Positions 1 through 64,000 of a stretch of 64,000 nucleotides of DNA are shown here, in pieces. The notes beneath the pieces are model-generated. The model had not been told where the DNA came from, did not search any database, and saw only the letters and a program-made list of their open reading frames with translations. The position numbers and the translations under genes are program-made. Origin of the DNA: an uncultured Clostridia bacterium (GTDB taxonomy: Bacteria > Bacillota > Clostridia > Oscillospirales > Oscillospiraceae); assembly GCA_947649615.1 (NCBI GenBank), contig CANSSG010000002.1, positions 1 to 64,000 on the forward strand. The letters run 5' to 3'. How positions within the stretch are numbered: the stretch's first letter is position 1; every line of letters begins with the position of its first letter.

Positions 1-844
1 TCAGGTGGAACTTGTAATCGCCCAGCTTGACCATGGGCCAGCAGACGATCTGGTTCTCGTCCACAAAATTGTTCTTGTTCTTGTATCCGGCCAGCTGGGA
101 ATATTCGGTGACGCCCTCCGCGCTGGAATCCGCATCAATCAGGCACTTGCCGCGGAACAGGCCCATGATGCCCGCCGACTTGGTTGCCATAATCGCCGCC
201 ACGACAGTGTTGTGGGACCAGCTGGGTGCGCAAAATGTATCGGGAATCTTCCCAACGGCAGTCATGCAGTCGTCTACATGGCCGATGCCCTCCACGATGT
301 CCGCCAGGATGACCTCGTCCGGCTTGACCGCAGTATAGGAAATGGAGAGGTTCCCGGCTTCGTAAGCCGGGCTGGTTTCCAGCAGTTCCACCATACAGGA
401 ATCCGTTTTGTCGCTGTAGTAAACGCTATAATCCTCGTCCAGAGTGAGGTTTTCGCCGCCGCTGGATACCTGGATCGTGTTGCTGATTGCCGCCAGGGGC
501 AGGCTGACCATATGGTTGTCCGTATCGTAGTCCTGTGCGGCCACTTCTTCCTGCATAGCCGCCGGATCCATGACGTTGCAGAAAATCACCGGCTGGCAGC
601 CGAACAGCTGGAAATGGGAATAGATAAACTCACACAGGGGGTAGGTCTCCCAATCATAGGAAAAACCCAGCTTTGCAACCGCTTCATCCCAGCTGGTGCA
701 GAGAATAGGCGTGTTGACCTTACCGGGCTTGGACGCCGTATGAATGGGGGCCACCCCTGTTACATAGGGAAGCCCGGAATCCGCTACAACGGGGATACTG
801 ACCGCTGTGGCTTGTTCCAGGACATGGATGCCAAGATTCGCCAT
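1..844 (-). CDS. Phage tail sheath protein (partial, C-terminus outside window)
   Basis: The reading frame starts at ATG 842-844, with GGAGGG seven bases upstream, and stays open to the window edge, giving 281 codons without a stop. The N-terminus (MANLGIHVLEQATAVSIPVV, then VTGVAP) matches the opening of P2/Mu-type contractile tail sheath proteins, and the later stretch with GIMGLFRGKCLIDAD and VDENQIVCWP fits the same family. The sheath surrounds the tail tube and contracts to drive DNA injection, so the phage is a myovirus. It is the last structural gene visible; tube, tape measure and baseplate genes should lie to the left, outside the window. The family call is from recognition of sequence pattern only. 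Confidence 0.85.
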   Translation of the reverse strand, partial: MANLGIHVLEQATAVSIPVVADSGLPYVTGVAPIHTASKPGKVNTPILCTSWDEAVAKLGFSYDWETYPLCEFIYSHFQLFGCQPVIFCNVMDPAAMQEEVAAQDYDTDNHMVSLPLAAISNTIQVSSGGENLTLDEDYSVYYSDKTDSCMVELLETSPAYEAGNLSISYTAVKPDEVILADIVEGIGHVDDCMTAVGKIPDTFCAPSWSHNTVVAAIMATKSAGIMGLFRGKCLIDADSSAEGVTEYSQLAGYKNKNNFVDENQIVCWPMVKLGDYKFHL

Positions 845-858
845 GGGTTATGCCCTCC

Positions 859-1263
859 TTACTTGTTCTTGTTTTTCTTTGCGTAGTCCGCCTTCACCTG
901 CTCAACCAGCTTCACATAGTTGGCGTGGAGCGCATTGCCGGTGGTCTTGACCTTCAGCCGCGCCGCCGGCAGGGAATCGCCGGGGATAATCAGTGTCTTG
1001 ATCAGCGGGTATTTTGTGATGCCCTCATGCGCCGCCGCCAGCGCATTTTCCCGGCCGCCGCGATAGATCGTATTGCTCCGGATCAAGCCGGCGATGTTCG
1101 GACCGATGTAAATATAAAAGCCGGAGGGCGGCCCTCCAGCTTTTGCCTTATTCTTCGGAGCCGGTGTGCTGTCCGTAGAAGTCGTGGACGGCTCCGTGGA
1201 GGAGCTGGCCGCAGCCGGCTCCTGGACCGGATTGTCTAATGTTGCTGTATCCTTCTTTGCCAT
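859..1263 (-). CDS. Phage structural-module protein of unknown function
   Basis: This 134-residue protein starts at ATG 1261-1263 behind GAAAGGAAGG; an upstream in-frame start would run into the preceding gene without its own ribosome site. Residues 1-45 are low-complexity (Ala/Ser/Thr/Pro/Lys), and the rest is a small folded part with GGPPSGFYIYIGPNIAGLI followed by a basic C-terminus (YAKKNKNK). It lies immediately before the sheath gene, where Firmicutes contractile phages often encode a short neck or tail-associated protein. I do not recognise a named family. It overlaps the upstream gene by 116 bases if that gene runs to its full length. Confidence 0.7.
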   Translation of the reverse strand: MAKKDTATLDNPVQEPAAASSSTEPSTTSTDSTPAPKNKAKAGGPPSGFYIYIGPNIAGLIRSNTIYRGGRENALAAAHEGITKYPLIKTLIIPGDSLPAARLKVKTTGNALHANYVKLVEQVKADYAKKNKNK

Positions 1264-1747
1264 AGAGTACCTTCCTTTCGATAATGGGGAGGTCCCACAC
1301 GGAGACCATTTCCCCTGCGTAATATGGGGCGGTATCCTCCTGATAGACAAGCCCTTCCAGCCCAGCTTTCAGATTCAGCCGGAATTGCTTTCCTATCACC
1401 ACTTGTTCCAGCAGCGCGATTCTGAGCCGTTCCATAAGGTTCAGAAGGACAAGACCGCCCTCCTGTTCATCCTTGTGGTACACACAAAAAATCGTCCGCA
1501 CTACAGCTGTTGCTTCCGGACTCTGGCCGGGCAGCTGGATATCCTTGTTCGTAATGATCTGGTGCAGAATATACGGAGCTTTTTTGGTTGCCGCTCTGCC
1601 GTCCGGGATACGCATACGATAGACTGCGGCAGCGCGGTCTGCCGGAGATTCCTTATCTTCCTTTTGCTGCGTCACGGGCAAAAGGAGATCATGCGTTGCA
1701 GCCTGACTAAATTCTTTCAGCTGCTCCAATAAAATTACTTTTGTCAT
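1148..1747 (-). CDS. Phage neck/tail-terminator-like protein
   Basis: The 199-residue product begins MTKVILLEQLKEF and contains MERLRIALLEQVVIGKQF and APYYAGEMVSVWDLPIIERK, a pattern seen in phage proteins encoded between the lambda Z-like gene and the tail sheath in contractile Firmicutes phages. The order completion protein, this gene, small gene, sheath suggests a tail terminator or neck role. Its last 38 or so codons overlap the next gene (start 1263) in another frame. The C-terminal tail there (GPGAGCGQLLHGAVHDF) looks less protein-like than the body, so the overlap may reflect loss of an older stop codon. Confidence 0.65.
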   Translation of the reverse strand: MTKVILLEQLKEFSQAATHDLLLPVTQQKEDKESPADRAAAVYRMRIPDGRAATKKAPYILHQIITNKDIQLPGQSPEATAVVRTIFCVYHKDEQEGGLVLLNLMERLRIALLEQVVIGKQFRLNLKAGLEGLVYQEDTAPYYAGEMVSVWDLPIIERKVLYGKEGYSNIRQSGPGAGCGQLLHGAVHDFYGQHTGSEE

Positions 1748-1749
1748 GC

Positions 1750-2403
1750 TCAGTTCCCCCAGCCGTTGAGTAGCCGCAGGATTTCATGGTCGATGCGCTT
1801 TTCATAGGTTTCCACCATCTTGTCCTCGATCTCGTCCGTGACTTCCTCGTTGGAGTGCATCATCTGGGGGGTGGCCGGGCCGTAGAGTTCTTCCACAGGG
1901 AATCGCTTCACGCCCACGCGCTCATAGACGCCCCGGTGTCCGCCCATTTGCGCGGTAAAGGCTCGGTCCAGCGTTACTGCTGTCCCGGACCTTTTGACCT
2001 GGGTAACCACTTGACCCTTGTTGTTGACCCGTGTGTTGAACTTCATCAAAGGAATCACATTCCCTCGGAAGCCAAACACCACCGACAGGCCGCCGCCAGA
2101 CTCCCGGACAAAGTGATTGATGTTCCGGGTCTGTGCCAGAAACTCACTCTGGCTAATAGCATACTCTCTCGTGGCTGGGCGCTTCGCAGCAGTCTTGCCA
2201 GCGTCAGCAGCACGGGTGAGCGCACTCCCCACTGCCTTATAGACCCCGCCGCTGATACCGGCCAGCAGCTTTGTCACCCTGTCAAGGCTTTCTTCTGCGA
2301 CATCTACTGCTATCCCAACGGGCATACTGGTTAGGCCATGCTGACTGCTGCGACAAATCTCCAGGTCCTTGGGATCGATATGGGAGACATTGCTGAAGCT
2401 CAT
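1750..2403 (-). CDS. Minor tail protein Z-like (tail completion)
   Basis: This 217-residue protein resembles the lambda gpZ family (prophage minor tail protein Z, PF06763): a long helical N-terminal half with VYKAVGSALTRAADAGKTAA, then REYAISQSEF, and a C-terminal part with GVYERVGVKRFPVEELYGP. In lambda, Z completes the tail so that it can join the head. ATG at 2401-2403 overlaps the TGA of the upstream gene (ATGA), which indicates translational coupling. A second possible start is Met27. Length and neighbours (FII-like gene before, terminator-like gene after) agree with the lambda order FII-Z. Confidence 0.8.
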   Translation of the reverse strand: MSFSNVSHIDPKDLEICRSSQHGLTSMPVGIAVDVAEESLDRVTKLLAGISGGVYKAVGSALTRAADAGKTAAKRPATREYAISQSEFLAQTRNINHFVRESGGGLSVVFGFRGNVIPLMKFNTRVNNKGQVVTQVKRSGTAVTLDRAFTAQMGGHRGVYERVGVKRFPVEELYGPATPQMMHSNEEVTDEIEDKMVETYEKRIDHEILRLLNGWGN

Positions 2404-2768
2404 TCGTCAATCGCCTCCAATTCCACCCGCAGCATACCCAGCTCACAGGTAGAGGACGCGACATAGAACTCCCGGAAGAATCCCCCGCCGCCTTCCTCGT
2501 CGTTGATACGGATACGCTGACCCTTCTCTGGCTGCTTGCCGCCCAGATCATCTATGGAGCAATGCAGCACAGAGGATACCATGTAAAGGCCCTGGATATG
2601 GTCTGTTGCAACCAACTGCCGCCGATCCTTCTCTTTCATTCCGGAGAGAACAATAGGAATGTCTTCGTAGCGTTCACCGTCATATTCCACGGTGCGCTTC
2701 TCCGCGAACTCGTCCACATTCAAAAACACGTTGTGGATGTCGTCGGCCAGCATGTCCTTGAAGCTCAT
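2400..2768 (-). CDS. Head-tail joining protein, lambda FII-like
   Basis: A 122-residue protein in the FII position, between the capsid genes and the Z-like gene. It begins MSFKDMLADDIHNVFLN, followed by FAEKRTVEYDGERYEDIPIVL and ends in a beta-rich part, the typical layout of the phage head-tail attachment family that includes lambda FII (PF05354). It would form the interface to which the finished tail binds. Its ATG overlaps the stop of the upstream gene (ATGA at 2765-2768) and its own stop overlaps the next start, so three genes are coupled. Confidence 0.72.
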   Translation of the reverse strand: MSFKDMLADDIHNVFLNVDEFAEKRTVEYDGERYEDIPIVLSGMKEKDRRQLVATDHIQGLYMVSSVLHCSIDDLGGKQPEKGQRIRINDEEGGGGFFREFYVASSTCELGMLRVELEAIDE

Positions 2769-3286
2769 ACCACCGGGGCCTCCGCGCCCAGCTCAGGCGG
2801 AACCTCCCCATCACCGTCCACATGGACTTCCACGGTGACCAGTAGAGCGGCGATGTCGCTCTTGTTCCTGCACTGCTTGACATCTACGCCCAAATCGGCG
2901 GCCAGCTTCTCCATCTCGGCGCGGGACAGTTCCATCAGGCTCTCGGTGGTGAAATGGCCATCGACAATATCCAGGGCGTCGGGAGTCTCAGCCTCTCCCT
3001 CATGGAGATCGGCAACGTCCTCACCCGCACCGCCGCTCTCGCCGGGTTCTTGCCCCGTAGAGGCGGGGTTGTTCTCAGGCGGGGTCGCGCCCGCGCCTTT
3101 GCTGCCCCTGCTCTCTGCGGGTGTTGCAACGCCGGTATCGTGGCCGATGATAGGCTTAGTCACATACTCCGCCACGCCCCGGGCGACAAGCCGCCTTTCC
3201 TCGGCGGCGGGCAGCGCGATAGCGCCGTCATTCTTACTCTTGTAGCCCTTCGATGTGCCGCAGGTGCCACAGGTAATGTAAATCAT
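2765..3286 (-). CDS. Phage protein with Cys-pair N-terminus and HeH/LEM-like C-terminal motif
   Basis: The 173-residue protein opens with MIYITCGTCG, a close cysteine pair, followed by a variable Gly/Pro/Glu-rich linker (residues about 50-110). Near the C-terminus, FTTESLMELSRAEMEKLAA and DLGVDVKQCRNKSDIAALL form a helix-extension-helix pattern common in phage head proteins encoded between the capsid and the head-tail joining genes. The function is not known. Its placement just after the major capsid gene suggests a minor capsid or connector role. Confidence 0.65.
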   Translation of the reverse strand: MIYITCGTCGTSKGYKSKNDGAIALPAAEERRLVARGVAEYVTKPIIGHDTGVATPAESRGSKGAGATPPENNPASTGQEPGESGGAGEDVADLHEGEAETPDALDIVDGHFTTESLMELSRAEMEKLAADLGVDVKQCRNKSDIAALLVTVEVHVDGDGEVPPELGAEAPVV

Positions 3287-3309
3287 GCCTTGCTCCTTTC
3301 TCGACGCAA

Positions 3310-4392
3310 TCAGGCAGCGTCAAAGACATTCTTCGCGGAAGTCCAGGGGCTGGTGGTCTTGGGGGCGAACAGCGGCCGGCTGGAAACGCTGGTTTCATCC
3401 ACAGGGGGCTTGATGGTGGACAGGTAGTTGGGAACGCGCATACCCGCGCGGGTGTGCCACTTGTTGTCCATCTCCTTCTGCGTCACAGCCCCGTACAGCC
3501 CCTTGCCGCAGTTGGGAGCGGTGACAAGCGCACTGCCTTCCGCCAGGAAGGGGGTGTCCTTGCCGGTCTGATCCTCAAAGGTACCGTCGTTGACGAAGAT
3601 TTCCAGCTTGCGGCCGCCGAAGTTGAAACGGCCCAGGGAAATCACATACTCGGTCAGCTCCTCCGGGTTGATAGCGCCGTAGTCCGCGCGGCGGTTGTCC
3701 ATCATGTACTGGATCCAGGGATCTTCCATCAGGAAGTTGCCAACGTCGTTGGAGACAACCAGATCGGTAGCGGGTTTGCCCCGGTGGGTCAGCATCTTGA
3801 TCATATGGATAACGTCCCAGTACCAGTTGCCGGGGGTGTGTTCGTCCTTGCCGTGGGTCCACTTGGCGGCGGGGGTGAACAGGGCGGGGTTGTTGGTTCC
3901 GTCGTAGAACTGAACCGGAATATCCTCATAGATTTCCGGGTCGTCGGTCTGGTGACGCATGACACAGCCGTTGTTCAGCATAGTCTCACAGGCCAGCCAC
4001 TCCTCCCGGCGGGTGACGCGGGCAGACAGATCGCTCAGGTCACCCATCAGCAACATACGGGCCCGCATCTCGGGGGTGGCGGTGCTGAAAAGGCTCTCAC
4101 CGAAACCGCGCTTATTCAACTGGTCGATGGTCAGGGGCTTGGAGATGGCGATGTTGCCCGGCTCCAGCTCGTAGGTGCTGAACCCGCTGCGGCCAACAGG
4201 CAGGGGGCCAACGCGGGGCAGGACAAAGGGGGCCGCCTTGTGGTTGCCCTCCTTGTAGTCGGCCAGGACCTTAGACGTGCCGAACACATCCAAGGCCAGA
4301 TCTGTGGGGAAGTAGCGCCGTTTGAACCAAGTGGGCTCAGGGGTCAGTTCCTCCAGGGCCGCCAGCATATACAGGGTGTCGTAGATATTCAT
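3310..4392 (-). CDS. Major capsid protein, lambda gpE family
   Basis: The 360-residue protein matches the phage major capsid protein E family (PF03864) in length and pattern: N-terminal MNIYDTLYMLAALEEL, then TWFKRRYFPTDLALDV, and the helical DLSARVTRREEWLACETML, with C-terminal HTRAGMRVPNYLSTIKPP. It forms the icosahedral shell. It follows directly after the decoration-protein gene, as D-E does in lambda. The start ATG 4390-4392 has GGAGGAAAG upstream. The identification is firm from order and sequence together. Confidence 0.92.
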   Translation of the reverse strand: MNIYDTLYMLAALEELTPEPTWFKRRYFPTDLALDVFGTSKVLADYKEGNHKAAPFVLPRVGPLPVGRSGFSTYELEPGNIAISKPLTIDQLNKRGFGESLFSTATPEMRARMLLMGDLSDLSARVTRREEWLACETMLNNGCVMRHQTDDPEIYEDIPVQFYDGTNNPALFTPAAKWTHGKDEHTPGNWYWDVIHMIKMLTHRGKPATDLVVSNDVGNFLMEDPWIQYMMDNRRADYGAINPEELTEYVISLGRFNFGGRKLEIFVNDGTFEDQTGKDTPFLAEGSALVTAPNCGKGLYGAVTQKEMDNKWHTRAGMRVPNYLSTIKPPVDETSVSSRPLFAPKTTSPWTSAKNVFDAA

Positions 4393-4405
4393 TCTGCTTT
4401 CCTCC

Positions 4406-4774
4406 TTAGTCCTCCATCATGTCCGTAAACACGATGTCATACTTGCGCAGGTTGTCCTTGTCGGCGGCGGTCAGGGCGTAACCCTCAGCGACAATGACCG
4501 CGTGGGGGTTGAAATTGCCGCTGCGGTAGACCACCGCCGCAACCGCCTCCGTCCCGGAAGCGTCCACGGGGTCAGCCAGGATATAGGCAGGGGAGCCGCC
4601 GGTCGCCATGACCTCACAGGTGCCGTCCTCCTTGCGAGACAGAACCGTACCGCGGGCCAACTTGCCAGCACCGGCGGCAATGTTGACGCCGGTGGTCAGC
4701 GCCCGGGGGAACAACCCTGCGATCAGATTGTCCTGGCTGCACTCGCCAACCTTGTTTACCAGATTCTCACGCAT
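4406..4774 (-). CDS. Head decoration protein, lambda gpD-like
   Basis: The 122-residue product fits the lambda head decoration protein D family (PF02924): a short N-terminal segment, then a beta-rich core with GKLARGTVLSRKEDGTCE, ILADPVDASGTEAVAAVVY and a C-terminal LRKYDIVF. Trimers of such proteins stabilise the expanded capsid. It sits between the protease/scaffold gene and the major capsid gene, as in lambda (C/Nu3-D-E). The start at 4774 is preceded by GGAGGTTCGGTAATC. Confidence 0.85.
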   Translation of the reverse strand: MRENLVNKVGECSQDNLIAGLFPRALTTGVNIAAGAGKLARGTVLSRKEDGTCEVMATGGSPAYILADPVDASGTEAVAAVVYRSGNFNPHAVIVAEGYALTAADKDNLRKYDIVFTDMMED

Positions 4775-4776
4775 GA

Positions 4777-5259
4777 TTACCGAACCTCCTTTTTCCGCGC
4801 GTTGAACGCCTGGGCATCCAGCTTCGCCTGGGTAGCCATAGCCTGGGGGGTGTCCTCCCCGCCAGCGCCGCAGGTACCGTCACTGCCCGCACCATTGGCC
4901 GCGCCCACGTCCTGGGCGCCGGAGCCCTTTGTGTCGGCAATCAGCGCCGCCAGGAACTTCCCGCCCTGCTGGGACGCTTTCTGCGCAGCAGCATAGACCA
5001 TCTCCTGGGCGGTGCAGCGGTGCTCCCCGTACTTGGCCGCGTTGATGGTTTCCGCATCGAATACACCGGCCAGGGCGTCGATGTCCTGGAGCCGCTGCCG
5101 CTCGGCCTGCGCGGGATCAACGTCCACGGAACCCTGGGCCGAGGGGGTGGGGGGAGCGGCAGGGGCGCCGGACGCGGACACGGCGGCGCGGGCCTCAGCC
5201 ATCAGCTGCTCGGCCAGAGCCGGATCCTCTTTCCGCAGCTCCTCAAGGGTTTTTGCCAT
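4777..5259 (-). CDS. Nested scaffolding protein from internal in-frame start (Nu3-like)
   Basis: Inside the protease gene and in the same frame, ATG 5257-5259 (MAKTLEELRKEDPALAEQL) follows GGAGGAAACATT, a better ribosome site than many gene starts in this phage. It would make a 160-residue protein equal to the C-terminal helical part: acidic/helical start, Ala/Pro linker, then helices with QERLQ-like charged segments. In lambda, Nu3 is made in exactly this way from within C. Whether the internal start is used is inferred from the ribosome site and the lambda parallel. Confidence 0.7.
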   Translation of the reverse strand: MAKTLEELRKEDPALAEQLMAEARAAVSASGAPAAPPTPSAQGSVDVDPAQAERQRLQDIDALAGVFDAETINAAKYGEHRCTAQEMVYAAAQKASQQGGKFLAALIADTKGSGAQDVGAANGAGSDGTCGAGGEDTPQAMATQAKLDAQAFNARKKEVR

Positions 5260-6096
5260 AATGTTTCCTCCATTCTGTCCGCCGGTCTGCGCCGGCTTTT
5301 GATTATTTGCCTCAACCGGGGCTGCCGCCTCGGGTGTGACCGTGGGAATCGTGTCCGGGGCAAACATCCCCGGGGTAAGATGGAACTGCCGGCCGCGCAC
5401 GAACAAACTGCGCCCGTCGGCGCTGGCGGCAATGTCAAGGGGAGCGGCATCCTCCAGGACTTTGTTTGCAAAGCCCTTTTCCACCGCTTCCGTCCCCGTC
5501 ATATAGGTGGTCTTTGCCATCATATTGGAAATCACCATATCGGATAGGCCACACTTGCGCTTGTAAATGGACACCTGGGCTTTGTCCCAGGCCTCATTTC
5601 TTGCCGCCAGCTCTTTCAATTCATCCGCATTGTAGCCGCCCCACAGGGAGCTCCAACACTTGTGGATCATGACGATGCTGGCGGGATTGACCAAAACCGT
5701 GTCACAGGCGCTCATGATAAGGGAGCCGCCGGACATAGCCACGCCGTCCACAATGCAGGTCAGCTCCATCCCTTGGGTGGCCAGTTCCCGGAGCCGGTTG
5801 TGGATCAGGATGGACACGCCCGCGTCGCCGCCGACACTGTTCATGCGAATCGTCAGGGTCTTGGCTCCGGCCAGAGATTTCAAGTCATCCAGGAACTCGG
5901 ACTGGACTATATAGCTCCCCTCAATAGGCTCGCCTGTCCACCAATCAACAGGCTGGCTCTCAACGATCTCCCCGTACATGATAAGCTCTGCGTTTTCGCC
6001 GTCCGCCATCTCCATGACGTAGGGCCCTCGGTTGATACTGACCACTTTGGACGCAGCTCCGCCTCGGCCAAAAGGCGTTTTGAACAGGTTAGGCAT
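4777..6096 (-). CDS. Head maturation protease (ClpP/S49-like) with C-terminal scaffold domain
   Basis: The likely start is ATG 6094-6096 (MPNLFKTPFGRG), with AAGGAGGAG eight bases upstream, giving 439 residues that overlap the portal gene by 8 bases. Residues about 35-215 form a ClpP-fold protease: IRMNSVGGDAGVSI, the nucleophile region DGVAMSGGSLIMSA and MIHKCWSS supplying a histidine. After a Pro/Ala-rich linker the C-terminal 160 residues are helical and charged, and they can also be made separately from an internal start at 5259. The layout is that of lambda C/Nu3. The protease cleaves the scaffold and the portal or capsid during prohead maturation. Confidence 0.9.
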   Translation of the reverse strand: MPNLFKTPFGRGGAASKVVSINRGPYVMEMADGENAELIMYGEIVESQPVDWWTGEPIEGSYIVQSEFLDDLKSLAGAKTLTIRMNSVGGDAGVSILIHNRLRELATQGMELTCIVDGVAMSGGSLIMSACDTVLVNPASIVMIHKCWSSLWGGYNADELKELAARNEAWDKAQVSIYKRKCGLSDMVISNMMAKTTYMTGTEAVEKGFANKVLEDAAPLDIAASADGRSLFVRGRQFHLTPGMFAPDTIPTVTPEAAAPVEANNQKPAQTGGQNGGNIMAKTLEELRKEDPALAEQLMAEARAAVSASGAPAAPPTPSAQGSVDVDPAQAERQRLQDIDALAGVFDAETINAAKYGEHRCTAQEMVYAAAQKASQQGGKFLAALIADTKGSGAQDVGAANGAGSDGTCGAGGEDTPQAMATQAKLDAQAFNARKKEVR

Positions 6097-7723
6097 TGTT
6101 CCCATCTCCTCCTTCGTCATCGTCTTTTTCGTTAGGGTCAACCTCCATGCGGACGCCCCCGCCGCCAGCCGCAGTCAACAGGGCGTTTTCAGCTTTAAGC
6201 TGATTTACATTTTCCTCCCAGTCGCCGCCGCCTGTCTCACGGGTGACCTGCTCATGGGTTTTGAGGGCGTGCTGGATTTGCAGCACCGCCGCCTTTGCCT
6301 CTTTCAGAGGGTCAAGGCTGCCTTGGACGGGGCCGATCCACCGCGCTCCACACCATGCGGCCCGAATAAGGGGGTCGGCAAAGAAGCCCGGCGCATTGAC
6401 GCGCCCCAGGGCCACAGCTTCAGCCAGCCAGACCTCATAGGTGGGCTGGCAGAAATCGTCCACGAACCACTTCCGGCGCATACGAAAATCCTCCCATGCG
6501 TCCAGCAGCGCGGCCCGCGCGGACGAATAGGAGGAATTGTATTCTTTGATCAGCACGTCATAGGGAATCCCCAAGCCCGCGCCAATCAGTTTGCAGAACG
6601 TCTTGACAAAGGTATCAAAGCCCGCCGTGGGAATATTGGGGGAGCCGAATTTGATGTCCTCCCCTTCCTCTAAGTGGGCCACGGTACCCGGCCCCATCTC
6701 GTACTCGTTTCTGTCATCGGAGATGTTGTCCTCGCCGGGGTTTGCCCCCGGGACGCCCACGATGCCGCCCGCTCCCACCTCATTGAGCGGAACCTGATTC
6801 GGGTCGGTCTTAGTGACGATCCAGGCCGTAAAGAAACTTTGAACGAGTGCCGCCATCAGTTCGGATTCGGTGTAGCGGCGCAGCTGCAGCAGCGGCTCGA
6901 TGACCTGGGCCAGATAGGTGACGCCTCGGTACTGGTCGCACCGCTCGCTATTCATGATGTGGAGGATGTTGGGGAGCCCCGTCCGGGGGCCGTAGGCCTC
7001 CACTCGCGTCCACTCAATGGGATCCCAAGTGTGCTGCCAGGGATAGTTGTTGCTGACGTGGTAGGCCATGACCATGCCGTTTTTGTCCACCTCAACACCA
7101 TCATAGATTTTGTTGCCGTTTTTCTCGTTCTCTCCATCGGTGATACCATGCCATCCTCGGCCACCACCCATGCGGTAGGGAGTGCTCACCCGGTCTGCCT
7201 CCACCAGATGGACGCGCAACGAGTACGGCCTGACGGGGGTGGACGGGTATCGTTTGAACACCGCGAACACGTCCCCTGACATCAGCCACGACACAAGCGC
7301 CAGCTGTTGGAGCGCGTCGAAGTTGTTGATACCGATTGCGTCACAATTCTGCTTGCGGTCAGCCCACAGGCGGAACTCCGCCTCCGTTCGCTTTTGCCAC
7401 TCCTTGGCGGCCTCCGGGGAGAGGCTCAGCACATCCCGGTTGATGGAGCTTTTCAGTGTCAGGCCCACACCGACAACCTTTGTGCGGTTGGTATTCACGG
7501 CGGACGTGGCCAACGGCGTAGACATATAGAGCATACGGCCCCGCTGCCGCAGGGTGGCATTGTTCCAGTTGATGTCCTCATTAGGGCTCCCGCTCCGGGC
7601 CTTGAATCCCTTCATGGCCCGCCGGGTCACGCTGGCCCCGGCCTCGCTGTACCCCATTGCTTTGGGTCGTGCGCTGTCTGGTAGCAGTAGGCCGGATTTG
7701 GTTTTGTAGTAGATAGCGTCCAC
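6089..7723 (-). CDS. Portal protein, lambda gpB family
   Basis: The 544-residue protein belongs to the lambda-type portal family (PF05136): N-terminal LLPDSARPKAMGYSEAG, then NTNRTKVVGVGLTLKSSI, SGDVFAVFKRYP, HLVEADRVSTPYR and C-terminal WEDFRMRRKWFVDDFCQP. The portal ring is the DNA entry and exit channel and docks the terminase. The first possible codon is GTG 7721-7723, directly behind GGAG, an unusually tight spacing; an in-frame stop lies just upstream, so the real start may be a little inside. A strong hairpin separates it from the preceding gene. Confidence 0.9.
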   Translation of the reverse strand: MDAIYYKTKSGLLLPDSARPKAMGYSEAGASVTRRAMKGFKARSGSPNEDINWNNATLRQRGRMLYMSTPLATSAVNTNRTKVVGVGLTLKSSINRDVLSLSPEAAKEWQKRTEAEFRLWADRKQNCDAIGINNFDALQQLALVSWLMSGDVFAVFKRYPSTPVRPYSLRVHLVEADRVSTPYRMGGGRGWHGITDGENEKNGNKIYDGVEVDKNGMVMAYHVSNNYPWQHTWDPIEWTRVEAYGPRTGLPNILHIMNSERCDQYRGVTYLAQVIEPLLQLRRYTESELMAALVQSFFTAWIVTKTDPNQVPLNEVGAGGIVGVPGANPGEDNISDDRNEYEMGPGTVAHLEEGEDIKFGSPNIPTAGFDTFVKTFCKLIGAGLGIPYDVLIKEYNSSYSSARAALLDAWEDFRMRRKWFVDDFCQPTYEVWLAEAVALGRVNAPGFFADPLIRAAWCGARWIGPVQGSLDPLKEAKAAVLQIQHALKTHEQVTRETGGGDWEENVNQLKAENALLTAAGGGGVRMEVDPNEKDDDEGGDGNNA

Positions 7724-7744
7724 CTCCTATGCTGCAATAAAAAT

Positions 7745-7793
7745 GGGTAGCCCAGCTGGCGAAAGGAGCTAACAACCCCCAGCCGGGCTGCCC
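7745..7793 (-). terminator. Hairpin with T-tract between W-position gene and portal
   Basis: Arms 7745-7759 and 7779-7793 form a 15-bp stem (one G-U pair and one mismatch). On the minus strand the hairpin is followed by CATTTTTATT. It looks like an intrinsic, probably leaky terminator within the late operon, which could lower structural-gene transcription relative to terminase or act as an RNA processing or stability element. Confidence 0.55.
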
Positions 7794-7823
7794 ATGGTAA
7801 AGCCCTTTCGGGCGATTACCCAA

Positions 7824-8081
7824 TCACCAATCCCTCGGGAGCACACCAAAAGCCCGGCGGGGGCGCTGGCCATTCAAAAGATTTTCCAGCTCGTCCACCT
7901 TGGCCTCCGCTTCCTCGATTTGCTTCTGGAGCGCAGGGAGATCAAAACGGGTCAGCTGGCGGTCGTCGATCATGTATGATTTGATGCCGCCATCTACCAA
8001 CGCGAGATATGCGGTGCGCAGCTTTTTAAGTGCCGTCTGCCAGAAGTCCAGACGGGCCCGCAGCTCAACCTTATCGGCCAT
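7824..8081 (-). CDS. Small head-joining-position protein (DUF6148-like, gpW position)
   Basis: This 85-residue, mostly helical protein has the pattern RLDFWQTALKKLRTAYLAL, GGIKSYMIDDRQLTRFDL and a closing coiled segment LQKQIEEAEAKVDELENLL. Such proteins are regularly encoded between terminase and portal in lambda-like Firmicutes phages, the place taken by gpW in lambda. The segment SYxIDDRxLTRxDL is the conserved core of the family. By position it could bind the portal to stabilise the filled head, but this is inference. Confidence 0.75.
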   Translation of the reverse strand: MADKVELRARLDFWQTALKKLRTAYLALVDGGIKSYMIDDRQLTRFDLPALQKQIEEAEAKVDELENLLNGQRPRRAFGVLPRDW

Positions 8082-8090
8082 ATTCTCACC

Positions 8091-10046
8091 TTACCAATCG
8101 TCATAGTTTTTACCGAGCCCGGAACGCACCTTTTTAGTCCTGGCGCGGGGCACAGCAGGAACCGCTGGCGGCTTTGCAACAGCCACTGGCGGGCATTGGC
8201 CGCGCATGGCTTTAAGCTGCCTGTCAATAGCGTCCAGGTCTTTAGGCAAAGCCTTGAACGCAGCCATGGCATAGTTACGGCAGTCAAGGGCCTCGTTGCG
8301 CTCATGGCCGGGAATCTTCTTCCATACCCAAGGCTGCTTTTTGCTCGCGTCATATTCCAGCCGCTCAGACAGCAGACCGGCGAAATAGCTGGAGCCATAA
8401 TCGTCCCGGTGCGGGAAATGACAGTAGTTGGGGCCAGGCGTCTGAACGCGCAGATTATCCATAATCCGCTGCTTCCCGGCGTCGACGCCAATCTCATACA
8501 TCCAGCACGTCCCGATATACTGCTCTTTAATCATGATTTTTTGCTCCTTGGGTGGTTTCGTATAGGGGGCGTTATGGTCTTTTGAGCCCATAATCGCGAA
8601 CACCTTTTTACGGATTCGGTCATGGCACGCCAGCCGAACCTCGCCGGAGAAGTGGCCGGCCTGGTCCACAAAGGTCAACGATACCGGCAGGCCCAGCCCG
8701 TCAGCAAAGCGAAATACCCGGTTAAACAGAACCTCGTCCAGTTTAGCCCAGGTCGCTGGATCATCGGGCCTCCCCATGACGATACCCTTTTCAATCCCCC
8801 AGGTTTCTCCGAAGTGTCCATGTCCGACGACCTCATATTCCATCCGGTTGTCCTGAGTGTCCACACCGGCCGTCAGCACCAGCACACCGTCAGGCAGCTC
8901 AACGGGCGTGCCGCCCTCTTCCAGTCCGTAGGCCTCCACATCACGCCGCCCCATCAGACTGTCCTCGTCCTCTATGTCTCCGCGATCTTCCCACAACTCA
9001 CCAAAACGGGTGTTATAGACAACTTGAAGGCTTTTGGAATCTCCAATCGCATACAGATACTCAAGAATAGAAGATTCCCACGAAGCCCACGGGCTTACAA
9101 ATGAATTGAGCCAAAAGGAGCGAACACCGCGTTTATATGCGTCTGGATTATCAGCAATCCATTTGGCTGGCTGCTTTTTCATCTGGCGCTCTGTTGATAT
9201 GCACGAACACTCAGGGCAGATGTAATAGATATCCGATACCTCGTACTGCTTTTCTTTCTGGACGATTTTTTCAGTTGCCGTGTATCGGATATTTGAGAAA
9301 TGAATATCGTGGTATCCGCCGCAGTGCGGACATTTTACACACCATCTCTCCATCGTTCCTTCTGCAAAAGAACGTGCTATTTTGCTGGCATTTTTAATTG
9401 TAGGTGTTGAGACTTCAACTGCTTTTGAGTTATAGAACGTGATTTGCCGAGCTGTGGCCAGTTTCCACGGATCGCCTTCATTACCAGCAGATGCCGCCCA
9501 GCGATCCCGTTCGTCACCAAAAACGTATCGACAGGGAGTGGAAGCGAGGTCATCAGGGACATTGGTTCCACACATTATCAGCATTCCACCTGGAAAAGAT
9601 TTGCGTAGTAGTGTGTTTCCGCTGTCACGGCTCTTGGCCTTTGATACTTTTGAACGCAATACGCTACATTCTTGAATCAATGGACCAACGCGCACTTGCG
9701 AAAACTTTTTTGCATCGTCAATATCTGGATGGATATACAGAATATTTCCAGGGTCTTGATGGATAATGTAACCAATACAGTTCAGCTCGAACTCCGATTT
9801 ACCTACCTGCGATGAAGCAACCATGACAATCCTTCGTACTTTTGGGTCAGTAAAGGCATTCATCAGCTCCCTAAGATACGGCGTCCGGTTTGTACGCCAT
9901 GGGCCTGGTTCCGCTGCGCTTCGCGGCAATCGCCGGTATTTATCCGCCCACTCTGTTACGGTTAAATTTTCTGGCGGATTCATACCCGCCAGCACTTTGG
10001 CCACCACAGAATTAAGACGGGCAGTGTTAGAGCTATTCATCGTCAT
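8091..10046 (-). CDS. Terminase large subunit, lambda gpA family
   Basis: The 651-residue packaging motor matches the GpA family (PF05876): N-terminal LTVTEWADKYRRLPRSAAEP, ATP-binding ASSQVGKSE at residues 77-85, Walker B-like YVFGDERDRW, four cysteines in two CPHC/CPEC pairs (zinc-binding segment) and a nuclease region starting LTAGVDTQDNRMEYEVVG. It cuts cos sites and pumps DNA into the prohead. It overlaps the small-subunit gene by 14 bases. The portion 9000-9750 is visibly more AT-rich than the flanks, hinting at recombination inside the gene. Confidence 0.93.
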   Translation of the reverse strand: MTMNSSNTARLNSVVAKVLAGMNPPENLTVTEWADKYRRLPRSAAEPGPWRTNRTPYLRELMNAFTDPKVRRIVMVASSQVGKSEFELNCIGYIIHQDPGNILYIHPDIDDAKKFSQVRVGPLIQECSVLRSKVSKAKSRDSGNTLLRKSFPGGMLIMCGTNVPDDLASTPCRYVFGDERDRWAASAGNEGDPWKLATARQITFYNSKAVEVSTPTIKNASKIARSFAEGTMERWCVKCPHCGGYHDIHFSNIRYTATEKIVQKEKQYEVSDIYYICPECSCISTERQMKKQPAKWIADNPDAYKRGVRSFWLNSFVSPWASWESSILEYLYAIGDSKSLQVVYNTRFGELWEDRGDIEDEDSLMGRRDVEAYGLEEGGTPVELPDGVLVLTAGVDTQDNRMEYEVVGHGHFGETWGIEKGIVMGRPDDPATWAKLDEVLFNRVFRFADGLGLPVSLTFVDQAGHFSGEVRLACHDRIRKKVFAIMGSKDHNAPYTKPPKEQKIMIKEQYIGTCWMYEIGVDAGKQRIMDNLRVQTPGPNYCHFPHRDDYGSSYFAGLLSERLEYDASKKQPWVWKKIPGHERNEALDCRNYAMAAFKALPKDLDAIDRQLKAMRGQCPPVAVAKPPAVPAVPRARTKKVRSGLGKNYDDW

Positions 10047-10593
10047 CCGCCCAATTTGTTTCCCAATTCATCCGGCCACGTACACGCTCCTCATACCTCT
10101 TTGGGTCGTAGCGATAGTGAGACAGCTCGCTCATAACCGCATATACCTCTCGGCGGATAATTTCAGAAGCCTCGGCAGGTGTCTGCGCATCGACCACATC
10201 TACTGCCAACCGCCCGGGTAGCGCCATTAGTGAGCTGCGGATTGTGTAAATCAAGTCCTCGGTCAGAGCAGCCACATCTTCGCTGCGGTGCATTTTCCCC
10301 TGTAGTTCATCAGCTTCCAGCTTTGCAATTTTCGCCTTGGAAGATTTGAGCGTTACATCAGCCGCTTGACGTGCCTTTTCTAGCCGTTGTTCTTCTGCGC
10401 TTCTTGCATCTTCCTTGGATTGGGATTTGACATACCGCTGGACAGATTCACAAAGGAGGAACCGGCCTTTTGAAACTTTTTCTAACTGCCCATCTTCTGC
10501 CAGTTGCCGGATATATCGCCCAGTTATGCCAAGAACACAGGCCAGCTCAGTTGTGCTGACCTCTGTTTCGGGCGTAATTTTTGTGTTCGACAC
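10033..10593 (-). CDS. Terminase small subunit, lambda Nu1-like
   Basis: The 186-residue protein begins with a winged-helix DNA-binding part (VSTTELACVLGITGRYIRQL, then GRFLLCESVQRYVK) followed by a helical dimerisation part rich in Lys/Glu, with LSHYRYDPKRYEERVRGR near the end. This is the layout of Nu1 (PF07471), which recognises the cos site and recruits the large subunit. Its position directly after a non-coding stretch that could hold cos supports the call. Confidence 0.88.
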   Translation of the reverse strand: MSNTKITPETEVSTTELACVLGITGRYIRQLAEDGQLEKVSKGRFLLCESVQRYVKSQSKEDARSAEEQRLEKARQAADVTLKSSKAKIAKLEADELQGKMHRSEDVAALTEDLIYTIRSSLMALPGRLAVDVVDAQTPAEASEIIRREVYAVMSELSHYRYDPKRYEERVRGRMNWETNWADDDE

Positions 10594-10864
10594 GGCCGCT
10601 CACTCCTTCCCCGTAGCACTACCAAAAGCGGAACGGAAATGTCACGAAAAATTTTTTACTAACTAATCGTTATTTGGGGTCGGCGAGCCCGCAGCTAACG
10701 GGATCCCCCTGTCACAGTACCTTTTCCGCTCGCCGTCGCTGTTCGCGTTGCAATGGCCTTTCCTGGGACTTTACGGCTCGGGCAAGGGAACGCCCAAGGC
10801 AAGCACAGAAGCCTCCCTGCGCGGCTCTCTGCGCCTGTCTTGGGCATTGTAGCTTGTCGCTCGC
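10594..10864. other. Non-coding gap upstream of terminase, candidate cos region
   Basis: No convincing gene is present in these 271 bases. At about 10676-10694 the plus strand reads GGGGTCGGCGAGCCCGCAG, which resembles the lambda cosN core (GGGGCGGCGACCTCGCGGG) with one inserted base and a few changes. It is followed by an imperfect inverted repeat and GC-rich sequence. In lambda-like phages cos lies directly before the small-subunit gene, as here. The similarity is visible by eye only. Confidence 0.4.
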
Positions 10865-11389
10865 TTAGAGCTTGGTCAACAGCTCCGCATGACTGTACCC
10901 TTTGACACCCTTGGTCATCATGGTCAGGAAGTCATCACGGGAGAAATCCGACAGGCGGAACACTTCCTCTGGGCGCATACCCAGCTGACGCCCTATCTCT
11001 TGTACCGTCTTACCATCATCCAGCAATCTCTTGACGATGGCTTTCATCGGCTCCAGCAGATGTGTGCCGCGAGCGCGGTTGTGTGTGACGGTGCCGTAGA
11101 TGTCCTCGGATGCGTCCTCGTGGCGCACCACTACAACAGGTACTTTGCCGCCGAGCTTGGTGTGCAATGGTTCCTCTCCCGCTACGGTCCAGCGGTGGAA
11201 GCCGTCGATGATGGTGTAATCAGGGCGCACCACGATGGGCAGCGTCCAGCCGTTGGTCATGATGGATTGCACCAGCAGCTTTAGGTTTTCCCGGTTGACC
11301 TTGTTGGGGTTGTAGTCATTGGGCCTGAGTGTGTCCCGGTCTACCCATTGCAGTGAGGACAGAGGGGCGAACAGATCCACATCAGCCAT
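10865..11389 (-). CDS. ParB/Srx-like protein, IbrB/YbdM-like
   Basis: The likely start is ATG 11387-11389 (MADVDLFAPLSSLQWVDRD), preceded by GGGGGTGAGG; it gives 174 residues. The core LRPNDYNPNKVNRENLKLL, IVVRPDYTIIDGFHRW and KVPVVVVRH is the ParB/sulfiredoxin-like N-terminal domain, followed by a helical segment (TVQEIGRQLGMRPEEVFRL) that looks like an HTH. It overlaps the upstream DUF3440 gene by 8 bases. In enterobacteria, IbrB/YbdM is likewise encoded beside IbrA/YbdN. The activity is unknown; ParB folds may bind CTP or act as nucleases. Confidence 0.8.
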   Translation of the reverse strand: MADVDLFAPLSSLQWVDRDTLRPNDYNPNKVNRENLKLLVQSIMTNGWTLPIVVRPDYTIIDGFHRWTVAGEEPLHTKLGGKVPVVVVRHEDASEDIYGTVTHNRARGTHLLEPMKAIVKRLLDDGKTVQEIGRQLGMRPEEVFRLSDFSRDDFLTMMTKGVKGYSHAELLTKL

Positions 11390-12536
11390 TTGCCTCACCC
11401 CCTTTGCGGAAGTTTTTGGCGTAGGCTGCATAGGCGCAGGATATGTCTTGGTAGATGGCGCGGAGGGTGCGGAGCTTGGGGTCACCAGCTACCAGCCCCC
11501 CGTACATCTTTCGGTAGTCCCGGGGACGGGCCATGCCGTCCATGCGGATAAACAGCTTGCGGTACTGCTTGGCCACGTCCCTCTTGTGGGGGGTGTTGAA
11601 AAAATCGCCCGGCCGGAGGAACAACATCTCTTTCAGCAGGGCGCGGTAGTCCTTTTTGTCCTCACCCTCCAGCTCCCGCCGCTTTTTGGTCGTGCGGTGG
11701 AACATCTCACTGTCCCAATACATCACGGCCAGGTATGCGTTTGGTTCCCGGCGCAGTACGCGTTCCATCAGCTGAGGATCGTACTCACCCAGGTGGACCA
11801 GCACCGGCACCGTGTCCACGGAGAAGAACTGCGACACCCGCAGCTGGTTCCTGTTGACGCCCACTTGGTACATCTGCAGGTAGACCTCCGGGATGTCGAT
11901 GTGCTGATCGCGGAGATACAGCCAGACATCAGTGGTTTTCCAGTCGTAAATGGGATAGATGGTGTTGGTGTTGGTGATCCCCTTCGCGCCCATGTTCAGC
12001 GCAGCCATGTACTGGAGGCGCTGAATGGATTCCGCCGCCCGGACTCCGGTTATCATGATGCCGTCCATAGTCACCCGGGGGAGGAACGATTGGTAGTTGT
12101 CCACCCGGGCGCGGAGCTGGGGATGGTTGCGGATGGCAAAGGGCGGGGGCTGCCGTACCCAGACATCCCGCTTCCGGCTGTCCCAGCAAACGAAGGTTTC
12201 ATCGCTGGACAGCTCATTGAGGCAGTTGAAGTGCTTGACCTCGATGCACCACCAGTTAAACTTGGCGCCGGCCAGCAGGAATTTCTTCCTCCACAGTTTT
12301 GTGGTGGCCTCTATGCAATCGAAAATGGCTTCCTCGTCAATGAAAAGGACGGTCAGTAGGGATGGGTCGATCTCCCCGGCCTGGATCAGCTGGTAGGTCA
12401 GGTGAGCGAGCACGATGCTGTCTTTCCCCCCGGAGAATGAGAGGTAGACCGGGACGCCGTTGGAGAACACATTCTTGATGCGCTGCTTGGCCGCTGTCAC
12501 TACGTCGATGTTGGATTGGACACGCTTTACAGCCAT
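11382..12536 (-). CDS. PAPS-reductase-like protein with DUF3440, IbrA/YbdN-like
   Basis: The 384-residue protein has the ATP-pyrophosphatase loop FSGGKDSIVLAHL at residues about 34-46, then LFIDEEAIFDC, and TGVRAAESIQRLQY typical of PAPS-reductase-fold adenylating enzymes. The C-terminal half matches DUF3440 (IYPIYDWKTTDVWLYL, ISCAYAAYAKNFRKGG). Related proteins are IbrA/YbdN. Such enzymes use ATP or sulfonucleotides; no substrate is established here. The start overlaps the stop of the ParB-zinc-ribbon gene, and its end overlaps the IbrB-like gene, so it is the middle of a coupled operon. Confidence 0.82.
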   Translation of the reverse strand: MAVKRVQSNIDVVTAAKQRIKNVFSNGVPVYLSFSGGKDSIVLAHLTYQLIQAGEIDPSLLTVLFIDEEAIFDCIEATTKLWRKKFLLAGAKFNWWCIEVKHFNCLNELSSDETFVCWDSRKRDVWVRQPPPFAIRNHPQLRARVDNYQSFLPRVTMDGIMITGVRAAESIQRLQYMAALNMGAKGITNTNTIYPIYDWKTTDVWLYLRDQHIDIPEVYLQMYQVGVNRNQLRVSQFFSVDTVPVLVHLGEYDPQLMERVLRREPNAYLAVMYWDSEMFHRTTKKRRELEGEDKKDYRALLKEMLFLRPGDFFNTPHKRDVAKQYRKLFIRMDGMARPRDYRKMYGGLVAGDPKLRTLRAIYQDISCAYAAYAKNFRKGGEANG

Positions 12537-13135
12537 ATCTGCTCACCACATTTCGGGCAGAGGACAAACCGGCCGCCCTGCTCCGCTTGCTGGGGCTGCT
12601 CGCCGGTGGCCGATGGGGTGCAGTCCTCCGCGCGGGCGGCTGCCGCAGTTTCTCGGGCCTCGTACCGCTGGCCGGTTTCCCGGATTTCCTCGGCCCGCTC
12701 CGGGTCGATGGTGCCGTATTCACTGAGGGCGGCGCTGGCCTCGTCTGCCTCCATGACCATGGCCCGGAGTAAATCTTCCTCAAAGCCGGGGATATCCAGG
12801 TCGTCTTTCAGCTCCAACACGAGAGCATCCAGCGCGGCCAGATCGTCAACGCCCAGGTCAAACACCCGGTTATCGGCCAACATGAGCTTTTTCTTCTGGG
12901 CCTCCGTCAGCCCGGACACAACATAGCAGTCCGCTTCGGTGTGTCCCATGGAGAGCAGCGTTTCAAACAGGCCGTTTCCGGCTAGGATGGTGCCGCCCTC
13001 GTCGACCACGATGGGGCGAATCTGGCCGAACATCTCCACGGAGCGCCGGAACTCCTTCAGCTGCTTGTCGGTGTGCATCCGCACATTCCGCTCCGGGGGG
13101 TGCAACTCGGTCAGGGGCTTCTTTGTCACTTTCAT
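12527..13135 (-). CDS. ParB-like protein with C-terminal zinc ribbon
   Basis: The 202-residue product starts MKVTKKPLTELHPPERNVRM and contains VEMFGQIRPIVVDEGGTILA, the ParB N-terminal domain with a GNGLFE segment in place of the usual GxxR box. A helical middle (LTEAQKKKLMLADNRV) is followed by an Ala/Glu-rich linker and a final CPKCGEQIWL, half of a zinc ribbon. Its ATG overlaps the upstream stop (ATGA, 13132-13135). This gene and the preceding PAPS-reductase-like gene form a second ParB/PAPSR pair in the same operon. Confidence 0.78.
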   Translation of the reverse strand: MKVTKKPLTELHPPERNVRMHTDKQLKEFRRSVEMFGQIRPIVVDEGGTILAGNGLFETLLSMGHTEADCYVVSGLTEAQKKKLMLADNRVFDLGVDDLAALDALVLELKDDLDIPGFEEDLLRAMVMEADEASAALSEYGTIDPERAEEIRETGQRYEARETAAAARAEDCTPSATGEQPQQAEQGGRFVLCPKCGEQIWL

Positions 13136-13914
13136 GCCCTCACCCCCTCCAGGAACGCCCGGGCGCTCACAATCTTCTCCGCAGCAGCGGTGACGATGGA
13201 GGGGTCAATGTCATAGACCTCGCGCCAGCCATTTTCGGTGCTGCCCGTCCATTGGCGGGCGGGCCAGGGGTGAGTGCCGCACAGATAGCCGTTCTTCCAC
13301 CCATAGATGGGCGGGAGCGGGAGCTGATGGTAATGGATATAGGCCAGGACGTGCTCATGGCTCCAGGCCGCGAGTGGGCTAAACCGGGTTACGCCCTTTC
13401 CGTCCGTGTAGATATTGCTGCCCCGGCCAACGAAGTTCCCGTCTGCCCGGCGGCGGCCCAGGATGATGACGTCCAGCTCATGGGCTTTGAAGTATTCGCG
13501 CTGCGCCCGGTGCTGGACGATGGAGAACCAGCGCCCCGCCGTGGCCGATTCCTGGGGGAACAGCATTTCGGGGTGTTTGGCCAGCCAGTCCAGGCCCTGG
13601 TGTGTGTTGATGACCTCGCAGCCCGCTGGCTTGTTGGCCTGCACCCAGGCGGCAAAAGCCGGGTACTCCAGATCACACACGCCGATCATGCTGTCGGTGA
13701 CACCGGCGACCTCGCAGACGTGGCCGAGAACGATACTGTCTTTTCCAGCGCTCCAGGCGTAGGCAGCCCTCTTGCCCTCCATAGTGGCCCGAATATCCTC
13801 CACCGTGGCGGCAGTCAGTTCGTCCAGCTGCTCCCGAGAAATAGCGTCCTCAATGGTTGCAACAGCGTCCAGCCATGCTTTATTGTCAATGCGCTGTTTA
13901 CGCCCAAGGCTCAT
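13132..13914 (-). CDS. PAPS-reductase-like ATP-pyrophosphatase family protein
   Basis: ATG 13912-13914 (MSLGRKQRIDNKAWL) overlaps the symporter stop as ATGA, giving 260 residues. The nucleotide loop reads AWSAGKDSIVLGHVC, with Ala for the usual Gly of SGGKDS. Later motifs are VCDLEYPAFAAWVQ, EYFKAHELDVIILGRRRADG, TRFSPLAAWSHEHVLAYI and LCGTHPWPARQW. These fit the PAPS reductase/ATP sulfurylase small-subunit superfamily. The C-terminal redox cysteine motif of true PAPS reductases is not evident, so an adenylating or sulfur-transfer role is more likely than sulfate reduction. Confidence 0.8.
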   Translation of the reverse strand: MSLGRKQRIDNKAWLDAVATIEDAISREQLDELTAATVEDIRATMEGKRAAYAWSAGKDSIVLGHVCEVAGVTDSMIGVCDLEYPAFAAWVQANKPAGCEVINTHQGLDWLAKHPEMLFPQESATAGRWFSIVQHRAQREYFKAHELDVIILGRRRADGNFVGRGSNIYTDGKGVTRFSPLAAWSHEHVLAYIHYHQLPLPPIYGWKNGYLCGTHPWPARQWTGSTENGWREVYDIDPSIVTAAAEKIVSARAFLEGVRA

Positions 13915-15287
13915 ACCGCACACGCCCCCTTCCTGGGAGCGGTCATCATGCAGATGGCGCCGGAGAGCAGCAGCGCACACAAGCTGCCAGCGGTTTTCAT
14001 AGCTGCGCTGCCGGTGACGGTGCCAATAACAAAAATCGGCATCCCGATAACGAGTGACGCCACGATCCCCGCCGTCACTCCGCCTGCTGATAACGATTTT
14101 CCTTTCAGCGTCAGCACAGTAGGCAACATGGTCGTAGCTCGCAGCGCACCGTAAATCAGGAACAGGTCAGTCACCGCCAGACCGGGGATATTGGCAATGA
14201 CGATGGCCAGCACCAGGAGCGCCAGCATGGAGCCTTTTACCGCGCCCATGCCGCCCCCGAAGTCGTTGGTCAGCGATGCCACTGCGCAAAGGTTACTGTC
14301 AGTGGTGGAGAGAAGCCCGGAGATCACCATGAACAGGAAGGGCAACATCACCCACTCAGGGAACATGCTGGACACCAGCTCGAAGTTCACCATACCCGCA
14401 TCCTGGGCAACGTAGCCAGAGCCGGCCGCGATGAAACCGAGAACGCCCATGGAGAACGGTACCACAGCAAAGAACAGCGCCCCCAGCTGGAACGCCCCGC
14501 CGATTTTGTCCTCGCGGATGGAGAACGCCCGCTGCCAGAAGCATTGATCCCCGAACGGGGCGGCAATCAGACCGACCGCCGTGGGCACTCCAAAGGCCAG
14601 AAGCACCTCCAGGCCCTTTTTGTTGAACAGGCTGGTGTACTCCCCGGACTGTCCCGCAAGCCCCGTGACGAGGCTGGATAGGCCGGTATCGCCCGACAGT
14701 GCCCAGGGTACCAGCAGCGCACAGCAGGCGAGCATGAGAACCATCTGGAGCGCATCGGTCAGCACCGACGCCTTGATACCGGAATACTGCGAATAGGAAA
14801 AGGCAATGGCCGCCAGTACGACGGTCAGTGCCCAGAATGGCCAGCCCATCACCGCCGCGAGTATCTTCGCGCCGGCGAGCAGCTGCACCGCCGTGGACAG
14901 GACGGCCAGCGCGGACAGTTCAAACAGATATGCCCCGTGGACGCCCTTGGAGTGATACCGCTGCTGCATATAGCCGGATAGCGTGATCCCCTCCGGGGCC
15001 TGGGTGCGCATCCGCTTCCCGAACGGAACGAATATCAGCAGACACAGCACGTTCGGCACCAGGAACCAGAACAGGCCGGGCAGACCGTTGGTATATGCCT
15101 TTTCCGCCGAAGTGAAAAGCGCAGGAGCCCAGATCCATGTGGCCGCTATGCTCATGGCGCTTTGGATCAGGCCGAGCTTCCTGTCGGCAACGTGGAAGCT
15201 CTCGGTGTTGTGCGACCGCTGCGAGAGGCAGATGGTGACAATGACCATCAGCACCGCATACGCCGCCAGTACGATGAAGCCGTACAT
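13911..15287 (-). CDS. Sodium:solute symporter family transporter on a prophage
   Basis: The start is ATG 15285-15287 (MYGFIVLAAYAVLMVIVT) with AAGGAGGAAAC upstream; this gives 458 residues with about twelve hydrophobic segments. SSS-family features include FHVADRKLGLIQSAMSIAAT near the first loop, FSYSQYSGIKASVLTDALQM, PFGDQCFWQRAFSIRED and SGLLSTTDSNLCAVASL. These proteins couple Na+ entry to uptake of sugars, amino acids or other small solutes; the substrate cannot be read from sequence. It heads the coupled PAPSR/ParB operon, which is unusual for phage cargo and suggests that it supplies a substrate for those enzymes. Confidence 0.85.
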   Translation of the reverse strand: MYGFIVLAAYAVLMVIVTICLSQRSHNTESFHVADRKLGLIQSAMSIAATWIWAPALFTSAEKAYTNGLPGLFWFLVPNVLCLLIFVPFGKRMRTQAPEGITLSGYMQQRYHSKGVHGAYLFELSALAVLSTAVQLLAGAKILAAVMGWPFWALTVVLAAIAFSYSQYSGIKASVLTDALQMVLMLACCALLVPWALSGDTGLSSLVTGLAGQSGEYTSLFNKKGLEVLLAFGVPTAVGLIAAPFGDQCFWQRAFSIREDKIGGAFQLGALFFAVVPFSMGVLGFIAAGSGYVAQDAGMVNFELVSSMFPEWVMLPFLFMVISGLLSTTDSNLCAVASLTNDFGGGMGAVKGSMLALLVLAIVIANIPGLAVTDLFLIYGALRATTMLPTVLTLKGKSLSAGGVTAGIVASLVIGMPIFVIGTVTGSAAMKTAGSLCALLLSGAICMMTAPRKGACAV

Positions 15288-15413
15288 TTTGGGTTTCCTC
15301 CTTATTCGTGTTGTGCGACCGCTGCGGGATATTGGCGGTACCGCCGCCCGGTGCATAGCCACCGCGCCAGGAGAAAAGAACGCGGGGCCTATACCCTCCT
15401 TTCCCAAAAGAAT

Positions 15414-15439
15414 GGCGGCCCTCCCAAGAGAGGACCGCC
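15414..15439 (-). terminator. Intrinsic terminator between late regulator and symporter operon
   Basis: Arms 15414-15423 and 15430-15439 give a 10-bp stem with one G-U pair and a six-base loop. On the minus strand the hairpin is followed by ATTCTTTT. It would end or attenuate transcripts reading from the ArpU-like gene into the symporter operon. Confidence 0.6.
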
Positions 15440-15492
15440 TGGCTTGATTTAGGATTTTACCAGCTTACCATAGCACATTGTCGAGCGGAATA

Positions 15493-15912
15493 TCAAGCGT
15501 CATCGCGCGTCACGCCGTTGCAACTTTCGAGGAATCGGTAACAGGCAGACTTGACACTGTTTTCGGAGTTCCTGCCGCCCACCACATCCGCAACCTCTTT
15601 CCATGTGAGCGCATAGAGGAAACGGAGCCGGATAATCATGCGGATATGGTCATCTTCGATACCATCAGCGAACTCGGTAATAGAGGCCTGCGCCTTTTTG
15701 CACTCCCCCTCCAGGCGGGCGATACGCGCTTTCAGATCGGCAATCTCCACAGCAAGATCGCCCACCTTATCGCTCACACCGGGAGCGTGGGGCATTCCAG
15801 TAAGTACCTGCGCACCGGGGCAAGCTGCTGCCTGGAGAGAGGCCAGCATTTCCTTTGCTCTGGCCAGCCGCTCCCTCATAGTAAAATGTCGATTTAATTC
15901 TTGCAAAGTCAA
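15493..15912 (-). CDS. Phage late transcription regulator, DUF1492/ArpU-like sigma-related protein
   Basis: The 139-residue protein has a coiled-coil N-terminal half (LAVEIADLKARIARLEGECK) and a C-terminal sigma region 4-like HTH: DDHIRMIIRLRFLYALTWKE, VADVVGGRNSENSVKSACYR. This layout is that of DUF1492/ArpU-type regulators that sit at the end of early operons and activate the packaging and lysis genes. The likely start is TTG 15910-15912 behind GGGGGTGAGC; an ATG at 15879 is the alternative. A late promoter would be expected just downstream, before the symporter or the terminase genes. Confidence 0.78.
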   Translation of the reverse strand: MTLQELNRHFTMRERLARAKEMLASLQAAACPGAQVLTGMPHAPGVSDKVGDLAVEIADLKARIARLEGECKKAQASITEFADGIEDDHIRMIIRLRFLYALTWKEVADVVGGRNSENSVKSACYRFLESCNGVTRDDA

Positions 15913-15934
15913 TTAGCTCACCCCCGCGCACAGA

Positions 15935-16192
15935 TTATCTCTTTTTGCGAAACCCTCTGGCCTGGGGGCAAGTGCTGAAATGGGAGATGTACCCGAAGCC
16001 GGTCAGCTCGTCACGCGGTCCCTCGAAGTCACAGCTCACAACCTTGCCGCTCCGCTGGAGGACCACCTTTCCAGCAGCCCCGGGCCGCTCCCAGTAGGGC
16101 ACCAGCCGTGGATCACATGGCATACTCTTTCCAGCTGCGGTCTTGACCCATACGATTTCAGCGCCGCATCCGCGACATACCCCTGTCGGCAT
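15935..16192 (-). CDS. Small zinc-ribbon phage protein
   Basis: ATG 16190-16192 (MPTGVCRGCGAEIVWVKTAA) follows GGAGGGAAAG and gives 85 residues. The N-terminal CRGC pair, a second CDP motif and FSTCPQARGFRKKR suggest a small metal-binding protein. Similar short proteins are common in Firmicutes prophages just before the late regulator. No function is known. It overlaps the preceding gene by 35 bases. Confidence 0.65.
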   Translation of the reverse strand: MPTGVCRGCGAEIVWVKTAAGKSMPCDPRLVPYWERPGAAGKVVLQRSGKVVSCDFEGPRDELTGFGYISHFSTCPQARGFRKKR

Positions 16193-16355
16193 AGCCTTTC
16201 CCTCCAATCGTCATTTGTTCCATCTGGGGCTGGGGTTTCTGCTCCACCGACACCACCCGAGCGTCGCCCCACCGCTCCAGGTACATGGCCAGATCCTCCT
16301 TGATGCCTATGGCCTGCCCCGCTGGGGCGTTGACCTGGACTGTGATAATCAGCAT
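16158..16355 (-). CDS. Small phage protein of unknown function
   Basis: The 65-residue product starts at ATG 16353-16355 (MLIITVQVNAPAGQAIGIKE) behind GGAGGTATAGCC. It is a beta-alpha type sequence with LAMYLERWGDARVVSVEQKP and a basic, Met/Arg-rich end. Two bases separate it from the upstream gene's stop. I do not recognise a family. Confidence 0.6.
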   Translation of the reverse strand: MLIITVQVNAPAGQAIGIKEDLAMYLERWGDARVVSVEQKPQPQMEQMTIGGKGYADRGMSRMRR

Positions 16356-16357
16356 GG

Positions 16358-16711
16358 CTATACCTCCGGCTTGCGGCGGTAGGCAAGCCATTCATCCCCG
16401 AAATATTCAAAACTCGCATAAAACAGCCTGGTGAAAATCCCGGCGCTGTCTCTGCGTTTTTCAATAACAACATACGAAGATAAGTCATCATTGAACAAAC
16501 ACTTTATGAACACCGGCTCCCCGTCCATCTCCTGGAGCTGTTCCAGCGTCAGCGGGTCATTCGATGGGGCTGGTTCCGCTTCGACAGCAGGGGCGGCATC
16601 GAACAAATCAATAACCTGGTTTGCCCGGTCATTGGAGCTGTCACCAGACAGCAAATTGTAGACAGCCTCCATAAATTCATCCCGATAGGCGTCATTATCA
16701 TACAATTTCAT
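16358..16711 (-). CDS. Phage protein of unknown function
   Basis: This 117-residue acidic protein begins MKLYDNDAYRDEFMEAVYNL and has a central Ala/Pro/Glu segment, then LTLEQLQEMDGEPVFIKCLF and a C-terminal beta part, FTRLFYASFEYFGDEWLAYR. The LTLEQLQEMDGEPV segment is a frequent motif in small Firmicutes phage proteins whose role is not known. The start overlaps the upstream stop (ATGA). Confidence 0.65.
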   Translation of the reverse strand: MKLYDNDAYRDEFMEAVYNLLSGDSSNDRANQVIDLFDAAPAVEAEPAPSNDPLTLEQLQEMDGEPVFIKCLFNDDLSSYVVIEKRRDSAGIFTRLFYASFEYFGDEWLAYRRKPEV

Positions 16712-17061
16712 TTGCTACCCTCCAGTAAGTAGGCCCAGGGCCGACGCATAGGCGGCGATACAGCGCCCCAAACCTTATCATCATGGTCAGTCAACTGCTT
16801 GGCTCGCTGCGCGGCCTCCTTTGCTGAATAGAACACCTTCGCCCCAATTTCCTGAGGCTTATAGTAAGATACGATTTCGTACCCATAAGGGCCAGTACCC
16901 ACAATACGCATTGCGGTCCAGCTGCTATTTTCGTTGTAACCGGTCAGCTTCCCGGAGCAGACCACATACTCCTTGTTCGCAATCCTTTCCTCGGTGTTGT
17001 AGATATGCTCACAAACAAAGTAGAGCTGGGTGCCGATTTCTGGCCAGTCCTCACGCTTCAT
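16708..17061 (-). CDS. Phage protein of unknown function
   Basis: ATG 17059-17061 (MKREDWPEIGTQLYFVCEHI) overlaps the upstream stop and gives 117 residues. The sequence is globular, with GTGPYGYEIVSYYKPQEIG and VFYSAKEAAQRAKQL. Small proteins with this FYSAKEAAQRAK pattern occur in Firmicutes prophages. Function is unknown. Confidence 0.6.
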   Translation of the reverse strand: MKREDWPEIGTQLYFVCEHIYNTEERIANKEYVVCSGKLTGYNENSSWTAMRIVGTGPYGYEIVSYYKPQEIGAKVFYSAKEAAQRAKQLTDHDDKVWGAVSPPMRRPWAYLLEGSK

Positions 17062-17258
17062 TTTGCCACACCCGTTTTCGGCAACGGTCGCGGCTCGAAC
17101 CGCCACTTCCGGGCATCGTCCCCGATTTTCTGGAACAGCCGGGCCTCGGCCAGCATGGGCGTATCCTCGGAGATACCGAACTGCCAGCACTTGCGCGAGG
17201 CGTTCCAGATGCCATACTTGACCCCAGGGACACCCCGATAATAGGTATCACGCTTCAT
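17058..17258 (-). CDS. Small phage protein of unknown function
   Basis: The 66-residue product starts at ATG 17256-17258 (MKRDTYYRGVPGVKYGIWNA) behind GGGGGTGAGG, overlapping the stop of the previous gene. It is basic, with SRKCWQFGISEDTPMLAEAR and a C-terminal RKWRFEPRPLP. The GIWNASRKCWQFGI segment resembles small phage proteins seen next to HNH genes. No function can be given. Confidence 0.6.
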   Translation of the reverse strand: MKRDTYYRGVPGVKYGIWNASRKCWQFGISEDTPMLAEARLFQKIGDDARKWRFEPRPLPKTGVAK

Positions 17259-17530
17259 TTCCTCACCCCCATAAAACATTCTCGGACGGCCTGCCGCCCC
17301 TCGCCAAACTCCACCACATAGAACCGGCCCAGCGGATGGATCCAGATTACCCGCCCCAACATCCAGCCGGCGTCTTTCCTGTCGCTGTCGGAAAAGGTGA
17401 TGGGCTTCCGCTTCACGATATCACCCACCTGGACACGGCCCGCAGTAATGGGGATAACCTTTTCCGGCTCTGACGCGGGCTCCGGGGTAGGCTGAACGGT
17501 CTGGTATCTCTTACGCTTTTTCTTCATCAA
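17255..17530 (-). CDS. Small basic phage protein of unknown function
   Basis: The 91-residue protein starts MMKKKRKRYQTVQPTPEPAS and continues with an SH3-like beta segment: VQVGDIVKRKPITF, GWMLGRVIWIHPLGRFYVVE, FGEGRQAVRECF. The GDIV...GRV...YVVEF pattern suggests a small barrel that might bind nucleic acid or protein, but that is inference. The ATG at 17527 is an equally good start. Confidence 0.6.
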   Translation of the reverse strand: MMKKKRKRYQTVQPTPEPASEPEKVIPITAGRVQVGDIVKRKPITFSDSDRKDAGWMLGRVIWIHPLGRFYVVEFGEGRQAVRECFMGVRK

Positions 17531-17536
17531 TTCGCC

Positions 17537-18076
17537 TCATTTCTCAAATCGGTAATTGTGTCCATCCAGCGCATATGGATTTTTGACTTTCCCATTGCAC
17601 CTATCAAGAACAGTCTGATAGCTCATGTGGTTTGCGCGAGCAGCGGCCCGGGCGCTGGAGTACACTGCAACTACTTCTCCACTCGTATCAATTTTCTCCA
17701 CCGGCCGCCGGGAGGACTGAGCGCCGGTCTTGGCACCCAACTCCTGCGGCGTGGCAAAGGCGATATTGTGGAGGCAGCTATCCGCCAGATCACCGTTGCG
17801 GTGATAGGCCACTTTCCCAGGGGGGCGGCCCCCCAGCCAAACATCCACCATGAGGCCGATAACCGCAACCTCGCGAGCTTTCCCATCCCGGGCGGTCAGC
17901 TTGAAGTAGTACCGGCCGGAGCGGCGGCCTTTCCCGTGAGGCTTCCGGCGATACTGTGTCAGGAAGTGCGGGGCCTTTGTCCGCCGTCCCCGCCACTTCC
18001 AGCAGCGCACCTCGGCCATGCGGTTGATTTGATAGGCTCCGTCGTAGCCAGGAATATCTCGCCAATCCTGATCCAT
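17537..18076 (-). CDS. HNH homing endonuclease with NUMOD4 and NUMOD1 domains
   Basis: The 179-residue protein has an N-terminal NUMOD4 motif (DWRDIPGYDGAYQINRMAEV), an HNH core (VAYHRNGDLADSCLHNIAFA with the His and Asn residues of HNH_3) and a C-terminal NUMOD1 helix-turn-helix segment (VVAVYSSARAAARANHMSYQ). Such free-standing endonucleases cut phage DNA at specific sites and spread as selfish genes. It lies between the third PAPS-reductase-like gene and a run of small genes, with no intron visible nearby. Confidence 0.85.
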   Translation of the reverse strand: MDQDWRDIPGYDGAYQINRMAEVRCWKWRGRRTKAPHFLTQYRRKPHGKGRRSGRYYFKLTARDGKAREVAVIGLMVDVWLGGRPPGKVAYHRNGDLADSCLHNIAFATPQELGAKTGAQSSRRPVEKIDTSGEVVAVYSSARAAARANHMSYQTVLDRCNGKVKNPYALDGHNYRFEK

Positions 18077-18091
18077 TATCAGCCCTCCATT

Positions 18092-19486
18092 TTAGCAGGG
18101 GCCTCCGGCTGCACCATGAAATGCCCCGGCAGGTAGCGCCCAGTTTGTTTTCTTCACATCTGCCTTGAAAAAACTACCACTGACAAGTTGATAAAGCGCA
18201 AGCGGGTCATCGTGGCAGACACAGCTCTCTGCGCTGCCAACGTACTCAGCCAGTGGGCGTTTATTATCAAGAGTGAACCCCAAGATGCGTTCATCTTCTT
18301 CCACCGCAGCAAACCGTTCGGGAAATAGTTCCCGGATGCCGGCCCAATGGGTAGGCAGACTGAAAATACACATCATACAGGAACAACGGTTCCATCCAGC
18401 CGCATAACATGGGTGCGGTGCAATTTGGTGTCGCCGGATAATATCCCACACTTGCGCCTCGTCCCAATCAATGACGCTGCGCCATTGATGAACCAGCCGG
18501 TGTGCCTTGGCCGTGGCGTTGGTGCGGTGGATCTCCATCTCGTTGTACTTGGCCCGTCCGGCGCTCTCCTGGCGGCGTTCACCAGAAATCACCAGAATCT
18601 TTACATCCTGGACAAGCCCGTCAATATCAGAGTAGAGCTTGCTCTCCACCTGGGCCTTGAGGGAACCAGAGCACCAGCGGCCCTGATGGCATCCAGACTT
18701 GGCAGGGAATTTCAGGCGATGGCCGTCCGCTTTCAGCGTATCCATATTTCGGAGCAAGCTGTCAGCGACCTCACGCTTAAGATTGGGGCTGCAGTAGCGC
18801 CCGTTGGCAATGGACCCCTTCGCCGGAAATTTCCGACAGTCCCCCATGGCCTTCAGGTCCTCCAGCGCCATGTTGCGGATCACCGAATCGGCCACTGTGA
18901 TCTTTAGGATAGAACTGCACCACCGGGTAGCGAGGTCGCCACTCTTGGCCGGAAACTTCATTCGGTGCCCCATTCCCTCCAATTCCTCTCGTTCCAGATC
19001 GTCCAAGATTTTTTCTCGGAGCTGGGCAGAGCGGACTTGCTTTTCCGACTGCCTACATTCCAAAACTTCCCCGGTGGCCGGGTCTATGTACCGGATAGGC
19101 CAGCTGGCACCGATACGATACACCTCGCCCCAGAATCCATTCACCCGCCAAGACACCCGCAGAGTGATCCCCAGATACTCAGCCACAGCCCGGACGTAAT
19201 TCTGCGTCACGGGCCAATCCATCTTTCGGGTCGGGTGTCCCCCGTCGATGTCGTGATGCCACAGCTCCATTTTTTCTTTCGGGACTCCCCGTTCCAGCAA
19301 ATCCAGAACACAAGCCAGGCTATCTTTTCCACCAGAAAACAGGATGATTATTTTGTCATAGTCTTCAAATGGAAGTAATTGCTCCAGGCAAATTGAAGCC
19401 ATGTGTGATGTGTCCTGCCGTCCTGGGATTATAGGAATTTGGCCTACTCCGCTCCCGAACGAAACCCTTCTGTTTGCTCCCATCAT
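18092..19486 (-). CDS. PAPS-reductase/DndC-like protein with triplicated KFPAK-WCSxxLK unit
   Basis: The 464-residue protein starts at ATG 19486, coupled to the upstream stop; Met29 is an alternative start. The nucleotide loop is ILFSGGKDSLACVLD (residues 48-62), followed by HHDIDGGHPTRKMDWPVT. Residues 171-290 hold three tandem units with KFPAK at 177, 219 and 259 and R(W/Y)CS at 188, 230 and 270, each followed by LK and a V-ad-S-like helix. Single copies of a C-S/C-x-x-L-K motif are normal near the active site of PAPS-reductase-fold enzymes, so triplication is odd. Later parts contain LVISGERRQESAGRAKYNEM and C-rich NRCSCMMCIFSLP, which may bind a metal or an iron-sulfur cluster. Confidence 0.82.
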   Translation of the reverse strand: MMGANRRVSFGSGVGQIPIIPGRQDTSHMASICLEQLLPFEDYDKIIILFSGGKDSLACVLDLLERGVPKEKMELWHHDIDGGHPTRKMDWPVTQNYVRAVAEYLGITLRVSWRVNGFWGEVYRIGASWPIRYIDPATGEVLECRQSEKQVRSAQLREKILDDLEREELEGMGHRMKFPAKSGDLATRWCSSILKITVADSVIRNMALEDLKAMGDCRKFPAKGSIANGRYCSPNLKREVADSLLRNMDTLKADGHRLKFPAKSGCHQGRWCSGSLKAQVESKLYSDIDGLVQDVKILVISGERRQESAGRAKYNEMEIHRTNATAKAHRLVHQWRSVIDWDEAQVWDIIRRHQIAPHPCYAAGWNRCSCMMCIFSLPTHWAGIRELFPERFAAVEEDERILGFTLDNKRPLAEYVGSAESCVCHDDPLALYQLVSGSFFKADVKKTNWALPAGAFHGAAGGPC

Positions 19487-19656
19487 CCCAAAACCCTTTC
19501 CATCGCTTTATGATAAGCGTCCAGCTCGCTAGCCCCTTTGGGGGCTTCCGCTCCACAGTGGAGGCAGATGTACCGATATGTCAGGTCAGGCGGGAACTGG
19601 GGCGATAGGGTCAGCAGCGTCATATCGTGGGCGCAGTAGGGACACTTCGGTTTCAT
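19483..19656 (-). CDS. Small zinc-finger protein, Lar-like (restriction alleviation family)
   Basis: ATG 19654-19656 (MKPKCPYCAHDMTLLTLS) follows GGAGGGGCAGCC and gives 57 residues. It has CPYC and a second CLHCG pair, then GASELDAYHKAMERV, the layout of the Lar/restriction-alleviation family (CPFCG...CxxCG...A...WN). Such phage proteins are annotated as anti-restriction, but few are tested. It is coupled to the downstream PAPS-reductase-like gene. Confidence 0.6.
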   Translation of the reverse strand: MKPKCPYCAHDMTLLTLSPQFPPDLTYRYICLHCGAEAPKGASELDAYHKAMERVLG

Positions 19657-20093
19657 AGGCTGCCCCTCCATTCCCAAAGCCCTTGCATCCCTTTCACTGG
19701 TACTGGCGAATCAGCAGCGATTCTCACATGGAAATCCCATGCGTACCGCCCCAGGGTAAAGTCACCCAGGGCCAGCTCCATCGGTGTGAGCTTTGCCACA
19801 AAAGCCTCCGTAATGAGGTTGCAACGGGTCAGAATCGCCGTTCCCACGATAGCCCCGGTAGGTAACTTGTCCAGCTCCCCGGGCCGCATGAACAGGCTCT
19901 CAAAGTAGTCCAGCGTGAGCCACCCGTCCCCACGGTCAGCAACCAGCGCGTCAATGGTTTGCCGCACTGGCCGCTTGGCCGCATGAATGGCGATGGGACC
20001 GCGATAGGAGGTGGCCCAACTGCGGGTTTCGTACCGCTTCCGGCCAGATAGCAGCAGGGAGGCCCAGGGCTGCCAGATGGTGAGGGCCTTCAT
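19653..20093 (-). CDS. ASCH-domain protein
   Basis: The 146-residue product matches the ASCH fold: MKALTIWQPWASLLLSGRKR, YETRSW, GPIAIHAAKRP and, later, GAIVGTAILTRC and ALGDFTLGRYAWDFH. The opening xLTIxQPWAxLLxxGxKxxExR is diagnostic. ASCH domains bind RNA or modified nucleosides, and one branch hydrolyses N4-acetylcytidine. It is coupled (ATGA) to the Lar-like gene and precedes the PAPS-reductase-like gene, so a nucleotide or modified-base role for the trio is possible. Confidence 0.8.
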   Translation of the reverse strand: MKALTIWQPWASLLLSGRKRYETRSWATSYRGPIAIHAAKRPVRQTIDALVADRGDGWLTLDYFESLFMRPGELDKLPTGAIVGTAILTRCNLITEAFVAKLTPMELALGDFTLGRYAWDFHVRIAADSPVPVKGMQGLWEWRGSL

Positions 20094-20314
20094 CTGTTCC
20101 CTCCCTTTTTGTTCAGTAAATAGGCTACGCCCTTACTGTGAAACTGATCAAACCAATGCCATATATTTTCGCGTGCAGTACCTTTCTTGAAACCACGCCA
20201 ATTTTCTGCAAGCACCAAATCCTGGTCCACACCGGGATCATCAAAAGGAATATCTGCCAATTCATCCCACATCTTCTCCAATTCGGTGTCACCGATAACA
20301 ACAGCAGCTTTCAT
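20090..20314 (-). CDS. Small phage protein of unknown function
   Basis: ATG 20312-20314 (MKAAVVIGDTELEKMWDELA) has AAGGAG eight bases upstream and gives 74 residues. It is acidic in its first half (DIPFDDPGVDQDLVLAENW) and basic at the end (LLNKKGGNR). The LAENWRGFKKGTARENIWHW segment is a known phage pattern of unknown role. Its stop overlaps the start of the ASCH gene. Confidence 0.62.
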   Translation of the reverse strand: MKAAVVIGDTELEKMWDELADIPFDDPGVDQDLVLAENWRGFKKGTARENIWHWFDQFHSKGVAYLLNKKGGNR

Positions 20315-20319
20315 CCTAG

Positions 20320-20808
20320 TCACTCCTTCTGTGCTGCTAATGCAGCTTTGGCATCGGCGCGGGAGAGGAAAATGGTTTTACCGAAATCATCCAGCGTGAA
20401 AGCTTCTCCCCATCTTTTCATTGGGTAAGTAATTTCGCCATCTTCACTTATTTCGGCACCCTCAAATCTGGAAACACTCGGGCAATCATCGCCCCTTTTC
20501 CACTGATAAAAAATTTCGTCCGGCTTGCATGGCAGCACCACCAGCCGTCCATCCTTCTCGGCCTGGGCAAGCTCTGCAAGGCGGCTGTAACTCACAGCGC
20601 ACCCGCAAGAGACATTGACAAGCATTTCCGCAAGACCCTGCTCTCGCTTTTGGAGCGCATCTATTTCCTCCGGCGTCATGCCGGTGTCCTCATAGGCGGC
20701 GAGGCGTTCAATTATCGGGCCCTTGCACTCATGCTCCCCACAAGCACTGACCTTGTAAATGCTCGCCCACGCCTCTCCGTCTGTGTACCTATGTGTCAAC
20801 CGTTCCAT
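20320..20808 (-). CDS. Phage protein of unknown function (MERLTHRYxDG family)
   Basis: The 162-residue product opens MERLTHRYTDGEAWA, then IIERLAAYEDTGMTPEEIDA and, later, RLVVLPCKPDEIFYQW and KTIFLSRADAKAALAAQ. Proteins with this exact order are widespread in Oscillospiraceae/Lachnospiraceae prophages and have no known function. A start three codons upstream (20817, MAGMERL) is also possible and has the better-spaced AAGGAG. A short 5' overlap with the upstream gene suggests coupling. Confidence 0.7.
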   Translation of the reverse strand: MERLTHRYTDGEAWASIYKVSACGEHECKGPIIERLAAYEDTGMTPEEIDALQKREQGLAEMLVNVSCGCAVSYSRLAELAQAEKDGRLVVLPCKPDEIFYQWKRGDDCPSVSRFEGAEISEDGEITYPMKRWGEAFTLDDFGKTIFLSRADAKAALAAQKE

Positions 20809-21017
20809 TCCTGCCATCCTTTCTCCTTGGCCAGCCGGTCAAGGTCGGCTTGGGCTTCCTCACGGGACGGCCGCCAAGGAACGGCGGACAGCCCCTTCCA
20901 GCCCACATCACCCTGCTTCTCCGGCTTCTGATACCGAGCCTTGAAAGCGGGAACAGAACCAATACCAGACATCACCTGGTACTTCCAGCCACGGGCGTCG
21001 ATGTACTTCTTAGGCAT
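20796..21017 (-). CDS. Small phage protein of unknown function
   Basis: ATG 21015-21017 (MPKKYIDARGWKYQVMSGIG) gives 73 residues. The body contains FKARYQKPEKQGDVGWKGLS and ends in a helix, EEAQADLDRLAKEKGWQEW. The arrangement resembles small phage proteins that precede the MERLTHRY family gene. Function is unknown. Confidence 0.6.
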   Translation of the reverse strand: MPKKYIDARGWKYQVMSGIGSVPAFKARYQKPEKQGDVGWKGLSAVPWRPSREEAQADLDRLAKEKGWQEWNG

Positions 21018-21363
21018 TCTGGCCACCACCTTCCCCATGCAAGATTTTCTCGCCGGTGGCTTTAAGTGTGGGCATCATCTTCTCCTGCTTCCGCTTGATT
21101 CTCTCCAACTCCTGCTCATACTTGCGGAGCGTCTTGCGATTGAACTTTTTGGCGTGGCCCATGCGGATCTGCGCCTGCACCGCCGTCCTCCGGCCTACCA
21201 GTTCCCGCATCTCTTTATCCGAGGTGAACACATGATACCGCTCCCCACAGGCCGGACAGGAAAAATACTGCACCACGAAATCGCCCTCGCGGATGGAGCT
21301 GAAGCGTTGCTTGTCCAGCATGAACTCCCGCCCACACTTATTACAGATTGTGGTCTCATTCAT
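21010..21363 (-). CDS. Zinc-ribbon phage protein
   Basis: The 117-residue product starts at ATG 21361-21363 (MNETTICNKCGREFMLDKQR), overlapping the ParB-like gene by 8 bases. CNKCG and a second CPACG pair form a zinc ribbon, followed by a basic helical segment (MGHAKKFNRKTLRKYEQELE). It may bind nucleic acid or accompany the ParB-like protein; there is no direct evidence. Confidence 0.65.
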   Translation of the reverse strand: MNETTICNKCGREFMLDKQRFSSIREGDFVVQYFSCPACGERYHVFTSDKEMRELVGRRTAVQAQIRMGHAKKFNRKTLRKYEQELERIKRKQEKMMPTLKATGEKILHGEGGGQNA

Positions 21364-23077
21364 TCTGACCCGCCTCCTTATCCTCCTGGGCCGCAGGTTT
21401 CCCCTCGCGGAACAGCTCATGCGTCCCATCCTGCAAAGCCTTTTCCTCGTCGGACATTTCATAGCCCAAATCAGTGAGCCGGTGATAAAGGAAATCCAAC
21501 GCCTCATTGGCCTCATAGTCCAGATGGTAGCCGTACTGCCCATTCTCCATCCGCCAGTTTTTCTGATAGTAGGACAGTCTCTCGTAATCAACAGAGGCAT
21601 AGGCGGTAGCCAGCAGCGTGTACTCCGGTCGCTCGGTCAAGGCAATGTTGTACGCCTCCATATCCAACCCCTCGTTCTCCAAGTCACACGCGATATCCAG
21701 AAGATTGACCAAAATCTCAAAATCCACATTATCGGTTATTTCGCACATAGCAAGGCCGGCAAACTGGATGATTAGAGGAAGATTCTTTTTCGCCTTAGAA
21801 TAATTCTTGATGAAATCCAAGCGCAGCGCATAGGCATCCGCTGACAGTTTTTTAAGGGCAGCCTCGCGGCGCTCTAACTCCCGCTTTTGGCGTTCCTGTT
21901 CTTCCTTGGCCGCAGTATCCTCGCTGGTTTCAATGTTTTCACGGTAGAGCGACACAGCCCGGCTACTCACAGTGTAGTAATATTTCGTTGTATCTGCGTC
22001 CTCCCGCCGCTCCACCTTTTTCTTCCTGTTCCAAGGCTCATAGCCAGTCACATACTGCATTACGGAGCGGTCCACAGTATCTATCAGTGTCGCAAACTCA
22101 GATAGTGCCGCTGAAACCTCGGCAATATATTTGCGGTCTTTTTCCTCGTCGATAGCACTTTTTAGTGTCATGCGGAAATTATTGGTGCCAATAGCGTCCA
22201 GCACCTTGTTTTTCAGCTCGGGGTCCTCGATTTTCTCCAGCTCCGCATAGTCCTGAAGCATGGCCCCGCGCTCAACGGAGGCCTTGAACTTCTGCTGATC
22301 CAGTTCCAGCAGTTTCACCCGGCGCCGGACGGTGGATTGGGAGAAGCCAGCTTTCTTGGCAATGACCTCCACAGTGTCCCCCAGGTCAAGCATCATCTGG
22401 AAGCCCTGGGCCTGCTCATACACGGTCAGGTCGGCCCGCTGAATGTTCTCCATAAGCATGGTGCGTACCTGCTCCCGGTAGTCCATATTGGAGATGACAC
22501 AGGGAACCTCAGCCAGACCGGCCAGCTTTGCAGCAGCGAGACGGCGGTGGCCGATGACCACCCGGAACAGGCCCTCCCCGTTCGTGGGCTGGTTGGCAGT
22601 AATGCGATTCATGAGGTTGCGTACTTCCTCGGTGGGGTGCTCCTGGTACTGCTTAGACAATGCGGACCACTCCGCCGCTTCGGATTCCAGCGACACAACA
22701 GTGAGATTCTGGAGGATACCGTTGGCCTTGATACTGTCGGCCAGCTCCTGCAGATCGCCCAAATCCTTACGGGGGTTATCCGGGTGTGTGAGCAGCTTAT
22801 CCACGGGCAGCAGCACCAAGGAGCCGGTGTCCCCTTGGACGACCACAAGCTCCACGTCCTGGGGCGCAGCAGGGGCGGACGTGCCGGCCAACACGCTTGG
22901 CGCAGACATCCGCGCCTCCCACTCGGCCTCCATCGCTTCCACTTGATCCTGGATTTCCGCGCCCGGTCTCGCGTTGCCCTGATAATAGACACAATCACGC
23001 TCACAGAACTTGTGATCACATTTCTTCCGTCCGCACTCGCCCTGCAACGGACAGCGGTCATTGATTTCTTTCTTCAT
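21356..23077 (-). CDS. Large ParB-like protein with Cys-rich N-terminus
   Basis: The 573-residue protein begins with a cysteine-rich segment (CPLQGECGRKKCDHKFCERD, probably metal-binding). The ParB N-terminal domain follows: LLPVDKLLTHPDNPRKDLGD, DLQELADSIKANGILQNLTV, then VVIGHRRLAAAKLAGLAEVP with the GHRR box, and the HTH AKKAGFSQSTVRRRVKLLEL. The C-terminal 300 residues are charged and helical, ending near the zinc-ribbon gene. Phage ParB-like proteins may act in DNA binding, CTP hydrolysis or nuclease functions; no partner ParA is present, so plasmid-like partition is unlikely. It is the third ParB-domain protein of this prophage. Confidence 0.85.
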   Translation of the reverse strand: MKKEINDRCPLQGECGRKKCDHKFCERDCVYYQGNARPGAEIQDQVEAMEAEWEARMSAPSVLAGTSAPAAPQDVELVVVQGDTGSLVLLPVDKLLTHPDNPRKDLGDLQELADSIKANGILQNLTVVSLESEAAEWSALSKQYQEHPTEEVRNLMNRITANQPTNGEGLFRVVIGHRRLAAAKLAGLAEVPCVISNMDYREQVRTMLMENIQRADLTVYEQAQGFQMMLDLGDTVEVIAKKAGFSQSTVRRRVKLLELDQQKFKASVERGAMLQDYAELEKIEDPELKNKVLDAIGTNNFRMTLKSAIDEEKDRKYIAEVSAALSEFATLIDTVDRSVMQYVTGYEPWNRKKKVERREDADTTKYYYTVSSRAVSLYRENIETSEDTAAKEEQERQKRELERREAALKKLSADAYALRLDFIKNYSKAKKNLPLIIQFAGLAMCEITDNVDFEILVNLLDIACDLENEGLDMEAYNIALTERPEYTLLATAYASVDYERLSYYQKNWRMENGQYGYHLDYEANEALDFLYHRLTDLGYEMSDEEKALQDGTHELFREGKPAAQEDKEAGQNE

Positions 23078-23128
23078 TTGGTTAGCTCCTTTCTGTTGGG
23101 GCCGCCGTTGCCAGCGGCCCCGGTGTGG

Positions 23129-24964
23129 TTACGTCGCTGGGGCCATAAGCATGGGCATCTCTTTCGTAGGTTCGGCCAGATAGTAGGCGGGTTTCGCCAT
23201 AACCACCTGATAGCTGGCCTCGCCGGCACCCTCGCTTCCGTCCCCATGGAAACCATCTACCACCGTACGCTCCTCAGCGGTCATGTCCTTGTACGCGGTC
23301 TTGCCATAGCTCGGCGGCAGCCAGTTTTTCTTCCGACAGCAGTAGATATTGAAGCGGTCAACAAGGGCTTGGTTGCGAAACCTGATGTGCATGGTTCCCT
23401 TTTTGTAAAGGGTCACATCAAAATACTTGCACGGGATATTTCGGGTCTGCCCAGCTTCACAGGCCCGGAGTAGAACACCATGGAGATCCACCGCAGCCGT
23501 TTCGTTCCCGTCCAGATAGTCAAAAACCTTTTCGATATCAGAAATAGTACACTCGGCCTGGTATACCTCAAAGGTGTCTTTGTGCCATGAGTAGCTGGAA
23601 AACATACCGCAGGTGGGGATGATGACCTTACTGTTGATTTTGTGGACTTTATTGGTTTTCCAGCCGTTGTAGTAGTGGATATTCTTAGCACACTCCGGGT
23701 ACCAAGAATGTTCCTGCGTGAACTTGTCGAACAGTGCCACGATGGTTTCCTGGATGCCCTTGCCCATTTCGGCATTCATCTGCTCGGCTATCTGCTGAAT
23801 GTTGAATAGCGTAAAATCAAAGTCTGCCATGGCACTGACTTTCTTCATGTACTCTTCCCGGAGATTGCTGATCAACTTTCCCACAAATTCCTTGTTGGAG
23901 AACAGGGCCTCCCAATACTTTGTGCGAACAAGGCGCAGATACTCATTTACGCTGGGGGTACTGCCACGGGAAAGCCGCCCAGGTTCCCCAACGCAGAGTG
24001 TCATAGTCGTATATGAATATTTACCACCATTAAAGCTATCCATGATATACGGCTTCATGGCCTCGTACTCCCGAATCAGCTCAATACCTGCGTCTACTTC
24101 CACATTGAACCGGCTGACGATCTGGCCCATGAAATCAGCCACAGTCATGTCCGTAATATCGTTTAGCGTTGGTTCGTCGACCTCGGCGGCCCGCTGCAGT
24201 CGGTCGAAGATGGTGCTCTCCCGCTTTGGTGCAGGGATGTTGATTGTGATAAGCGCCACCTCAACATCCGTCCTGCGCTCGCTGTCGGAAAAGGCCCCCT
24301 TGACATACTTGATTTCAGCCTCTAACTCCTGGAGCTTCTTGACCAGAAAGCGGCGGCGGTTGGTGTATGGGTTGCGGATGGTTTCAGCGTTCAAAATACA
24401 CCGAATCATGCCGCCGCTGCGCCGTTGAATCTCAATAGCCTTTAGGAGATGTGCGTCCCCATCGGCAAAGGGTGGATTCATGGCGATAAGGTCATAGTGT
24501 TTCCTGCTCTGGAACGTGTGGAAATCATCATGAACGATATGCAAGTCTATCCGGCGCAGTTGCTCTTGTTCCCGTTTCAGCCCTCTGTATTCCGCAGCTT
24601 CGACAGAATTGAGCTTGCGGTAATCCCGTATCTCGCTGTCGTACTCTTTCTTTTTATCGAGCTGTCGAATCCGTTCGGACAACTCGTGCATCCGCTGTCC
24701 GCAGAACTCATACTGAAGAATGGAGCGGAGATAGGGGTCAATCTCCACACAGTCAACATTTAACTTCCGCTCACTGTAACCCCGCAGACCAGCATATCTC
24801 TCCATGATGGTGCGGACAATGTTCCCTTTTCCGGCCTGGGGCTCCAGGACGTTTTCGATTTTCTCCCAGTCAATACCCGACAGCAGCCTTTCGGACAAGG
24901 CGGGCGGGGTGGGATAAAACCCACCCCGCGCCTCTTCCGAGACGACAAGGCCTTGTACGCTCAC
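23129..24964 (-). CDS. Adenine methyltransferase-like/DUF4942 fusion protein
   Basis: The 611-residue protein has an N-terminal Rossmann methyltransferase-like part: GFYPTPPALSERLLSGIDWE, VLEPQAGKGNIVRTI (SAM-binding), VDCVEIDPYLRSILQ and DLIAMNPPFADGDAHLLKAI with the NPPF catalytic tetrapeptide of N6-adenine enzymes. The C-terminal part (TLYKKGTMHIRFRNQALVDR, FNIYCCRKKNWLPPSYGK) matches DUF4942. It lies between ParB-like and FtsK-gamma-like genes in the early operon. DNA methylation is a reasonable inference; the target is unknown. Confidence 0.82.
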   Translation of the reverse strand: MSVQGLVVSEEARGGFYPTPPALSERLLSGIDWEKIENVLEPQAGKGNIVRTIMERYAGLRGYSERKLNVDCVEIDPYLRSILQYEFCGQRMHELSERIRQLDKKKEYDSEIRDYRKLNSVEAAEYRGLKREQEQLRRIDLHIVHDDFHTFQSRKHYDLIAMNPPFADGDAHLLKAIEIQRRSGGMIRCILNAETIRNPYTNRRRFLVKKLQELEAEIKYVKGAFSDSERRTDVEVALITINIPAPKRESTIFDRLQRAAEVDEPTLNDITDMTVADFMGQIVSRFNVEVDAGIELIREYEAMKPYIMDSFNGGKYSYTTMTLCVGEPGRLSRGSTPSVNEYLRLVRTKYWEALFSNKEFVGKLISNLREEYMKKVSAMADFDFTLFNIQQIAEQMNAEMGKGIQETIVALFDKFTQEHSWYPECAKNIHYYNGWKTNKVHKINSKVIIPTCGMFSSYSWHKDTFEVYQAECTISDIEKVFDYLDGNETAAVDLHGVLLRACEAGQTRNIPCKYFDVTLYKKGTMHIRFRNQALVDRFNIYCCRKKNWLPPSYGKTAYKDMTAEERTVVDGFHGDGSEGAGEASYQVVMAKPAYYLAEPTKEMPMLMAPAT

Positions 24965-25713
24965 AGCGGATCCCCCTCGTTGCCGCTCATGTTGTTATCA
25001 TCCGGCTCGTCATAGGGCAGAACCTCCCGGGGCTGGGAGCCATTGAACGGCCCCACCACGCCCAGTTCCTCCAACTGATCCAGGAGCCGCGCGGCCTTGG
25101 CATAACCAATGCTCATTTGGCGTTGCAACAGGGACGCAGAGGCCGCGTTCTCCGCCCGAACAATACGAACCGCCTCCTTGATGTCGGGGTCCTCCAGGCT
25201 CACAGACGCGCTCTCGTCGGCCTCGTCCTCGCCGTCCCCCGGCAACGCCCCATCATCACCGGGACCGTTATCCTCGTCCTCGAAGCTCTCCAACGGCTCC
25301 GCGCCCTCTGGCAGACCGCCGTCATCGTCATTGATGGTCGGCATATCCTGGGCGGTCAGCACACGCTTCTGGATGATGTCTCGGAAAAAGAACTGCTGCC
25401 AGCAGTTGATCATCTTGACCAGGATGGCCTCGATTTTCGTGCGCAGCGTCTTTCCGATGGTGAACGTGCCGCCCTGCACCTTGGTTGTCAGGGTGCCATC
25501 CTCGAAGATCCACGTCATAGAAGCGTCAGGGCTGCGGTAGCCCACTTCCTCCACGTTCTCCAGCATGGACATCTGGGATTCCATGTCCTGGGCGGGCTTG
25601 ATGGTGAACGTGATGGGATAGCTGTCTTTCTTGAAGCGGTAGACCAAATCGTGCTCATCACAGATGCCTTGCATTTTCTTGACCTGCGCTTCGTAAAGGG
25701 AAATTTCGCTCAT
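24961..25713 (-). CDS. Phage protein with C-terminal FtsK gamma-like winged helix
   Basis: ATG 25711-25713 (MSEISLYEAQVKKMQGICDE) follows AAAGGAGTTTGCAA and gives 250 residues. The N-terminal 110 residues are a globular beta part of unknown type. An acidic linker (about 120-170) leads to EAVRIVRAENAASASLLQRQ and MSIGYAKAARLLDQLEELGV, a clear match to the FtsK gamma domain, which in FtsK/SpoIIIE reads oriented chromosome motifs. No FtsK motor is present. The protein is therefore probably a sequence-specific DNA binder. Its stop overlaps the next start. Confidence 0.8.
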   Translation of the reverse strand: MSEISLYEAQVKKMQGICDEHDLVYRFKKDSYPITFTIKPAQDMESQMSMLENVEEVGYRSPDASMTWIFEDGTLTTKVQGGTFTIGKTLRTKIEAILVKMINCWQQFFFRDIIQKRVLTAQDMPTINDDDGGLPEGAEPLESFEDEDNGPGDDGALPGDGEDEADESASVSLEDPDIKEAVRIVRAENAASASLLQRQMSIGYAKAARLLDQLEELGVVGPFNGSQPREVLPYDEPDDNNMSGNEGDPL

Positions 25714-25731
25714 TTGCAAACTCCTTTCGTG

Positions 25732-26250
25732 TTAGTCCAGCAGCAGCAGAATACCGTCCCGCGTCGCTGGCACCAGATAGGCCGCGATTTCCACGTCGGC
25801 CTCGGTCACATACTTCCTGCCAAAGTGCTTTTTCATATCCCGCCAGACACCCCAGGGGAAGCGGTAGACGTTGCCGGAGCTAAAGCCTGCTATAACATAG
25901 CAGCGAGCGCCCAGCTCCTGGTGGCGGTCAAGATAGTCCGCCTGCCCCTGGAGTACCCGGCTTTGCTCCATCTTGCCGGTCGATGTAAACTTGGCTTCAA
26001 ACATAACGGTGCGCCCGCCCTTGATGGTACCCTTATAGTCCGGCTGCGCCTTTTTCTCGAAGAACGCCACAAACTTCCCGTTGCCCAGGTTTTGTGTGGG
26101 GCGCATTGGCTCCGGTGTCTTCTCGATGATGGCGAAGCCGTGAGCCTTGTAGTAGGTAAATGCCTTATCCAGACGATCTTCGAACTGCCTACCTTTGGCT
26201 TTGCTGGCCGCACCCATCATCTGGCGGCGCGGGTCTTTTTTTATGGGCAT
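25732..26250 (-). CDS. recU: RecU-like Holliday junction resolvase
   Basis: ATG 26248-26250 (MPIKKDPRRQMMGAASKAKG) follows GGGAGTAGATATT and gives 172 residues. The pattern AKGRQFEDRLDKAFTYYKAH, KKAQPDYKGTIKGGRTVMFE and AKFTSTGKMEQSRVLQGQAD contains the D...E-x-K nuclease core of RecU (PF03838), continuing with GVWRDMKKHFGRKYV. It would resolve recombination intermediates made during phage replication. Length is slightly under that of Bacillus RecU. Confidence 0.85.
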   Translation of the reverse strand: MPIKKDPRRQMMGAASKAKGRQFEDRLDKAFTYYKAHGFAIIEKTPEPMRPTQNLGNGKFVAFFEKKAQPDYKGTIKGGRTVMFEAKFTSTGKMEQSRVLQGQADYLDRHQELGARCYVIAGFSSGNVYRFPWGVWRDMKKHFGRKYVTEADVEIAAYLVPATRDGILLLLD

Positions 26251-26255
26251 AATAT

Positions 26256-26882
26256 CTACTCCCAAATGTACTTGTAGCAGAAAACGTGGTCTTGGATTTT
26301 GCCCCATACTCGGTCATTCTCGCCGTTGCGGGAGAAGAAAACCACATCCTCCGGCAAAATGGACGGGCCATACAGCGCCGCGTCGATGGCGTCATACTGC
26401 GCAGCCGCCGGATCCGCCAGGGCAAGGTTGCCAATGGTAGAGAACTGCGGCCTTGAAGTGTCCTCGCCCTGGTGGAGAACGTCATGCACTGTATCGGGGA
26501 ACTCCGGGGAAATCACCCGGTTCAGCACGACCTCGGCCACAGCCTGCTGGCCCTCGGCACATTGATTGCCAGCTTCCAGGTAGATGACCTCCGCCAACTC
26601 TTGCCGCTCGTCCGCGCTCATGGCCACGCTGGAATATCGCTGCACCAGCTCCGGGGTCGGCTGCGGTGTCACATCAACCGATAACACCGGGGGACACTCT
26701 CCAGTGGACATGGTGTCTAAGCTGCCCACCCTCCACGGCCCAATTACGGGTGTTTCCTCGGTGGGCGCACCCCGGGCGGGAGATACCTCGTCAAAGTCCA
26801 TGAACACCGCCAGGAGCGCAAGTATGGCCACGCAGAGGGCCAATCCCACCGTTGCCGTTTTTCCTTGTCTTTTGCGATTCAT
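26256..26882 (-). CDS. SleB-type cell-wall hydrolase with membrane anchor
   Basis: The likely start is ATG 26880-26882 (MNRKRQGKTATVGLALCVAI), 208 residues. A single N-terminal membrane segment (GLALCVAILALLAVF) is followed by a Pro-rich linker and a Hydrolase_2 domain (PF07486): AEVIYLEAGNQCAEGQQAVA, EVVLNRVISPEFPDTVHDVL, QFSTIGNLALADPAA. The glutamate in YLEAGNQ fits the catalytic residue of SleB/CwlJ cortex-lytic enzymes. It is encoded in the early operon and not with lysis genes, so its role could be in entry, release or host-wall change. Confidence 0.8.
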   Translation of the reverse strand: MNRKRQGKTATVGLALCVAILALLAVFMDFDEVSPARGAPTEETPVIGPWRVGSLDTMSTGECPPVLSVDVTPQPTPELVQRYSSVAMSADERQELAEVIYLEAGNQCAEGQQAVAEVVLNRVISPEFPDTVHDVLHQGEDTSRPQFSTIGNLALADPAAAQYDAIDAALYGPSILPEDVVFFSRNGENDRVWGKIQDHVFCYKYIWE

Positions 26883-26919
26883 AGTTTTTTGATTGTCTCC
26901 TTTTTGTCTCTGAAGCGGA

Positions 26920-27498
26920 TCAATCTCCGTTTGCTCCAATACCATCTTCTTCGCCATGATACGGTTCCAGTTCCATCCGTTTCGAGATCAAACGAATCAG
27001 ACGCTTTACATCACTTGGCATCGTTTGTAGTTCCCGGCTCCGCTCCTGGCGGATTTTGTATGATCGCTGAAAATTGGACGAAATAACCGAGTGAAGCGTC
27101 TCGCTATCCACCATCGCCCATTCTCGTAGGACATTAGCGGAACCGACAATTTTTCTCACATCGGGTGGAAGGGCGTCAAATTCCTCGCGGCTTCCATACA
27201 ACCCATTCCGCACAGCTTTGGCTACCAGCCCCCACGCTTCTTGCGGAGTAATCTCTCCTTGGTGCATAATCCGCCGCACCTGCTCTTTGACCGCCCCAAT
27301 ATGTGGAGGGAACCCCTTTGTGTCGGATGCAATCAGGCTTTTGACCGCAGCTGTCACAACATTCACATCGTCATCCCGAAACATACTGGCCCACAGAACA
27401 ACTGCGTTCGTACGGTTTTGATCTCCCATCGTTGAGTAAAACCGAGGATACGCCGCAGTCAAAATATCCATAATCATTCCGGTTTGTTCAACCGTCAT
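26920..27498 (-). CDS. Replicative helicase loader/inhibitor-like protein
   Basis: The 192-residue product begins MTVEQTGMIMDILTAAYPRF and contains NRTNAVVLWASMFRDDDVNV, VTAAVKSLIASDTKGFPPHI, GAVKEQVRRI, the pattern of G39P-type loaders (SPP1) and DnaI-like adaptors. These recruit the host or phage DnaB helicase to the replication origin. It is directly coupled to the DUF6291 initiator-like gene (ATGA). No ATPase domain is present, which agrees with the small G39P type. Confidence 0.75.
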   Translation of the reverse strand: MTVEQTGMIMDILTAAYPRFYSTMGDQNRTNAVVLWASMFRDDDVNVVTAAVKSLIASDTKGFPPHIGAVKEQVRRIMHQGEITPQEAWGLVAKAVRNGLYGSREEFDALPPDVRKIVGSANVLREWAMVDSETLHSVISSNFQRSYKIRQERSRELQTMPSDVKRLIRLISKRMELEPYHGEEDGIGANGD

Positions 27499-28238
27499 AT
27501 CACATCACCACTCTCGATTTGTCTGGCAATCTCTGTCCAAGCCTTTTGCTGCCGTTGGGTTTCGCCGCTCTGGCTCTGTACGCAGGGACTTAAATCATCC
27601 TCCCAGCGGCATTGATTCAGCCAGGTAGCGGGGTTGGGGATATACCTTCCGTTTTCCCGAGTCCACTGATCGCTGAGTTTCTGCCGCTCAATAGCGCCAA
27701 GAAGTTGCTCCAACGGTACCTTGACCTTGGAGAATGACTTTTGAGCAGCACCCTTTCCGACCTTCTTGGGATATGCAGCCCAAAACCGGTCAAACGTGGT
27801 GGCAGGAGACGGCAGTATCCCAGCAGGGAGGATTACAGGGGGGGTATCCCCCCGTATATCTTTGGTTTCGGTTTCGGTTTTGGTTTTGGTTTTGGTTTCG
27901 GTATAGCCATTTTTGCTATCGTCTGCCATGTCGTTTATGGCTGTGCCATCGTCTGCCATAACACTGCCATCATCTGCCATAGCCTGCCATCGTTTAGCGG
28001 CGCCCCTTTTCCCTGCTGTCCGCTTTGCTTTGGCCTGTTCTTTGTAGTTTTCCTGAAAGCGATCCTCCTGATTTTTTACCCGTTTCCACAGGACCTTCTC
28101 AGCGCCCTCAAGTTGACCCTCTCTGCCATCCATGCTGTATGCCAGCAATGCCCTGCAAAGCCGCCCAAACTCTGCGTCGCTCAATATGTCCATTTCTTCC
28201 AGGTATTCATGCAGCAGGGCCGCATAATTCCTTGCCAA
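27495..28238 (-). CDS. Phage replication initiator-like protein (DUF6291)
   Basis: The 247-residue protein has the DUF6291 N-terminal pattern (YAALLHEYLEEMDILSDAEF, GRLCRALLAYSMDGREGQLE), a basic linker with a Thr/Lys/Glu repeat (TKTKTKTETETKD) and a C-terminal helical domain, FDRFWAAYPKKVGKGAAQKS, RYIPNPATWLNQCRWEDDL, the usual end of DnaD-like phage replication proteins. The linker is encoded by a hexanucleotide repeat. With the helicase loader it likely forms the origin-opening module. Confidence 0.8.
   Translation of the reverse strand: MARNYAALLHEYLEEMDILSDAEFGRLCRALLAYSMDGREGQLEGAEKVLWKRVKNQEDRFQENYKEQAKAKRTAGKRGAAKRWQAMADDGSVMADDGTAINDMADDSKNGYTETKTKTKTETETKDIRGDTPPVILPAGILPSPATTFDRFWAAYPKKVGKGAAQKSFSKVKVPLEQLLGAIERQKLSDQWTRENGRYIPNPATWLNQCRWEDDLSPCVQSQSGETQRQQKAWTEIARQIESGDVI
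27864..27902. repeat. GGTTTY hexanucleotide repeat, about 6.5 copies
   Basis: The plus strand reads GGTTTC or GGTTTT repeated without interruption. It lies in the linker of the replication protein, where it encodes alternating Thr-Lys/Glu. Gain or loss of a unit keeps the reading frame, so linker length could vary. Confidence 0.8.
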
Positions 28239-28252
28239 AGGACCACCTCCGA

Positions 28253-28780
28253 TTAGAACGGCAAATCACCGTCATCTTCCTCGATTTCATGGAAGCCGTT
28301 GTAGTCAGAGGACGGATAGCCAGGGGTTCCCTGGTTCGGAGGGTCACTGTAACCGCCAGAATACCCGCCGCCGTAACCGGACTGCTGGTAGCCGCCCTGG
28401 GGGTAGCCGCCTCCCTGCGGGTACCCGCCTTGCTGATAACTGCCGCCGTCCCCATCTTTCTTGGAATCTCCGAAGTAGACGTTATCGGCCACGACCTCTG
28501 CAGAGCGGCGCTTGTTCCCCTCTCGGTCGGTCCAGTCCCGCATTTGCAGCCGCCCCTCCACCACGGCCACACGACCTTTGGTGAAGTACCGGCTAACGAA
28601 CTCGCCGGTCTGGCGCCATGCCACCACGTCAATCCAGTCAGTCACTCGCTCGCCAGTTCCCTTGTCCTTGAAATCGCGGTCCACTGCCAAGGAGAAGCTG
28701 GCTACAGGTGTGCCAGACTGGGTGCGCCGCAGTTCCGGGTCTTTCCCCAGGCGGCCCATGATGATGATTCTATTCAGCAC
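28253..28780 (-). CDS. ssb: Single-stranded DNA-binding protein
   Basis: The start is GTG 28778-28780 (VLNRIIIMGRLGKDPELRRT) with GGAGAG upstream; 175 residues. The OB-fold spans about residues 1-105 (ASFSLAVDRDFKDKGTGERV, TDWIDVVAWRQTGEFVSRYF, GRVAVVEGRLQMRDW). It is followed by a Gly/Gln/Tyr-rich linker with repeated GGYPQGG and GYGGGYSGGY, and an acidic tip ending DDGDLPF, the protein-interaction tail of bacterial SSB. Upstream Met codons in the same frame belong to the antisense-like overlap with the previous gene. Confidence 0.93.
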   Translation of the reverse strand: MLNRIIIMGRLGKDPELRRTQSGTPVASFSLAVDRDFKDKGTGERVTDWIDVVAWRQTGEFVSRYFTKGRVAVVEGRLQMRDWTDREGNKRRSAEVVADNVYFGDSKKDGDGGSYQQGGYPQGGGYPQGGYQQSGYGGGYSGGYSDPPNQGTPGYPSSDYNGFHEIEEDDGDLPF

Positions 28781-29051
28781 CGGCGGCACTCTCCTTGGAT
28801 ACAGCCGCCGTTTTGGCGGTATCCTGGGGATTGAATTTGAACTTGGAGTTGAATATGGCGTCCAAAACATACCCAATATCGAATTTGTCCATCGTCTGGT
28901 AGGCGTGGAACAGGATTTCCCGCTCCATCTCCGCGCGGACCAGCTCGTCATAGCGGGAGCGGTTGATACAGACAGCACCATTGCAGGGGATCGGTCCGAG
29001 CACCAGTGCTTCCGGCTGGTCTAACGTATGAATCTGGTTCTGTTTTTCCAT
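28770..29051 (-). CDS. Phage protein of unknown function
   Basis: The 93-residue product starts MEKQNQIHTLDQPEALVLGP and includes INRSRYDELVRAEMEREILF, a helix that resembles small phage proteins with a YxELVxxEx pattern, then a Lys/Ala-rich C-terminus. It ends inside the first codons of ssb, so the two are coupled. Function is unknown. Confidence 0.62.
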   Translation of the reverse strand: MEKQNQIHTLDQPEALVLGPIPCNGAVCINRSRYDELVRAEMEREILFHAYQTMDKFDIGYVLDAIFNSKFKFNPQDTAKTAAVSKESAAGAE

Positions 29052-29078
29052 GTGATGTACTTCCTTTCCAACAAAAAA

Positions 29079-29609
29079 TTAAGTTTTACTCCAATCGTCT
29101 TTGTACTTGGCTAACTGCTCCGGGGTGTCGGTTTCGATGCCCAGCTCGCGGGCCTGCTCAATGGCTCCGTCAATCAGCCGGGCCATTTCCTTGGTGTCCA
29201 TGAGATGTGTCTGCTTATAAACCAGGTAGCAGTTGAACATCTTCCCGCTTTCCTCGCGGGTGTCGAAGCATTTGACGTAGGGGTAGATGGTGGACACGTC
29301 CACTGACGCGGGGAGCTTAAAGCCTACGGTTAGCCCGTCCTGGTCTTTGGCCAAGGCGCCGTACTCGCACACCAGCCATTCCTTGGTGCTTTCCTCGCTG
29401 CCGCCTCGCTCGGCGGCAATCTTGCTGACCAGGACATGGAAGTAGGCGTTGGCCGACAGGGAGCGCCGATTGCGGTGCTTCTTGATTTCCACATCCAGCT
29501 CGGCTTCTCTGAGCCGGTCGAAGTCCTCCCGGAAATCCCTGTCGACCTCGATGGTGATGCGCTGCTTCCGGTTCATGCCGATGGACAGGTCAATCAGCCG
29601 CCCCCTCAT
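29079..29609 (-). CDS. NinB-like recombination protein
   Basis: The 176-residue protein contains KKHRNRRSLSANAYFHVLVS, KIAAERGGSEESTKEWLVCE and LPASVDVSTIYPYVKCFDTR. The KxRxxRSLxxNAYFHxL segment is characteristic of the NinB family (lambda Orf), which binds SSB-coated single-stranded DNA and helps recombinase loading. Its location between ssb and nuclease genes in a recombination module supports this. Length is somewhat greater than lambda NinB. Confidence 0.7.
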   Translation of the reverse strand: MRGRLIDLSIGMNRKQRITIEVDRDFREDFDRLREAELDVEIKKHRNRRSLSANAYFHVLVSKIAAERGGSEESTKEWLVCEYGALAKDQDGLTVGFKLPASVDVSTIYPYVKCFDTREESGKMFNCYLVYKQTHLMDTKEMARLIDGAIEQARELGIETDTPEQLAKYKDDWSKT

Positions 29610-30217
29610 TTACCCAGCCACTTCTCCTTGTAGGTGTCCAGGAAGCCCATGGCCTGCATCCAGTCCAGGAAGTCGGAGATGGTGGGGATGATGGCCGGCG
29701 TTTCATCGCGGCGATACCGCTCCGTCCATACCTCGATTCCGTTGCTCACTATGTAGGTGAAGCTCCTGGCCTCCGGCACCAGCTCCAGGTATGTAGGGTG
29801 CTGGGTGCTGTCGTTGTATTTGCCCCGGTCATAGCTCTTGGAGAACTTGATGTCGTAAATCCCGCCCGACTTCAAGCAGTCCAGCCGCCCATGGAGTACC
29901 AGCGTCAGACCGCCGACCTCGATAGTTTTGCTGGCCCGGTACTGCAAGACACCACCGCCGACAATCTGGGCCACCTTGGAGGCGGCGTCATACCAGCGGT
30001 CTTTCGGATCCCCGCGCCCCTGAGTGATGGCCGTTACCAAATCCTCGAACGCGATACCGTTCGCCATGGCCTCGTTGGGCGGTGTCGGCACTCTGTTCAG
30101 CGTGGCCACGAACTCTGCCAGGGGATCCCGCTCCGAGGTCATATCCTCGAAGGGATTCTCTTTCATGGCATAGAGCCAGGAGGACATCAGGGAGTGGGTC
30201 ATCAGGTAGCGAGCCAT
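29606..30217 (-). CDS. PD-(D/E)XK nuclease superfamily protein (RecB/Cas4-like)
   Basis: The 203-residue product has the nuclease core signature VLHGRLDCLKSGGIYDIKFS: the D of GRLD and the D-x-K of IYDIKFS fit motifs II and III of RecB/Cas4-type nucleases. A later HPTYLELVPEAR may be the QxxxY-like motif IV. It probably processes DNA ends for the Sak4/SSB recombination system. It is coupled to the NinB-like gene (ATGA). Confidence 0.75.
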   Translation of the reverse strand: MARYLMTHSLMSSWLYAMKENPFEDMTSERDPLAEFVATLNRVPTPPNEAMANGIAFEDLVTAITQGRGDPKDRWYDAASKVAQIVGGGVLQYRASKTIEVGGLTLVLHGRLDCLKSGGIYDIKFSKSYDRGKYNDSTQHPTYLELVPEARSFTYIVSNGIEVWTERYRRDETPAIIPTISDFLDWMQAMGFLDTYKEKWLGK

Positions 30218-30218
30218 T

Positions 30219-30527
30219 TCAAGTCACCTCCGGCAAAACCAGCTCTGTGATATGGAGCAGACATCCCAGCATTCCGATTTTTCCGTAAAGAACCTCGTTG
30301 TTCAGCGGAACGCTGTGCCCGCAAAGTCCGATACGAAAACCATAATTGAGTGCCGCCGGGTTTCCATCCGAATCCATCCAGGACAGGCCAGAAACATTCT
30401 GCCACCAATCCTCAATCGTAAAGTCCTGCCCCGCGAGGATTTGCCCCGTCAATGGATCAGGGCCAATGCTATCCTTGACCTTAACGGTCATGCCCGCATA
30501 GGGGCTGGCGTTTCTGATGTTGGGCAT
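30219..30527 (-). CDS. Phage protein of unknown function
   Basis: This 102-residue protein reads MPNIRNASPYAGMTVKVKDS with GQDFTIEDWWQNVSGLSWMD and ends in a hydrophobic beta segment. Proteins with VKVxxxxxxPLxGQxFxIEDWW are frequent in Clostridia prophages beside recombination genes and have no known role. Its start shares one base with the Sak4-like stop. Confidence 0.62.
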   Translation of the reverse strand: MPNIRNASPYAGMTVKVKDSIGPDPLTGQILAGQDFTIEDWWQNVSGLSWMDSDGNPAALNYGFRIGLCGHSVPLNNEVLYGKIGMLGCLLHITELVLPEVT

Positions 30528-31486
30528 TATTGCGCCCCCTTTTCACCCTCCGGGGGAGCGGGCGTGTACTTTTTCAGCACCTTGTCGTAGAACAGGCCGC
30601 AGACCTTAATTTTGGCGTTGAACGCCACGCCGACCTCTTTCTCAGAAGTAAGCGCGTGCTTGATGGCCTTGATGCGCGGCATGGCAGCGTTGGCGGTGTC
30701 GGCATCGGTGATGGTGTCGATGATGGCGCGGCCCTCGGCCATAGCCGCCTCGTAGGCCTCCTGATCCGCCGCGTTCTGCTCCGCCTCCCTGGTGGAGATG
30801 GCGTTATACTCGGCAAACAGCTTCGTCAGGAAGTCGTTGGGGCTGGTGGGGGTCAGAGCGGGGATTTTGTGGACGCCGGTAATTCCCCGGGTGCCCTTGG
30901 CAAAGTACCGCTCACAGTTGGAGAAGCCGATGGTGCGGTCATAACCCATCATCTCCACGAAGCCGCCCAGGTCCATGGGCTCCCAGACGTTGTTCTTAGT
31001 CTGGCCCTCGACCTTGATGCGGAGACGAGTGTTGTCACCATCTTTATCCTCTACCGCATGAAAAACGATGACAATGTTTTTCTGAAGTTCGTAGAAGCAG
31101 AAATCCATCAGACGCTCAAATTCCTTGCCAACTACACCATAACCCTGACGGGATAGGCCACCTACCGGAGAGCCGTTCTTGGGGTTTTTCTTCACAGCCC
31201 AGGCAGACATGAGCTTCAGTAGTTTCCCGCCGGTGTCAAACACCAGCGTGTCGAAGTCCTGGACGTTGATGGGGGTCAGGTCCTCCAGAATCTCGTTGTA
31301 GCTCCGGGGCTGGATGTACGCCTTGCGGTACCGCGGCTCAATGCGGTCGATGCCGAAGTCCACGTCGATGTGCAGCGGGTTCGGCGCGGACAGCGCCAGG
31401 GTGGACTTGCCAATGCCGGGATAGCCGGCAATCAGCATACGGATTTTCTTCTCGCCGTCGCGGATGTCATTGGGGTTTCTGATCAT
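30527..31486 (-). CDS. Sak4-like RecA-fold ATPase (AAA_24)
   Basis: The 319-residue protein has a Walker A motif, LIAGYPGIGKSTLALSAPNP (residues about 18-37), then HIDVDFGIDRIEPRYRKAYI, and Walker B-like FDTLVFDTGGKLLKLMSAWA. The family (AAA_24) includes Sak4-type phage recombinases, which anneal single strands together with SSB. The C-terminal 90 residues are helical and Ala/Glu-rich. With SSB, NinB-like and PD-(D/E)XK genes it forms a complete recombination cassette. Confidence 0.82.
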   Translation of the reverse strand: MIRNPNDIRDGEKKIRMLIAGYPGIGKSTLALSAPNPLHIDVDFGIDRIEPRYRKAYIQPRSYNEILEDLTPINVQDFDTLVFDTGGKLLKLMSAWAVKKNPKNGSPVGGLSRQGYGVVGKEFERLMDFCFYELQKNIVIVFHAVEDKDGDNTRLRIKVEGQTKNNVWEPMDLGGFVEMMGYDRTIGFSNCERYFAKGTRGITGVHKIPALTPTSPNDFLTKLFAEYNAISTREAEQNAADQEAYEAAMAEGRAIIDTITDADTANAAMPRIKAIKHALTSEKEVGVAFNAKIKVCGLFYDKVLKKYTPAPPEGEKGAQ

Positions 31487-31500
31487 GGTGATAGCTCCTT

Positions 31501-31824
31501 TCAGTTGTTCAGCAGCTCGCGCTGCAGGGTGATAGTTTCACGGAGCAGGCGGTCGGGATCGCCACCCAGCCCGTACACGACCTCGCGCCGCAGGGTAATG
31601 GTTTCCTGGCAGTAGTAACCGAAGTTGCTGCACTTATACATCTCAGTCTGCTTGAAGTGCTCCTCGTCATACACACTGGAGCAGCTCAACAGGCCCTCGG
31701 TCTTATCCGGGTGACAGGCCCGGAACGCGGCACAGGCCGCATGGCCGTCCGGGGCCTCCACTTCCGTCCAGCCACCGAAGAACGGCTGCCCCTCGGTGCC
31801 ATAAGTAAAATAGAACTTGGGCAT
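31501..31824 (-). CDS. Phage protein of unknown function
   Basis: The 107-residue product begins MPKFYFTYGTEGQPFFGGWT and includes ACAAFRACHPDKTEGLLSCS, a pattern of small Clostridia phage proteins. The C-terminal 35 residues hold a duplicated segment, ETITLRREVV and ETITLQRELL. Function is unknown. It directly abuts the zinc-ribbon gene upstream (TGAATG). Confidence 0.62.
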   Translation of the reverse strand: MPKFYFTYGTEGQPFFGGWTEVEAPDGHAACAAFRACHPDKTEGLLSCSSVYDEEHFKQTEMYKCSNFGYYCQETITLRREVVYGLGGDPDRLLRETITLQRELLNN

Positions 31825-32040
31825 TCATGGCTCCTTTCCAGGGAAGCAATCAGGCACTTCCCACGCATTTTTGGTTCCCATGCATACGTCACAGCCGACA
31901 TACGCGCCGTAGCGGTCGCGGTACATGGTTTCACATTCTTCGCCGCAGATAGGGCAGCGGGGGTATCGGGGTTCTTTCCCATCTGGGTAGCCAGTGCGCT
32001 CCATGTTTCGGATTACGGGATGGTCAGGTAGGTCATTCAT
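31825..32040 (-). CDS. Small zinc-ribbon phage protein
   Basis: The 71-residue protein has RYPRCPICGEECETMYRDR followed by GAYVGCDVC, two CxxC-type pairs that should bind zinc. Its start overlaps the upstream gene by 8 bases. Such proteins accompany early genes in many Firmicutes phages; their role is unknown. Confidence 0.62.
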   Translation of the reverse strand: MNDLPDHPVIRNMERTGYPDGKEPRYPRCPICGEECETMYRDRYGAYVGCDVCMGTKNAWEVPDCFPGKEP

Positions 32041-32416
32041 CGTCAGTTGTCACCCCCTCGGCAATCAGCTTTCGGACAATGCCGGTGAGCCAGTCCTGGA
32101 CGGTAGCACAGCCAGACGCTTCAATCAGCTGTTGCAACGCCGCATAGTCCCCGTCCTCAAGGCGGCAGGAGATACGACAGGTAAGACGGTGCTGGCCGTG
32201 CCGCGTCCTCTTGGGCGGCTCTAAACGCTCAGGAGCGAACCGCTCATAGAGGGCGTGCATAGCGTCTGGGCGGATGGTCACGCCGTAGGCCTCCCCGTTC
32301 TCACACTTGCTTTGAACGGTCTTGTCATACTTGGGGTAGAGCGTCTGAACGACAGCGACCATATCCTTGGCGGGGATCTGCTTCGTGACACGCAGCTCAC
32401 GCAGTTCCTCAGCCAT
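32033..32416 (-). CDS. Phage early protein of unknown function
   Basis: The 127-residue product starts MAEELRELRVTKQIPAKDMV, with VVQTLYPKYDKTVQSKCENG, a segment that resembles a DNA-binding helix-turn-helix, and a C-terminal part RLEDGDYAALQQLIEASGCA like ribbon-helix or arc-type regulators. The same arrangement is frequent in Oscillospiraceae prophages. A regulatory role is possible but not shown. Confidence 0.62.
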   Translation of the reverse strand: MAEELRELRVTKQIPAKDMVAVVQTLYPKYDKTVQSKCENGEAYGVTIRPDAMHALYERFAPERLEPPKRTRHGQHRLTCRISCRLEDGDYAALQQLIEASGCATVQDWLTGIVRKLIAEGVTTDDE

Positions 32417-32594
32417 AGCCGTACCTCCCCAGACGCTTGACTTCCGGGGGCGGGGCTGCTAAACTGGCGGTAGGTGTTTGGGCCTGGGGCCGTTCCCGTT
32501 GCAGCGGGGCGGCCTCTCTTTTTTTGTCCTGACAGTTGCAGCGTTCGCCCGGGTCAAGGTGCGCCTCGCAGTAGGGGCAAATTCGATATTGCAC
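32409..32594 (-). CDS. Small zinc-finger phage protein
   Basis: The 61-residue product opens MQYRICPYCEAHLDPGERCN, with CPYC and CNC giving a probable zinc site, and continues in a disordered Pro/Ala/Glu linker. CPYCxAHLDPGExCDC proteins are very common in Clostridia prophages. Function is unknown. Confidence 0.65.
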   Translation of the reverse strand: MQYRICPYCEAHLDPGERCNCQDKKREAAPLQRERPQAQTPTASLAAPPPEVKRLGRYGYG

Positions 32595-32619
32595 AAGCTC
32601 CCTCCTTTCTGTTTGAAAT

Positions 32620-33168
32620 TCAGACTGCGAATTGCAGCCCAGCCTCCAGCATGAAGTCCAGGGAAACGACCACCCCGCTTTCCAGGTTCCGCGCAGCCGC
32701 CCCGCCCAGTCCCCGACAGCGGAAATACGCGAACGACTTCTTGATGTGGGCTTCCACGTTCTTCATGGCAAAGGTTTTCACGCTGGCCGTGGATTTGCTG
32801 GGGTCATAGCGGTCAATGGCCCGGATCTCGCAGAGGGCCAAGTCCTGGTACACATCATCCACGTCCGCATGGAGGGCGGCCAGTATGCGCCGGTTCTGAT
32901 TGATAACACACCAGATGGGGCGCTCCAGCTCCATGAAAATCTCGTTGCGCTGCTCCACCGTGATATACCGCTCCTCGGGCAGCCCCAGCACTCGCCGGAG
33001 CTTCTGCCGGGTTTCCCAGGTCGGAACCTGCACCCTGGTTTCCATGCGGTGGACGGTCTGATAGTGGACACCGGCCAGCCGCGCGAGCTCATGCTGGGAG
33101 ATGCCCAACTTCTGTCGGCGCTCCACGATGGGGGCGATAGTGGCCGCCAGACGGGTCGGTTCGGCCAT
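32620..33168 (-). CDS. XRE helix-turn-helix fused to sigma-70 region 2-like domain
   Basis: The 182-residue protein joins an XRE-type HTH (residues about 8-68: RQKLGISQHELARLAGVHYQ, TVHRMETRVQVPTWETRQKL) to a segment resembling sigma-70 region 2 (about 78-152: VDDVYQDLALCEIRAIDRYD, PSKSTASVKTFAMKNVEAHI). No region 4 follows. Such a fusion could bind its own operator and the core polymerase or simply have recycled the fold. It lies near the start of the early operon, where a transcription regulator is expected. Confidence 0.75.
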   Translation of the reverse strand: MAEPTRLAATIAPIVERRQKLGISQHELARLAGVHYQTVHRMETRVQVPTWETRQKLRRVLGLPEERYITVEQRNEIFMELERPIWCVINQNRRILAALHADVDDVYQDLALCEIRAIDRYDPSKSTASVKTFAMKNVEAHIKKSFAYFRCRGLGGAAARNLESGVVVSLDFMLEAGLQFAV

Positions 33169-33187
33169 TTGGTTCAGCTCCTTTCCG

Positions 33188-33415
33188 TTAAGTTCGCCGC
33201 CGCCGATAGGTGGCCCGGTTCATCTTGAAGTCCGGCCTTGCCTGATGGGTAGCTCTCGCCAGATACTCGGAAATCGCTTCTTCCGCAATCCACACTTTTC
33301 CACCAGGCTTCCGCTGTATGTAGGCCAAATGGCCGGTACTGCGCTCTGCGTCCAGTGTGGGCAGCGACACGCCCAGCCGGGCGGCTGCTTCCTTGCGGGT
33401 CAACAGGACTGGCAT
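33188..33415 (-). CDS. Excisionase/MerR-like DNA-binding protein
   Basis: The 75-residue protein reads MPVLLTRKEAAARLGVSLPT, then LDAERSTGHLAYIQRKPGGK and VWIAEEAISEYLARA: a single winged-helix domain of the HTH_17/excisionase type. It may control excision direction or early transcription. The protein ends with a basic tail (RATYRRRRT). Confidence 0.72.
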   Translation of the reverse strand: MPVLLTRKEAAARLGVSLPTLDAERSTGHLAYIQRKPGGKVWIAEEAISEYLARATHQARPDFKMNRATYRRRRT

Positions 33416-33690
33416 TCTGTCCCCTCCTTTCTGCCATCCCCGGCCCCGACGGGCCGATCCTGATTGACAACTTTCATAAAATCGGCATCCTCGATGCCCA
33501 GCGCCTTCACCGCCGTTTTCACGCCATCCAAGAAATAGGATTTATTGGTAGCTCTCCTGTTGATTGCCGCGAAAGCGGACGTATCCCCTTCCTGGGCGGC
33601 CTCTTTTGCCAGCCATCCCAGCTGGGCGTACATATCGGCTTCCATTCGATACAGTGGTGCCAGCGCCGCGATGATCTGCTCTTTGTCCAA
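33400..33690 (-). CDS. Small early phage protein of unknown function
   Basis: The 96-residue helical protein begins MDKEQIIAALAPLYRMEADM and contains YFLDGVKTAVKALGIEDADF. It overlaps the excisionase-like gene by 16 bases and is the first minus-strand gene left of the plus-strand island. No family is recognised. Confidence 0.6.
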   Translation of the reverse strand: MDKEQIIAALAPLYRMEADMYAQLGWLAKEAAQEGDTSAFAAINRRATNKSYFLDGVKTAVKALGIEDADFMKVVNQDRPVGAGDGRKEGTECQSC

Positions 33691-33704
33691 AATAAAATTC
33701 CTCC

Positions 33705-33733
33705 TTGTCAGCCAGCAGGAGGTGTGGTAAAAT
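33705..33733 (+). promoter_or_regulatory. Promoter for candidate small RNA
   Basis: TTGTCA (33705-33710), a 17-base spacer and TAAAAT (33728-33733) make a good sigma-A-type promoter on the plus strand. Transcription would start at about 33740, exactly at the base of the first hairpin of the candidate RNA. Confidence 0.65.
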
Positions 33734-33739
33734 ACTCCT

Positions 33740-33812
33740 GCGAAGCTGATTGTCTAGTAATCGGTTTCGCTAGCCCTGTCAGGTGGTCTCAACACCTGGC
33801 GGGGCGCTTTTT
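33740..33812 (+). ncRNA. Candidate compact two-hairpin small RNA
   Basis: Two hairpins follow the promoter directly. Hairpin 1 has arms 33740-33751 and 33759-33770 (12 bp, three G-U) with loop GTCTAGT. After two bases, hairpin 2 has arms 33773-33785 and 33793-33805 (13 bp, two G-U) with loop GTCTCAA, and then GCTTTTT, an intrinsic terminator. Both loops are seven bases and share GTCT. Promoter, two stacked hairpins and terminator give an RNA of about 73 bases with almost no unpaired sequence. No coding potential. It is on the strand opposite to the early operon. Confidence 0.6.
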
Positions 33813-33814
33813 GC

Positions 33815-33843
33815 TTGTCCCCTTCCCAGCCCTGTGGTATGAT
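33815..33843 (+). promoter_or_regulatory. Promoter for plus-strand small genes
   Basis: TTGTCC (33815-33820), 17 bases and TATGAT (33838-33843) lie directly after the small-RNA terminator and point to the small ORFs at 33901 and 34088. The start site would be at about 33850. Confidence 0.55.
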
Positions 33844-33900
33844 TTGGGCGGAGAAAGGGGGTGATGATGTGAAAATTCGCTATAGGAAGGGGGTGTGCAT

Positions 33901-34086
33901 GTGACTGATAAGCAACATTTGGTGTATGATTTGTCGATGCAGTGCGCCGCGATAGAGGCAAGGGATTTCTCAACTACAGATATCACCTCATTGCAATCCG
34001 CTGTTCCTTGTCTCCACCTTCCTGCCGTGATACAATTCCAGTACAGGCCCCCGCCAGGGCCGAGTACGAGAGAAAGGAGATCATAA
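33901..34086 (+). CDS. Small protein of unknown function in the plus-strand island
   Basis: GTG 33901 with GAAGGGGGTG upstream opens a 61-codon frame (TDKQHLVYDLSMQCAAIEAR, then DFSTTDITSLQSAVPCLHLP), ending in a Pro/Arg-rich tail. GTG 33895 is an alternative start. It stops one base before the next ATG. It is not recognised; the second half is less convincing, so it may be only a leader to the next gene. Confidence 0.4.
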   Translation: MTDKQHLVYDLSMQCAAIEARDFSTTDITSLQSAVPCLHLPAVIQFQYRPPPGPSTRERRS

Positions 34087-34087
34087 A

Positions 34088-34363
34088 ATGAGCGTTCGAG
34101 ACGATTCCAAAAAAATCATTTGCCATTTCTTAAAAATGGCAATCGAATGCGGGGATTTAGAGCAGGAATTTTGCTTTCAATACGATTCCTTGGCTACTAC
34201 ACTGAATCTACAAAGCAGAGAATATTGCCGCGTTTGCTGCCAGTATCTCAAAGGCTGCTGCTGTATTAATCTTAAAAAATGCGCCTCAAAGAGCGATCCA
34301 GACAGCAAGGACATGAAAATCTCCCTTTCGGCCCGCGCAATTGATTTCTTGGAAACGACCTAG
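34088..34363 (+). CDS. Cys-rich, winged-helix-like small protein
   Basis: ATG 34088 follows GAAAGGAG and gives 91 residues. The sequence reads as a small winged helix: KKIICHFLKMAIECGDLEQE, YDSLATTLNLQSREYCRVCC, QYLKGCCCINLKKC, and a closing MKISLSARAIDFLETT, which is like the wing and last helix of phage winged-helix proteins. Eight cysteines are unusual. It is convergent with the minus-strand gene 34360-34533, with stops overlapping by four bases. Base composition is AT-richer than flanking genes. Confidence 0.6.
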   Translation: MSVRDDSKKIICHFLKMAIECGDLEQEFCFQYDSLATTLNLQSREYCRVCCQYLKGCCCINLKKCASKSDPDSKDMKISLSARAIDFLETT

Positions 34364-34533
34364 ACAAGTTCCGGCATCACAGCGCAAAGTACCTTTGCAA
34401 TCTCCGGTAGAGCCGCAATCTCTGCCGGAGATGCGTTTTTGTCCAACGCGACCCGATGTACAAACTCCACAAGATCGTTTACAACGGCCTCCTGCTGCTC
34501 TGTGGTGGCAATATTCGTGCCTCTAACGAACAT
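34360..34533 (-). CDS. Short phage protein of unknown function
   Basis: The 57-residue product (ATG 34531-34533, MFVRGTNIATTEQQEAVVND) has GGTGAAAAGG upstream and continues LVEFVHRVALDKNASPAEIA, LPEIAKVLCAVMPELV. It is a compact helical protein that looks real by composition and ribosome site. It belongs to the early operon after the Cro-like gene. Confidence 0.55.
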   Translation of the reverse strand: MFVRGTNIATTEQQEAVVNDLVEFVHRVALDKNASPAEIAALPEIAKVLCAVMPELV

Positions 34534-34608
34534 TTCCTTTTCACCCCCCTTCCATCAGGGAATGTCGTAGGCTGGACCCCAAAATTTGGCCTGCAATTAT
34601 AGATGAAC

Positions 34609-34794
34609 TCAATAAGGCTTGAACAAAAATGCACAATCCAACGCTTTTTTCTGAGCAATTCGCTTGCTTTCGTTTAGACGCAGACTAATTAGCAACATCA
34701 GGGATTCCATATCCTGGATAGTAAACCCTTGCTTTTGGCATTGCTGCATAATGTCATTAGCGAGGGCTTTCACTTTCTCATCCATCTCATTCAC
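34609..34794 (-). CDS. Short helical phage protein of unknown function
   Basis: The 61-residue product begins MNEMDEKVKALANDIMQQCQ and continues KQGFTIQDMESLMLLISLRL. The pattern FTIxDxExLxxxLxxRL is common in small Firmicutes prophage proteins next to the Cro-like gene. The ribosome site is AAAGGAAG. Function is unknown. Confidence 0.6.
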   Translation of the reverse strand: MNEMDEKVKALANDIMQQCQKQGFTIQDMESLMLLISLRLNESKRIAQKKALDCAFLFKPY

Positions 34795-34821
34795 TTCCTT
34801 TCGCCGCCGTAGGCAGTTTTG

Positions 34822-35022
34822 TCATGCGCTGTTTTGACCAGCGTTCTCATGGAGAAGATCATCCACTGTGCAACTCAGAACTCGCGCCAACTGAAGAAGC
34901 TTGTCTGTCCGTGGGCTTGCGACACCAGTTTCCCACTTAGCAACTGTGCTGCGGTCGATGCCAATCTTGTTTGCCACATCCTCTTGTGTCAATCTGGCTC
35001 TAATGCGGCAATCTCTGATCAT
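34822..35022 (-). CDS. Cro-like XRE regulator
   Basis: The 66-residue protein is a single XRE HTH: MIRDCRIRARLTQEDVANKI, GIDRSTVAKWETGVASPRTD, KLLQLARVLSCTVDDLL. It is the first gene of the leftward early transcript and lies across the operator region from the repressor, the Cro position. It should bind the same GTGAA-N5-TTCAC operators with different preference and favour the lytic state. Confidence 0.82.
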   Translation of the reverse strand: MIRDCRIRARLTQEDVANKIGIDRSTVAKWETGVASPRTDKLLQLARVLSCTVDDLLHENAGQNSA

Positions 35023-35058
35023 AGATACACCTCCTCTCCATAGTCAGCCTCCGGGAAA

Positions 35059-35175
35059 GTGCGAAAACTTCACTCCTCGCCGTCTATCATACGTGAAGAA
35101 TCGTCACTTGTCAAGTGTAAAAGTGAAATTTTTGCACTTTTTAAATGTTCAGCTTGATTTGTGAAGTATTTTCAC
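35059..35175. promoter_or_regulatory. Four repressor operators in the lysogeny switch
   Basis: Four 15-bp sites match GTGAA-N5-TTCAC: O1 35059-35073 (GTGCGAAAACTTCAC), O2 35093-35107 (GTGAAGAATCGTCAC), O3 35123-35137 (GTGAAATTTTTGCAC) and O4 35161-35175 (GTGAAGTATTTTCAC, perfect). Centre distances are 34, 30 and 38 bp. O2 lies in the spacer of the leftward promoter and O4 in the spacer of the rightward promoter, so occupancy would block each. Confidence 0.78.
35086..35114 (-). promoter_or_regulatory. Leftward early promoter
   Basis: On the minus strand TTGACA (35114-35109), a 17-base spacer and TATGAT (35091-35086) form a near-consensus sigma-A promoter. It drives the Cro-like gene and the early operon. 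Confidence 0.8.
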
Positions 35176-35182
35176 TTACAAT
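35154..35182 (+). promoter_or_regulatory. Repressor promoter
   Basis: TTGATT (35154-35159), 17 bases and TACAAT (35177-35182) precede the repressor gene at 35201, with O4 in the spacer, which would allow the repressor to shut off its own promoter. Confidence 0.72.
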
Positions 35183-35200
35183 CTAAATGGAGGTGGAACT

Positions 35201-35839
35201 ATGGAACGTCTAAAAGCACTCAGAACCCAACGCGGACTACTCCAAAAGGAAGTCGCCGAAAAAATTGGCGTTGATAGAACCACATATGTAAAATATGAAA
35301 AAGGCTCCAGCGACCCAAATTTTGAAATCCTTCAGCGTTTAGCCGACTATTTTAACGTAACAGTTGACTATCTCCTTGGATACAAAGGCCGTAGCGAGAT
35401 GTCAGACCTCTTTAAACATTCCTTGCGCAAAGCTCTTGAAAGGATTGATAATTATGGGGATTTGACAGAACCAGAAGCAAAAGCAGACTATACAGAAGCA
35501 ATGGGTTATGCCGAATCTCAATATGTTTTGACTATTGATGAAATATTCCGTGCTTCGGATATCGTTGGAGAAAGCATTGATGACATGCTTTCTGAGGATT
35601 TTAAGCCTGGAATGCGTGAAGGTATAAAAGAATCCCCCGATGAGGAAAAAACCGCATCGGAGGATTTGATGAATGAGCAGATTATGACTTTTGTGAGGAA
35701 ACTGCCGGAGGAGCAGAAAATTCTTCTTCTGTCACTCCTTCAGACAACAGTCGAACGAAATCAAGGTATGCTTCCTTCTGTTCAGATGTCAACATCTGGA
35801 GAAGGCACAAAATTTGAGCGTCAATATCGGACATGGTAA
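35201..35839 (+). CDS. Phage repressor, XRE family
   Basis: The 212-residue protein starts with an XRE HTH (MERLKALRTQRGLLQKEVAE, KIGVDRTTYVKYEKGSSDPN, FEILQRLADYFNVTVDYLLG). The rest is helical and acidic, with no LexA/CI-type self-cleaving Ser-Lys domain visible, so induction may need another factor such as an ImmA-type protease, which is not seen nearby. GGAGG lies upstream of the ATG. It is transcribed away from the Cro-like gene across four operators. Confidence 0.85.
   Translation: MERLKALRTQRGLLQKEVAEKIGVDRTTYVKYEKGSSDPNFEILQRLADYFNVTVDYLLGYKGRSEMSDLFKHSLRKALERIDNYGDLTEPEAKADYTEAMGYAESQYVLTIDEIFRASDIVGESIDDMLSEDFKPGMREGIKESPDEEKTASEDLMNEQIMTFVRKLPEEQKILLLSLLQTTVERNQGMLPSVQMSTSGEGTKFERQYRTW
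35682..35834 (-). CDS. Possible small antisense gene overlapping the repressor 3' end
   Basis: ATG 35832-35834 on the minus strand has GGAAAGGA at good spacing and opens a 50-codon frame: MSDIDAQILCLLQMLTSEQK, EAYLDFVRLLSEGVTEEEFS. This is protein-like and resembles the LTxEQKxxxLxFVRxLxE tails of XRE regulators. It lies completely opposite to the repressor coding sequence. It may be real, or a coincidence of complementary helical codons. Confidence 0.35.
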   Translation of the reverse strand: MSDIDAQILCLLQMLTSEQKEAYLDFVRLLSEGVTEEEFSAPPAVSSQKS

Positions 35840-35974
35840 ATCCTTTCCGCCTTGGCGCCAAGGCTATGTATTTGCGCAATTCAAGTATATCATGGATTTC
35901 AGCGACAAAAAAGCTGCAATTTTTCTCGCTGAAACATACCATATCTAAACCATACGATAAGGAGGACTGAAACT

Positions 35975-36361
35975 ATGTGGCTTGATAAACTAAAGGAAAT
36001 GAAAGAGGTCGCTGACCTCACCACACATGAAATTGCTTTTCTGTCAAAAATACCGGAGCCAACGCTTGAAAAAATATTTGCTGGAACCACCAAAGACCCA
36101 AAACTTGAAACTATGAGGCAGTTGGTTCATTTTTTGGGATACACGCTTGATGATTTAGAGGACAAACCTTTACCAGCTAAAAAAAATCCACCTTCGGGGG
36201 AAGGTGGATTAAATGAAGCAGAACTGCGTTTGATTTCGATGTATCGGGAATTAAACCAAGAGGGTCAAGAAAAGCTGCTTGACCTTGCAGATGACATCGT
36301 ATCATCAGGAAAATATATAAAAAGTGATTCGAATAAACTGGGCAAAGTGCAAGGAGCATAA
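35975..36361 (+). CDS. XRE-like lysogeny-module protein
   Basis: The 128-residue product has an HTH-like N-terminus (MWLDKLKEMKEVADLTTHEI, AFLSKIPEPTLEKIFAGTTK, DPKLETMRQLVHFLGYTLDD), a Pro/Gly linker (PPSGEGGLNEAEL) and a final helix (LNQEGQEKLLDLADDIVSSG). The layout is that of XRE regulators in prophage lysogeny modules. It may be a second regulator. Its linker codons include a 10-bp-stem hairpin that reads as a terminator on the other strand. Confidence 0.75.
   Translation: MWLDKLKEMKEVADLTTHEIAFLSKIPEPTLEKIFAGTTKDPKLETMRQLVHFLGYTLDDLEDKPLPAKKNPPSGEGGLNEAELRLISMYRELNQEGQEKLLDLADDIVSSGKYIKSDSNKLGKVQGA
36186..36209 (-). terminator. Minus-strand terminator-like hairpin inside the XRE gene
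   Basis: Arms 36186-36195 and 36200-36209 (10 bp, GGGG loop). On the minus strand it is followed by TTTTTTTTAGC, a full intrinsic-terminator shape, though no minus-strand gene lies upstream. Confidence 0.5.
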
Positions 36362-36385
36362 AAAAATCCCGCTCAAATGAGCGGG
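36361..36385 (-). terminator. Minus-strand terminator-like hairpin
   Basis: Stem 36368-36374 with 36379-36385 (CCCGCTC/GAGCGGG, AAAT loop). On the minus strand it is followed by ATTTTTTT. On the plus strand it only leads into the ribosome site of the next gene. Confidence 0.5.
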
Positions 36386-36407
36386 TGAAGAGGGAGGAAT
36401 CATTGCT

Positions 36408-37010
36408 ATGGGCTTTCTTGCAAAGTTATTCGGGACAAAACAAACGAAATTATCTCAACAAGCTTCCATTGTACCAACTTTGGAAATATCAACATCTTTT
36501 TCTTCCTACTATGTTGAAGTTCGGCAAAAAACTCCCGGAGCACTGGCGGCTACGTCTGTTAGTGCATGGGATGGATATGCGTCCCCCTCTGGTGGTTATG
36601 TAAATTATGGACGATTTCAGGTTGTGGGGAAAAATCCTATTACAAACCGGAAGAACAAGCGCACATATGAAGCGAGAAATGAGGAAGAAGCGTGCAAATG
36701 CGCCGAAGCTGCTGGGCTACTCGGTCCATTTGAAGTCAGTGTATTACCTGCACTTCCTCCGACAGATTCGCAAATATCCTACGCTAAAGATTTGGGTGCT
36801 ACTATTCCAGGAGATGCTTGTAAAACAGATGTTAGCGCAATTATTTCGCGTATAACTGACGAAGACGAAGAACCTGCTTCAGAACACCTTGCTCGTACAG
36901 CACATGAGTGTGGTGTCAAATTTTCCAGATACCATGGACGAAAGGCTATTTTGGCCCTGGCAAGAGACCTTCCATCAAAAGAATATAGCAAAGTTTTGCG
37001 AGCAATGTGA
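36408..37010 (+). CDS. Lysogeny-module protein of unknown function
   Basis: The 200-residue product starts MGFLAKLFGTKQTK after GAGGGAGGAATC. The middle reads like a beta-domain (YYVEVRQKTPGALAATSVSA, WDGYASPSGGYVNYGRFQVV, GKNPITNRKNKRTYEA), and the C-terminal half contains a segment with DSQISYAKDLGATIPGDA and helical KFSRYHGRKAILALARD. That part resembles a short helical motif seen beside DNA-binding proteins. I do not recognise the family. It may be a lysogenic-conversion gene. Confidence 0.62.
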   Translation: MGFLAKLFGTKQTKLSQQASIVPTLEISTSFSSYYVEVRQKTPGALAATSVSAWDGYASPSGGYVNYGRFQVVGKNPITNRKNKRTYEARNEEEACKCAEAAGLLGPFEVSVLPALPPTDSQISYAKDLGATIPGDACKTDVSAIISRITDEDEEPASEHLARTAHECGVKFSRYHGRKAILALARDLPSKEYSKVLRAM

Positions 37011-37014
37011 GTGC

Positions 37015-37063
37015 GATACCGTATGGATAGGGTATCCATACGGTATCTATACCCTATGGATAC
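37015..37063. repeat. Overlapping palindromes upstream of the integrase
   Basis: A perfect 15-bp inverted repeat (37015-37029 and 37033-37047, loop GGG) shares its right arm with a second inverted repeat (37032-37040 with 37055-37063). The two hairpins exclude each other. Directly after it, 37064-37086 is alternating GC/CG sequence. The site may bind integrase or excisionase arms, or act as an attenuator for int. Confidence 0.6.
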
Positions 37064-37194
37064 TCGCGCGTGCGCGCGCGACGCGCCTATACTACTCTCT
37101 ATTTCTATCCCTATACTGAGGCTATACTAAACTCTAAATCTACAATCTATCTTAGGAAATCTATCAGTAGAAGTACAGCGGCCGCAAAATCAAA

Positions 37195-37230
37195 AAACCG
37201 CCCCCGGTGCTACCAACACCAGGAGCGGTT
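37195..37230 (-). terminator. Terminator-like hairpin in the int leader
   Basis: Arms 37196-37201/37225-37230 and 37204-37209/37217-37223 make a long stem with a bulge. On the minus strand TTTTTTGATTTT follows; on the plus strand only AAAAAGG. It probably stops leftward-reading transcripts, for example from the host side, before the lysogeny module. Confidence 0.5.
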
Positions 37231-37297
37231 AAAAAGGGCAGCAGGCTTGGACGGCTCCACTGCCCTCCTATCATATCAGAGATTGGGGGGAATATCA

Positions 37298-38485
37298 ATG
37301 GCCAGACCAAAAAAACCAACGTATGAGTATGTCGAGAGATTGGGCAGGTACCGCAAGCGGATCAAGGACGCCGATGGAAACTATGTTGCCATCTATGGGA
37401 GAACACCAGAGGAATTGACGGAAAAGCTGGCTGAAGCCCAGCACCAAATCGACGAGGCCCTATTCCGGCGGGACAATCCAACGGTTGAGGACTACGCCAC
37501 CAAATGGCTGACCATGCACAGCTCCCATATCAGAACGACTACCCTTGTCGATTACACGTCCAAAGTCAAAATCTATATCATTGAGCCGCTGGGAAAGAAG
37601 TACATGGCCGAGATCACCCCGGATGATGTGAAGCTGGCCATTACCAAAGCCGCCCAGCAGTCGGCCTCCATCTATCGCGGCGTTCAGATGCTCTACAAGA
37701 TGATTTTTTCTTCGGCAGTGGAAAGCGGAATTATCGACAAATCCCCATGTGAAAATATCAATCCCAGGGGCGGGAAAGAGCCGAAGGGAAAAACCGCTCT
37801 CACCGATCAGCAGGTCGGCATCCTTTTAGATGCGGTTCAGGGTCTCCCCCCATACCCGTTCATTATGCTATGTCTCTATGCTGGCCTGCGCCGGGAGGAA
37901 GCTCTGGCATTACAATGGGATAGCGTTTTCTTATCGGACAAAGCTCCTTATATCACAGTGCAACGGGCATGGCACACGGAGCACAACAGACCGGTTATCC
38001 TGGATGATCTGAAAACCAAAGCCTCCAGGAGAAACATTCCCATTCCACCACAGCTTGTGGAATGCCTGAAAGCCATCAAAGCGAAATCTACTTCCGATTT
38101 CGTGATTTCCAATCGGGACGGCGGAGCCCTCTCGGAAACCCAGTGGCGTCGGGTATGGGGGTATGTGCGTACCCGCACCGTCAGGGAGCGAACCTACCAC
38201 CGATATATCAACGGTCAAAAGATCTCACGCACCATAACCCCTGTCCTGGGAGAACGCGCTGCACACAATGGTAATGTGGTATATAGCATCGACTTTGAGG
38301 TAACTCCCCATCAGCTTCGGCATACTTACATCACAAATCTATTGCTGGCTGGTGTTGATGTAAAGACCGTTCAATATCTGGCTGGTCATGAACATGCAAA
38401 GATCACGCTGGACATTTATGCTCACCTGACGTATAACAGGCCGGAGGATTTAGCAGACAAGGTTAATCGTGCGTTTTCGGGTTAA
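37298..38485 (+). CDS. int: Tyrosine-type site-specific integrase
   Basis: ATG 37298 (MARPKKPTYEYVERLGRYRK) follows GGGGGG and gives 395 residues. The N-terminal part is an AP2-like arm-binding domain, then a SAM-like core-binding domain (VEDYATKWLTMHSSHIRTTT), and the catalytic domain has Arg in LYAGLRREEALAL, HQLRHT (H-x-x-R), the GHEHAK box and the tyrosine in TLDIYAHL. All catalytic residues are present. It integrates the prophage, with one end expected just after the gene. Confidence 0.93.
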   Translation: MARPKKPTYEYVERLGRYRKRIKDADGNYVAIYGRTPEELTEKLAEAQHQIDEALFRRDNPTVEDYATKWLTMHSSHIRTTTLVDYTSKVKIYIIEPLGKKYMAEITPDDVKLAITKAAQQSASIYRGVQMLYKMIFSSAVESGIIDKSPCENINPRGGKEPKGKTALTDQQVGILLDAVQGLPPYPFIMLCLYAGLRREEALALQWDSVFLSDKAPYITVQRAWHTEHNRPVILDDLKTKASRRNIPIPPQLVECLKAIKAKSTSDFVISNRDGGALSETQWRRVWGYVRTRTVRERTYHRYINGQKISRTITPVLGERAAHNGNVVYSIDFEVTPHQLRHTYITNLLLAGVDVKTVQYLAGHEHAKITLDIYAHLTYNRPEDLADKVNRAFSG

Positions 38486-38619
38486 ATTTAAGGTTAATTC
38501 AATCGAAATAGTGCGAAATCACTTGTAGCACAATGATTTTGGAAGAAAAAGCGCAAGAAATACGGTCTCAAGGCTGCGCGGCGCGCTCCGCAGTTCAGCA
38601 AGCGTTAATCGGTCTCCTG
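38486..38619. other. Expected right attachment-site region (attR)
   Basis: Between the integrase stop and the terminator there is no gene; composition changes from AT-rich, phage-like (to about 38570) to GC-rich, host-like. The right prophage junction most likely lies here. The core cannot be defined, because the left end is outside the window. Confidence 0.4.
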
Positions 38620-38650
38620 CCCCCGGCGCTATGCAGCGCTGGGGGTTTTT
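38620..38650 (+). terminator. Intrinsic terminator after the integrase
   Basis: An 11-bp stem (38620-38630 with 38635-38645, one G-U pair, loop ATGC) followed by TTTTT. Confidence 0.8.
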
Positions 38651-38672
38651 GCTGCCGGGACGCTATTCATAC

Positions 38673-38716
38673 GCAAAAGACGGTATAGCCTTTTGGTTGG
38701 CTATACCGTCTTTTGC
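38673..38716. terminator. Bidirectional terminator between prophage and flagellin-like gene
   Basis: Perfect 18-bp arms 38673-38690 and 38699-38716 with TTTT at the 3' side on both strands. It separates the rightward integrase transcript from the leftward flagellin-like transcript. Confidence 0.8.
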
Positions 38717-38732
38717 TGTGCGGTATTTCGGG

Positions 38733-41700
38733 CTACCACAAAAGCTGCCAAACGTTCTCGACGCCGCGCTTGCTGTGGATGCGCATTGCCTGCGCGGACT
38801 GGAGGGGGATGAATTGACGCATGTTTTGCAGCAGGCCGTCCGCCGACGCCGCGTCCCGGACAAAATGCTCTTTGCCCCCGCCCTCCTGGCGGAACCCAGG
38901 CAGGCCTAAAAAGTTCTCCTCCAACTGGTGGTACAATGCATTATAGGCCGACTGGATTTGTGACACCCAGCGCTGGTCTGCGCGGATGACTACCCCCGCC
39001 GCCCGGGCGGCGGCCTGGTTGGACACGCTCAGCTTGTTGATTTGCAGGGCGCGGGAGGAGAGCCGGAACTGCGGCAGCGTTACCGTGTCCTCCCCTATTT
39101 GCAGGGATATGCCGGAACGGGTCCACAGCCGCGCGCTGCCTATGTCCGCGCCGCCGGATATCAGGACCTTCCCGCAGCCCCCGAACAAGCAGCCGCCTAT
39201 GTCCGCGCCGGGATTTCCGCCTACAGCCTTGGCAATCCGCGCCGTCCCAGTAATCAGGATGTCGCCGCTCTCGCCTTGAACCCCCGCGCCGATGGCGGCG
39301 GCGTGGTTGATTGCTGTGGCGGTTACTGTGCCGCCGCGGATCGTGATATCCCCTACCGGCGCGCCTAACGCGCCGCCTATGCCTGCACCGCCGCCCTTTC
39401 CTCCGGTGGACGTAATGACGCCGCCAACAATGGTTATCGGACCCATGAAGCCCCGCTTGCCTGCGCCGATCCCTGCGCCGCCGCCAGTTCCGGTGGCTGT
39501 GATGATCCCGCCGCGGATGAGAATGCGGCTGGCCCGGTCGCGGCTTCCGCCGCTGTCCCGGCCAATGCCTGCGCCGCCTATGCCTCCAGCAGCCGTCAGA
39601 GTGCCGTCGGGTCCGTCGGATTTCACACGGTCAATCCGCAGCGTGGTGCCGTCCCCTAAGGAAATGCCTGCACAGCCCGCGCCGCTCTCAAAGCGGTTGT
39701 CCGTGCCGCTTTCCAACAGCAGCGTTACGTCGTTTTCTTTGCCCAGGCTGAACGCCCGCCCCGTCTCTACGCGGCAGACTACGCCGCCCAGCGTCAGCGA
39801 CAACAGGCCGATATGGTCCGCCACGGCGATCCGGCCGCTGAAAGGCGTCTGGTACGCGTCCTTGCCGGAACCGCCGGAAATCGCGGATACTTGGCCGGAC
39901 AGAATGTGCAGCGTACCGGTCTCCTCCTCATATACCCAGTCGCGGCCCGGCTCGCCGCCGGTAATCGTGAAGGGATTCGGATACATGGATATTTCCTCGA
40001 ACATGCCTGCCTGCTGGTTCCAGTGCAGATAGGCATACCGGGTCTGGGGACGGCCAAACGCGTCCTTGCCCTGGAACATCAGGGCGTGGAGGGGGTGGCC
40101 GTGGGAGGGGTTCCCTTTGTCCAGCCACAGCCGGACGAGATCGGCATAGTTCCCTCCCATAAGCGCCATTTTTACGTGTTTCCCGTTCAGCTCCATGGCG
40201 GTGATGGCGCTCCAGCCGGGAAGCAGGGCCTTCCAGATGACGTCCAGCGGCTCCAGCGGCTTTCCGCTGGCGTTGGTTACGTTCGCCGCCTGCGCCGCCA
40301 GGGATACCGGGCCGTCTATCACCACGGGGACCGTCAGGATGCCGGGCGCTCCGCCGCCTTTTCCCGCCAGGGATACCGCGCCGCCCGTCAGGCGCAGGAC
40401 GCCGCCCTCTTCGGCCTGGAAGCTTCCCAGGCGCAGATGCCCCGTGCCGCCAAGGGTCAGGACCACGCCTGAACGCAGATGGACTTGGGCCAGCGTATTC
40501 TCCCCGGCGGAAACAATGCTGGCCTCCGCCGCGCTGACGGTGAGCGTGGACGCCTTTACGCCGTCCAGCACTACTGTGCCGGAACCGGTTACCTGGATGG
40601 CCTGTTCATCCCCGCCTAAGCCCTGGACGGTTACGTCCGCTGTGCCGCCGATGGTGAGAAGGTCCGTCTTTTCATCAAAAAATATGCCGGACAGGTCCCG
40701 GCCTGTGACCTGCACATTGCCTAACCGCAGCGTGGCGGACGGCGGCGGGGACGGCATGGCCGCCGTTTCCGCCGCTTCTGTGGCCCCTGCGGCTGCCGGG
40801 GCGCCGGCAGCTTCTTCCGCCGGCCCTGCCGCAAGACCCGCCGGCGCGCCCGCCTGCCCCGCTGCGGCGGCTTCTGGGCTTTGCGCGCCTGTTGGCAGGT
40901 TCATCAGCAGGTCCAGGTTCATCCCCTCAAAAAACGCCATCAGGTTTACCAGCGACATGTCTGGTAAAACCACAGCCCCCTCGCCTGCCAGCAGCAGTTC
41001 CGACAGGAAATCGCTCAGGCCGGGGGCTTTGCCCTCCATAAATTGGGTTTGGAAGTCCTCCAGGCTGGCAAATTCGCCGTTGGTCAACTCCTTGATGGCT
41101 TCATCCAACGTCATGCCGCCCGCCATCTTGGCAAATAATTGGCGCAGGCCGTCTGCTGCCTTCGATGAATCCAGGCCCTCTCCCGAACCGCCGCCTGCGA
41201 TGACCGCCCCTAAGTACAATGCGGCCAACCGCTGCGCGGCGGGGTTCTCATCCAGCGGATTCTTCGCAAGCGCATCCAGGATGTCCGCCGCACTTGCGTC
41301 CTTATCCAACCCTAAGCCCGCTAAAATCTGCTCCGGCGTGAGGTCGTTTTGCAGGACGCCGTTTAAAAGCCAATCCGGCACCGCTTGCCCGCCACCGGCG
41401 CCAGTGACCGCCTCACCCAGAATCGCAAACAAAAGCGCGTCCATGCCGTCCTCTACGCCGGGGGCTTCGTCCAGGAACAGCTGCATGCCGTCTATTACCG
41501 CGCCGTTCATCATCCGGTCGATGCTTTCAGCCAGGCGCGTCAGCTCCCTTTGCAGCACCGCGCGGTCCAGTTCGCCGTCTCCTGACGCCTTCTCCGCCAA
41601 CTCCGCCATGCGTCTGAGACTGTCCTGGACTTCAGCCAGCACCACTTCCCCCAGTTGCAGCGTCCGGCGGCTTTCCCGGGCGTGGCTGGCCGCTTGGCTC

Positions 41701-41861
41701 CCCTCCGCCATCAACTGCCGCAGTGTCTCCGATACGTTTAGCCCAGTGGCAGGGGCGGGCTTCTGTGTTTGACTGGCGAGCGCTGTTTTTGCCGGTTTTG
41801 CCGTCTCCTGGCGCGTGGAGACGGCAAAACTCCTGTCCCTGCGGATCCTTAAATCGCCCAT
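38733..41861 (-). CDS. Giant flagellin-like protein with central beta-helix and disordered insert
   Basis: The 1,042-residue protein carries flagellin-like ends. Residues about 44-129 (SETLRQLMAEGSQAASHARE, VVLAEVQDSLRRMAELAEKA, LQRELTRLAESIDRMMNGAV) resemble the D0/D1 N-terminus, and the last 90 or so residues (IQSAYNALYHQLEENFLG; VRDAASADGLLQNMRQFIPL; ENVWQLLW) the C-terminus. Between them lie an Ala/Gly/Pro-rich stretch (about 330-375) and a long beta region with at least four repeats like ITIxGGxITxTGxxGGAGIG (about 745-900). No signal peptide is present, as expected for flagellin export. GGAGG precedes the ATG, and a sigma-28-like promoter lies upstream. It may be a decorated or minor flagellin. 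Confidence 0.7.
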   Translation of the reverse strand: MGDLRIRRDRSFAVSTRQETAKPAKTALASQTQKPAPATGLNVSETLRQLMAEGSQAASHARESRRTLQLGEVVLAEVQDSLRRMAELAEKASGDGELDRAVLQRELTRLAESIDRMMNGAVIDGMQLFLDEAPGVEDGMDALLFAILGEAVTGAGGGQAVPDWLLNGVLQNDLTPEQILAGLGLDKDASAADILDALAKNPLDENPAAQRLAALYLGAVIAGGGSGEGLDSSKAADGLRQLFAKMAGGMTLDEAIKELTNGEFASLEDFQTQFMEGKAPGLSDFLSELLLAGEGAVVLPDMSLVNLMAFFEGMNLDLLMNLPTGAQSPEAAAAGQAGAPAGLAAGPAEEAAGAPAAAGATEAAETAAMPSPPPSATLRLGNVQVTGRDLSGIFFDEKTDLLTIGGTADVTVQGLGGDEQAIQVTGSGTVVLDGVKASTLTVSAAEASIVSAGENTLAQVHLRSGVVLTLGGTGHLRLGSFQAEEGGVLRLTGGAVSLAGKGGGAPGILTVPVVIDGPVSLAAQAANVTNASGKPLEPLDVIWKALLPGWSAITAMELNGKHVKMALMGGNYADLVRLWLDKGNPSHGHPLHALMFQGKDAFGRPQTRYAYLHWNQQAGMFEEISMYPNPFTITGGEPGRDWVYEEETGTLHILSGQVSAISGGSGKDAYQTPFSGRIAVADHIGLLSLTLGGVVCRVETGRAFSLGKENDVTLLLESGTDNRFESGAGCAGISLGDGTTLRIDRVKSDGPDGTLTAAGGIGGAGIGRDSGGSRDRASRILIRGGIITATGTGGGAGIGAGKRGFMGPITIVGGVITSTGGKGGGAGIGGALGAPVGDITIRGGTVTATAINHAAAIGAGVQGESGDILITGTARIAKAVGGNPGADIGGCLFGGCGKVLISGGADIGSARLWTRSGISLQIGEDTVTLPQFRLSSRALQINKLSVSNQAAARAAGVVIRADQRWVSQIQSAYNALYHQLEENFLGLPGFRQEGGGKEHFVRDAASADGLLQNMRQFIPLQSAQAMRIHSKRGVENVWQLLW

Positions 41862-41914
41862 TCCCTTGACCTCCTATCGCCGGTCTGTCAAATCTGCCGG
41901 TTTATTTATCTTAT

Positions 41915-41941
41915 TTATCGGCAAATTGACGGATAAGTTAA
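41915..41941 (-). promoter_or_regulatory. Sigma-28 (SigD/FliA)-type promoter for flagellin-like gene
   Basis: On the minus strand TTAA (41941-41938), a 15-base spacer and GCCGATAA (41922-41915) match the flagellar sigma consensus TAAA-N15-GCCGATAA, with a perfect -10 box. It lies in the 84-base gap before the flagellin-like gene. Confidence 0.72.
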
Positions 41942-41945
41942 GGCG

Positions 41946-44268
<2,323 letters not shown>

Positions 44269-44372
44269 GGCACACGCCCAGGTATTCCCCCGAAAAAAAT
44301 CCCCTCCCGGGGCTTGTATTTGGCCACACGGCCTGTTAAACTAATCACAATCCTAAAAGGAGTACAGTAGCG

Positions 44373-44825
44373 ATGTCTGACATCATTTCAAAAATTGACT
44401 GGCTTGTGGAAAAACCCTGCTATTTGATTGATATGTTCCCTTCCACCGTGCCAAAGGCAGCAGACCAGCGGTATTTTGATGTAGAAGAATATTTTCAGAA
44501 CCATCGGGAAGCATTGGACGAAAAGTTTTGCAGGATTTTGCTAAAACTATACTGCTATCACGATTTCTGGATCTCAGCCGGAAACGAAAACATGAAAAAT
44601 CCCAGCGTCAATCAACTGGTGGAACTGATCCGGCATTGTTTTGCTGGTAGCTGGAAGAACCGGGATGACATCAATATTATCCTGCCCGGCTGCGATGCCA
44701 TGGTCATCCTTAACGGCGATGACCTCTATATGATTTTATGTAATCCAGACCCGCCGCTCCAGAAATTGGTATCGCAGCTCGCTGCGGCAGAAGGATTATT
44801 TTTCTACCAAGCGCCCGAAAGATAA
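44373..44825 (+). CDS. Hypothetical cytoplasmic protein
   Basis: The 150-residue acidic protein begins MSDIISKIDWLVEKPCYLID and includes FPSTVPKAADQRYFDVEEYF and IILPGCDAMVILNGDDLYMI. Small proteins with FPxxVPxxxxxxYFxVExYF are typical single-domain Firmicutes proteins of unknown function. AT content is higher than its neighbours. A ribosome site AAAGGAGT lies upstream. Confidence 0.7.
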   Translation: MSDIISKIDWLVEKPCYLIDMFPSTVPKAADQRYFDVEEYFQNHREALDEKFCRILLKLYCYHDFWISAGNENMKNPSVNQLVELIRHCFAGSWKNRDDINIILPGCDAMVILNGDDLYMILCNPDPPLQKLVSQLAAAEGLFFYQAPER

Positions 44826-44868
44826 ACAAACCCGCCCCAGCTACAAATCCTGCCTAAGGAGGGCCGAC

Positions 44869-45231
44869 ATGAACCCCGAGAAAAATGCCGCAGTCCCGGA
44901 AGAAATCCTGGACCACGCCTATATGCACACCCACGGCGTCCCCCACGAACACAGCCACGGCCATACCCACAGCCATACCCAGACCCGGGCGGTAGTCAAC
45001 CGCCTGGCCCGGGCCATCGGCCACCTGGAACGGGTGAAGGCCATGGTGGAGGAGGGGCGGGACTGCTCGGAGGTCCTCGTCCAGCTCTCCGCCGTCCGCA
45101 GCGCCATCAACAGTACGGGGAAGGTGATCTTAAAAGACCACCTTGAGCATTGCGTGGTAGACGCCATCGAGTCCCGCGACCGTGCTGCTATCGACGAGCT
45201 GAACCGCGCCATTGAGCAGTTTGTAAAATAG
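44869..45231 (+). CDS. CsoR/RcnR-family metal-sensing repressor with His-rich N-terminus
   Basis: The 120-residue protein is a DUF156-type four-helix regulator: RLARAIGHLERVKAMVEEGR, then DCSEVLVQLSAVRSAINSTG and KDHLEHCVVDAIESRDRA. The Cys in RDCSE and the His and Cys in HLEHC fit the C-H-C copper-binding set of CsoR. An extra N-terminal segment, HTHGVPHEHSHGHTHSHTQ, could capture metal. It is convergent with the TSUP genes. The metal is not certain; Cu(I) or Ni/Co is possible. Confidence 0.82.
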   Translation: MNPEKNAAVPEEILDHAYMHTHGVPHEHSHGHTHSHTQTRAVVNRLARAIGHLERVKAMVEEGRDCSEVLVQLSAVRSAINSTGKVILKDHLEHCVVDAIESRDRAAIDELNRAIEQFVK

Positions 45232-45235
45232 CGGC

Positions 45236-45610
45236 CTATGAATTCCTTTTCCGAAGCCCGCTCATGAGCATGGCGGCTCCGCCGTACAGCAGGAAAATGC
45301 CAAAGGGCTTCCGCAGAAGGGACACATCCACAGCCATCGACGCCAACGCGCCCGCCAACGCCGCCGCCGTGCCTAAGGGGGCGGCGGCCCGCCAGGTTTC
45401 CTTGTCCAAATAGCCGTTCTTTCGGTGGAAGAAGAGACTGATGCCCGCCGTGGGCAGGAAAAACAGCAGATTCACGGCCTGCGCTTCCCGCTGCCCTACA
45501 CCGAGGAACAGCGTCATACACACCAGCAGCAGCGTCCCGCCGCCTACTCCCCAGCCGGACAGCGCCCCCGTAGCCGCTGCCGCCAGGAAGGGAACCAGCC
45601 ACTCTACCAT
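45236..45610 (-). CDS. TSUP (TauE/SafE) permease, half-size
   Basis: The 124-residue membrane protein has about four hydrophobic segments (VEWLVPFLAAAATGALSGWG, GTLLLVCMTLFLG, SLFFHRKNGYLDK, PLGTAAALAGALASMA). The GxxSGxxxxGGG-like turn (GALSGWGVGGGTLLL) is that of TauE/SafE anion exporters. Full-length members have about eight segments and two such repeats, so this is half a protein. It overlaps the second half by 7 bases. Confidence 0.82.
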   Translation of the reverse strand: MVEWLVPFLAAAATGALSGWGVGGGTLLLVCMTLFLGVGQREAQAVNLLFFLPTAGISLFFHRKNGYLDKETWRAAAPLGTAAALAGALASMAVDVSLLRKPFGIFLLYGGAAMLMSGLRKRNS

Positions 45611-45960
45611 AGCAAATACCTCACGCCGCCGTACAGCAAAAACAGCCCGAAAATGATCTTCAGCACACGCACGGGAATTTTTTCAAACGTTAAACCGCCC
45701 AGGATGCCCCCTACGACGCCCCCCGCCAAATAGGGCCACAGCAGGCTGAACGCCGGGCGCACCTGCCACAGATACACCACCGCCGATACGCAGCACATGG
45801 GCAGGATCACCGCCACGCAGGTGGCAAAGGACTTCCTGCCCTCCAGCCCCCGCCATTTTACCAGCAGCGGCAGCAGAATCATCCCTCCCCCGCCGCCGAA
45901 CAGGCCGCTGGCCAATCCGCCCGCCGCGCCTGCGATTTGGTTTTTCCGTTTGTCCGTCAT
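45604..45960 (-). CDS. TSUP (TauE/SafE) permease, half-size
   Basis: The 118-residue product carries the other repeat: AGAAGGLASGLFGGGGGMIL, LPLLVKWRGLEGRKSFATCV, LLWPYLAGGVVGGILGGLTF. With the next gene it would make a two-subunit TauE/SafE transporter, exporting sulfite, sulfoacetate or other small anions in known families. Both halves share a start/stop overlap, which supports a heteromeric permease. The order in transcription is this gene, then 45236-45610. Confidence 0.82.
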   Translation of the reverse strand: MTDKRKNQIAGAAGGLASGLFGGGGGMILLPLLVKWRGLEGRKSFATCVAVILPMCCVSAVVYLWQVRPAFSLLWPYLAGGVVGGILGGLTFEKIPVRVLKIIFGLFLLYGGVRYLLW

Positions 45961-46007
45961 GACCTTCCCTCCCGCTATGTAAGCCAGCCGAAACGGCTGG
46001 CTTTTCC

Positions 46008-46199
46008 TTACTGCAGCAGCTTAAAGCTCTGGCAGTCGGTACACTGGTCCATAGTGGGGTTGGCCTCGTGGGTGCCTACCTGGATGGTGTCCAAGCCGCA
46101 GTACTGCTCGTTCTTGCAGTGATGGGCGCAGGAATTGACGCTGCAATGAATGGAACGGTTCGGCGTACAGGCGCATCCGCTGTTGGTGCAATTGCTCAT
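46008..46199 (-). CDS. DUF1540 cysteine-rich protein
   Basis: The 63-residue product (ATG 46197-46199, MSNCTNSGCACTPNRSIHCS) has ten cysteines, with SVNSCAHHCKNEQYCGLDTI and a second CTDCQSFKLLQ. This is the DUF1540 pattern (PF07561), common in Clostridia and often metal- or spore-associated. AAGGAGG lies upstream of the ATG. The role is not known. Confidence 0.82.
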   Translation of the reverse strand: MSNCTNSGCACTPNRSIHCSVNSCAHHCKNEQYCGLDTIQVGTHEANPTMDQCTDCQSFKLLQ

Positions 46200-46358
46200 T
46201 TGAGGATTCCTCCTTGCTTCACTTTGTTCGGGTCTTGCCGGGGATAGTTTGTGCCGCAGGGGCGGTTTTATGCGCTTTCTTCTTGCCTTTCCCAGGTTTC
46301 CGCAGTATACTGAAAACGCTGCCCTTGCCGAATTCTGCAATATATGGAGGAATATGCC

Positions 46359-46883
46359 ATGTTTTTGTCTACAGAGCGATTGCTTCTGCGCAAATGGGAA
46401 GAAAGGGACTTTCCAGATTTCTGCGCCTACGCCATGGGCGAGGAGATGTCCCGTATGATGGGCGACATCCTCTACACAGAGGAAGACACCCGGGCCAGCT
46501 TCGACTGGCTGAAGGACAAGGAGGAGCGGGGCTACGCCCTGGTCCTCAAGGAAACAGGCCGGGTTATCGGCAACCTGAATATCGTCTCCGTCCAGGAGCA
46601 TCTGGCAAACCTGCCGGAACTGCGTGGGAAACGGGGCGTGGGGATGTCCTTCGCCATTTCCCGGCAGTACCGGCGGCAGGGGCTGATGTCGGAAGCGGTC
46701 AAAGCCGTGGCGGCGGAACTGTTTGACCGCGAGGGCTTCGAGTATATCCAATGCGGCTATTTCAGCTTCAATACCGCCTCCGCCAAGCTCCAGGAGAAAC
46801 TGGGCTTCACCCATCTGGTTACCCTGCCCGAGCCGGACAGCCCGGAGACCATTACGGTGGAAAACGTCCTTTGGCGAAAATAA
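46359..46883 (+). CDS. GNAT-family N-acetyltransferase
   Basis: The ATG 46359 (MFLSTERLLLRKWEERDFPD) follows GGAGGAATATGCC; 174 residues. It has a RimJ/RimL-type layout: N-terminal TERLLLRxWExxDF, GVGMSFAISRQYRRQGLMSE (acetyl-CoA loop with RRQG), FNTASAKLQEKLGF. It acetylates an unknown small molecule or protein N-terminus. AT-richer intergenic flanks suggest a single-gene unit. Confidence 0.85.
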   Translation: MFLSTERLLLRKWEERDFPDFCAYAMGEEMSRMMGDILYTEEDTRASFDWLKDKEERGYALVLKETGRVIGNLNIVSVQEHLANLPELRGKRGVGMSFAISRQYRRQGLMSEAVKAVAAELFDREGFEYIQCGYFSFNTASAKLQEKLGFTHLVTLPEPDSPETITVENVLWRK

Positions 46884-47001
46884 ACCCATGAAATTTTCTG
46901 GCACCCTCTTGCCAACTGCCGCGAAAAAATGTATAATAGGATGAATAATACAATGCGCGGGGCGTACTGCGTCCCGCCCTATTTGGGTGGAGGGGTCACA
47001 T

Positions 47002-47874
47002 ATGAAAACGAAAAATCCCGTAATGCGCCTGCTCTATGAGTACGGTGTGATAACCTTGGGCTGCGCACTGTACGCGCTGGGCTTCAATTGGTTTTTCCAG
47101 CCCAACAACATCTCCATGGGCGGCTTCACCGGCGTGTCGCAGATTTTACACCGGCTGATGCCCATTCTGCCCATTGGCGCAACCGCCATTGTACTAAACA
47201 TCCCGCTGTTCTATCTTGGCGTACGCAAACAGGGGATAAAGCTGCTGATTTCCTCCCTTTACGCTATGAGCGTGGGATCCCTGATGATTGACGGCCTGGC
47301 GGCGGTACATACCTTCGCCCCAATGGAGCCACTGCTGGCCAGCCTCTATGGCGGCGTGATGGTAGGGATTTCCATGGGGCTGATGATGCTGATGGGATCC
47401 ACCACCGGCGGCACGGAACTGGCAGCGCGGCTGCTGAAATACAAGCTGCGGCATCTGTCCATCGGGCGGCTGTGCCTGACGATTGATGTAATCGTAGTGT
47501 GTTCGTACGCGTTGACCTTCCGGAATATTAACAACGCCTTGTACGGCATTGTTTCTATGTATATTTCCAGCCTTGCCATGGACGCTGTGGTATACGGCTC
47601 TGTCAACGCCAAAATGGCCTATGTCATCAGCACCCACAGCGGAGAAATCGCCAAGCAGCTCCTCAGTATGGATCTGGGCGTTACATTGCTCAACGGCCAG
47701 GGTGGTTTTAGCGGCGACCCAAAGCAGGTGCTACTATGTGCTTTCAAGCGCAGCCAGATCGCCGCTATCAAGGCGTCTGTCACACAGATTGACCCCAACG
47801 CTTTTATCATCGTCTGTGAAGCCCACGAAGTCCTGGGAGAGGGATTCGGAGAATATACGCCGGACAGCCTATAG
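47002..47874 (+). CDS. YitT-family membrane protein with DUF2179
   Basis: The 290-residue protein has five N-terminal membrane segments (YGVITLGCALYALGFNWFFQ, GGFTGVSQILHRLMPI, GGVMVGISMGLMMLMGSTTG) and a C-terminal soluble DUF2179 domain (LLSMDLGVTLLNGQGGFSGD, KQVLLCAFKRSQIAAIKASV). The start ATG 47002 follows GGAGGGG. Function of the YitT group is not settled. Confidence 0.88.
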   Translation: MKTKNPVMRLLYEYGVITLGCALYALGFNWFFQPNNISMGGFTGVSQILHRLMPILPIGATAIVLNIPLFYLGVRKQGIKLLISSLYAMSVGSLMIDGLAAVHTFAPMEPLLASLYGGVMVGISMGLMMLMGSTTGGTELAARLLKYKLRHLSIGRLCLTIDVIVVCSYALTFRNINNALYGIVSMYISSLAMDAVVYGSVNAKMAYVISTHSGEIAKQLLSMDLGVTLLNGQGGFSGDPKQVLLCAFKRSQIAAIKASVTQIDPNAFIIVCEAHEVLGEGFGEYTPDSL

Positions 47875-47893
47875 CCGGAAAAGAGAAGCGAAT

Positions 47894-47934
47894 AAATGGA
47901 GGACATGGCTTGCAGCCATGTCCTCCATTTGGTT
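47894..47934. terminator. Strong terminator hairpin
   Basis: Arms 47894-47910 and 47914-47930 pair perfectly over 17 bp with loop TGC. GGTTTT follows on the plus strand. It ends the YitT transcript and probably the leftward SagB-like transcript. Confidence 0.8.
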
Positions 47935-47964
47935 TTACGGTTTGGTTTCGCAACGCTCCGGTGC

Positions 47965-48714
47965 TTATTCCGGACGCCCTACGCAGCAGGCGTATACGGA
48001 AAATTCCGCTTCTTTGCTGTCTGTAGGCTGGGAGGACAAGCCGAGCAGCTCGTCCATCGCTTCCTGGTCGTAGGCCGCCAGGGCGCAGCAGCCCAGCTTC
48101 CGCTCCTCGCAGGCCAGGTATACGTTTTGGCAGGAGTGGCCCGCATCCAGAAGCACGTCCTTATGCCCGTGGTTGTCGTAGCGCCACTCGCTGCGGTAGG
48201 GCACCGCCGTCCAGACCAGGCATACCGGTGCGTTTCCCGCAAATTCCTGACCCGCCAGGGCATAGGTCAACTGATCCGCCTGATTGGCCCGGCAGCCCAG
48301 CCGCTCCAGCTTGTCTTCCAGGGCAAGGTAGTGATACGCTCCCGGCGCAAGGCCAGATACCCGGTTGACAAATACGTACAGCTCCAGCGGGTGCCGTGCG
48401 CCGCCGGAGGGCGCGGTGCGCAGCGTACGGTATTCCCCCACCTGCGCCACGCCCTGCGCGGCCCACAGAAGAAAGGACAGCTCCTCCAGCGTCAGCGGTT
48501 CACTGCTGTAGCTTCTGCGGCTGCGCCGGTTTTCCAGCAGGACACCGAAAGACGATACCTCCCGCTCCGGCAAATCCAGCTTCCCGCCGCCCCGGCAAAC
48601 GGCCATAGGCGGCATGGGAAGGCGCTCCTGCTGGTCGGTGGGGCGCGGCTCCCCTGGCCCGTCGGAATAACCCTTTAAAAACTCCCGCAGGGCGGCGGTA
48701 TCTGGATGTCTCAT
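47965..48714 (-). CDS. SagB/ThcOx-type FMN oxidoreductase (nitroreductase fold)
   Basis: The 249-residue protein has the SagB pattern LENRRSRRSYSSEPLTLEEL (FMN phosphate binding), LLWAAQGV, RTAPSGGARHPLELYV, AGHSCQNVYLACEERKLGCC. SagB-like enzymes oxidise azolines in peptide natural products, but stand-alone members without cyclodehydratase, as here, have unknown substrates. No leader peptide or YcaO gene is nearby. RBS AGGACGATCC precedes the ATG. Confidence 0.85.
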   Translation of the reverse strand: MRHPDTAALREFLKGYSDGPGEPRPTDQQERLPMPPMAVCRGGGKLDLPEREVSSFGVLLENRRSRRSYSSEPLTLEELSFLLWAAQGVAQVGEYRTLRTAPSGGARHPLELYVFVNRVSGLAPGAYHYLALEDKLERLGCRANQADQLTYALAGQEFAGNAPVCLVWTAVPYRSEWRYDNHGHKDVLLDAGHSCQNVYLACEERKLGCCALAAYDQEAMDELLGLSSQPTDSKEAEFSVYACCVGRPE

Positions 48715-48742
48715 GGATCGTCCTCCTTTGGCTTCCGCCTGA

Positions 48743-50059
48743 TTACTTGACCATTTTCAACCCGCCTGGGGCGGTTTCCTGGAAATGGGTGGTAAACAGT
48801 TCGCGCATCAGCTTGACCATGTACCACACGTCCTTTACGCCCGCCGTCTCATAGCAGGAGTGCATCGCCAATTGGGGCAGGCCGATATCCACGGCTTTCA
48901 TGGACACCTGGGCCATGGCGATATTACCCAGGGTGCTGCCGCCCACCTTGTCGGAACGGTTGGCAAAGTACTGAAGGGGTACCTCCGCCCGGGCGGCAAG
49001 CTCCTTTACTACCGCAACGCTCATGCCGTCGCTGGTGTACTTCTGTCCCGCATGGGATTTCACCACTACGCCCTCGTTCATGTAGGTGCAGTTGTTGGCG
49101 TCGGTGTACTCCGGATGGTTGGGATGGACCGCGTGGGCGTTGTCCGCGCTGAGCATGAAGCTGGACGCGACGGCCCGCAGGTAGTCCTCCTCCCCCTTGC
49201 CCAGGGAAAGGTTGATCCGGCGCAGGACGTCTTGCAGGAAGGTGGACGCCGCGCCCTGCTTGGTGCCGGAGCCGACTTCCTCATTGTCGAAGCAGGCCAG
49301 CACGTTGACAGATTTGGGGTTGACTGCGCCCAGGAAGCCTTGCAGGGACGCGAAAGCGCACTCCTGGTCGTCCAGCCGCCCGGAGGACATGAACTCCCCG
49401 TTGCAGCCCCAGACCGACGGGCGGTCCCGGTTGTAGAGATACAAGTCGCTGCCCAGGATTTGGCCTTCCTCCACACCCAGTTCCTTGGCGACGAGGGCCA
49501 TAAGGGAGCCTTTGTCCTGTCCGGCAAACAGGGGGAGCATATCCACCTGCTTGTTGAAATTGTAGCCCTCGTTGACCTGCCGGTTCATGTGGATGGCGGC
49601 GTTGGGAATCAAAACCATATCCCGGTCAAAATCCACCAGCATGGTGGCGATGCCGCCGTCCTCCTGCCGCACCATCACCCGGCCCGCGATGGACAGGGGG
49701 CGGTCCAGCCATGTGCTGCAAATCATGCCGCCATAGCCCTCGGTGTTCAGCTTGACGTACTTGCCGTTGACTTCCAGCTCCGCCTTCTCCTTCAGCTTGA
49801 ACACAGGGGAATCGGTGTGGGAGGAAGCAATGTTGAAGCTGTACTCCTCCAGCTCGGTTCCCAGCTGGAAGGCGATGATGCTGGAATCATTGCGGCACAC
49901 GAAATAGTTCTTGCCCTGTTCCAGGTTCCACTTGCCGCTTTCCAGAAGCTCGGCATAGCCGTTTTCCTGCAAAATGGCCTTCAGCGTGGCTACGGCATGG
50001 AACGCGGTAGGGTTTTTCTGAATGAAGGAGAGCATTTCCTCCGCTGTTTTTTGATACAT
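48743..50059 (-). CDS. M18-family aspartyl aminopeptidase
   Basis: The 438-residue protein has the M18 metal ligands and sequence: ASSHTDSPVFKLK (His, Asp), LGVEEGQILGSDLYLYN, LDDQECAFASLQGFLG, FDNEEVGSGTKQGA (Glu-Glu), MLSADNAHAVHPNHPEY. It removes acidic N-terminal residues from cytoplasmic peptides. It lies directly downstream of an APC permease on the same strand, so both may belong to a peptide or amino-acid-use unit. Confidence 0.92.
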   Translation of the reverse strand: MYQKTAEEMLSFIQKNPTAFHAVATLKAILQENGYAELLESGKWNLEQGKNYFVCRNDSSIIAFQLGTELEEYSFNIASSHTDSPVFKLKEKAELEVNGKYVKLNTEGYGGMICSTWLDRPLSIAGRVMVRQEDGGIATMLVDFDRDMVLIPNAAIHMNRQVNEGYNFNKQVDMLPLFAGQDKGSLMALVAKELGVEEGQILGSDLYLYNRDRPSVWGCNGEFMSSGRLDDQECAFASLQGFLGAVNPKSVNVLACFDNEEVGSGTKQGAASTFLQDVLRRINLSLGKGEEDYLRAVASSFMLSADNAHAVHPNHPEYTDANNCTYMNEGVVVKSHAGQKYTSDGMSVAVVKELAARAEVPLQYFANRSDKVGGSTLGNIAMAQVSMKAVDIGLPQLAMHSCYETAGVKDVWYMVKLMRELFTTHFQETAPGGLKMVK

Positions 50060-50083
50060 GTCGATCTGCTCCTCTGTTTTGTT

Positions 50084-51514
50084 TTACTTCTTGGCCTTCT
50101 GTACGCCCTGCTCACGCTTGGCAATCTGGGGCAGGATGATGCCCAGCAGGGTCAGGACTACCGGGGTGATGATGTTCAGCGCCATGGTGAAGGGATCCGG
50201 GTCATACATGCCCATCAGGCAGCAGGCGGCGGTGACCAGGAAGCACCATGCGCCGAAGAAGTAGGCCACGCCCTGATTCTTCACAAAGCGGTACTCGGCG
50301 GGGATGGTGTTGATGGCCTTGCGCAGGGCCAGGTAGGCTACGAACACCCACATGTAACGCATGGGCATGCACACAGAGTTCAGCTTGGTGAGCTGGCGCA
50401 GAACGGAAGCCGCGCCGGGTACGAAGGACTGCACCAAAATGATGGCGCCGGACAGAACCACGACCATCCAGATACCGTTGCTGTGGACGCCGTACTTGTT
50501 CTTCTTCTGGAGGGCGGTGGGGATGAACTGGTGGGTGTGCTCGTTGTCCAGCAGCATGCGCAGCGGCGCGTCGATGCTCAGAACCAGGATGGCGAACTGG
50601 CTGATGGTGTTGCACAGGGCGTAAACAATCATCAGGGTGTCGCCGATGTGGTAGTACTCGCCCAATTTCTGGAAGGCCCAGTAGCCGCCGTTGGCCGCGT
50701 AGGCGTCGAAGTTGGCGTTGACCTCGGCGGGGTCGAACATCATGCCCATGGCCACAGTACCCAGGATGGCGCAGACCACCACCATGCCGGCCAGGGCGAT
50801 CATGCCCTTGGGGAAGCCCTTGCTGGGGTTCTCCACCTTGTTGACGTAGGGGGAAATCTTCTCACAGCCGCCCACCGCGAAGACCAGGATGGACAGGGAG
50901 GTGAAATAGGTCACGTTGAAATTGGGGATCAGATTCTTGAGGCTGAAGTCCATCTGCACGTAGCCGCCGTTGGGGTTGACAGCCGGGGCGGCAAACATCA
51001 TGAGGATGTAGAGGATGGACATAATGAACATGGTGGTTCCTGCCAGCGTCAGCAGCTTTTTCAGCGGGTTAATGCCCCGGCTGGCGATGTAGCAGCCCAG
51101 CAGCAGCACCGCCAGGGTGGCAAGCTGCACATACAGGGTGGGGAAGGAGTCGTAGGTCTCCGCGTTGCGGAACACGGCCCAGCTGATGGCCTTCAGCCCG
51201 CCGGAGCCTTTGCTGGCGATGTAGGTGATGTGGCAGGCCCAGTAAGTCCAGCCGGCGTAGTAGGCCAGCTTGGCGTTGGTGGTCTGGTGGAGCCAGGAGC
51301 TAACGCCGCCGCCCTCGTCCTTAAAGGCGGAACCCAGTTCGCCCACCATCAGGGCGTAGGGGACGAAATACAGTGCGAACATGATGATCCAGCTCAAAAT
51401 GACCTGGATGCCGTTGAAGTAGATAAAGCCGTTGAGTACGTTGCCAAAGCCCCACACGGTTGAGAAACCCATGGTGGCCAGGGCATACCATTTAATTTTC
51501 TTGCTGTTGTCCAT
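50084..51514 (-). CDS. APC-family amino acid permease
   Basis: ATG 51512-51514 (MDNSKKIKWYALATMGFSTV) follows GGAGGATACG and gives 476 residues with about twelve hydrophobic segments. APC features are GFGNVLNGFIYFNG in segment 1, GELGSAFKDEGGGVSSWLHQ and GWTYWACHITYIASK. The sequence recalls YjeM/GadC-like transporters, so an amino acid antiport is possible. It is divergent from the GntR regulator across a palindromic site. Confidence 0.88.
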   Translation of the reverse strand: MDNSKKIKWYALATMGFSTVWGFGNVLNGFIYFNGIQVILSWIIMFALYFVPYALMVGELGSAFKDEGGGVSSWLHQTTNAKLAYYAGWTYWACHITYIASKGSGGLKAISWAVFRNAETYDSFPTLYVQLATLAVLLLGCYIASRGINPLKKLLTLAGTTMFIMSILYILMMFAAPAVNPNGGYVQMDFSLKNLIPNFNVTYFTSLSILVFAVGGCEKISPYVNKVENPSKGFPKGMIALAGMVVVCAILGTVAMGMMFDPAEVNANFDAYAANGGYWAFQKLGEYYHIGDTLMIVYALCNTISQFAILVLSIDAPLRMLLDNEHTHQFIPTALQKKNKYGVHSNGIWMVVVLSGAIILVQSFVPGAASVLRQLTKLNSVCMPMRYMWVFVAYLALRKAINTIPAEYRFVKNQGVAYFFGAWCFLVTAACCLMGMYDPDPFTMALNIITPVVLTLLGIILPQIAKREQGVQKAKK

Positions 51515-51689
51515 TGGGACGTATCCTCCTCTAATTTTGTGGTGAAACAAAGTATTTGCCGGTTTTTACGGCGCGGCAGCGCAATCCTCCCTCCCTCTCA
51601 TGTATTCAAACGGTGAACAGTCTGTGAATGATTATACCACGGCCGTCGATTGTTGACAATCCGGTTTTTGTGCCGAAAAGTTTGGTAAT

Positions 51690-51712
51690 ATTTTGTGGGA
51701 TATCCACAAAAT
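51690..51712. promoter_or_regulatory. Candidate GntR operator between permease and regulator
   Basis: A perfect inverted repeat, ATTTTGTGG-GATAT-CCACAAAAT, 9-bp arms and 5-bp centre. Its location in the divergent intergenic region fits a regulator binding site. Confidence 0.55.
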
Positions 51713-51756
51713 CATGCGGCAAAGTGAAGAATTCGTAATTTCGTTCAGATTGCGTA

Positions 51757-51785
51757 TTTACTTTCCCATGCGCAGCCGTTATAAT
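51757..51785 (+). promoter_or_regulatory. Promoter for GntR regulator
   Basis: TTTACT (51757-51762), 17 bases and TATAAT (51780-51785) precede the regulator start at 51833. Confidence 0.55.
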
Positions 51786-51832
51786 TGTTCCCAAATTGGG
51801 CGGCCGTCCGCCGCCGGGAAGGAGTCCCCTTT

Positions 51833-52507
51833 ATGGGCCAACTGTCCTATCGAACGCTGCGGGAAAACGTGGAAGCCGCCCTGCGCATGAAGATACTGAG
51901 CCGGGAGCTTGCCCCAGGAACCCGGGTGGTGGAGCAAAACCTGTCCAAAGAGTTCGGCGTCAGCCGGGGGCCTATCCGGGAAGCCCTGCGGCAGTTGGAA
52001 CACGAGGGGCTGGTGGAATACGTCCGCAACGCGGGCTGCTCTGTCAAAAAAATTACGGCGGAGGATTTGTATGAGCTGTACCTCATGCGTTCCAGCTATG
52101 AGATCCTGTCTGTGGAGCTGTGCGGCGGCGCCTTTTCCCAGGAGGAATTTGACGCCATGGCACAGGTTTTGGAGGAAATGAAAACCATCCGGGACGGGGA
52201 TGTGAACCATGTGGTCTCCTGCGACTATGCGCTGCACCGGATCATTATGGAGAAATCCCATCTGCCCCGGGTCATCAAGGCGTGGGAGGAATTGAACTTC
52301 GGCAGCATCGTGGCGAGCATCAGCAGTGACGCCTACCAGGCCGGCCTGGCAAAGCGGCAGTTTAAAATCCACAGCGTCCTGGTGGACGTCCTCCGGGGCG
52401 GCGATACGACGGCCATCCGCCGCGCGATCTACGACCACTATATGTTCCCGGTAAAGAGCATCTTCCAGGACAGCGGCGTGTCTTTGGAGAAGTATAAGTT
52501 CTTCTAG
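51833..52507 (+). CDS. GntR/FadR-family transcription regulator
   Basis: The 224-residue protein has an N-terminal winged helix (LSYRTLRENVEAALRMKILS, FGVSRGPIREALRQLEHEGL) and a C-terminal FCD ligand domain (ELYLMRSSYEILSVELCGGA, HRIIMEKSH, HSVLVDVLRGGDTTAIRRAI). His and Asp residues in the FCD part fit a metal-bound carboxylate ligand. It is divergent from the permease and precedes DUF3810. Start ATG 51833 after GGAAGGAG. Confidence 0.88.
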   Translation: MGQLSYRTLRENVEAALRMKILSRELAPGTRVVEQNLSKEFGVSRGPIREALRQLEHEGLVEYVRNAGCSVKKITAEDLYELYLMRSSYEILSVELCGGAFSQEEFDAMAQVLEEMKTIRDGDVNHVVSCDYALHRIIMEKSHLPRVIKAWEELNFGSIVASISSDAYQAGLAKRQFKIHSVLVDVLRGGDTTAIRRAIYDHYMFPVKSIFQDSGVSLEKYKFF

Positions 52508-52528
52508 GGCAGCGGTGAAAATTGGCAG

Positions 52529-52566
52529 GTATAACCTCTTGGCAAATATTTGCCAGGAGGTTATAC
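52529..52566. promoter_or_regulatory. 38-bp palindrome overlapping the DUF3810 promoter
   Basis: The sequence from GTATAACCTC to GAGGTTATAC is symmetrical over 19+19 bases with one G-U-type mismatch. A promoter, TTGGCA (52539-52544), 17 bases, TATACT (52562-52567), lies in it. It is either a repressor operator or an RNA hairpin that ends the GntR transcript. Confidence 0.6.
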
Positions 52567-52611
52567 TATAATAAAGAGGAAGCTTGTCCAAAAGCGGAGC
52601 GGGAGGTTGAC

Positions 52612-53691
52612 ATGAAGGCGTTTTTGCTGCGGCACCGGAGGGTACATATTTGGCTTTTAGGCGTTTTGGTCCTGTTTGGCATATACTGGTCCGGCATCAG
52701 CAGCCCCCAGGCGGCGAACGCCGTCTCTGCCGTTACCCAGGCAATGAAAGACGGTTACGCGGGGCTGTGGTATCTGTTCCCTTTTTCCGTGGTGGAGTGG
52801 TTTTACGTTTTCTTCATCCTGGGTGTCATGACGTGGCTGGCAGTGCTGTTCCACCGCCTGCGAACCGGGGCGGGCCGGAGGTGGGAGATTGCTTACGGAG
52901 GGGTTTTAGGGCTGGTATGCCTGTTTCTGACCACCTACGGCTTTTATTGCGTGACCTGGGGCGTTAACTATTACGCCAGCGGCTTCCAGGAAAAAAGCGG
53001 CGTCTACGCCCAGCCGGTGACGGTGGGCGAGTTGGAGCGGGTGGCCCTCTATTTTACCGAAAAGCTGTCGGAAACGGCGGGGCAGGTGGAGCGGGACGAA
53101 AACGGCGTGTTCGCCGTCCCCCGGGATGAGATTTTCGATGGCAGCACCCAGGTCTATGACAATATCTCCCAAGAGTTCCCTTTCCTGGCCCGCAGGGACC
53201 GGACGCCGAAGAAGATGGTGTTTTCCCGGCTGTTCAGCGCCATGAACTTCACCGGCTTCTACAGCCCCTACACCGGGGAATCCAATTTAAACGTGGACAG
53301 CCCCGCCTGCCTGCTGCCCGCCAACATCGCCCATGAGCTGGCCCATCAGAGGGGGATTGCTTCTGAGCAGGAGTGCAATTTTCTTGCCATCGCCGCTTCC
53401 ACGGCGTCGGACAGCGCTGTATACCAATATTCCGGCTATCTTATGGGATACATCCAGCTCTCCAACGCCCTCTACCGGGCCGATCAGGGCCGCTGGGAAG
53501 CGGTGCGGAGCCTGCTGCCGGAAACGGTGCTGGCAGACCTGCGGCACCACAGCGCATATTGGTCGCAGTTCGACGGCCTGACGGCCAAGGTCAGCACCAC
53601 GATCTATGACAACGCCCTGAAATCCTATGGCCAGGCGGACGGCATCCAGAGTTACGGAACCGTGGTGGATTTGCTCGCAGCCTATTATTGA
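52612..53691 (+). CDS. DUF3810 membrane-bound zinc-peptidase-like protein
   Basis: The 359-residue protein has three or so N-terminal membrane segments (VHIWLLGVLVLFGIYWSGI, WFYVFFILGVMTWLAVLF, VLGLVCLFLTTYGFY) and then a soluble domain with HELAHQRGIASEQECNFLA, a HExxH zinc motif with a later Glu. DUF3810 (PF12725) proteins match this layout. The substrate is unknown. Start ATG 52612 with GGGAGGTTGAC. Confidence 0.85.
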   Translation: MKAFLLRHRRVHIWLLGVLVLFGIYWSGISSPQAANAVSAVTQAMKDGYAGLWYLFPFSVVEWFYVFFILGVMTWLAVLFHRLRTGAGRRWEIAYGGVLGLVCLFLTTYGFYCVTWGVNYYASGFQEKSGVYAQPVTVGELERVALYFTEKLSETAGQVERDENGVFAVPRDEIFDGSTQVYDNISQEFPFLARRDRTPKKMVFSRLFSAMNFTGFYSPYTGESNLNVDSPACLLPANIAHELAHQRGIASEQECNFLAIAASTASDSAVYQYSGYLMGYIQLSNALYRADQGRWEAVRSLLPETVLADLRHHSAYWSQFDGLTAKVSTTIYDNALKSYGQADGIQSYGTVVDLLAAYY

Positions 53692-53706
53692 GGGTCGATT
53701 TCCGCC

Positions 53707-53734
53707 TTGACATTCTTCGCCAATCTGCTACAAT
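53707..53734 (+). promoter_or_regulatory. Promoter of MATE-MarR operon
   Basis: TTGACA (53707-53712), 16 bases and TACAAT (53729-53734), directly followed by a MarR-like operator palindrome. Confidence 0.75.
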
Positions 53735-53767
53735 AGTCTCATATGCAACTGTTGCACATGAGACTAT
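53733..53767. promoter_or_regulatory. MarR-type operator palindrome
   Basis: ATAGTCTCAT...ATGAGACTAT with inner TGCAAC-TG-TTGCA; 35 bases of near-perfect symmetry directly downstream of the -10 box. The TTGCA-type core is typical of MarR-family operators, so the MarR gene at the operon end probably autoregulates. Confidence 0.65.
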
Positions 53768-53784
53768 TTGTGGAGGATTCTTCT

Positions 53785-55203
53785 ATGACTGAAGCGGAAC
53801 AGAAACGGCAGGAGTACCGGAAATCCATGATGCTCACGGAGCCTTTGCCCAAGGTCATTACCAAAATGGCCGCCCCGTCTATCATTTCCTTTTTGATTAC
53901 GTCCATCTATAACCTGGCGGACACCTTTTTCGTCAGTTCCCTTGGCACCAACGCCACGGCGGCGGTAAGCGTCAACGCTTCCCTGGACCAGATTTTGATG
54001 ATGGCCGGGTCCATGCTGGCGGTAGGCGCAGCCAGCTACATCTCCCGCCTGCTGGGCGCGCGGAAGGAGGAACGGGCCAGCCAGGTCTTTTCCGTGGCTT
54101 TCTTTTCCGCTATGGCCTTCGGCCTGGTGGTACTGCTGGGAGGCGTGTCCTTCATGCGGCCTATGGTGCGGCTGCTGGGGGCTACGGACACCTGCGAGCA
54201 GTACGCCATTGACTACGCCACCTACGTCCTGCTGATCGCCCCCTTTATGGCGGCGAACTTCGTCATGAACCAATGCCTGCGGGCCGAAGGCAGCGCCATG
54301 CTCAGCATGATCGGCATGGGCTTCGGCGGCATTCTGAACTGCTTCCTGGACCCCATTTTCATCTTTACCTTGGATATGGGCGTGGCAGGCGCATCCATCG
54401 CCACCGCCATCTCCAAATTCGTCAGCTTTGCCATCCTGATTTTCCCCTACCTGACCCGCCGCAGCCTCCTTCGCCTGTCCCCCCGGCTATTCAAGCCAGA
54501 CGGGGCGATTGTCGGGCAAATCGTGTCGGTCGGTTCCTCCTCCCTGTTCCGCAACGGCCTGGCGGTCATATCCGCCATCGTCCTCAACCGCATCGCCGGC
54601 GGGATTTCCGATTCCGTACTGGCGGGCATCGGGGTGTCTACCAAGGTGATGATGTTCCCCTTCGGCGTCATTTTGGGCTTCGGCACCGGATTCCAGCCGG
54701 TGGCGGGCTTCAACTGGGGCGCCAAGCGGTTTGACCGGGTGGAGGAGAGCTACCGCTTCGCCGCCCGCACGGCCATCCTTGGCGCAGCGGCAATGGGGCT
54801 GCTGCTGGCGGTGTTCGCCAATCCCCTCATTGCCCTCTTTGCCAAGGCCGATCCTGAAATGCGGGCCATCGGCGCACTGTCCATCCGCCTGCAATGTCTC
54901 GCCCTGCCCGCCCATAGCTGGGTGGCGGTGGTGAATATGCTCTGTGCCGGACTGGGACGGGCCGGCGGCGCGGTGCTGCTGTCCACAGCGCGGCAGGGTA
55001 CCTGCTTCCTGCCCATCGTCTACCCCATGGCACTGCTGTGGGGCGCTAACGGCGTGGCGTCGGTGCAGGCGGTGGCGGACTTGCTGACCATCGCCCTGGC
55101 CCTGCCCCTGGTCCGCCGGGTGAAGGCCGGCATCCGGCAGGCGGCCGCGGAGGAAGCTGCCAGAAAAACCATCTCCAGCAGCCCGGGGGAGGTGGCGCCG
55201 TGA
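53785..55203 (+). CDS. MATE-family efflux transporter
   Basis: The 472-residue protein begins MTEAEQKRQEYRKSMML after GTGGAGGATTC. Twelve hydrophobic segments and MATE features: PSIISFLITSIYNLADTFFV, QILMMAGSMLAVGAASYISR, FVMNQCLRAEGSAMLSMIGM, GFGTGFQPVAGFNWGAKRFD. It exports cationic drugs or toxic compounds with Na+ or H+. The MarR gene overlaps its stop (GTGA). Confidence 0.92.
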   Translation: MTEAEQKRQEYRKSMMLTEPLPKVITKMAAPSIISFLITSIYNLADTFFVSSLGTNATAAVSVNASLDQILMMAGSMLAVGAASYISRLLGARKEERASQVFSVAFFSAMAFGLVVLLGGVSFMRPMVRLLGATDTCEQYAIDYATYVLLIAPFMAANFVMNQCLRAEGSAMLSMIGMGFGGILNCFLDPIFIFTLDMGVAGASIATAISKFVSFAILIFPYLTRRSLLRLSPRLFKPDGAIVGQIVSVGSSSLFRNGLAVISAIVLNRIAGGISDSVLAGIGVSTKVMMFPFGVILGFGTGFQPVAGFNWGAKRFDRVEESYRFAARTAILGAAAMGLLLAVFANPLIALFAKADPEMRAIGALSIRLQCLALPAHSWVAVVNMLCAGLGRAGGAVLLSTARQGTCFLPIVYPMALLWGANGVASVQAVADLLTIALALPLVRRVKAGIRQAAAEEAARKTISSSPGEVAP

Positions 55204-55625
55204 CCAATTCCGTGGTAACCAGCCTTCTGCGGATCAACCGCCAAAGGATGGTGGCCCTGCGCCGGGAATTGTCGCCTTACGGCTATGTGGGCTACATGCA
55301 CCTGATTCTGATTTACACCGCCAGGAATCCCGGAGCCAGCCAGGAGGAAATCGCCGCCTTTTACGCCCTGGACAAAGCCAGCACGGCCCGGGACGCCCGC
55401 CGCCTGGAAGATGCGGGCCACATCCGGCGGCAGACTAACCCGGACAACCGCCGCCAGTACCAGCTTTTTGTCACGGAAGCGGGGAAAGCGATGGTGGAAA
55501 TCATTAACGAAACCCACCGGAAATTCCAGGAACGGCTCTCCGCCCATATCTCCCCCAAGGACTGGGAGAAGCTGACGGAGCTGCTGGCTGTGGCGGAAGC
55601 AAACAGCCACAACGAGGAATCCTGA
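55200..55625 (+). CDS. MarR-family transcription regulator
   Basis: The 141-residue protein starts at GTG 55200, overlapping the MATE stop. It has the MarR winged helix: YMHLILIYTARNPGASQEEI, AAFYALDKASTARDARRLED, AGHIRRQTNPDNRRQYQLFV with the D-x-R wing. It likely represses the operon at the palindrome 53733-53767 and is released by pump substrates. Confidence 0.9.
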   Translation: MTNSVVTSLLRINRQRMVALRRELSPYGYVGYMHLILIYTARNPGASQEEIAAFYALDKASTARDARRLEDAGHIRRQTNPDNRRQYQLFVTEAGKAMVEIINETHRKFQERLSAHISPKDWEKLTELLAVAEANSHNEES

Positions 55626-55644
55626 AAGAGAGGGCTTTTGCGGC

Positions 55645-55690
55645 AAGCTGGGCGGACCTGTTGGAAACAGGCCCGCCCAGCTTCTTTGTG
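55645..55690 (+). terminator. Intrinsic terminator after MarR
   Basis: Arms AAGCTGGGCGG and CCGCCCAGCTT (55645-55655 and 55673-55683) with an inner CCTG/CAGG pair, then CTTTG. It separates the MATE-MarR operon from the convergent hemW. Confidence 0.7.
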
Positions 55691-55723
55691 AACGCCTGCG
55701 GAAGGCTTTTTTGCCGTCTGTTG

Positions 55724-56929
55724 CTATATGACGCGGAAGTCATGGTTGGCCACTGCTTCTTCCCTGCGCCGTTTTTCCAACGCCAGGGCTTCCAACGCCT
55801 GTCCAATAATCTGGTTGCTGAGAAGGAACCCCTCCGGCGTCAGCCGCCACCGGCCGCCCCGCAGGGCGGCGCGGCCGGATTTCTCAAACCGCTCCAACAC
55901 CTCCTGCACCGGCACAAAGGGCAGGCGGAAGCGGTATTCAAACTCCTGCCGCGAAATACCCTTGGCCGTCCGCAGGCCCAGCATGATATATTCAATATCC
56001 CGCTCCCGTTGGGGAATGCGTTCGTTCTCGGAGAGAATGTCCCCCTGGGTCTCCACGCCCCGGCAGTAGGCTTCCAAATCCCGCACGTAGGCGTACCGCA
56101 CATCGCCCAAGTCGGAGTGCGCCCCCGGGCCGAAGCCCGCGTATTCGCCCAAGGTCCAATATTTAATATTGTGCCGGGACTCCTGCTCCGGCTTGGCAAA
56201 GTTGGAAATCTCATACTGCCGGTATCCCAGCTCCCCCAGGCGGGCTTCCGTCCACAGGTACATATCCGCCTGTAGGTCGTCGTCCGGCATATCCAAACCG
56301 CCCTGCATATCCCACAGCGGCGTCCCCTCCTCCACCTTCAGCCCGTAGCAGCTCAAATGCTCCGGCGCAAGGGCGGCGGCTTTTTCCAGGGTATCCTGCC
56401 AGCCCGCCATAGTCTGCCCCGGCAGGCCGTAAATCAGGTCTAAGGATACGTTCCGGATCCGCGCCCGCCGCGCGGCGGCCACGGCGTCCTGGGCCTGGGC
56501 AAAGGTGTGGGGCCGTCCTAAAAGCCTGAGCTGCCCGTCATCGGCAGACTGCACCCCCAGGGACAGCCGGTTGAACCCGGCCCGCCGCAGGGCGCGGAGG
56601 TTTTTCCAGTCCCCTACGCTGTCGGGGTTGGCCTCCAGGGTGATTTCCGGCTTTTTTGCCATGCGGTAGTGTTTCTCAACGGTTTTCAAAATACGTTTGA
56701 GCCGCTTGGCCCCCAGGTAGGACGGCGTACCGCCGCCGAAATAGACGGTGTCCACCGCATGGGCGGTGGTCTGGCGGGAAACCTCCGCCAGTTGGCGGCA
56801 GAGGGCGGACACATAGCGGTCCATCCGCTCCTCCCCGTTGGGGAGGGAGTAGAAATCACAGTAGATGCACTTGCTCTTGCAGAAGGGAATGTGGATATAA
56901 AGCCCCAGCGGCTTGTACTCTTTTTTCAA
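55724..56929 (-). CDS. hemW: Radical SAM heme chaperone HemW
   Basis: The 401-residue protein has YIHIPFCKSKCIYCDFYSLP (the CxxxCxxC cluster motif), VDTVYFGGGTPSYL, EANPDS, RLSLGVQSADDGQLRLLGR and NIKYWTLGEYAGFGPGAHS. The FC-x3-C-x2-C-D-F/Y pattern and full length fit HemW rather than true HemN. It inserts heme into target proteins. The C-terminal wing is present. Confidence 0.93.
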   Translation of the reverse strand: MKKEYKPLGLYIHIPFCKSKCIYCDFYSLPNGEERMDRYVSALCRQLAEVSRQTTAHAVDTVYFGGGTPSYLGAKRLKRILKTVEKHYRMAKKPEITLEANPDSVGDWKNLRALRRAGFNRLSLGVQSADDGQLRLLGRPHTFAQAQDAVAAARRARIRNVSLDLIYGLPGQTMAGWQDTLEKAAALAPEHLSCYGLKVEEGTPLWDMQGGLDMPDDDLQADMYLWTEARLGELGYRQYEISNFAKPEQESRHNIKYWTLGEYAGFGPGAHSDLGDVRYAYVRDLEAYCRGVETQGDILSENERIPQRERDIEYIMLGLRTAKGISRQEFEYRFRLPFVPVQEVLERFEKSGRAALRGGRWRLTPEGFLLSNQIIGQALEALALEKRRREEAVANHDFRVI

Positions 56930-56993
56930 ATACCGTCACCTCGGTTACGAAGTCCCCTCCATTGTAACCGAAAGCAGGCCAAACCGCAAGAGT

Positions 56994-57827
56994 TTATTCT
57001 GTCGGTTTCTTCCGTTTGCCGTAAAAGAACGCCAGCGCCCCGGCCGTAACAACCACCACTGCGGCGGTCAGGATGGCGGGAAGATAGGATTTGCCGGGCA
57101 TGACCGGCTCCTGGGGCGGTATGATTTCACCGGAGTAAATCAATCCGTCCACCTCCGGGAAACAGGAGGTCATGATGCCGCCGCCAGTGGGATTATCCAG
57201 GAGGAGCCAGAAGTTGCGGATGCCGTACAGGTAGGTCACATAACCCCAGCTTTGGCCGCTTTGGTCCACATAGACCTTGGAAATATGGCTTTGCTGCTCC
57301 GCCGTACCACGGAGGGCGTCCAGCATGTCCTCATTCGTCTGGATTCTCTCCCTGGGGCTTCCAGCGTGGGGGTATTCCCAAAACCAGAACGTTTCGCCCT
57401 CATCCTGGGGCGTGTAGCCCGCGAACTCACCGTTGTAGTCCACGAACTGGTCTCCATACTCCTCCTCGAAGGAGATGTGGTCATATTGGAGGTACAAGTC
57501 CGCCATAGGGACCCATCCGGTCACTTCCGTGCGGTCATCCGGCAGCCACATGCTGGCCAGCGCCCAGTTTTTGTAAGTGTAGCCTACCCACAGCAGTTCT
57601 CCGTTTTGATACTGCGCCTTCACCAGGCTGCCGCCCGGCGCGTCCCAGAGGGTGACAAAGCCCTCTTTCCCATTGGCGTAGTAGCTGCGGGCGTTGTACT
57701 CACATTCGTCCCGCTGGCGGTCATAGAATTGGTTTTCCATGGGTTCCCACATTACATCCGCAAAGGCGGTAGCCGCCAGGGCCAGCAGCATGATGCACGT
57801 CAGTGCAAGCGGCAAAATTCGTTTCAT
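56994..57827 (-). CDS. Secreted or cell-surface protein with signal peptide and C-terminal membrane segment
   Basis: The 277-residue protein has a signal peptide (MKRILPLALTCIMLLALAAT AFA) and a C-terminal membrane segment (AILTAAVVVVTAGALAFFYG) ending in KRKKPTE. The body carries SH3-like segments (FVTLWDAPGGSLVKAQYQNG, LLWVGYTYKNWALASMWLPD). It is likely anchored outside the cell; no enzyme motif is seen. Similar proteins occur in Oscillospiraceae with unknown roles. Confidence 0.8.
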   Translation of the reverse strand: MKRILPLALTCIMLLALAATAFADVMWEPMENQFYDRQRDECEYNARSYYANGKEGFVTLWDAPGGSLVKAQYQNGELLWVGYTYKNWALASMWLPDDRTEVTGWVPMADLYLQYDHISFEEEYGDQFVDYNGEFAGYTPQDEGETFWFWEYPHAGSPRERIQTNEDMLDALRGTAEQQSHISKVYVDQSGQSWGYVTYLYGIRNFWLLLDNPTGGGIMTSCFPEVDGLIYSGEIIPPQEPVMPGKSYLPAILTAAVVVVTAGALAFFYGKRKKPTE

Positions 57828-57851
57828 TTTTCAACCCTCATTTCTTTTAAA

Positions 57852-58184
57852 CTACAATAGATTCATGACGCACCCCGCGCCGTAGGACGTCAGGTTCGCC
57901 AGCAGCGCAAACAGGAACGGCCTGTGTATCTGTTCCGAGAACGCCCGGTAGCACCGCCACTCCGCCAAAACCGCCGCCGTCTCCAGAATAGCCGCAGCCA
58001 ACACAGCGTTCCAATGCCAAAACACCACCGCCGTATGGTGCAGCAGCACCACGGGCGGATTCGTCAGACAGTTGACCAGCGCGGTAAGGCCTAATTCCCG
58101 CTTCCCCCGCAGGCCCCAGAGTAATGCAAAGCCCTCTTCAAACGCCAGCGTCAGCAGCAGCGATACCGCCAGCACCGTCAGCAT
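57852..58184 (-). CDS. Small membrane protein of unknown function
   Basis: The 110-residue product has three or four hydrophobic segments (MLTVLAVSLLLTLAFEEGFA, GLTALVNCLTNPPVVLLHHT, FLFALLANLTSYGAGCVMNL). It follows the secreted protein on the same strand and may be co-transcribed with it. No motif identifies a function. Confidence 0.7.
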   Translation of the reverse strand: MLTVLAVSLLLTLAFEEGFALLWGLRGKRELGLTALVNCLTNPPVVLLHHTAVVFWHWNAVLAAAILETAAVLAEWRCYRAFSEQIHRPFLFALLANLTSYGAGCVMNLL

Positions 58185-58249
58185 TCCACCACCCCCTTTC
58201 TTATGGCCTGTTTAAAACATGTCACAACGCCCAAATAGCAGTCCTTCCG

Positions 58250-59251
58250 TCAAACAAGCCCCAGTGGACGCCATAACAGCAGCAGGCTCGCCGCCGCCAA
58301 CAAGCTGTAGGCGGCAGGCCCCGCCAGCAGGCCAGGCCATCCCATAAAGGAGGGCAAAAATCCCAAAAACAGCGCGAAGGTCAGCAAGCCAAAGGCAAAG
58401 CCTTTCGCCCCCGGCATCACCCGCGCCGCCGCCCACAGGGTCACCGGCATAGTCATGTTAAACAGGAACACCGCCAAAATCCCCGGCAGCGGCAGTGCAG
58501 ACAGCAGGTACAGTACCGCCGCCAATCCAAGGCTACCGGCGGAAGCCCGTTTCACGCCGAAACGGTCCATCGCAAATCCGCCCGCCGTTTTGCCCAGCGC
58601 CAGGGCGAGGGTCAGCAGGGCAGCCCACGCCGTCTTCCATGCAAAAGCCTGGTTCAAGCCCATATAGGACCGCAGAACCACCACCAAAAACAGCGGAATC
58701 AGCAGCCAGCGCCTATTCGCCCCGGCCACATCCACCGGGGCGTTCCCGGAACGCAGTTCCGGCCCGAACAGCCTGCGGCACGTCCATAAAACCGCCGCCC
58801 CCAGCGCAAGCAGTCCCAGCGGCCCCATCCACAGCGGAACCCGCGCCCCCCTGCCCCACAACGTACCAACGAACAGCCCCAGCGCTCCCGGCGAGACAAA
58901 GATGCCCAGCGCCCAAGCCCGTTCCCCGCTTTTGTTCAGCACGTCTATGCCGCCGCCCAAATGGAACAGCGCATTGCCAACCCCCGCCGATGCTGCGGAC
59001 AGAACGGGAACCGGCACGGCGTAGGCCGCCGCCGTCAGGCAGCACCCTGCCGCCGCTACAACGCCGTTCCGCCCGAAACGGTCCGCCAGCAGCCCCAAGG
59101 GCATTTGCAGCGCAAAGGCGCAGAAATTATATAGCAGCAGGCACATTGCCGCCTCCCCGCTGCCGGAGAATGCCCGGAACACAAGAAGCGCACAGCTCAA
59201 ATCCATCCAAAAATGGGCCAGGCTGTAGAGAAATAACAGTTTCTTGTCCAT
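58250..59251 (-). CDS. MFS transporter
   Basis: ATG 59249-59251 (MDKKLLFLYSLAHFWMDLSC) gives 333 residues with about ten to eleven hydrophobic segments, shorter than the usual 400. MFS features are the loop 2-3 motif LLADRFGRNGVVAAAGCC and GKTAGGFAMDRFGVKRASAG, its second-half copy. Fosmidomycin-resistance-like members have this style of N-terminus. The substrate is unknown. Confidence 0.82.
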   Translation of the reverse strand: MDKKLLFLYSLAHFWMDLSCALLVFRAFSGSGEAAMCLLLYNFCAFALQMPLGLLADRFGRNGVVAAAGCCLTAAAYAVPVPVLSAASAGVGNALFHLGGGIDVLNKSGERAWALGIFVSPGALGLFVGTLWGRGARVPLWMGPLGLLALGAAVLWTCRRLFGPELRSGNAPVDVAGANRRWLLIPLFLVVVLRSYMGLNQAFAWKTAWAALLTLALALGKTAGGFAMDRFGVKRASAGSLGLAAVLYLLSALPLPGILAVFLFNMTMPVTLWAAARVMPGAKGFAFGLLTFALFLGFLPSFMGWPGLLAGPAAYSLLAAASLLLLWRPLGLV

Positions 59252-59313
59252 ACGCACCGCTCCCTTCACTTGCATAGACGAATTGCAGCGGAAAATGTGC
59301 CGGGATTAAATAT

Positions 59314-59349
59314 AAAAAGATGCCTGCGGCAACAAGCCCCGCAGGCATC
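59314..59349 (-). terminator. Intrinsic terminator after the leader-controlled MFS gene
   Basis: Arms 59319-59329 and 59339-59349 (11 bp). On the minus strand the hairpin is followed by TTTTTATATTT, ending the transcript of 59373-60488. Confidence 0.8.
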
Positions 59350-59372
59350 TCTTTCCTATACATCCTGTCCCC

Positions 59373-60488
59373 TCATGAGAAGAACCAGCCGAACAGCGGC
59401 GAAAGCGGAATCATAAACACCGAAAACGCCATAGAGGACACGCTCACCAGCGTAGCCCGCTGGGCAGAGGGAAAGCGGTCGTTGAGCCGCTTATCGCTGA
59501 CAAGCTGCAAACCGTCGTCCAGCAGGCCGGCTCCCAGCCCCGAGAGCATCAGCAGCGGTAAAAACGCGCCCCGGGCCAGCACGGCGCAGGCCGCCGTTCC
59601 GCACAGGGTCAATGCCGCCGCGCGGCGGTAAGGCATCCGGTCCAGCCATCCCGAGATCAGCCCTGCCAGGCCGCCGCCCAGTCCCAGCACAAACAGCGCC
59701 GGACCCAGCAGCGCGGGTACCGTTACCGCCGCTTCCACCCTCTGCTGCAAGAAAAAACGGGTCAGCGTGGCGCAAGCCCCGGCCAGCGCGTTGACCAGCA
59801 TAATCCGCACCGCTGTGCGGTCGGTCTTCAAGAGGGTCCAGGCTCCTAAAACGGTCTCCCGCAGCGCCGCCGGAAGCGCCGCCAAGGTCACGCCCGAACC
59901 ATGCCGGCCTGGGCAGTCAGGCTCCGCCAATGTAAAGACCGCCAGCAGCCCCGCCAAGGCAATGGCCGCGTCCAGCAGATAGGCCTTCCGCCAGCCCAGC
60001 AGCACCGTGGCGCCTGCCAGCAGCATCGCGCCGCCATCGCTGAACCGGTAGACGCCGTTTTGCAGGGAGGAAAACTGCAAGTACTCTCCCTCGCGCCCCC
60101 ATCGGAGCATGGATTCGTATGTCATCGCTTCCCGGGTGCCGGATGCCAGATTGTAGCCCAGCGCAGAAACCGCCAGCGACAGATACACGCCCGCCGCCCC
60201 CTGGGAAGCCGCCATCAGGAGGGCGGAGAGGAAAAACATGCCCTGGCTGAGCAGCAGCGTCCGCTTCCGCCCCAGCAAATCCGCCAGCAGGCCGGAGGGT
60301 ATCTCACAGCAAAAGCTGACAATATGGAACAGACCCTCTGCCGCGCCAATCTCCACCAGCGAAAACCCCCGCAGGGCCAGCAGCAGCACCCACACGCTTC
60401 CCGCAGGGCGGAAGCCTACGCTCCACTCCAGGAACAAAAGTGTGCGTTTCTGCCGGGAAAGCAAAAATTTTTGACTATCTTCAGGCAT
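59373..60488 (-). CDS. MFS efflux transporter with translational leader
   Basis: The 371-residue protein has the loop motif GLLADLLGRKRTLLLSQGMF and about ten to twelve hydrophobic segments (GFSLVEIGAAEGLFHIVSFC, YNLASGTREAMTYESMLRWG). It starts at ATG 60486-60488. The AAGAAAGG ribosome site is inside a hairpin, and a 27-codon leader peptide precedes it, the layout of drug-inducible resistance genes. The substrate is unknown; the NLASGTREA segment resembles uncharacterised Clostridia MFS proteins. Confidence 0.85.
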   Translation of the reverse strand: MPEDSQKFLLSRQKRTLLFLEWSVGFRPAGSVWVLLLALRGFSLVEIGAAEGLFHIVSFCCEIPSGLLADLLGRKRTLLLSQGMFFLSALLMAASQGAAGVYLSLAVSALGYNLASGTREAMTYESMLRWGREGEYLQFSSLQNGVYRFSDGGAMLLAGATVLLGWRKAYLLDAAIALAGLLAVFTLAEPDCPGRHGSGVTLAALPAALRETVLGAWTLLKTDRTAVRIMLVNALAGACATLTRFFLQQRVEAAVTVPALLGPALFVLGLGGGLAGLISGWLDRMPYRRAAALTLCGTAACAVLARGAFLPLLMLSGLGAGLLDDGLQLVSDKRLNDRFPSAQRATLVSVSSMAFSVFMIPLSPLFGWFFS

Positions 60489-60495
60489 AAAATAA

Positions 60496-60578
60496 GCGCC
60501 ATCCTTTCTTTACTTAAGTCAAAGAAAGGGATTGGCGCGTCCGGTTTTTAGGATACTGTTACCTAAAAAAGGGCGCAC
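60496..60578 (-). promoter_or_regulatory. Attenuator hairpins controlling the MFS ribosome site
   Basis: Hairpin A: 60545-60552 with 60562-60569 (TTTTTAGG/CCTAAAAA), with the leader stop codon in its loop and GCGC extensions. Hairpin B: 60496-60511 with 60521-60538 (three blocks with two bulges) covers the AAGAAAGG ribosome site of the MFS gene. A ribosome stalled in the leader would change pairing of A and could free B. Confidence 0.6.
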
Positions 60579-60642
60579 GAATCCCCTGAACGGCACTATA
60601 GCAGCCAAAGCACTGTAAAATCAAGCCAGCCTTCCAACCCAT
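60559..60642 (-). CDS. 27-residue leader peptide
   Basis: ATG 60640-60642 has GGAAAGGAGGGCG at ideal spacing, the strongest ribosome site in this neighbourhood. The peptide is MGWKAGLILQCFGCYSAVQG followed by IRAPFFR and a stop. Its stop lies in hairpin A upstream of the MFS gene. This is a regulatory ORF by layout; whether it stalls ribosomes cannot be seen. Confidence 0.6.
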   Translation of the reverse strand: MGWKAGLILQCFGCYSAVQGIRAPFFR

Positions 60643-60719
60643 TGCAGCGCCCTCCTTTCCGGTTGTTTCGCTTTCAGTCTACCACAGGGAGGTTTGCTTG
60701 TCAAGGGTCCGGGAGGCGC

Positions 60720-61061
60720 TCAATCCCCCCTTTCCTTATTGATGCTGTCCAGGGTGTTCACAAACGCCAGCACCGCCCGGACCTCGCTGTCCGGCATCTT
60801 CTGGATTTTCTTTAAAATCTCAGCCTTTTCAGCAGTCAGCGCCGCTGCCGAAAACTTCTCCCCGCTCCCCGTCAGCACCCACTGGGCGGAGTAGCCATAG
60901 CTTTCCTCGATCAGCTTCGCCAGGGGGGCGGAAATAGTCCCCTTTTTGCCTTTTACGATTAAATTGACGTAATTTGCGCTGATTCCAAGTTCCCTCGCAA
61001 ATTCCACCTGCTTGATCTTTTGCTCCTGCAATATGGTTTGCATGCGTTGGCCTAAAGACAC
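60720..61061 (-). CDS. XRE-family regulator
   Basis: The start is GTG 61059-61061 (VSLGQRMQTILQEQKIKQVE) after GGAGGTGATACC; 113 residues. XRE HTH: FARELGISANYVNLIVKGKK, GTISAPLAKLIEESYGYSAQ, WVLTGSGE, then a coiled helix with LKKIQKMPDSEVRAVLAFVN. Its promoter (TTGACT, 17 bases, TATCAT, minus strand 61111-61083) overlaps a TAAGTCAA site. It is divergent from a small ORF. Confidence 0.85.
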   Translation of the reverse strand: MSLGQRMQTILQEQKIKQVEFARELGISANYVNLIVKGKKGTISAPLAKLIEESYGYSAQWVLTGSGEKFSAAALTAEKAEILKKIQKMPDSEVRAVLAFVNTLDSINKERGD

Positions 61062-61082
61062 GGTATCACCTCCATATATCAA

Positions 61083-61165
61083 ATGATACACCAATCATAC
61101 AACTAAGTCAATGAAAACAAATATTGACATTTGACTCAATTGGTGATACAGTTTGCTTAAGTCAA
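61083..61165. promoter_or_regulatory. Divergent promoters with TTGACTTA-type sites
   Basis: The leftward promoter (AGTCAA 61106-61111 and ATGATA 61083-61088 on the plus strand) and the rightward promoter (TTGACA 61124-61129, 17 bases, TACAGT 61147-61152) bracket TAAGTCAA at 61104-61111 and 61158-61165 and TTGACTCA at 61131-61138. These may be operators of the XRE protein. Confidence 0.5.
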
Positions 61166-61181
61166 ATAAAGGAGAACAAAA

Positions 61182-61376
61182 ATGAAAACTCAGTTAGATA
61201 AGAAGCAGGATTTACTGCATAAGGTAGCCTGTCTTTCTTCTGTTGAGGACGTCCAAAAGGTGAAGATATTCATTGCGGGGATGGAAGCTGGGAAAATGGT
61301 AAAAGCTTCAGAAGATGCAGGAACCACCGGCCAGGCGTGTGCGGCCCACGAAAATAAATTGACGCCGCCCTATTGA
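61182..61376 (+). CDS. Small protein of unknown function, partner of XRE regulator
   Basis: The 64-residue product begins MKTQLDKKQDLLHKVACLSS after AAAGGAG. It continues VEDVQKVKIFIAGMEAGKMV, a helical sequence that looks like the HTH-partner tail of XRE regulators, then a disordered end. The divergent pair with the XRE gene could be a small regulatory or toxin-antitoxin-like module; I have no specific evidence. Confidence 0.6.
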   Translation: MKTQLDKKQDLLHKVACLSSVEDVQKVKIFIAGMEAGKMVKASEDAGTTGQACAAHENKLTPPY

Positions 61377-61401
61377 CAAACATATCGTGAGATGATATAT
61401 T
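61373..61401 (+). promoter_or_regulatory. Promoter of the NatAB-like operon
   Basis: TTGACA (61373-61378), 17 bases and TATATT (61396-61401). Direct and inverted ATATCG-like blocks nearby (CATATCGTGAGATGATATAT, CGATATATCG) suggest a regulator site. Confidence 0.65.
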
Positions 61402-61479
61402 TTAACAAGTCGTCAAACGATATATCGGAGATAGGATAACGACAACCGGGCGCAGGGTATGCGCCCAAAAGGAGGAACT

Positions 61480-62256
61480 ATGCGAGAAATTTTGCGCGTC
61501 CAAGGTCTCACCAAGACCTTCCGGCTGTCTGCCAAGCAGCAAAAGCTGGAAAAAACTAAGGAAAAAGTCCGCACAGCGGTGAATAACCTCAGCTTTACCG
61601 CCTATGAAGGAGAAATATTCGGCCTGCTTGGCCCTAACGGCGCGGGTAAGACGACCACCCTGCGGCTGCTGGCCACCTTGATCCGGCCCGATGGCGGAGA
61701 CGCGCTGATGGACGGCGTCAGCGTAGTGAAGCAGCCCGGCCAGGTGCGAAGCCGCACCGGATTCCTCACCAGCGAGCTGAAGCTGGAGGACTGCTTTACC
61801 CCCAATTACCTGTTTGACTTCTTCGCGGATTTACATAAAGTGGACCCCAGCACCCGGGACAGGAGGAAAAAAGACCTGTTCCAGCGGTTCGGCATCGACC
61901 GCTTCGCGGAGGTAAAGGTAGCGAACCTCTCCACCGGCATGAAGCAGAAGGTGTCCCTGGTGGTGTCCATCGTCCACAACCCGGACATTATCATTTTCGA
62001 TGAGCCTACCAACGGCCTGGACGTACTGACCGCCAAGGTAGTGACAGACTTCCTCCAGCAGCTTCGTGAGGAGGGGAAAACCATTATCGTCTCTACCCAT
62101 ATTTTCAGCCTGATTGAAAAGCTATGCGACCGGGTGGGCATTATCATTAACGGGAAAATGACCGTCTGCGACACTCTGGATAAAATTACCGGCGGCATGA
62201 GCCTGGAAGACCGGTTTTTTGAGATTTACAAGGAAACGGTAGGTGACGAGGGATGA
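61480..62256 (+). CDS. ABC transporter ATP-binding protein, NatA-like
   Basis: ATG 61480 (MREILRVQGLTKTFRLSAKQ) follows GGAGG; 258 residues. Walker A GLLGPNGAGKTTTLRLLATL, signature ANLSTGMKQKVSLVVSIVHN, Walker B DIIIFDEPTNGLDVLTAKVV and H-loop VSTHIFSL are all present. The sequence and partner gene fit NatA of Na+-exporting ABC systems. Overlaps the permease gene by 4 bases. Confidence 0.9.
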   Translation: MREILRVQGLTKTFRLSAKQQKLEKTKEKVRTAVNNLSFTAYEGEIFGLLGPNGAGKTTTLRLLATLIRPDGGDALMDGVSVVKQPGQVRSRTGFLTSELKLEDCFTPNYLFDFFADLHKVDPSTRDRRKKDLFQRFGIDRFAEVKVANLSTGMKQKVSLVVSIVHNPDIIIFDEPTNGLDVLTAKVVTDFLQQLREEGKTIIVSTHIFSLIEKLCDRVGIIINGKMTVCDTLDKITGGMSLEDRFFEIYKETVGDEG

Positions 62257-63431
62257 AAAGCGGCATCATAACCATTTTGAAAAAAGAGCTTGCCCGGTTT
62301 TTCGGCGACAAGCGCATGGTGGTCAGCATTCTGATCCCCGGCGTACTGGTCTATATCATGTACTGTTTCATGGGCGACGCCATGGGCAGCGCCTTTGGTG
62401 TGAGCGAGGACTACGTCCCCTCTATCCAGGCTGTCGAGATGTCCGGCAATGTCAAGACACTGCTGGGCGCAGCAGAGATTTCCGTGGAGGATATCCCGGC
62501 GGCAGGGCTGGCGGACGCCAAGGCCGCCGTAACGGAGCAAAGCCTGGACCTTCTGCTGGTGTTCCCGGAGAACTTCGACCAGGATGTGGCGGAATACGCC
62601 GCTTCTTCCGGGCAGGCGGCACCCAACGTGGAAATTTACTACAACTCTGCGTCAACCAATTCCACCTTCGTTTACCGCACGATGGTAGAGCTTCTGGACG
62701 CCTATGAGTCCCAGATGGTGAACAAGTTCGACGTCAACGCCGGCGGCGAGGGCTACGACCTGGCTACGGCGGAGGATACGGCTGGCTCCTTCTTTGCGAT
62801 GATGATGCCTCTGCTGCTGATGATGTTCCTCTATTCCGGATGCGCGGCAGTCGCGCCGGAATCCATCGCCGGGGAGAAGGAGCGTGGCACCATCGCCACC
62901 ATGCTTATCACCCCCATCCGCCGCAGCGACATTGCCATGGGAAAAATCCTGGCCTTGGCAATCATCGCCATGATCTCCGCAGCGTCCAGCACCATCGGCA
63001 CGGTCCTCTCCCTGCCGAAGATTATGGGAGGCGTTACAGACGAGGTCAACGCTTCGATTTACGGCGTAAAGGAATACCTCCTGCTGTCGGCGGTGATTTT
63101 GTCCACAGTGCTGGTGCTGGTGACGGCAATTTCCGTCATTTCCGCCTACGCGAAAACCATCAAGGAAGCCCAGACATACGCCTTGCCGGTAATGTTTATC
63201 GCCATGGGCGTAGGCATTTCCGGCATGTTCGGGAACGGAGCGTCCCAGGACCTCTCCGTTTACTGCATCCCGCTGTACAACAGCGCACAGTGCATGGCGG
63301 GCGTGTTCTCCTTTAGCATAACGCCTGCTGCCGTAGCGGTAACGGCTGGGGTCAACCTGGCGGTCACGCTGCTGGGCGTGTTTGTGCTGGCGCGGATGTT
63401 CAACAGCGAAAAAATCATTTTTTCCCAATAA
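62253..63431 (+). CDS. ABC-2 type permease, NatB-like
   Basis: The 392-residue protein has one N-terminal membrane segment (MVVSILIPGVLVYIMYCFMG), a large extracytoplasmic domain (about 45-165) and five to six C-terminal segments (FFAMMMPLLLMMFLYSGCAA, EKERGTIATMLITPIRRSDI, LALAIIAMISAASSTIGTVL). The VAPExIAGEKERGTxxxLLxTPI motif is typical of NatB. With the ATPase it forms a Na+ or drug exporter. Confidence 0.88.
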   Translation: MKSGIITILKKELARFFGDKRMVVSILIPGVLVYIMYCFMGDAMGSAFGVSEDYVPSIQAVEMSGNVKTLLGAAEISVEDIPAAGLADAKAAVTEQSLDLLLVFPENFDQDVAEYAASSGQAAPNVEIYYNSASTNSTFVYRTMVELLDAYESQMVNKFDVNAGGEGYDLATAEDTAGSFFAMMMPLLLMMFLYSGCAAVAPESIAGEKERGTIATMLITPIRRSDIAMGKILALAIIAMISAASSTIGTVLSLPKIMGGVTDEVNASIYGVKEYLLLSAVILSTVLVLVTAISVISAYAKTIKEAQTYALPVMFIAMGVGISGMFGNGASQDLSVYCIPLYNSAQCMAGVFSFSITPAAVAVTAGVNLAVTLLGVFVLARMFNSEKIIFSQ

Positions 63432-63460
63432 ATCTACAACGCGAGCATCTTTTGTGACAT

Positions 63461-63497
63461 GTAGAGACGCCCCGGCTTTGCCGGGGCGTCTCTACGC
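63461..63497. terminator. Terminator hairpin after NatB
   Basis: Arms 63461-63476 and 63480-63495 pair perfectly over 16 bp with loop TTT. No strong T-tract follows. It separates the two convergent transcription units. Confidence 0.65.
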
Positions 63498-63517
63498 ATC
63501 ATCCTATGCGGCCATGC

Positions 63518-64000
63518 TCAGCCGCAAGCTATAAGTTCCACAGGGGCAACGTCAAACGCGCCATAAGCCGCGCCGTCTGTATCAAAGTCCGCCCCAGCCC
63601 GATAGTGCAGGCGGTACCGTCCTTCCGCCAGCATCCCCCAAAGCATCTGCACGTTTTCCGACCAGTTCCGGCCACCGGCAGGCAGCGTACTGGGCGTTCC
63701 GCAGAAGCCAACGCCCTCTTTGTAAGGCACTTCCGTCCACGCCCCGTCCTCGTTCTGACGTTCCAAATGGGGGATGTCCACAACCTGCCCATCCCTGCCA
63801 GTGGTGTTGATAAAGTGTACGGGAAGGTTTTCTGTCAAACCGGAAACCGGCTGGCCCGGAATATACAGGCAATAATCAGGCTCCGCTGCGGCGGACGCCG
63901 CAACGCGGACGCCCAACTGCCAGGGTTCGGTCTCCTCTCCGGTTTCTCCCAGGGCCAGCGAAGTACCGGTCAGGCGGTACACGCCTTCCCCCAGCGGCTC
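63518..64000 (-). CDS. Protein with bacterial Ig-like domain (partial, N-terminus outside window)
   Basis: The frame is open to the window edge (EPLGEGVYRLTGTSLALGET), so the gene starts further right. The 160 or so residues contain GLTENLPVHFINTTGRDGQV, EDGAWTEVPYKEGVGFCGTP and LAEGRYRLHYRAG, typical of immunoglobulin-like beta-sandwich domains in Firmicutes surface or lipoproteins. No signal peptide or catalytic motif is visible in this part. Confidence 0.7.
   Translation of the reverse strand, partial: EPLGEGVYRLTGTSLALGETGEETEPWQLGVRVAASAAAEPDYCLYIPGQPVSGLTENLPVHFINTTGRDGQVVDIPHLERQNEDGAWTEVPYKEGVGFCGTPSTLPAGGRNWSENVQMLWGMLAEGRYRLHYRAGADFDTDGAAYGAFDVAPVELIACG

Follow-up and report, generated by a model that had tools for sequence, protein, structure and literature searches.

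Five overlapping genes of a prophage in the window (the whole stretch of 64,000 nucleotides analysed here, from an uncultured Clostridia bacterium of the gut) probably work together as a phage cassette for DNA base modification that has its own precursor importer and is probably expressed late; we put the probability of this reading at roughly 0.7. The best clue to the function of the block is its genomic position, a slot between late regulator and terminase in which it alternates with DNA-modifying enzymes, and the block therefore probably imports a small molecule and attaches it to phage DNA. Uptake of a substrate, its activation by ATP-pyrophosphatases and its use on DNA had been suggested in a preliminary description of this DNA, and this is the best-supported reading, favoured by replacement in the slot, by co-inheritance and by the families to which the proteins belong; the host-regulating or anti-phage roles offered there as alternatives are less well supported. 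The block and its flanks are laid out as follows:

15493..15912, minus strand: late regulator, flank outside the block (phrog_36 transcriptional regulator, 35 bits; phrog_248 activator, 22 bits)
15414..15439, minus strand: hairpin resembling a terminator, in the leader that separates the symporter from the late regulator
13911..15287, minus strand: Na+/solute symporter (SSS/SLC5-like; PF00474), 458 aa, ATG start, first in the block
13132..13914, minus strand: PAPSR-A, PP-loop ATP-pyrophosphatase, PAPS-reductase-like (PF01507), 260 aa, ATG start, optional member
12527..13135, minus strand: ParB-A, ParB-like domain with a C-terminal CPxCGExIWL tail (phrog_620), 202 aa
11382..12536, minus strand: PAPSR-B, IbrA-like PP-loop ATP-pyrophosphatase (PF01507, phrog_2302), 384 aa
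10865..11389, minus strand: ParB-B, IbrB-like ParB-fold protein with predicted DNA-binding helices (phrog_2159), 174 aa, ATG start
10033..10593, minus strand: terminase small subunit, flank (phrog_57, 96 bits)
8091..10046, minus strand: terminase large subunit (TerL), flank (1198 bits against a TerL profile built from the window and its relatives)

Read from the sequence, the five genes run on the minus strand from 15287 to 10865, and successive genes overlap by 4, 4, 10 and 8 bases; the symporter and PAPSR-A share an ATGA at 13914-13911, PAPSR-A and ParB-A another at 13135-13132. The preliminary description had reported five genes overlapping by 4-10 bases at 10865..15287, with ATGA junctions at 13911 and 13132, and the minus-strand reading frames bear this out. 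For PAPSR-A the first-listed GTG start at 13980 lies upstream of the conserved start, and for ParB-B the first-listed GTG start (206 aa) differs from the conserved one, so that the ATG was preferred for both. A terminator-like hairpin within 300 nt 5' of the symporter was found in 37 of 78 loci, against an expectation of 0.4 after shuffling of mononucleotides. Rfam gave no match, up to E 1, in positions 10000-16000, and the idea that the block contains or adjoins a regulatory RNA family was therefore dropped.

The block recurs in many gut phages. All five genes stand in the order of the window in 101 of 154 symporter loci, and a further 26 lack only PAPSR-A; after dereplication, with the most complete member taken per cluster, 83 loci remained, 57 with five genes, 23 with four (without PAPSR-A) and three incomplete (L088 and L102 stop at the contig end, L108 is disrupted). 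The loci include the best 80 of the 147 confirmed IMG/VR stretches that encode the symporter, and the number 147 contradicts the earlier view of the symporter as rare phage cargo. The order is fixed in 80 of the 83 dereplicated loci, far beyond chance, which answers the question of five-gene co-occurrence raised in the preliminary description; chance adjacency and assembly artefact were dropped as explanations, the block being present in 83 dereplicated loci. One locus (L042) has the symporter, PAPSR-A and ParB-B only. Conservation of the overlaps, likewise raised earlier, was seen for three of the four junctions in most loci: without dereplication, ParB-A and PAPSR-B overlap by exactly 10 bases in 129 of 131 loci and PAPSR-B and ParB-B overlap in 118 of 127, whereas the overlap of PAPSR-A with ParB-A occurs in only 36 of 103 and is not generally conserved. 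The presence of PAPSR-A is itself labile (19 changes on a tree of 77 rows), so its role is likely to be accessory. All five genes are under purifying selection, with dN/dS between 0.04 and 0.26 for every window-versus-relative pair computed (nine loci; within each of the pairs L001/L082, L003/L083 and L039/L099 the values do not differ, and each pair probably represents one phage present twice; L082 is a prophage of Anaerotruncus colihominis DSM 17241).

The symporter is a member of the sodium:solute symporter family (SSF, PF00474, 70.6 bits against a gathering score of 22.8; phrog_20720, 551 bits). The closest solved relatives of its profile are the DUR3 urea-proton symporter (E 2e-28) and the SLC5 choline transporter SLC5A7 (8e-24), from which it differs in being phage-borne and part of an operon. 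S327 and T328, which we take to be the Ser/Thr pair of the Na2 site, are each conserved in 42 of 43 alignment rows. In a second family of the block, the first position is occupied by a shortened relative of the symporter (hhalign 93.6%, E 2e-7) that found no match among solved structures at E<=0.1. Of 89 loci retrieved and examined, including the best 80 of 249 confirmed stretches, 79 have an SSS-type or shortened transporter, and the 10 loci with neither all start at most 181 nt from the end of a contig. The short transporters of the phages Pioen and Taranis are identical (333/333); Pioen, a Faecalibacterium phage (strain HTF-238, induced at 40 C) and relative of Taranis that carries the block, is inducible and packaged according to PMC11792537.

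Transporter type tracks the trees of PAPSR-B and its ParB and not that of the adjacent terminase. Across 31 loci, three changes of type suffice on the tree of PAPSR-B and on that of ParB-B, where shuffled labels need 10.5 on average and never fewer than 6; the TerL tree requires nine, compared with an average of 10.6 and a minimum of 6 after shuffling. The fit to the ParB-A tree is looser (five changes, shuffled minimum 5).

The slot between late regulator and terminase was surveyed in two terminase lineages, in loci whose sequence extends 4.2 kb or more upstream of TerL (24 of 60 for one query; 46 of 80 for the other, these being the best 80 of 430 confirmed stretches). Among the 70 loci, 36 contained the block, 23 a DNA base-modification gene, one a generic IbrAB pair and 10 none of the genes sought, and none contained the block together with a modification gene; the share of the block is biased upwards because both queries were TerL proteins of block-carrying phages, and the profiles were built partly from loci later counted. 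Dereplication left 54 loci (block 27, DNA modification 16, generic IbrAB 1, none 9, mixed 1). None of the sought genes was found in 276 kb downstream of TerL (378 kb was read upstream), a control that extends over at least 4 kb in only 47 of the 70 loci. The modification genes encode a methyltransferase, Mom, a glycosyltransferase, or a transglycosylase with a transporter; in the sample named with Pfam and PHROG they comprise N6/N4 and C5 methylases, Mom, TAGT, WbqC, TGT with QueT (in L386 recognised by a purpose-made one-sequence profile, 80 bits) and TGT with Vut_1/YhhQ. As a counterpoint, the slot might accept cargo in general, 10 of the 70 loci having none of the sought genes. Of those 10, L351 carries a ParB, L354 matches a methylase below the threshold (28 bits), and L267 and L371 retain ParB-B-like remnants.

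The position also bears on the idea that the block is lysogenic-conversion or superinfection-exclusion cargo, with the symporter altering host nutrition while the enzymes produce a small nucleotide compound to the detriment of other phages. In favour are the evident fitness value of a symporter gene and the PHROG category of PAPSR, moron/auxiliary metabolism. We nevertheless hold this to be very unlikely, as the block lies behind the regulator and ahead of the terminase in two terminase lineages and was never seen to share the slot with DNA-modification genes. An accidental passenger, as 'cargo' in the preliminary description might be taken to mean, is also less likely, because the block heads the putative late genes, and other cassettes for DNA modification take its place in related phages.

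Several slot cassettes resemble the block. Phage DpdA (TGT) cassettes with QueT or YhhQ share with it the slot, a phrog_620 ParB and the combination of a modifying enzyme with a precursor transporter, but they pair a transglycosylase with QueT/Vut_1 where the block has PP-loop ATP-pyrophosphatases, an SSS-type transporter and a second ParB. A TGT profile made from three slot proteins found no DpdA-type TGT in the window at E<=0.001, and the likeness to Dpd 7-deazaguanine DNA modification is one of analogy only. ParB-A has phrog_620 as its best match (158 bits), as do three slot ParBs (L356, L366, L387), and it also matches the N-terminal domain of phrog_498 DNA methyltransferases (104 bits) and the N-terminal part of the PADLOC model MTase_II (residues 8-147 of 436, 62 bits). 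A related ParB domain, scoring 180 bits with the ParB-A profile inside one methyltransferase (L283), accompanies ParB-fused N6/N4 DNA methyltransferases (phrog_498), C5 methylase, Mom and TAGT in the same pre-terminase position. The block thus shares with these cassettes the position and a ParB of the phrog_620/498 kind; it differs in having no methyltransferase, Mom or glycosyltransferase domain, and a modifying role is predicted for its PP-loop enzymes. Cys193 and Cys196 of ParB-A are invariant in 36 rows; the protein gave no match in Pfam at E<=0.001 or among solved structures at E<=0.01.

Both PP-loop enzymes belong to the PAPS_reduct family (PF01507; 38 bits for PAPSR-A, 49.7 for PAPSR-B, which also scores 295 bits with phrog_2302), and their SxGKD residues are invariant (in PAPSR-A S55, G57, K58 and D59, over 44 rows), which implies catalysis. 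A true PAPS reductase of sulfate-assimilation auxiliary metabolism, as the family name would have it, was rejected as exceedingly improbable, since both enzymes score far below the curated cut-offs for CysH, CysD and PAPS/APS reductase (26.8 and 20.6 bits for PAPSR-A and PAPSR-B with NF002537, CysH/PAPS reductase, cut-off 154), and the fixed linkage to two ParBs also speaks against it. Sulfur modification of the DNA backbone or a base in the manner of Dnd, Ssp or TtuA, with the symporter serving a sulfur compound, has more in its favour. The Dnd, Ssp and BREX-4 systems likewise have a PAPS_reduct-family enzyme (DndC, SspD, BrxP); in a PADLOC scan of the block genes and two neighbours, PAPSR-B matched BrxP (41 bits) and DndC (33 bits) partially; and the AF2 model of PAPSR-B (pLDDT 83.7) has as its nearest PDB folds the tRNA thiolase NcsA, the top match, and TilS, at low Foldseek TM-scores (0.3-0.4). 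DndC and its sulfur-transferring relatives need several conserved cysteines and an Fe-S cluster, and the titles of two of the fold matches (PDB entries 6scy and 5mkp) mention a [4Fe-4S] cluster. Each block enzyme, however, has a single cysteine column conserved at 90% or more and no conserved cysteine cluster, and with the curated DndC model PAPSR-B reaches 25 bits against a cut-off of 290.4, PAPSR-A being without a listed match. DndC-type phosphorothioation was therefore dropped as first choice, and sulfur modification as a whole appears quite unlikely. A further likeness of such systems to the block is a ParB-superfamily partner, DndB, according to PMC12839542.

ParB-B, the most conserved member of the block, carries ParB_N (PF02195; phrog_2159, 238 bits), and its AF2 model (pLDDT 77.9) resembles the N-terminal and DNA-binding domains of Noc, ParB and KorB. 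The closest named relatives of PAPSR-B and ParB-B are IbrA and IbrB, annotated as co-activators of prophage gene expression and mentioned in viral genomes in PMC4490671 and PMC8813620. Against the annotated proteins of phage PhiR5_2, PAPSR-B shows 27% identity to IbrA over 74% of the query and ParB-B 37% identity to IbrB over 86% (E 3e-21 for both), so the resemblance noted in the preliminary description holds for this pair; the DUF3440 named there has no Pfam support, PF01507 being the sole domain of PAPSR-B at E<=0.001. The pair is also homologous to PAPSR/ParB pairs in Flavobacterium, mycobacterial and Microcystis phages, but in the five records examined no transporter is annotated beside the pair and gene order varies. 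One could accordingly suppose that PAPSR-B and ParB-B act as IbrA/IbrB-like co-activators of phage or host genes, with the symporter sensing or supplying a co-factor; this homology, the annotation of the Taranis copies as co-activators and the modelled likeness of ParB-B to DNA-binding proteins would fit. We consider it unlikely, as regulation would need neither a second enzyme nor a transporter and would account neither for the invariant PP-loop residues nor for a slot that alternates with DNA-modifying enzymes; IbrAB itself, moreover, could work through DNA modification.

For a base-modification cassette, we envisage that the symporter would import a small precursor, probably an amine, an amino acid or a urea- or choline-like solute. 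The PP-loop enzymes, PAPSR-B always and PAPSR-A optionally, would spend ATP to adenylate the precursor or a base carbonyl and then join the two; ParB-A would be a partner protein such as DNA-modification enzymes in this genome slot have, and ParB-B, a ParB-fold protein that would bind nucleotide and DNA, may recruit the enzyme to phage DNA or gate its action there. The likeness of the PAPSR-B model to NcsA and TilS, PP-loop enzymes that modify bases of tRNA, is in line with this reading, at the low TM-scores given above. Before packaging, phage DNA would come to carry a modified base, which might protect the phage from restriction.

Relatives of IbrAB are already known, and searches of one library of open-access papers found no description of the five-gene cassette. 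PMC11318856 lists two PAPS reductases (PHROGs 424 and 2302) of Clostridium clostridioforme prophage 14 as 'host metabolism'; term searches of PMC5883640 and PMC13432834 gave nothing on the transporter, restriction or modification. A more specific and tentative proposal, possible but less probable than base modification as such, is that of an undescribed DNA hypermodification, in which a PP-loop ligase would join an imported amine or amino acid to a phage base, by chemistry like that of TilS but on DNA, with ParB-fold delivery and dedicated SSS-type precursor pumps; such a system would be widespread among gut-Clostridia phages. If the base-modification reading is true, a large set of gut phages would possess a so far unrecognised pathway of DNA modification that includes a transporter, which would explain the sodium symporters in phages, and the PAPSR-ParB (IbrAB) pair would gain a testable enzymatic role. 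The chemistry would be accessible, since an inducible phage carrying the block (Pioen) exists, and the pre-terminase slot would be a hot-spot of interchangeable DNA-modification cassettes that may be used for finding more.

The window opens contig C2 of a 2.65-Mb genome and carries a prophage with its structural genes on the minus strand; because position 1 is the contig start and lies within these structural genes, the far end of the prophage is probably missing. The five-gene block lies between a regulator (phrog_36) upstream and the terminase downstream, in the following prophage layout:

15287-13911, minus: symporter (SSF)
13914-13132, minus: PAPSR-A, PAPS-reductase-like (PAPS_reduct)
13135-12527, minus: ParB-A, family by PHROG only
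12536-11382, minus: PAPSR-B, PAPS-reductase-like (PAPS_reduct)
11389-10865, minus: ParB-B (ParB_N)
35201: helix-turn-helix (CI-like) gene
37070-38485: tyrosine-integrase-family gene

From symporter to ParB-B the genes overlap by 4, 4, 10 and 8 bases in the minus-strand sequence, which bears out the genes and overlaps of the preliminary description, and they form an operon. A 22-nt direct repeat (95%; 15205-15226 and 15308-15329) flanks the symporter start codon on both sides. Not part of the block, and located upstream of the late regulator, the segment 18092-20093 (minus) encodes an ASCH-domain protein and a third PAPS-reductase-like protein (phrog_424); a separate ParB protein with an HTH_ParB domain (21356-23077, minus) has the same two domains as gp25 of Faecalibacterium phage Taranis.

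The block is conserved elsewhere. Scans with the symporter of IMG/VR (147 confirmed stretches, best 80 used) and of GTDB at one genome per species (75 matches in 74 loci) gave 154 loci, 101 of which have the complete block in the same order; PAPSR-A alone is missing from 26, 11 have a partial block, including an internal deletion (L042) and one reaching into the terminase (L085), and 16 have the symporter alone, being on inspection contig ends, truncated copies (L139, L147) or distant bacterial homologues. Clustering at 90% symporter identity reduced the 133 loci that have three or more block genes to 83 clusters, each scored by its most complete member (57 five-gene, 23 four-gene and 3 incomplete), among which no other gene order was found. 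Overlaps recur between symporter and PAPSR-A (97/106 loci), ParB-A and PAPSR-B (130/131, exactly 10 bases in 129) and PAPSR-B and ParB-B (118/127), and between symporter and ParB-A in 23 of 31 loci without PAPSR-A; that between PAPSR-A and ParB-A is present in only 36 of 103. PAPSR-A has been gained or lost repeatedly (19 changes among 77 rows), and in Eubacterium plexicaudatum (L124:10343-14794) an insert of about 3.6 kb splits it, the remaining block genes being present. Every block gene is under purifying selection, with dN/dS of 0.04-0.26 between the window and nine loci, among which three pairs yield identical values. Hosts by record title include Anaerotruncus, Agathobaculum, Flavonifractor, Blautia, Acetatifactor and Treponema. 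Among 295 genomes of the window's order, ParB-B-like matches occur in 17 (E<=1e-30), and in only 5 of these, the window's own included, do they reach block level (E below 1e-97), thus the block is sparse there.

Taranis carries ParB-A, PAPSR-B, ParB-B and a terminase, preceded by an activator annotated as RinA-like and a 333-aa membrane protein. Relatives of this protein, together with the best 80 of 249 relatives of the Taranis PAPSR-B, showed that the block has a second large family; a symporter or the shorter transporter was present in 79 of 89 loci examined, and the other 10 start at most 181 nt from a contig end. Profile comparison joins the short transporter to the symporter (93.6% probability, E 2e-7, 203 columns), which makes a reduced SSS relative its most likely identity. 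In the leader of the block (15414-15496, minus) a terminator-like hairpin comes after a promoter-like site. Hairpins of this kind lie ahead of the symporter in 37 of 78 loci, against 0.4 expected from mononucleotide shuffles, mostly 100-190 nt from the start among the loci listed; for the short transporter the figure is 39 of 58 (a raw count before dereplication, with no shuffle baseline). The hairpin may serve either as a plain terminator or in Q-like antitermination.

Co-inheritance was followed in 31 loci, left from 63 after dereplication, whose large terminase subunit (TerL) fits the window-type profile. On each of the PAPSR-B and ParB-B trees the transporter type switches three times (500 shuffles: mean 10.5, minimum 6), on the ParB-A tree five times (shuffled minimum 5) and on that of TerL nine times (mean 10.6, minimum 6). 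Although TerL is near ParB-B and the transporter sits at the opposite end of the block, the transporter tracks PAPSR-B and ParB-B but not TerL, and the block is therefore inherited as one unit across phage backbones.

Block loci have at least two types of downstream terminase. Starting from two TerL proteins, each of a block-carrying phage, we collected their relatives irrespective of the block and kept loci with at least 4.2 kb readable before the terminase. The slot of 24 window-type loci held the block (11), a DNA methyltransferase (8), a generic PAPSR-ParB pair (1) or none of these (4). That of 46 second-type loci, from the best 80 of 430 TerL relatives, held the block (25), a C5 methylase (5), a TET-associated glycosyltransferase (5, one with WbqC), a transglycosylase with QueT (2) or YhhQ/Vut_1 (1), Mom (1), N6/N4 and C5 methylases (1) or, in 6 loci, none of the genes sought. 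The block and a modification gene shared a slot in 0 of 70 loci, and the two are slot equivalents. As a control, the stretch downstream of TerL contained a modification gene in 0 of 70 (276 kb readable versus 378 kb upstream; 47 loci with at least 4 kb). Dereplication left 54 clusters (27 block, 16 modification, 9 none, 1 generic, 1 mixed). Pfam and PHROG naming of a sample of slot proteins gave C5 methylases (one at 3e-45), QueT (E 1.5e-31), Vut_1 (3.5e-41), Mom (2e-44), WbqC (3e-64) and the TET-associated glycosyltransferase (4e-10 and 2e-6). N6_N4_Mtase proteins have an N-terminal ParB_N-like or ParB-A-like domain, with ParB_N above cut-off only in L310, and the ParBs of L366, L387 and L356 share their best match, phrog_620, with the window's ParB-A. 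This slot therefore carries a ParB together with an enzyme that modifies bases, joined at three loci by a precursor transporter, a make-up that matches the block. In these three (L366:4841-6505, L386:3097-4523, L387:3932-6465) a ParB, a transglycosylase (phrog_887) and QueT or Vut_1/YhhQ form apparent salvage-type 7-deazaguanine DNA modification cassettes; YhhQ is termed the preQ0 transporter and is encoded by some phages, according to PMC6884629. Possible further DNA hypermodification sets combine a ParB and the glycosyltransferase with WbqC (L317:4215-5599) or a putative decarboxylase-like protein without PHROG match (L320:3219-5064).

We consider DNA base modification with its own precursor import the probable function of the block (about 0.7). 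Of the alternatives, a regulatory role is unlikely, sulfur modification is improbable, and some other cargo function is slightly less probable still. The PP-loop residues do not vary in either enzyme (44 rows for PAPSR-A, 43 for PAPSR-B), and a conserved cysteine cluster was absent from both alignments; the PAPSR-B model (pLDDT 83.7) is nearest NcsA, TilS and FAD synthase (E about 5e-5 to 1e-4, TM 0.3-0.4). The ParB-B model (pLDDT 77.9) matches the N-terminal and DNA-binding domains of Noc/ParB/KorB. For the symporter profile the nearest relatives are DUR3 (E 2e-28) and a choline transporter (8e-24). In four non-phage bacterial contigs (L137, L140, L144, L148) the symporter homologue adjoins an Asn_synthase-domain protein lacking the N-terminal cysteine of glutaminases, and these few loci suggest that the transporter may carry a substrate of PP-loop ligases. 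A zinc-ribbon-like membrane protein also lies beside it there, and the three form a separate gene set. Neighbours in L141 and L143 have an SGGxDS-type motif only, without Pfam match, that in L149 has no Pfam match, and no Asn_synthase-type neighbour was seen in L152.

Under base modification, the block would be expressed late, the symporter would take up a precursor with Na+, PAPSR-B would carry out adenylation and ligation with PAPSR-A assisting, and ParB-A and ParB-B would guide the enzymes, such that phage DNA would be modified ahead of packaging; as an analogy, PMC12839542 names DpdB and DndB as ParB-superfamily partners of DNA modification. Pioen, which shares 90.9% identity with Taranis, has been induced and DNA from its particles sequenced, with packaging predicted to be headful (PMC11792537). 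The block is present in the Pioen record, where the transporter does not differ from the Taranis one; a block-carrying phage is therefore active. The parts belong to known families, and the architecture parallels that of Dpd cassettes; that the block makes a new base chemistry is possible, if less likely than not.
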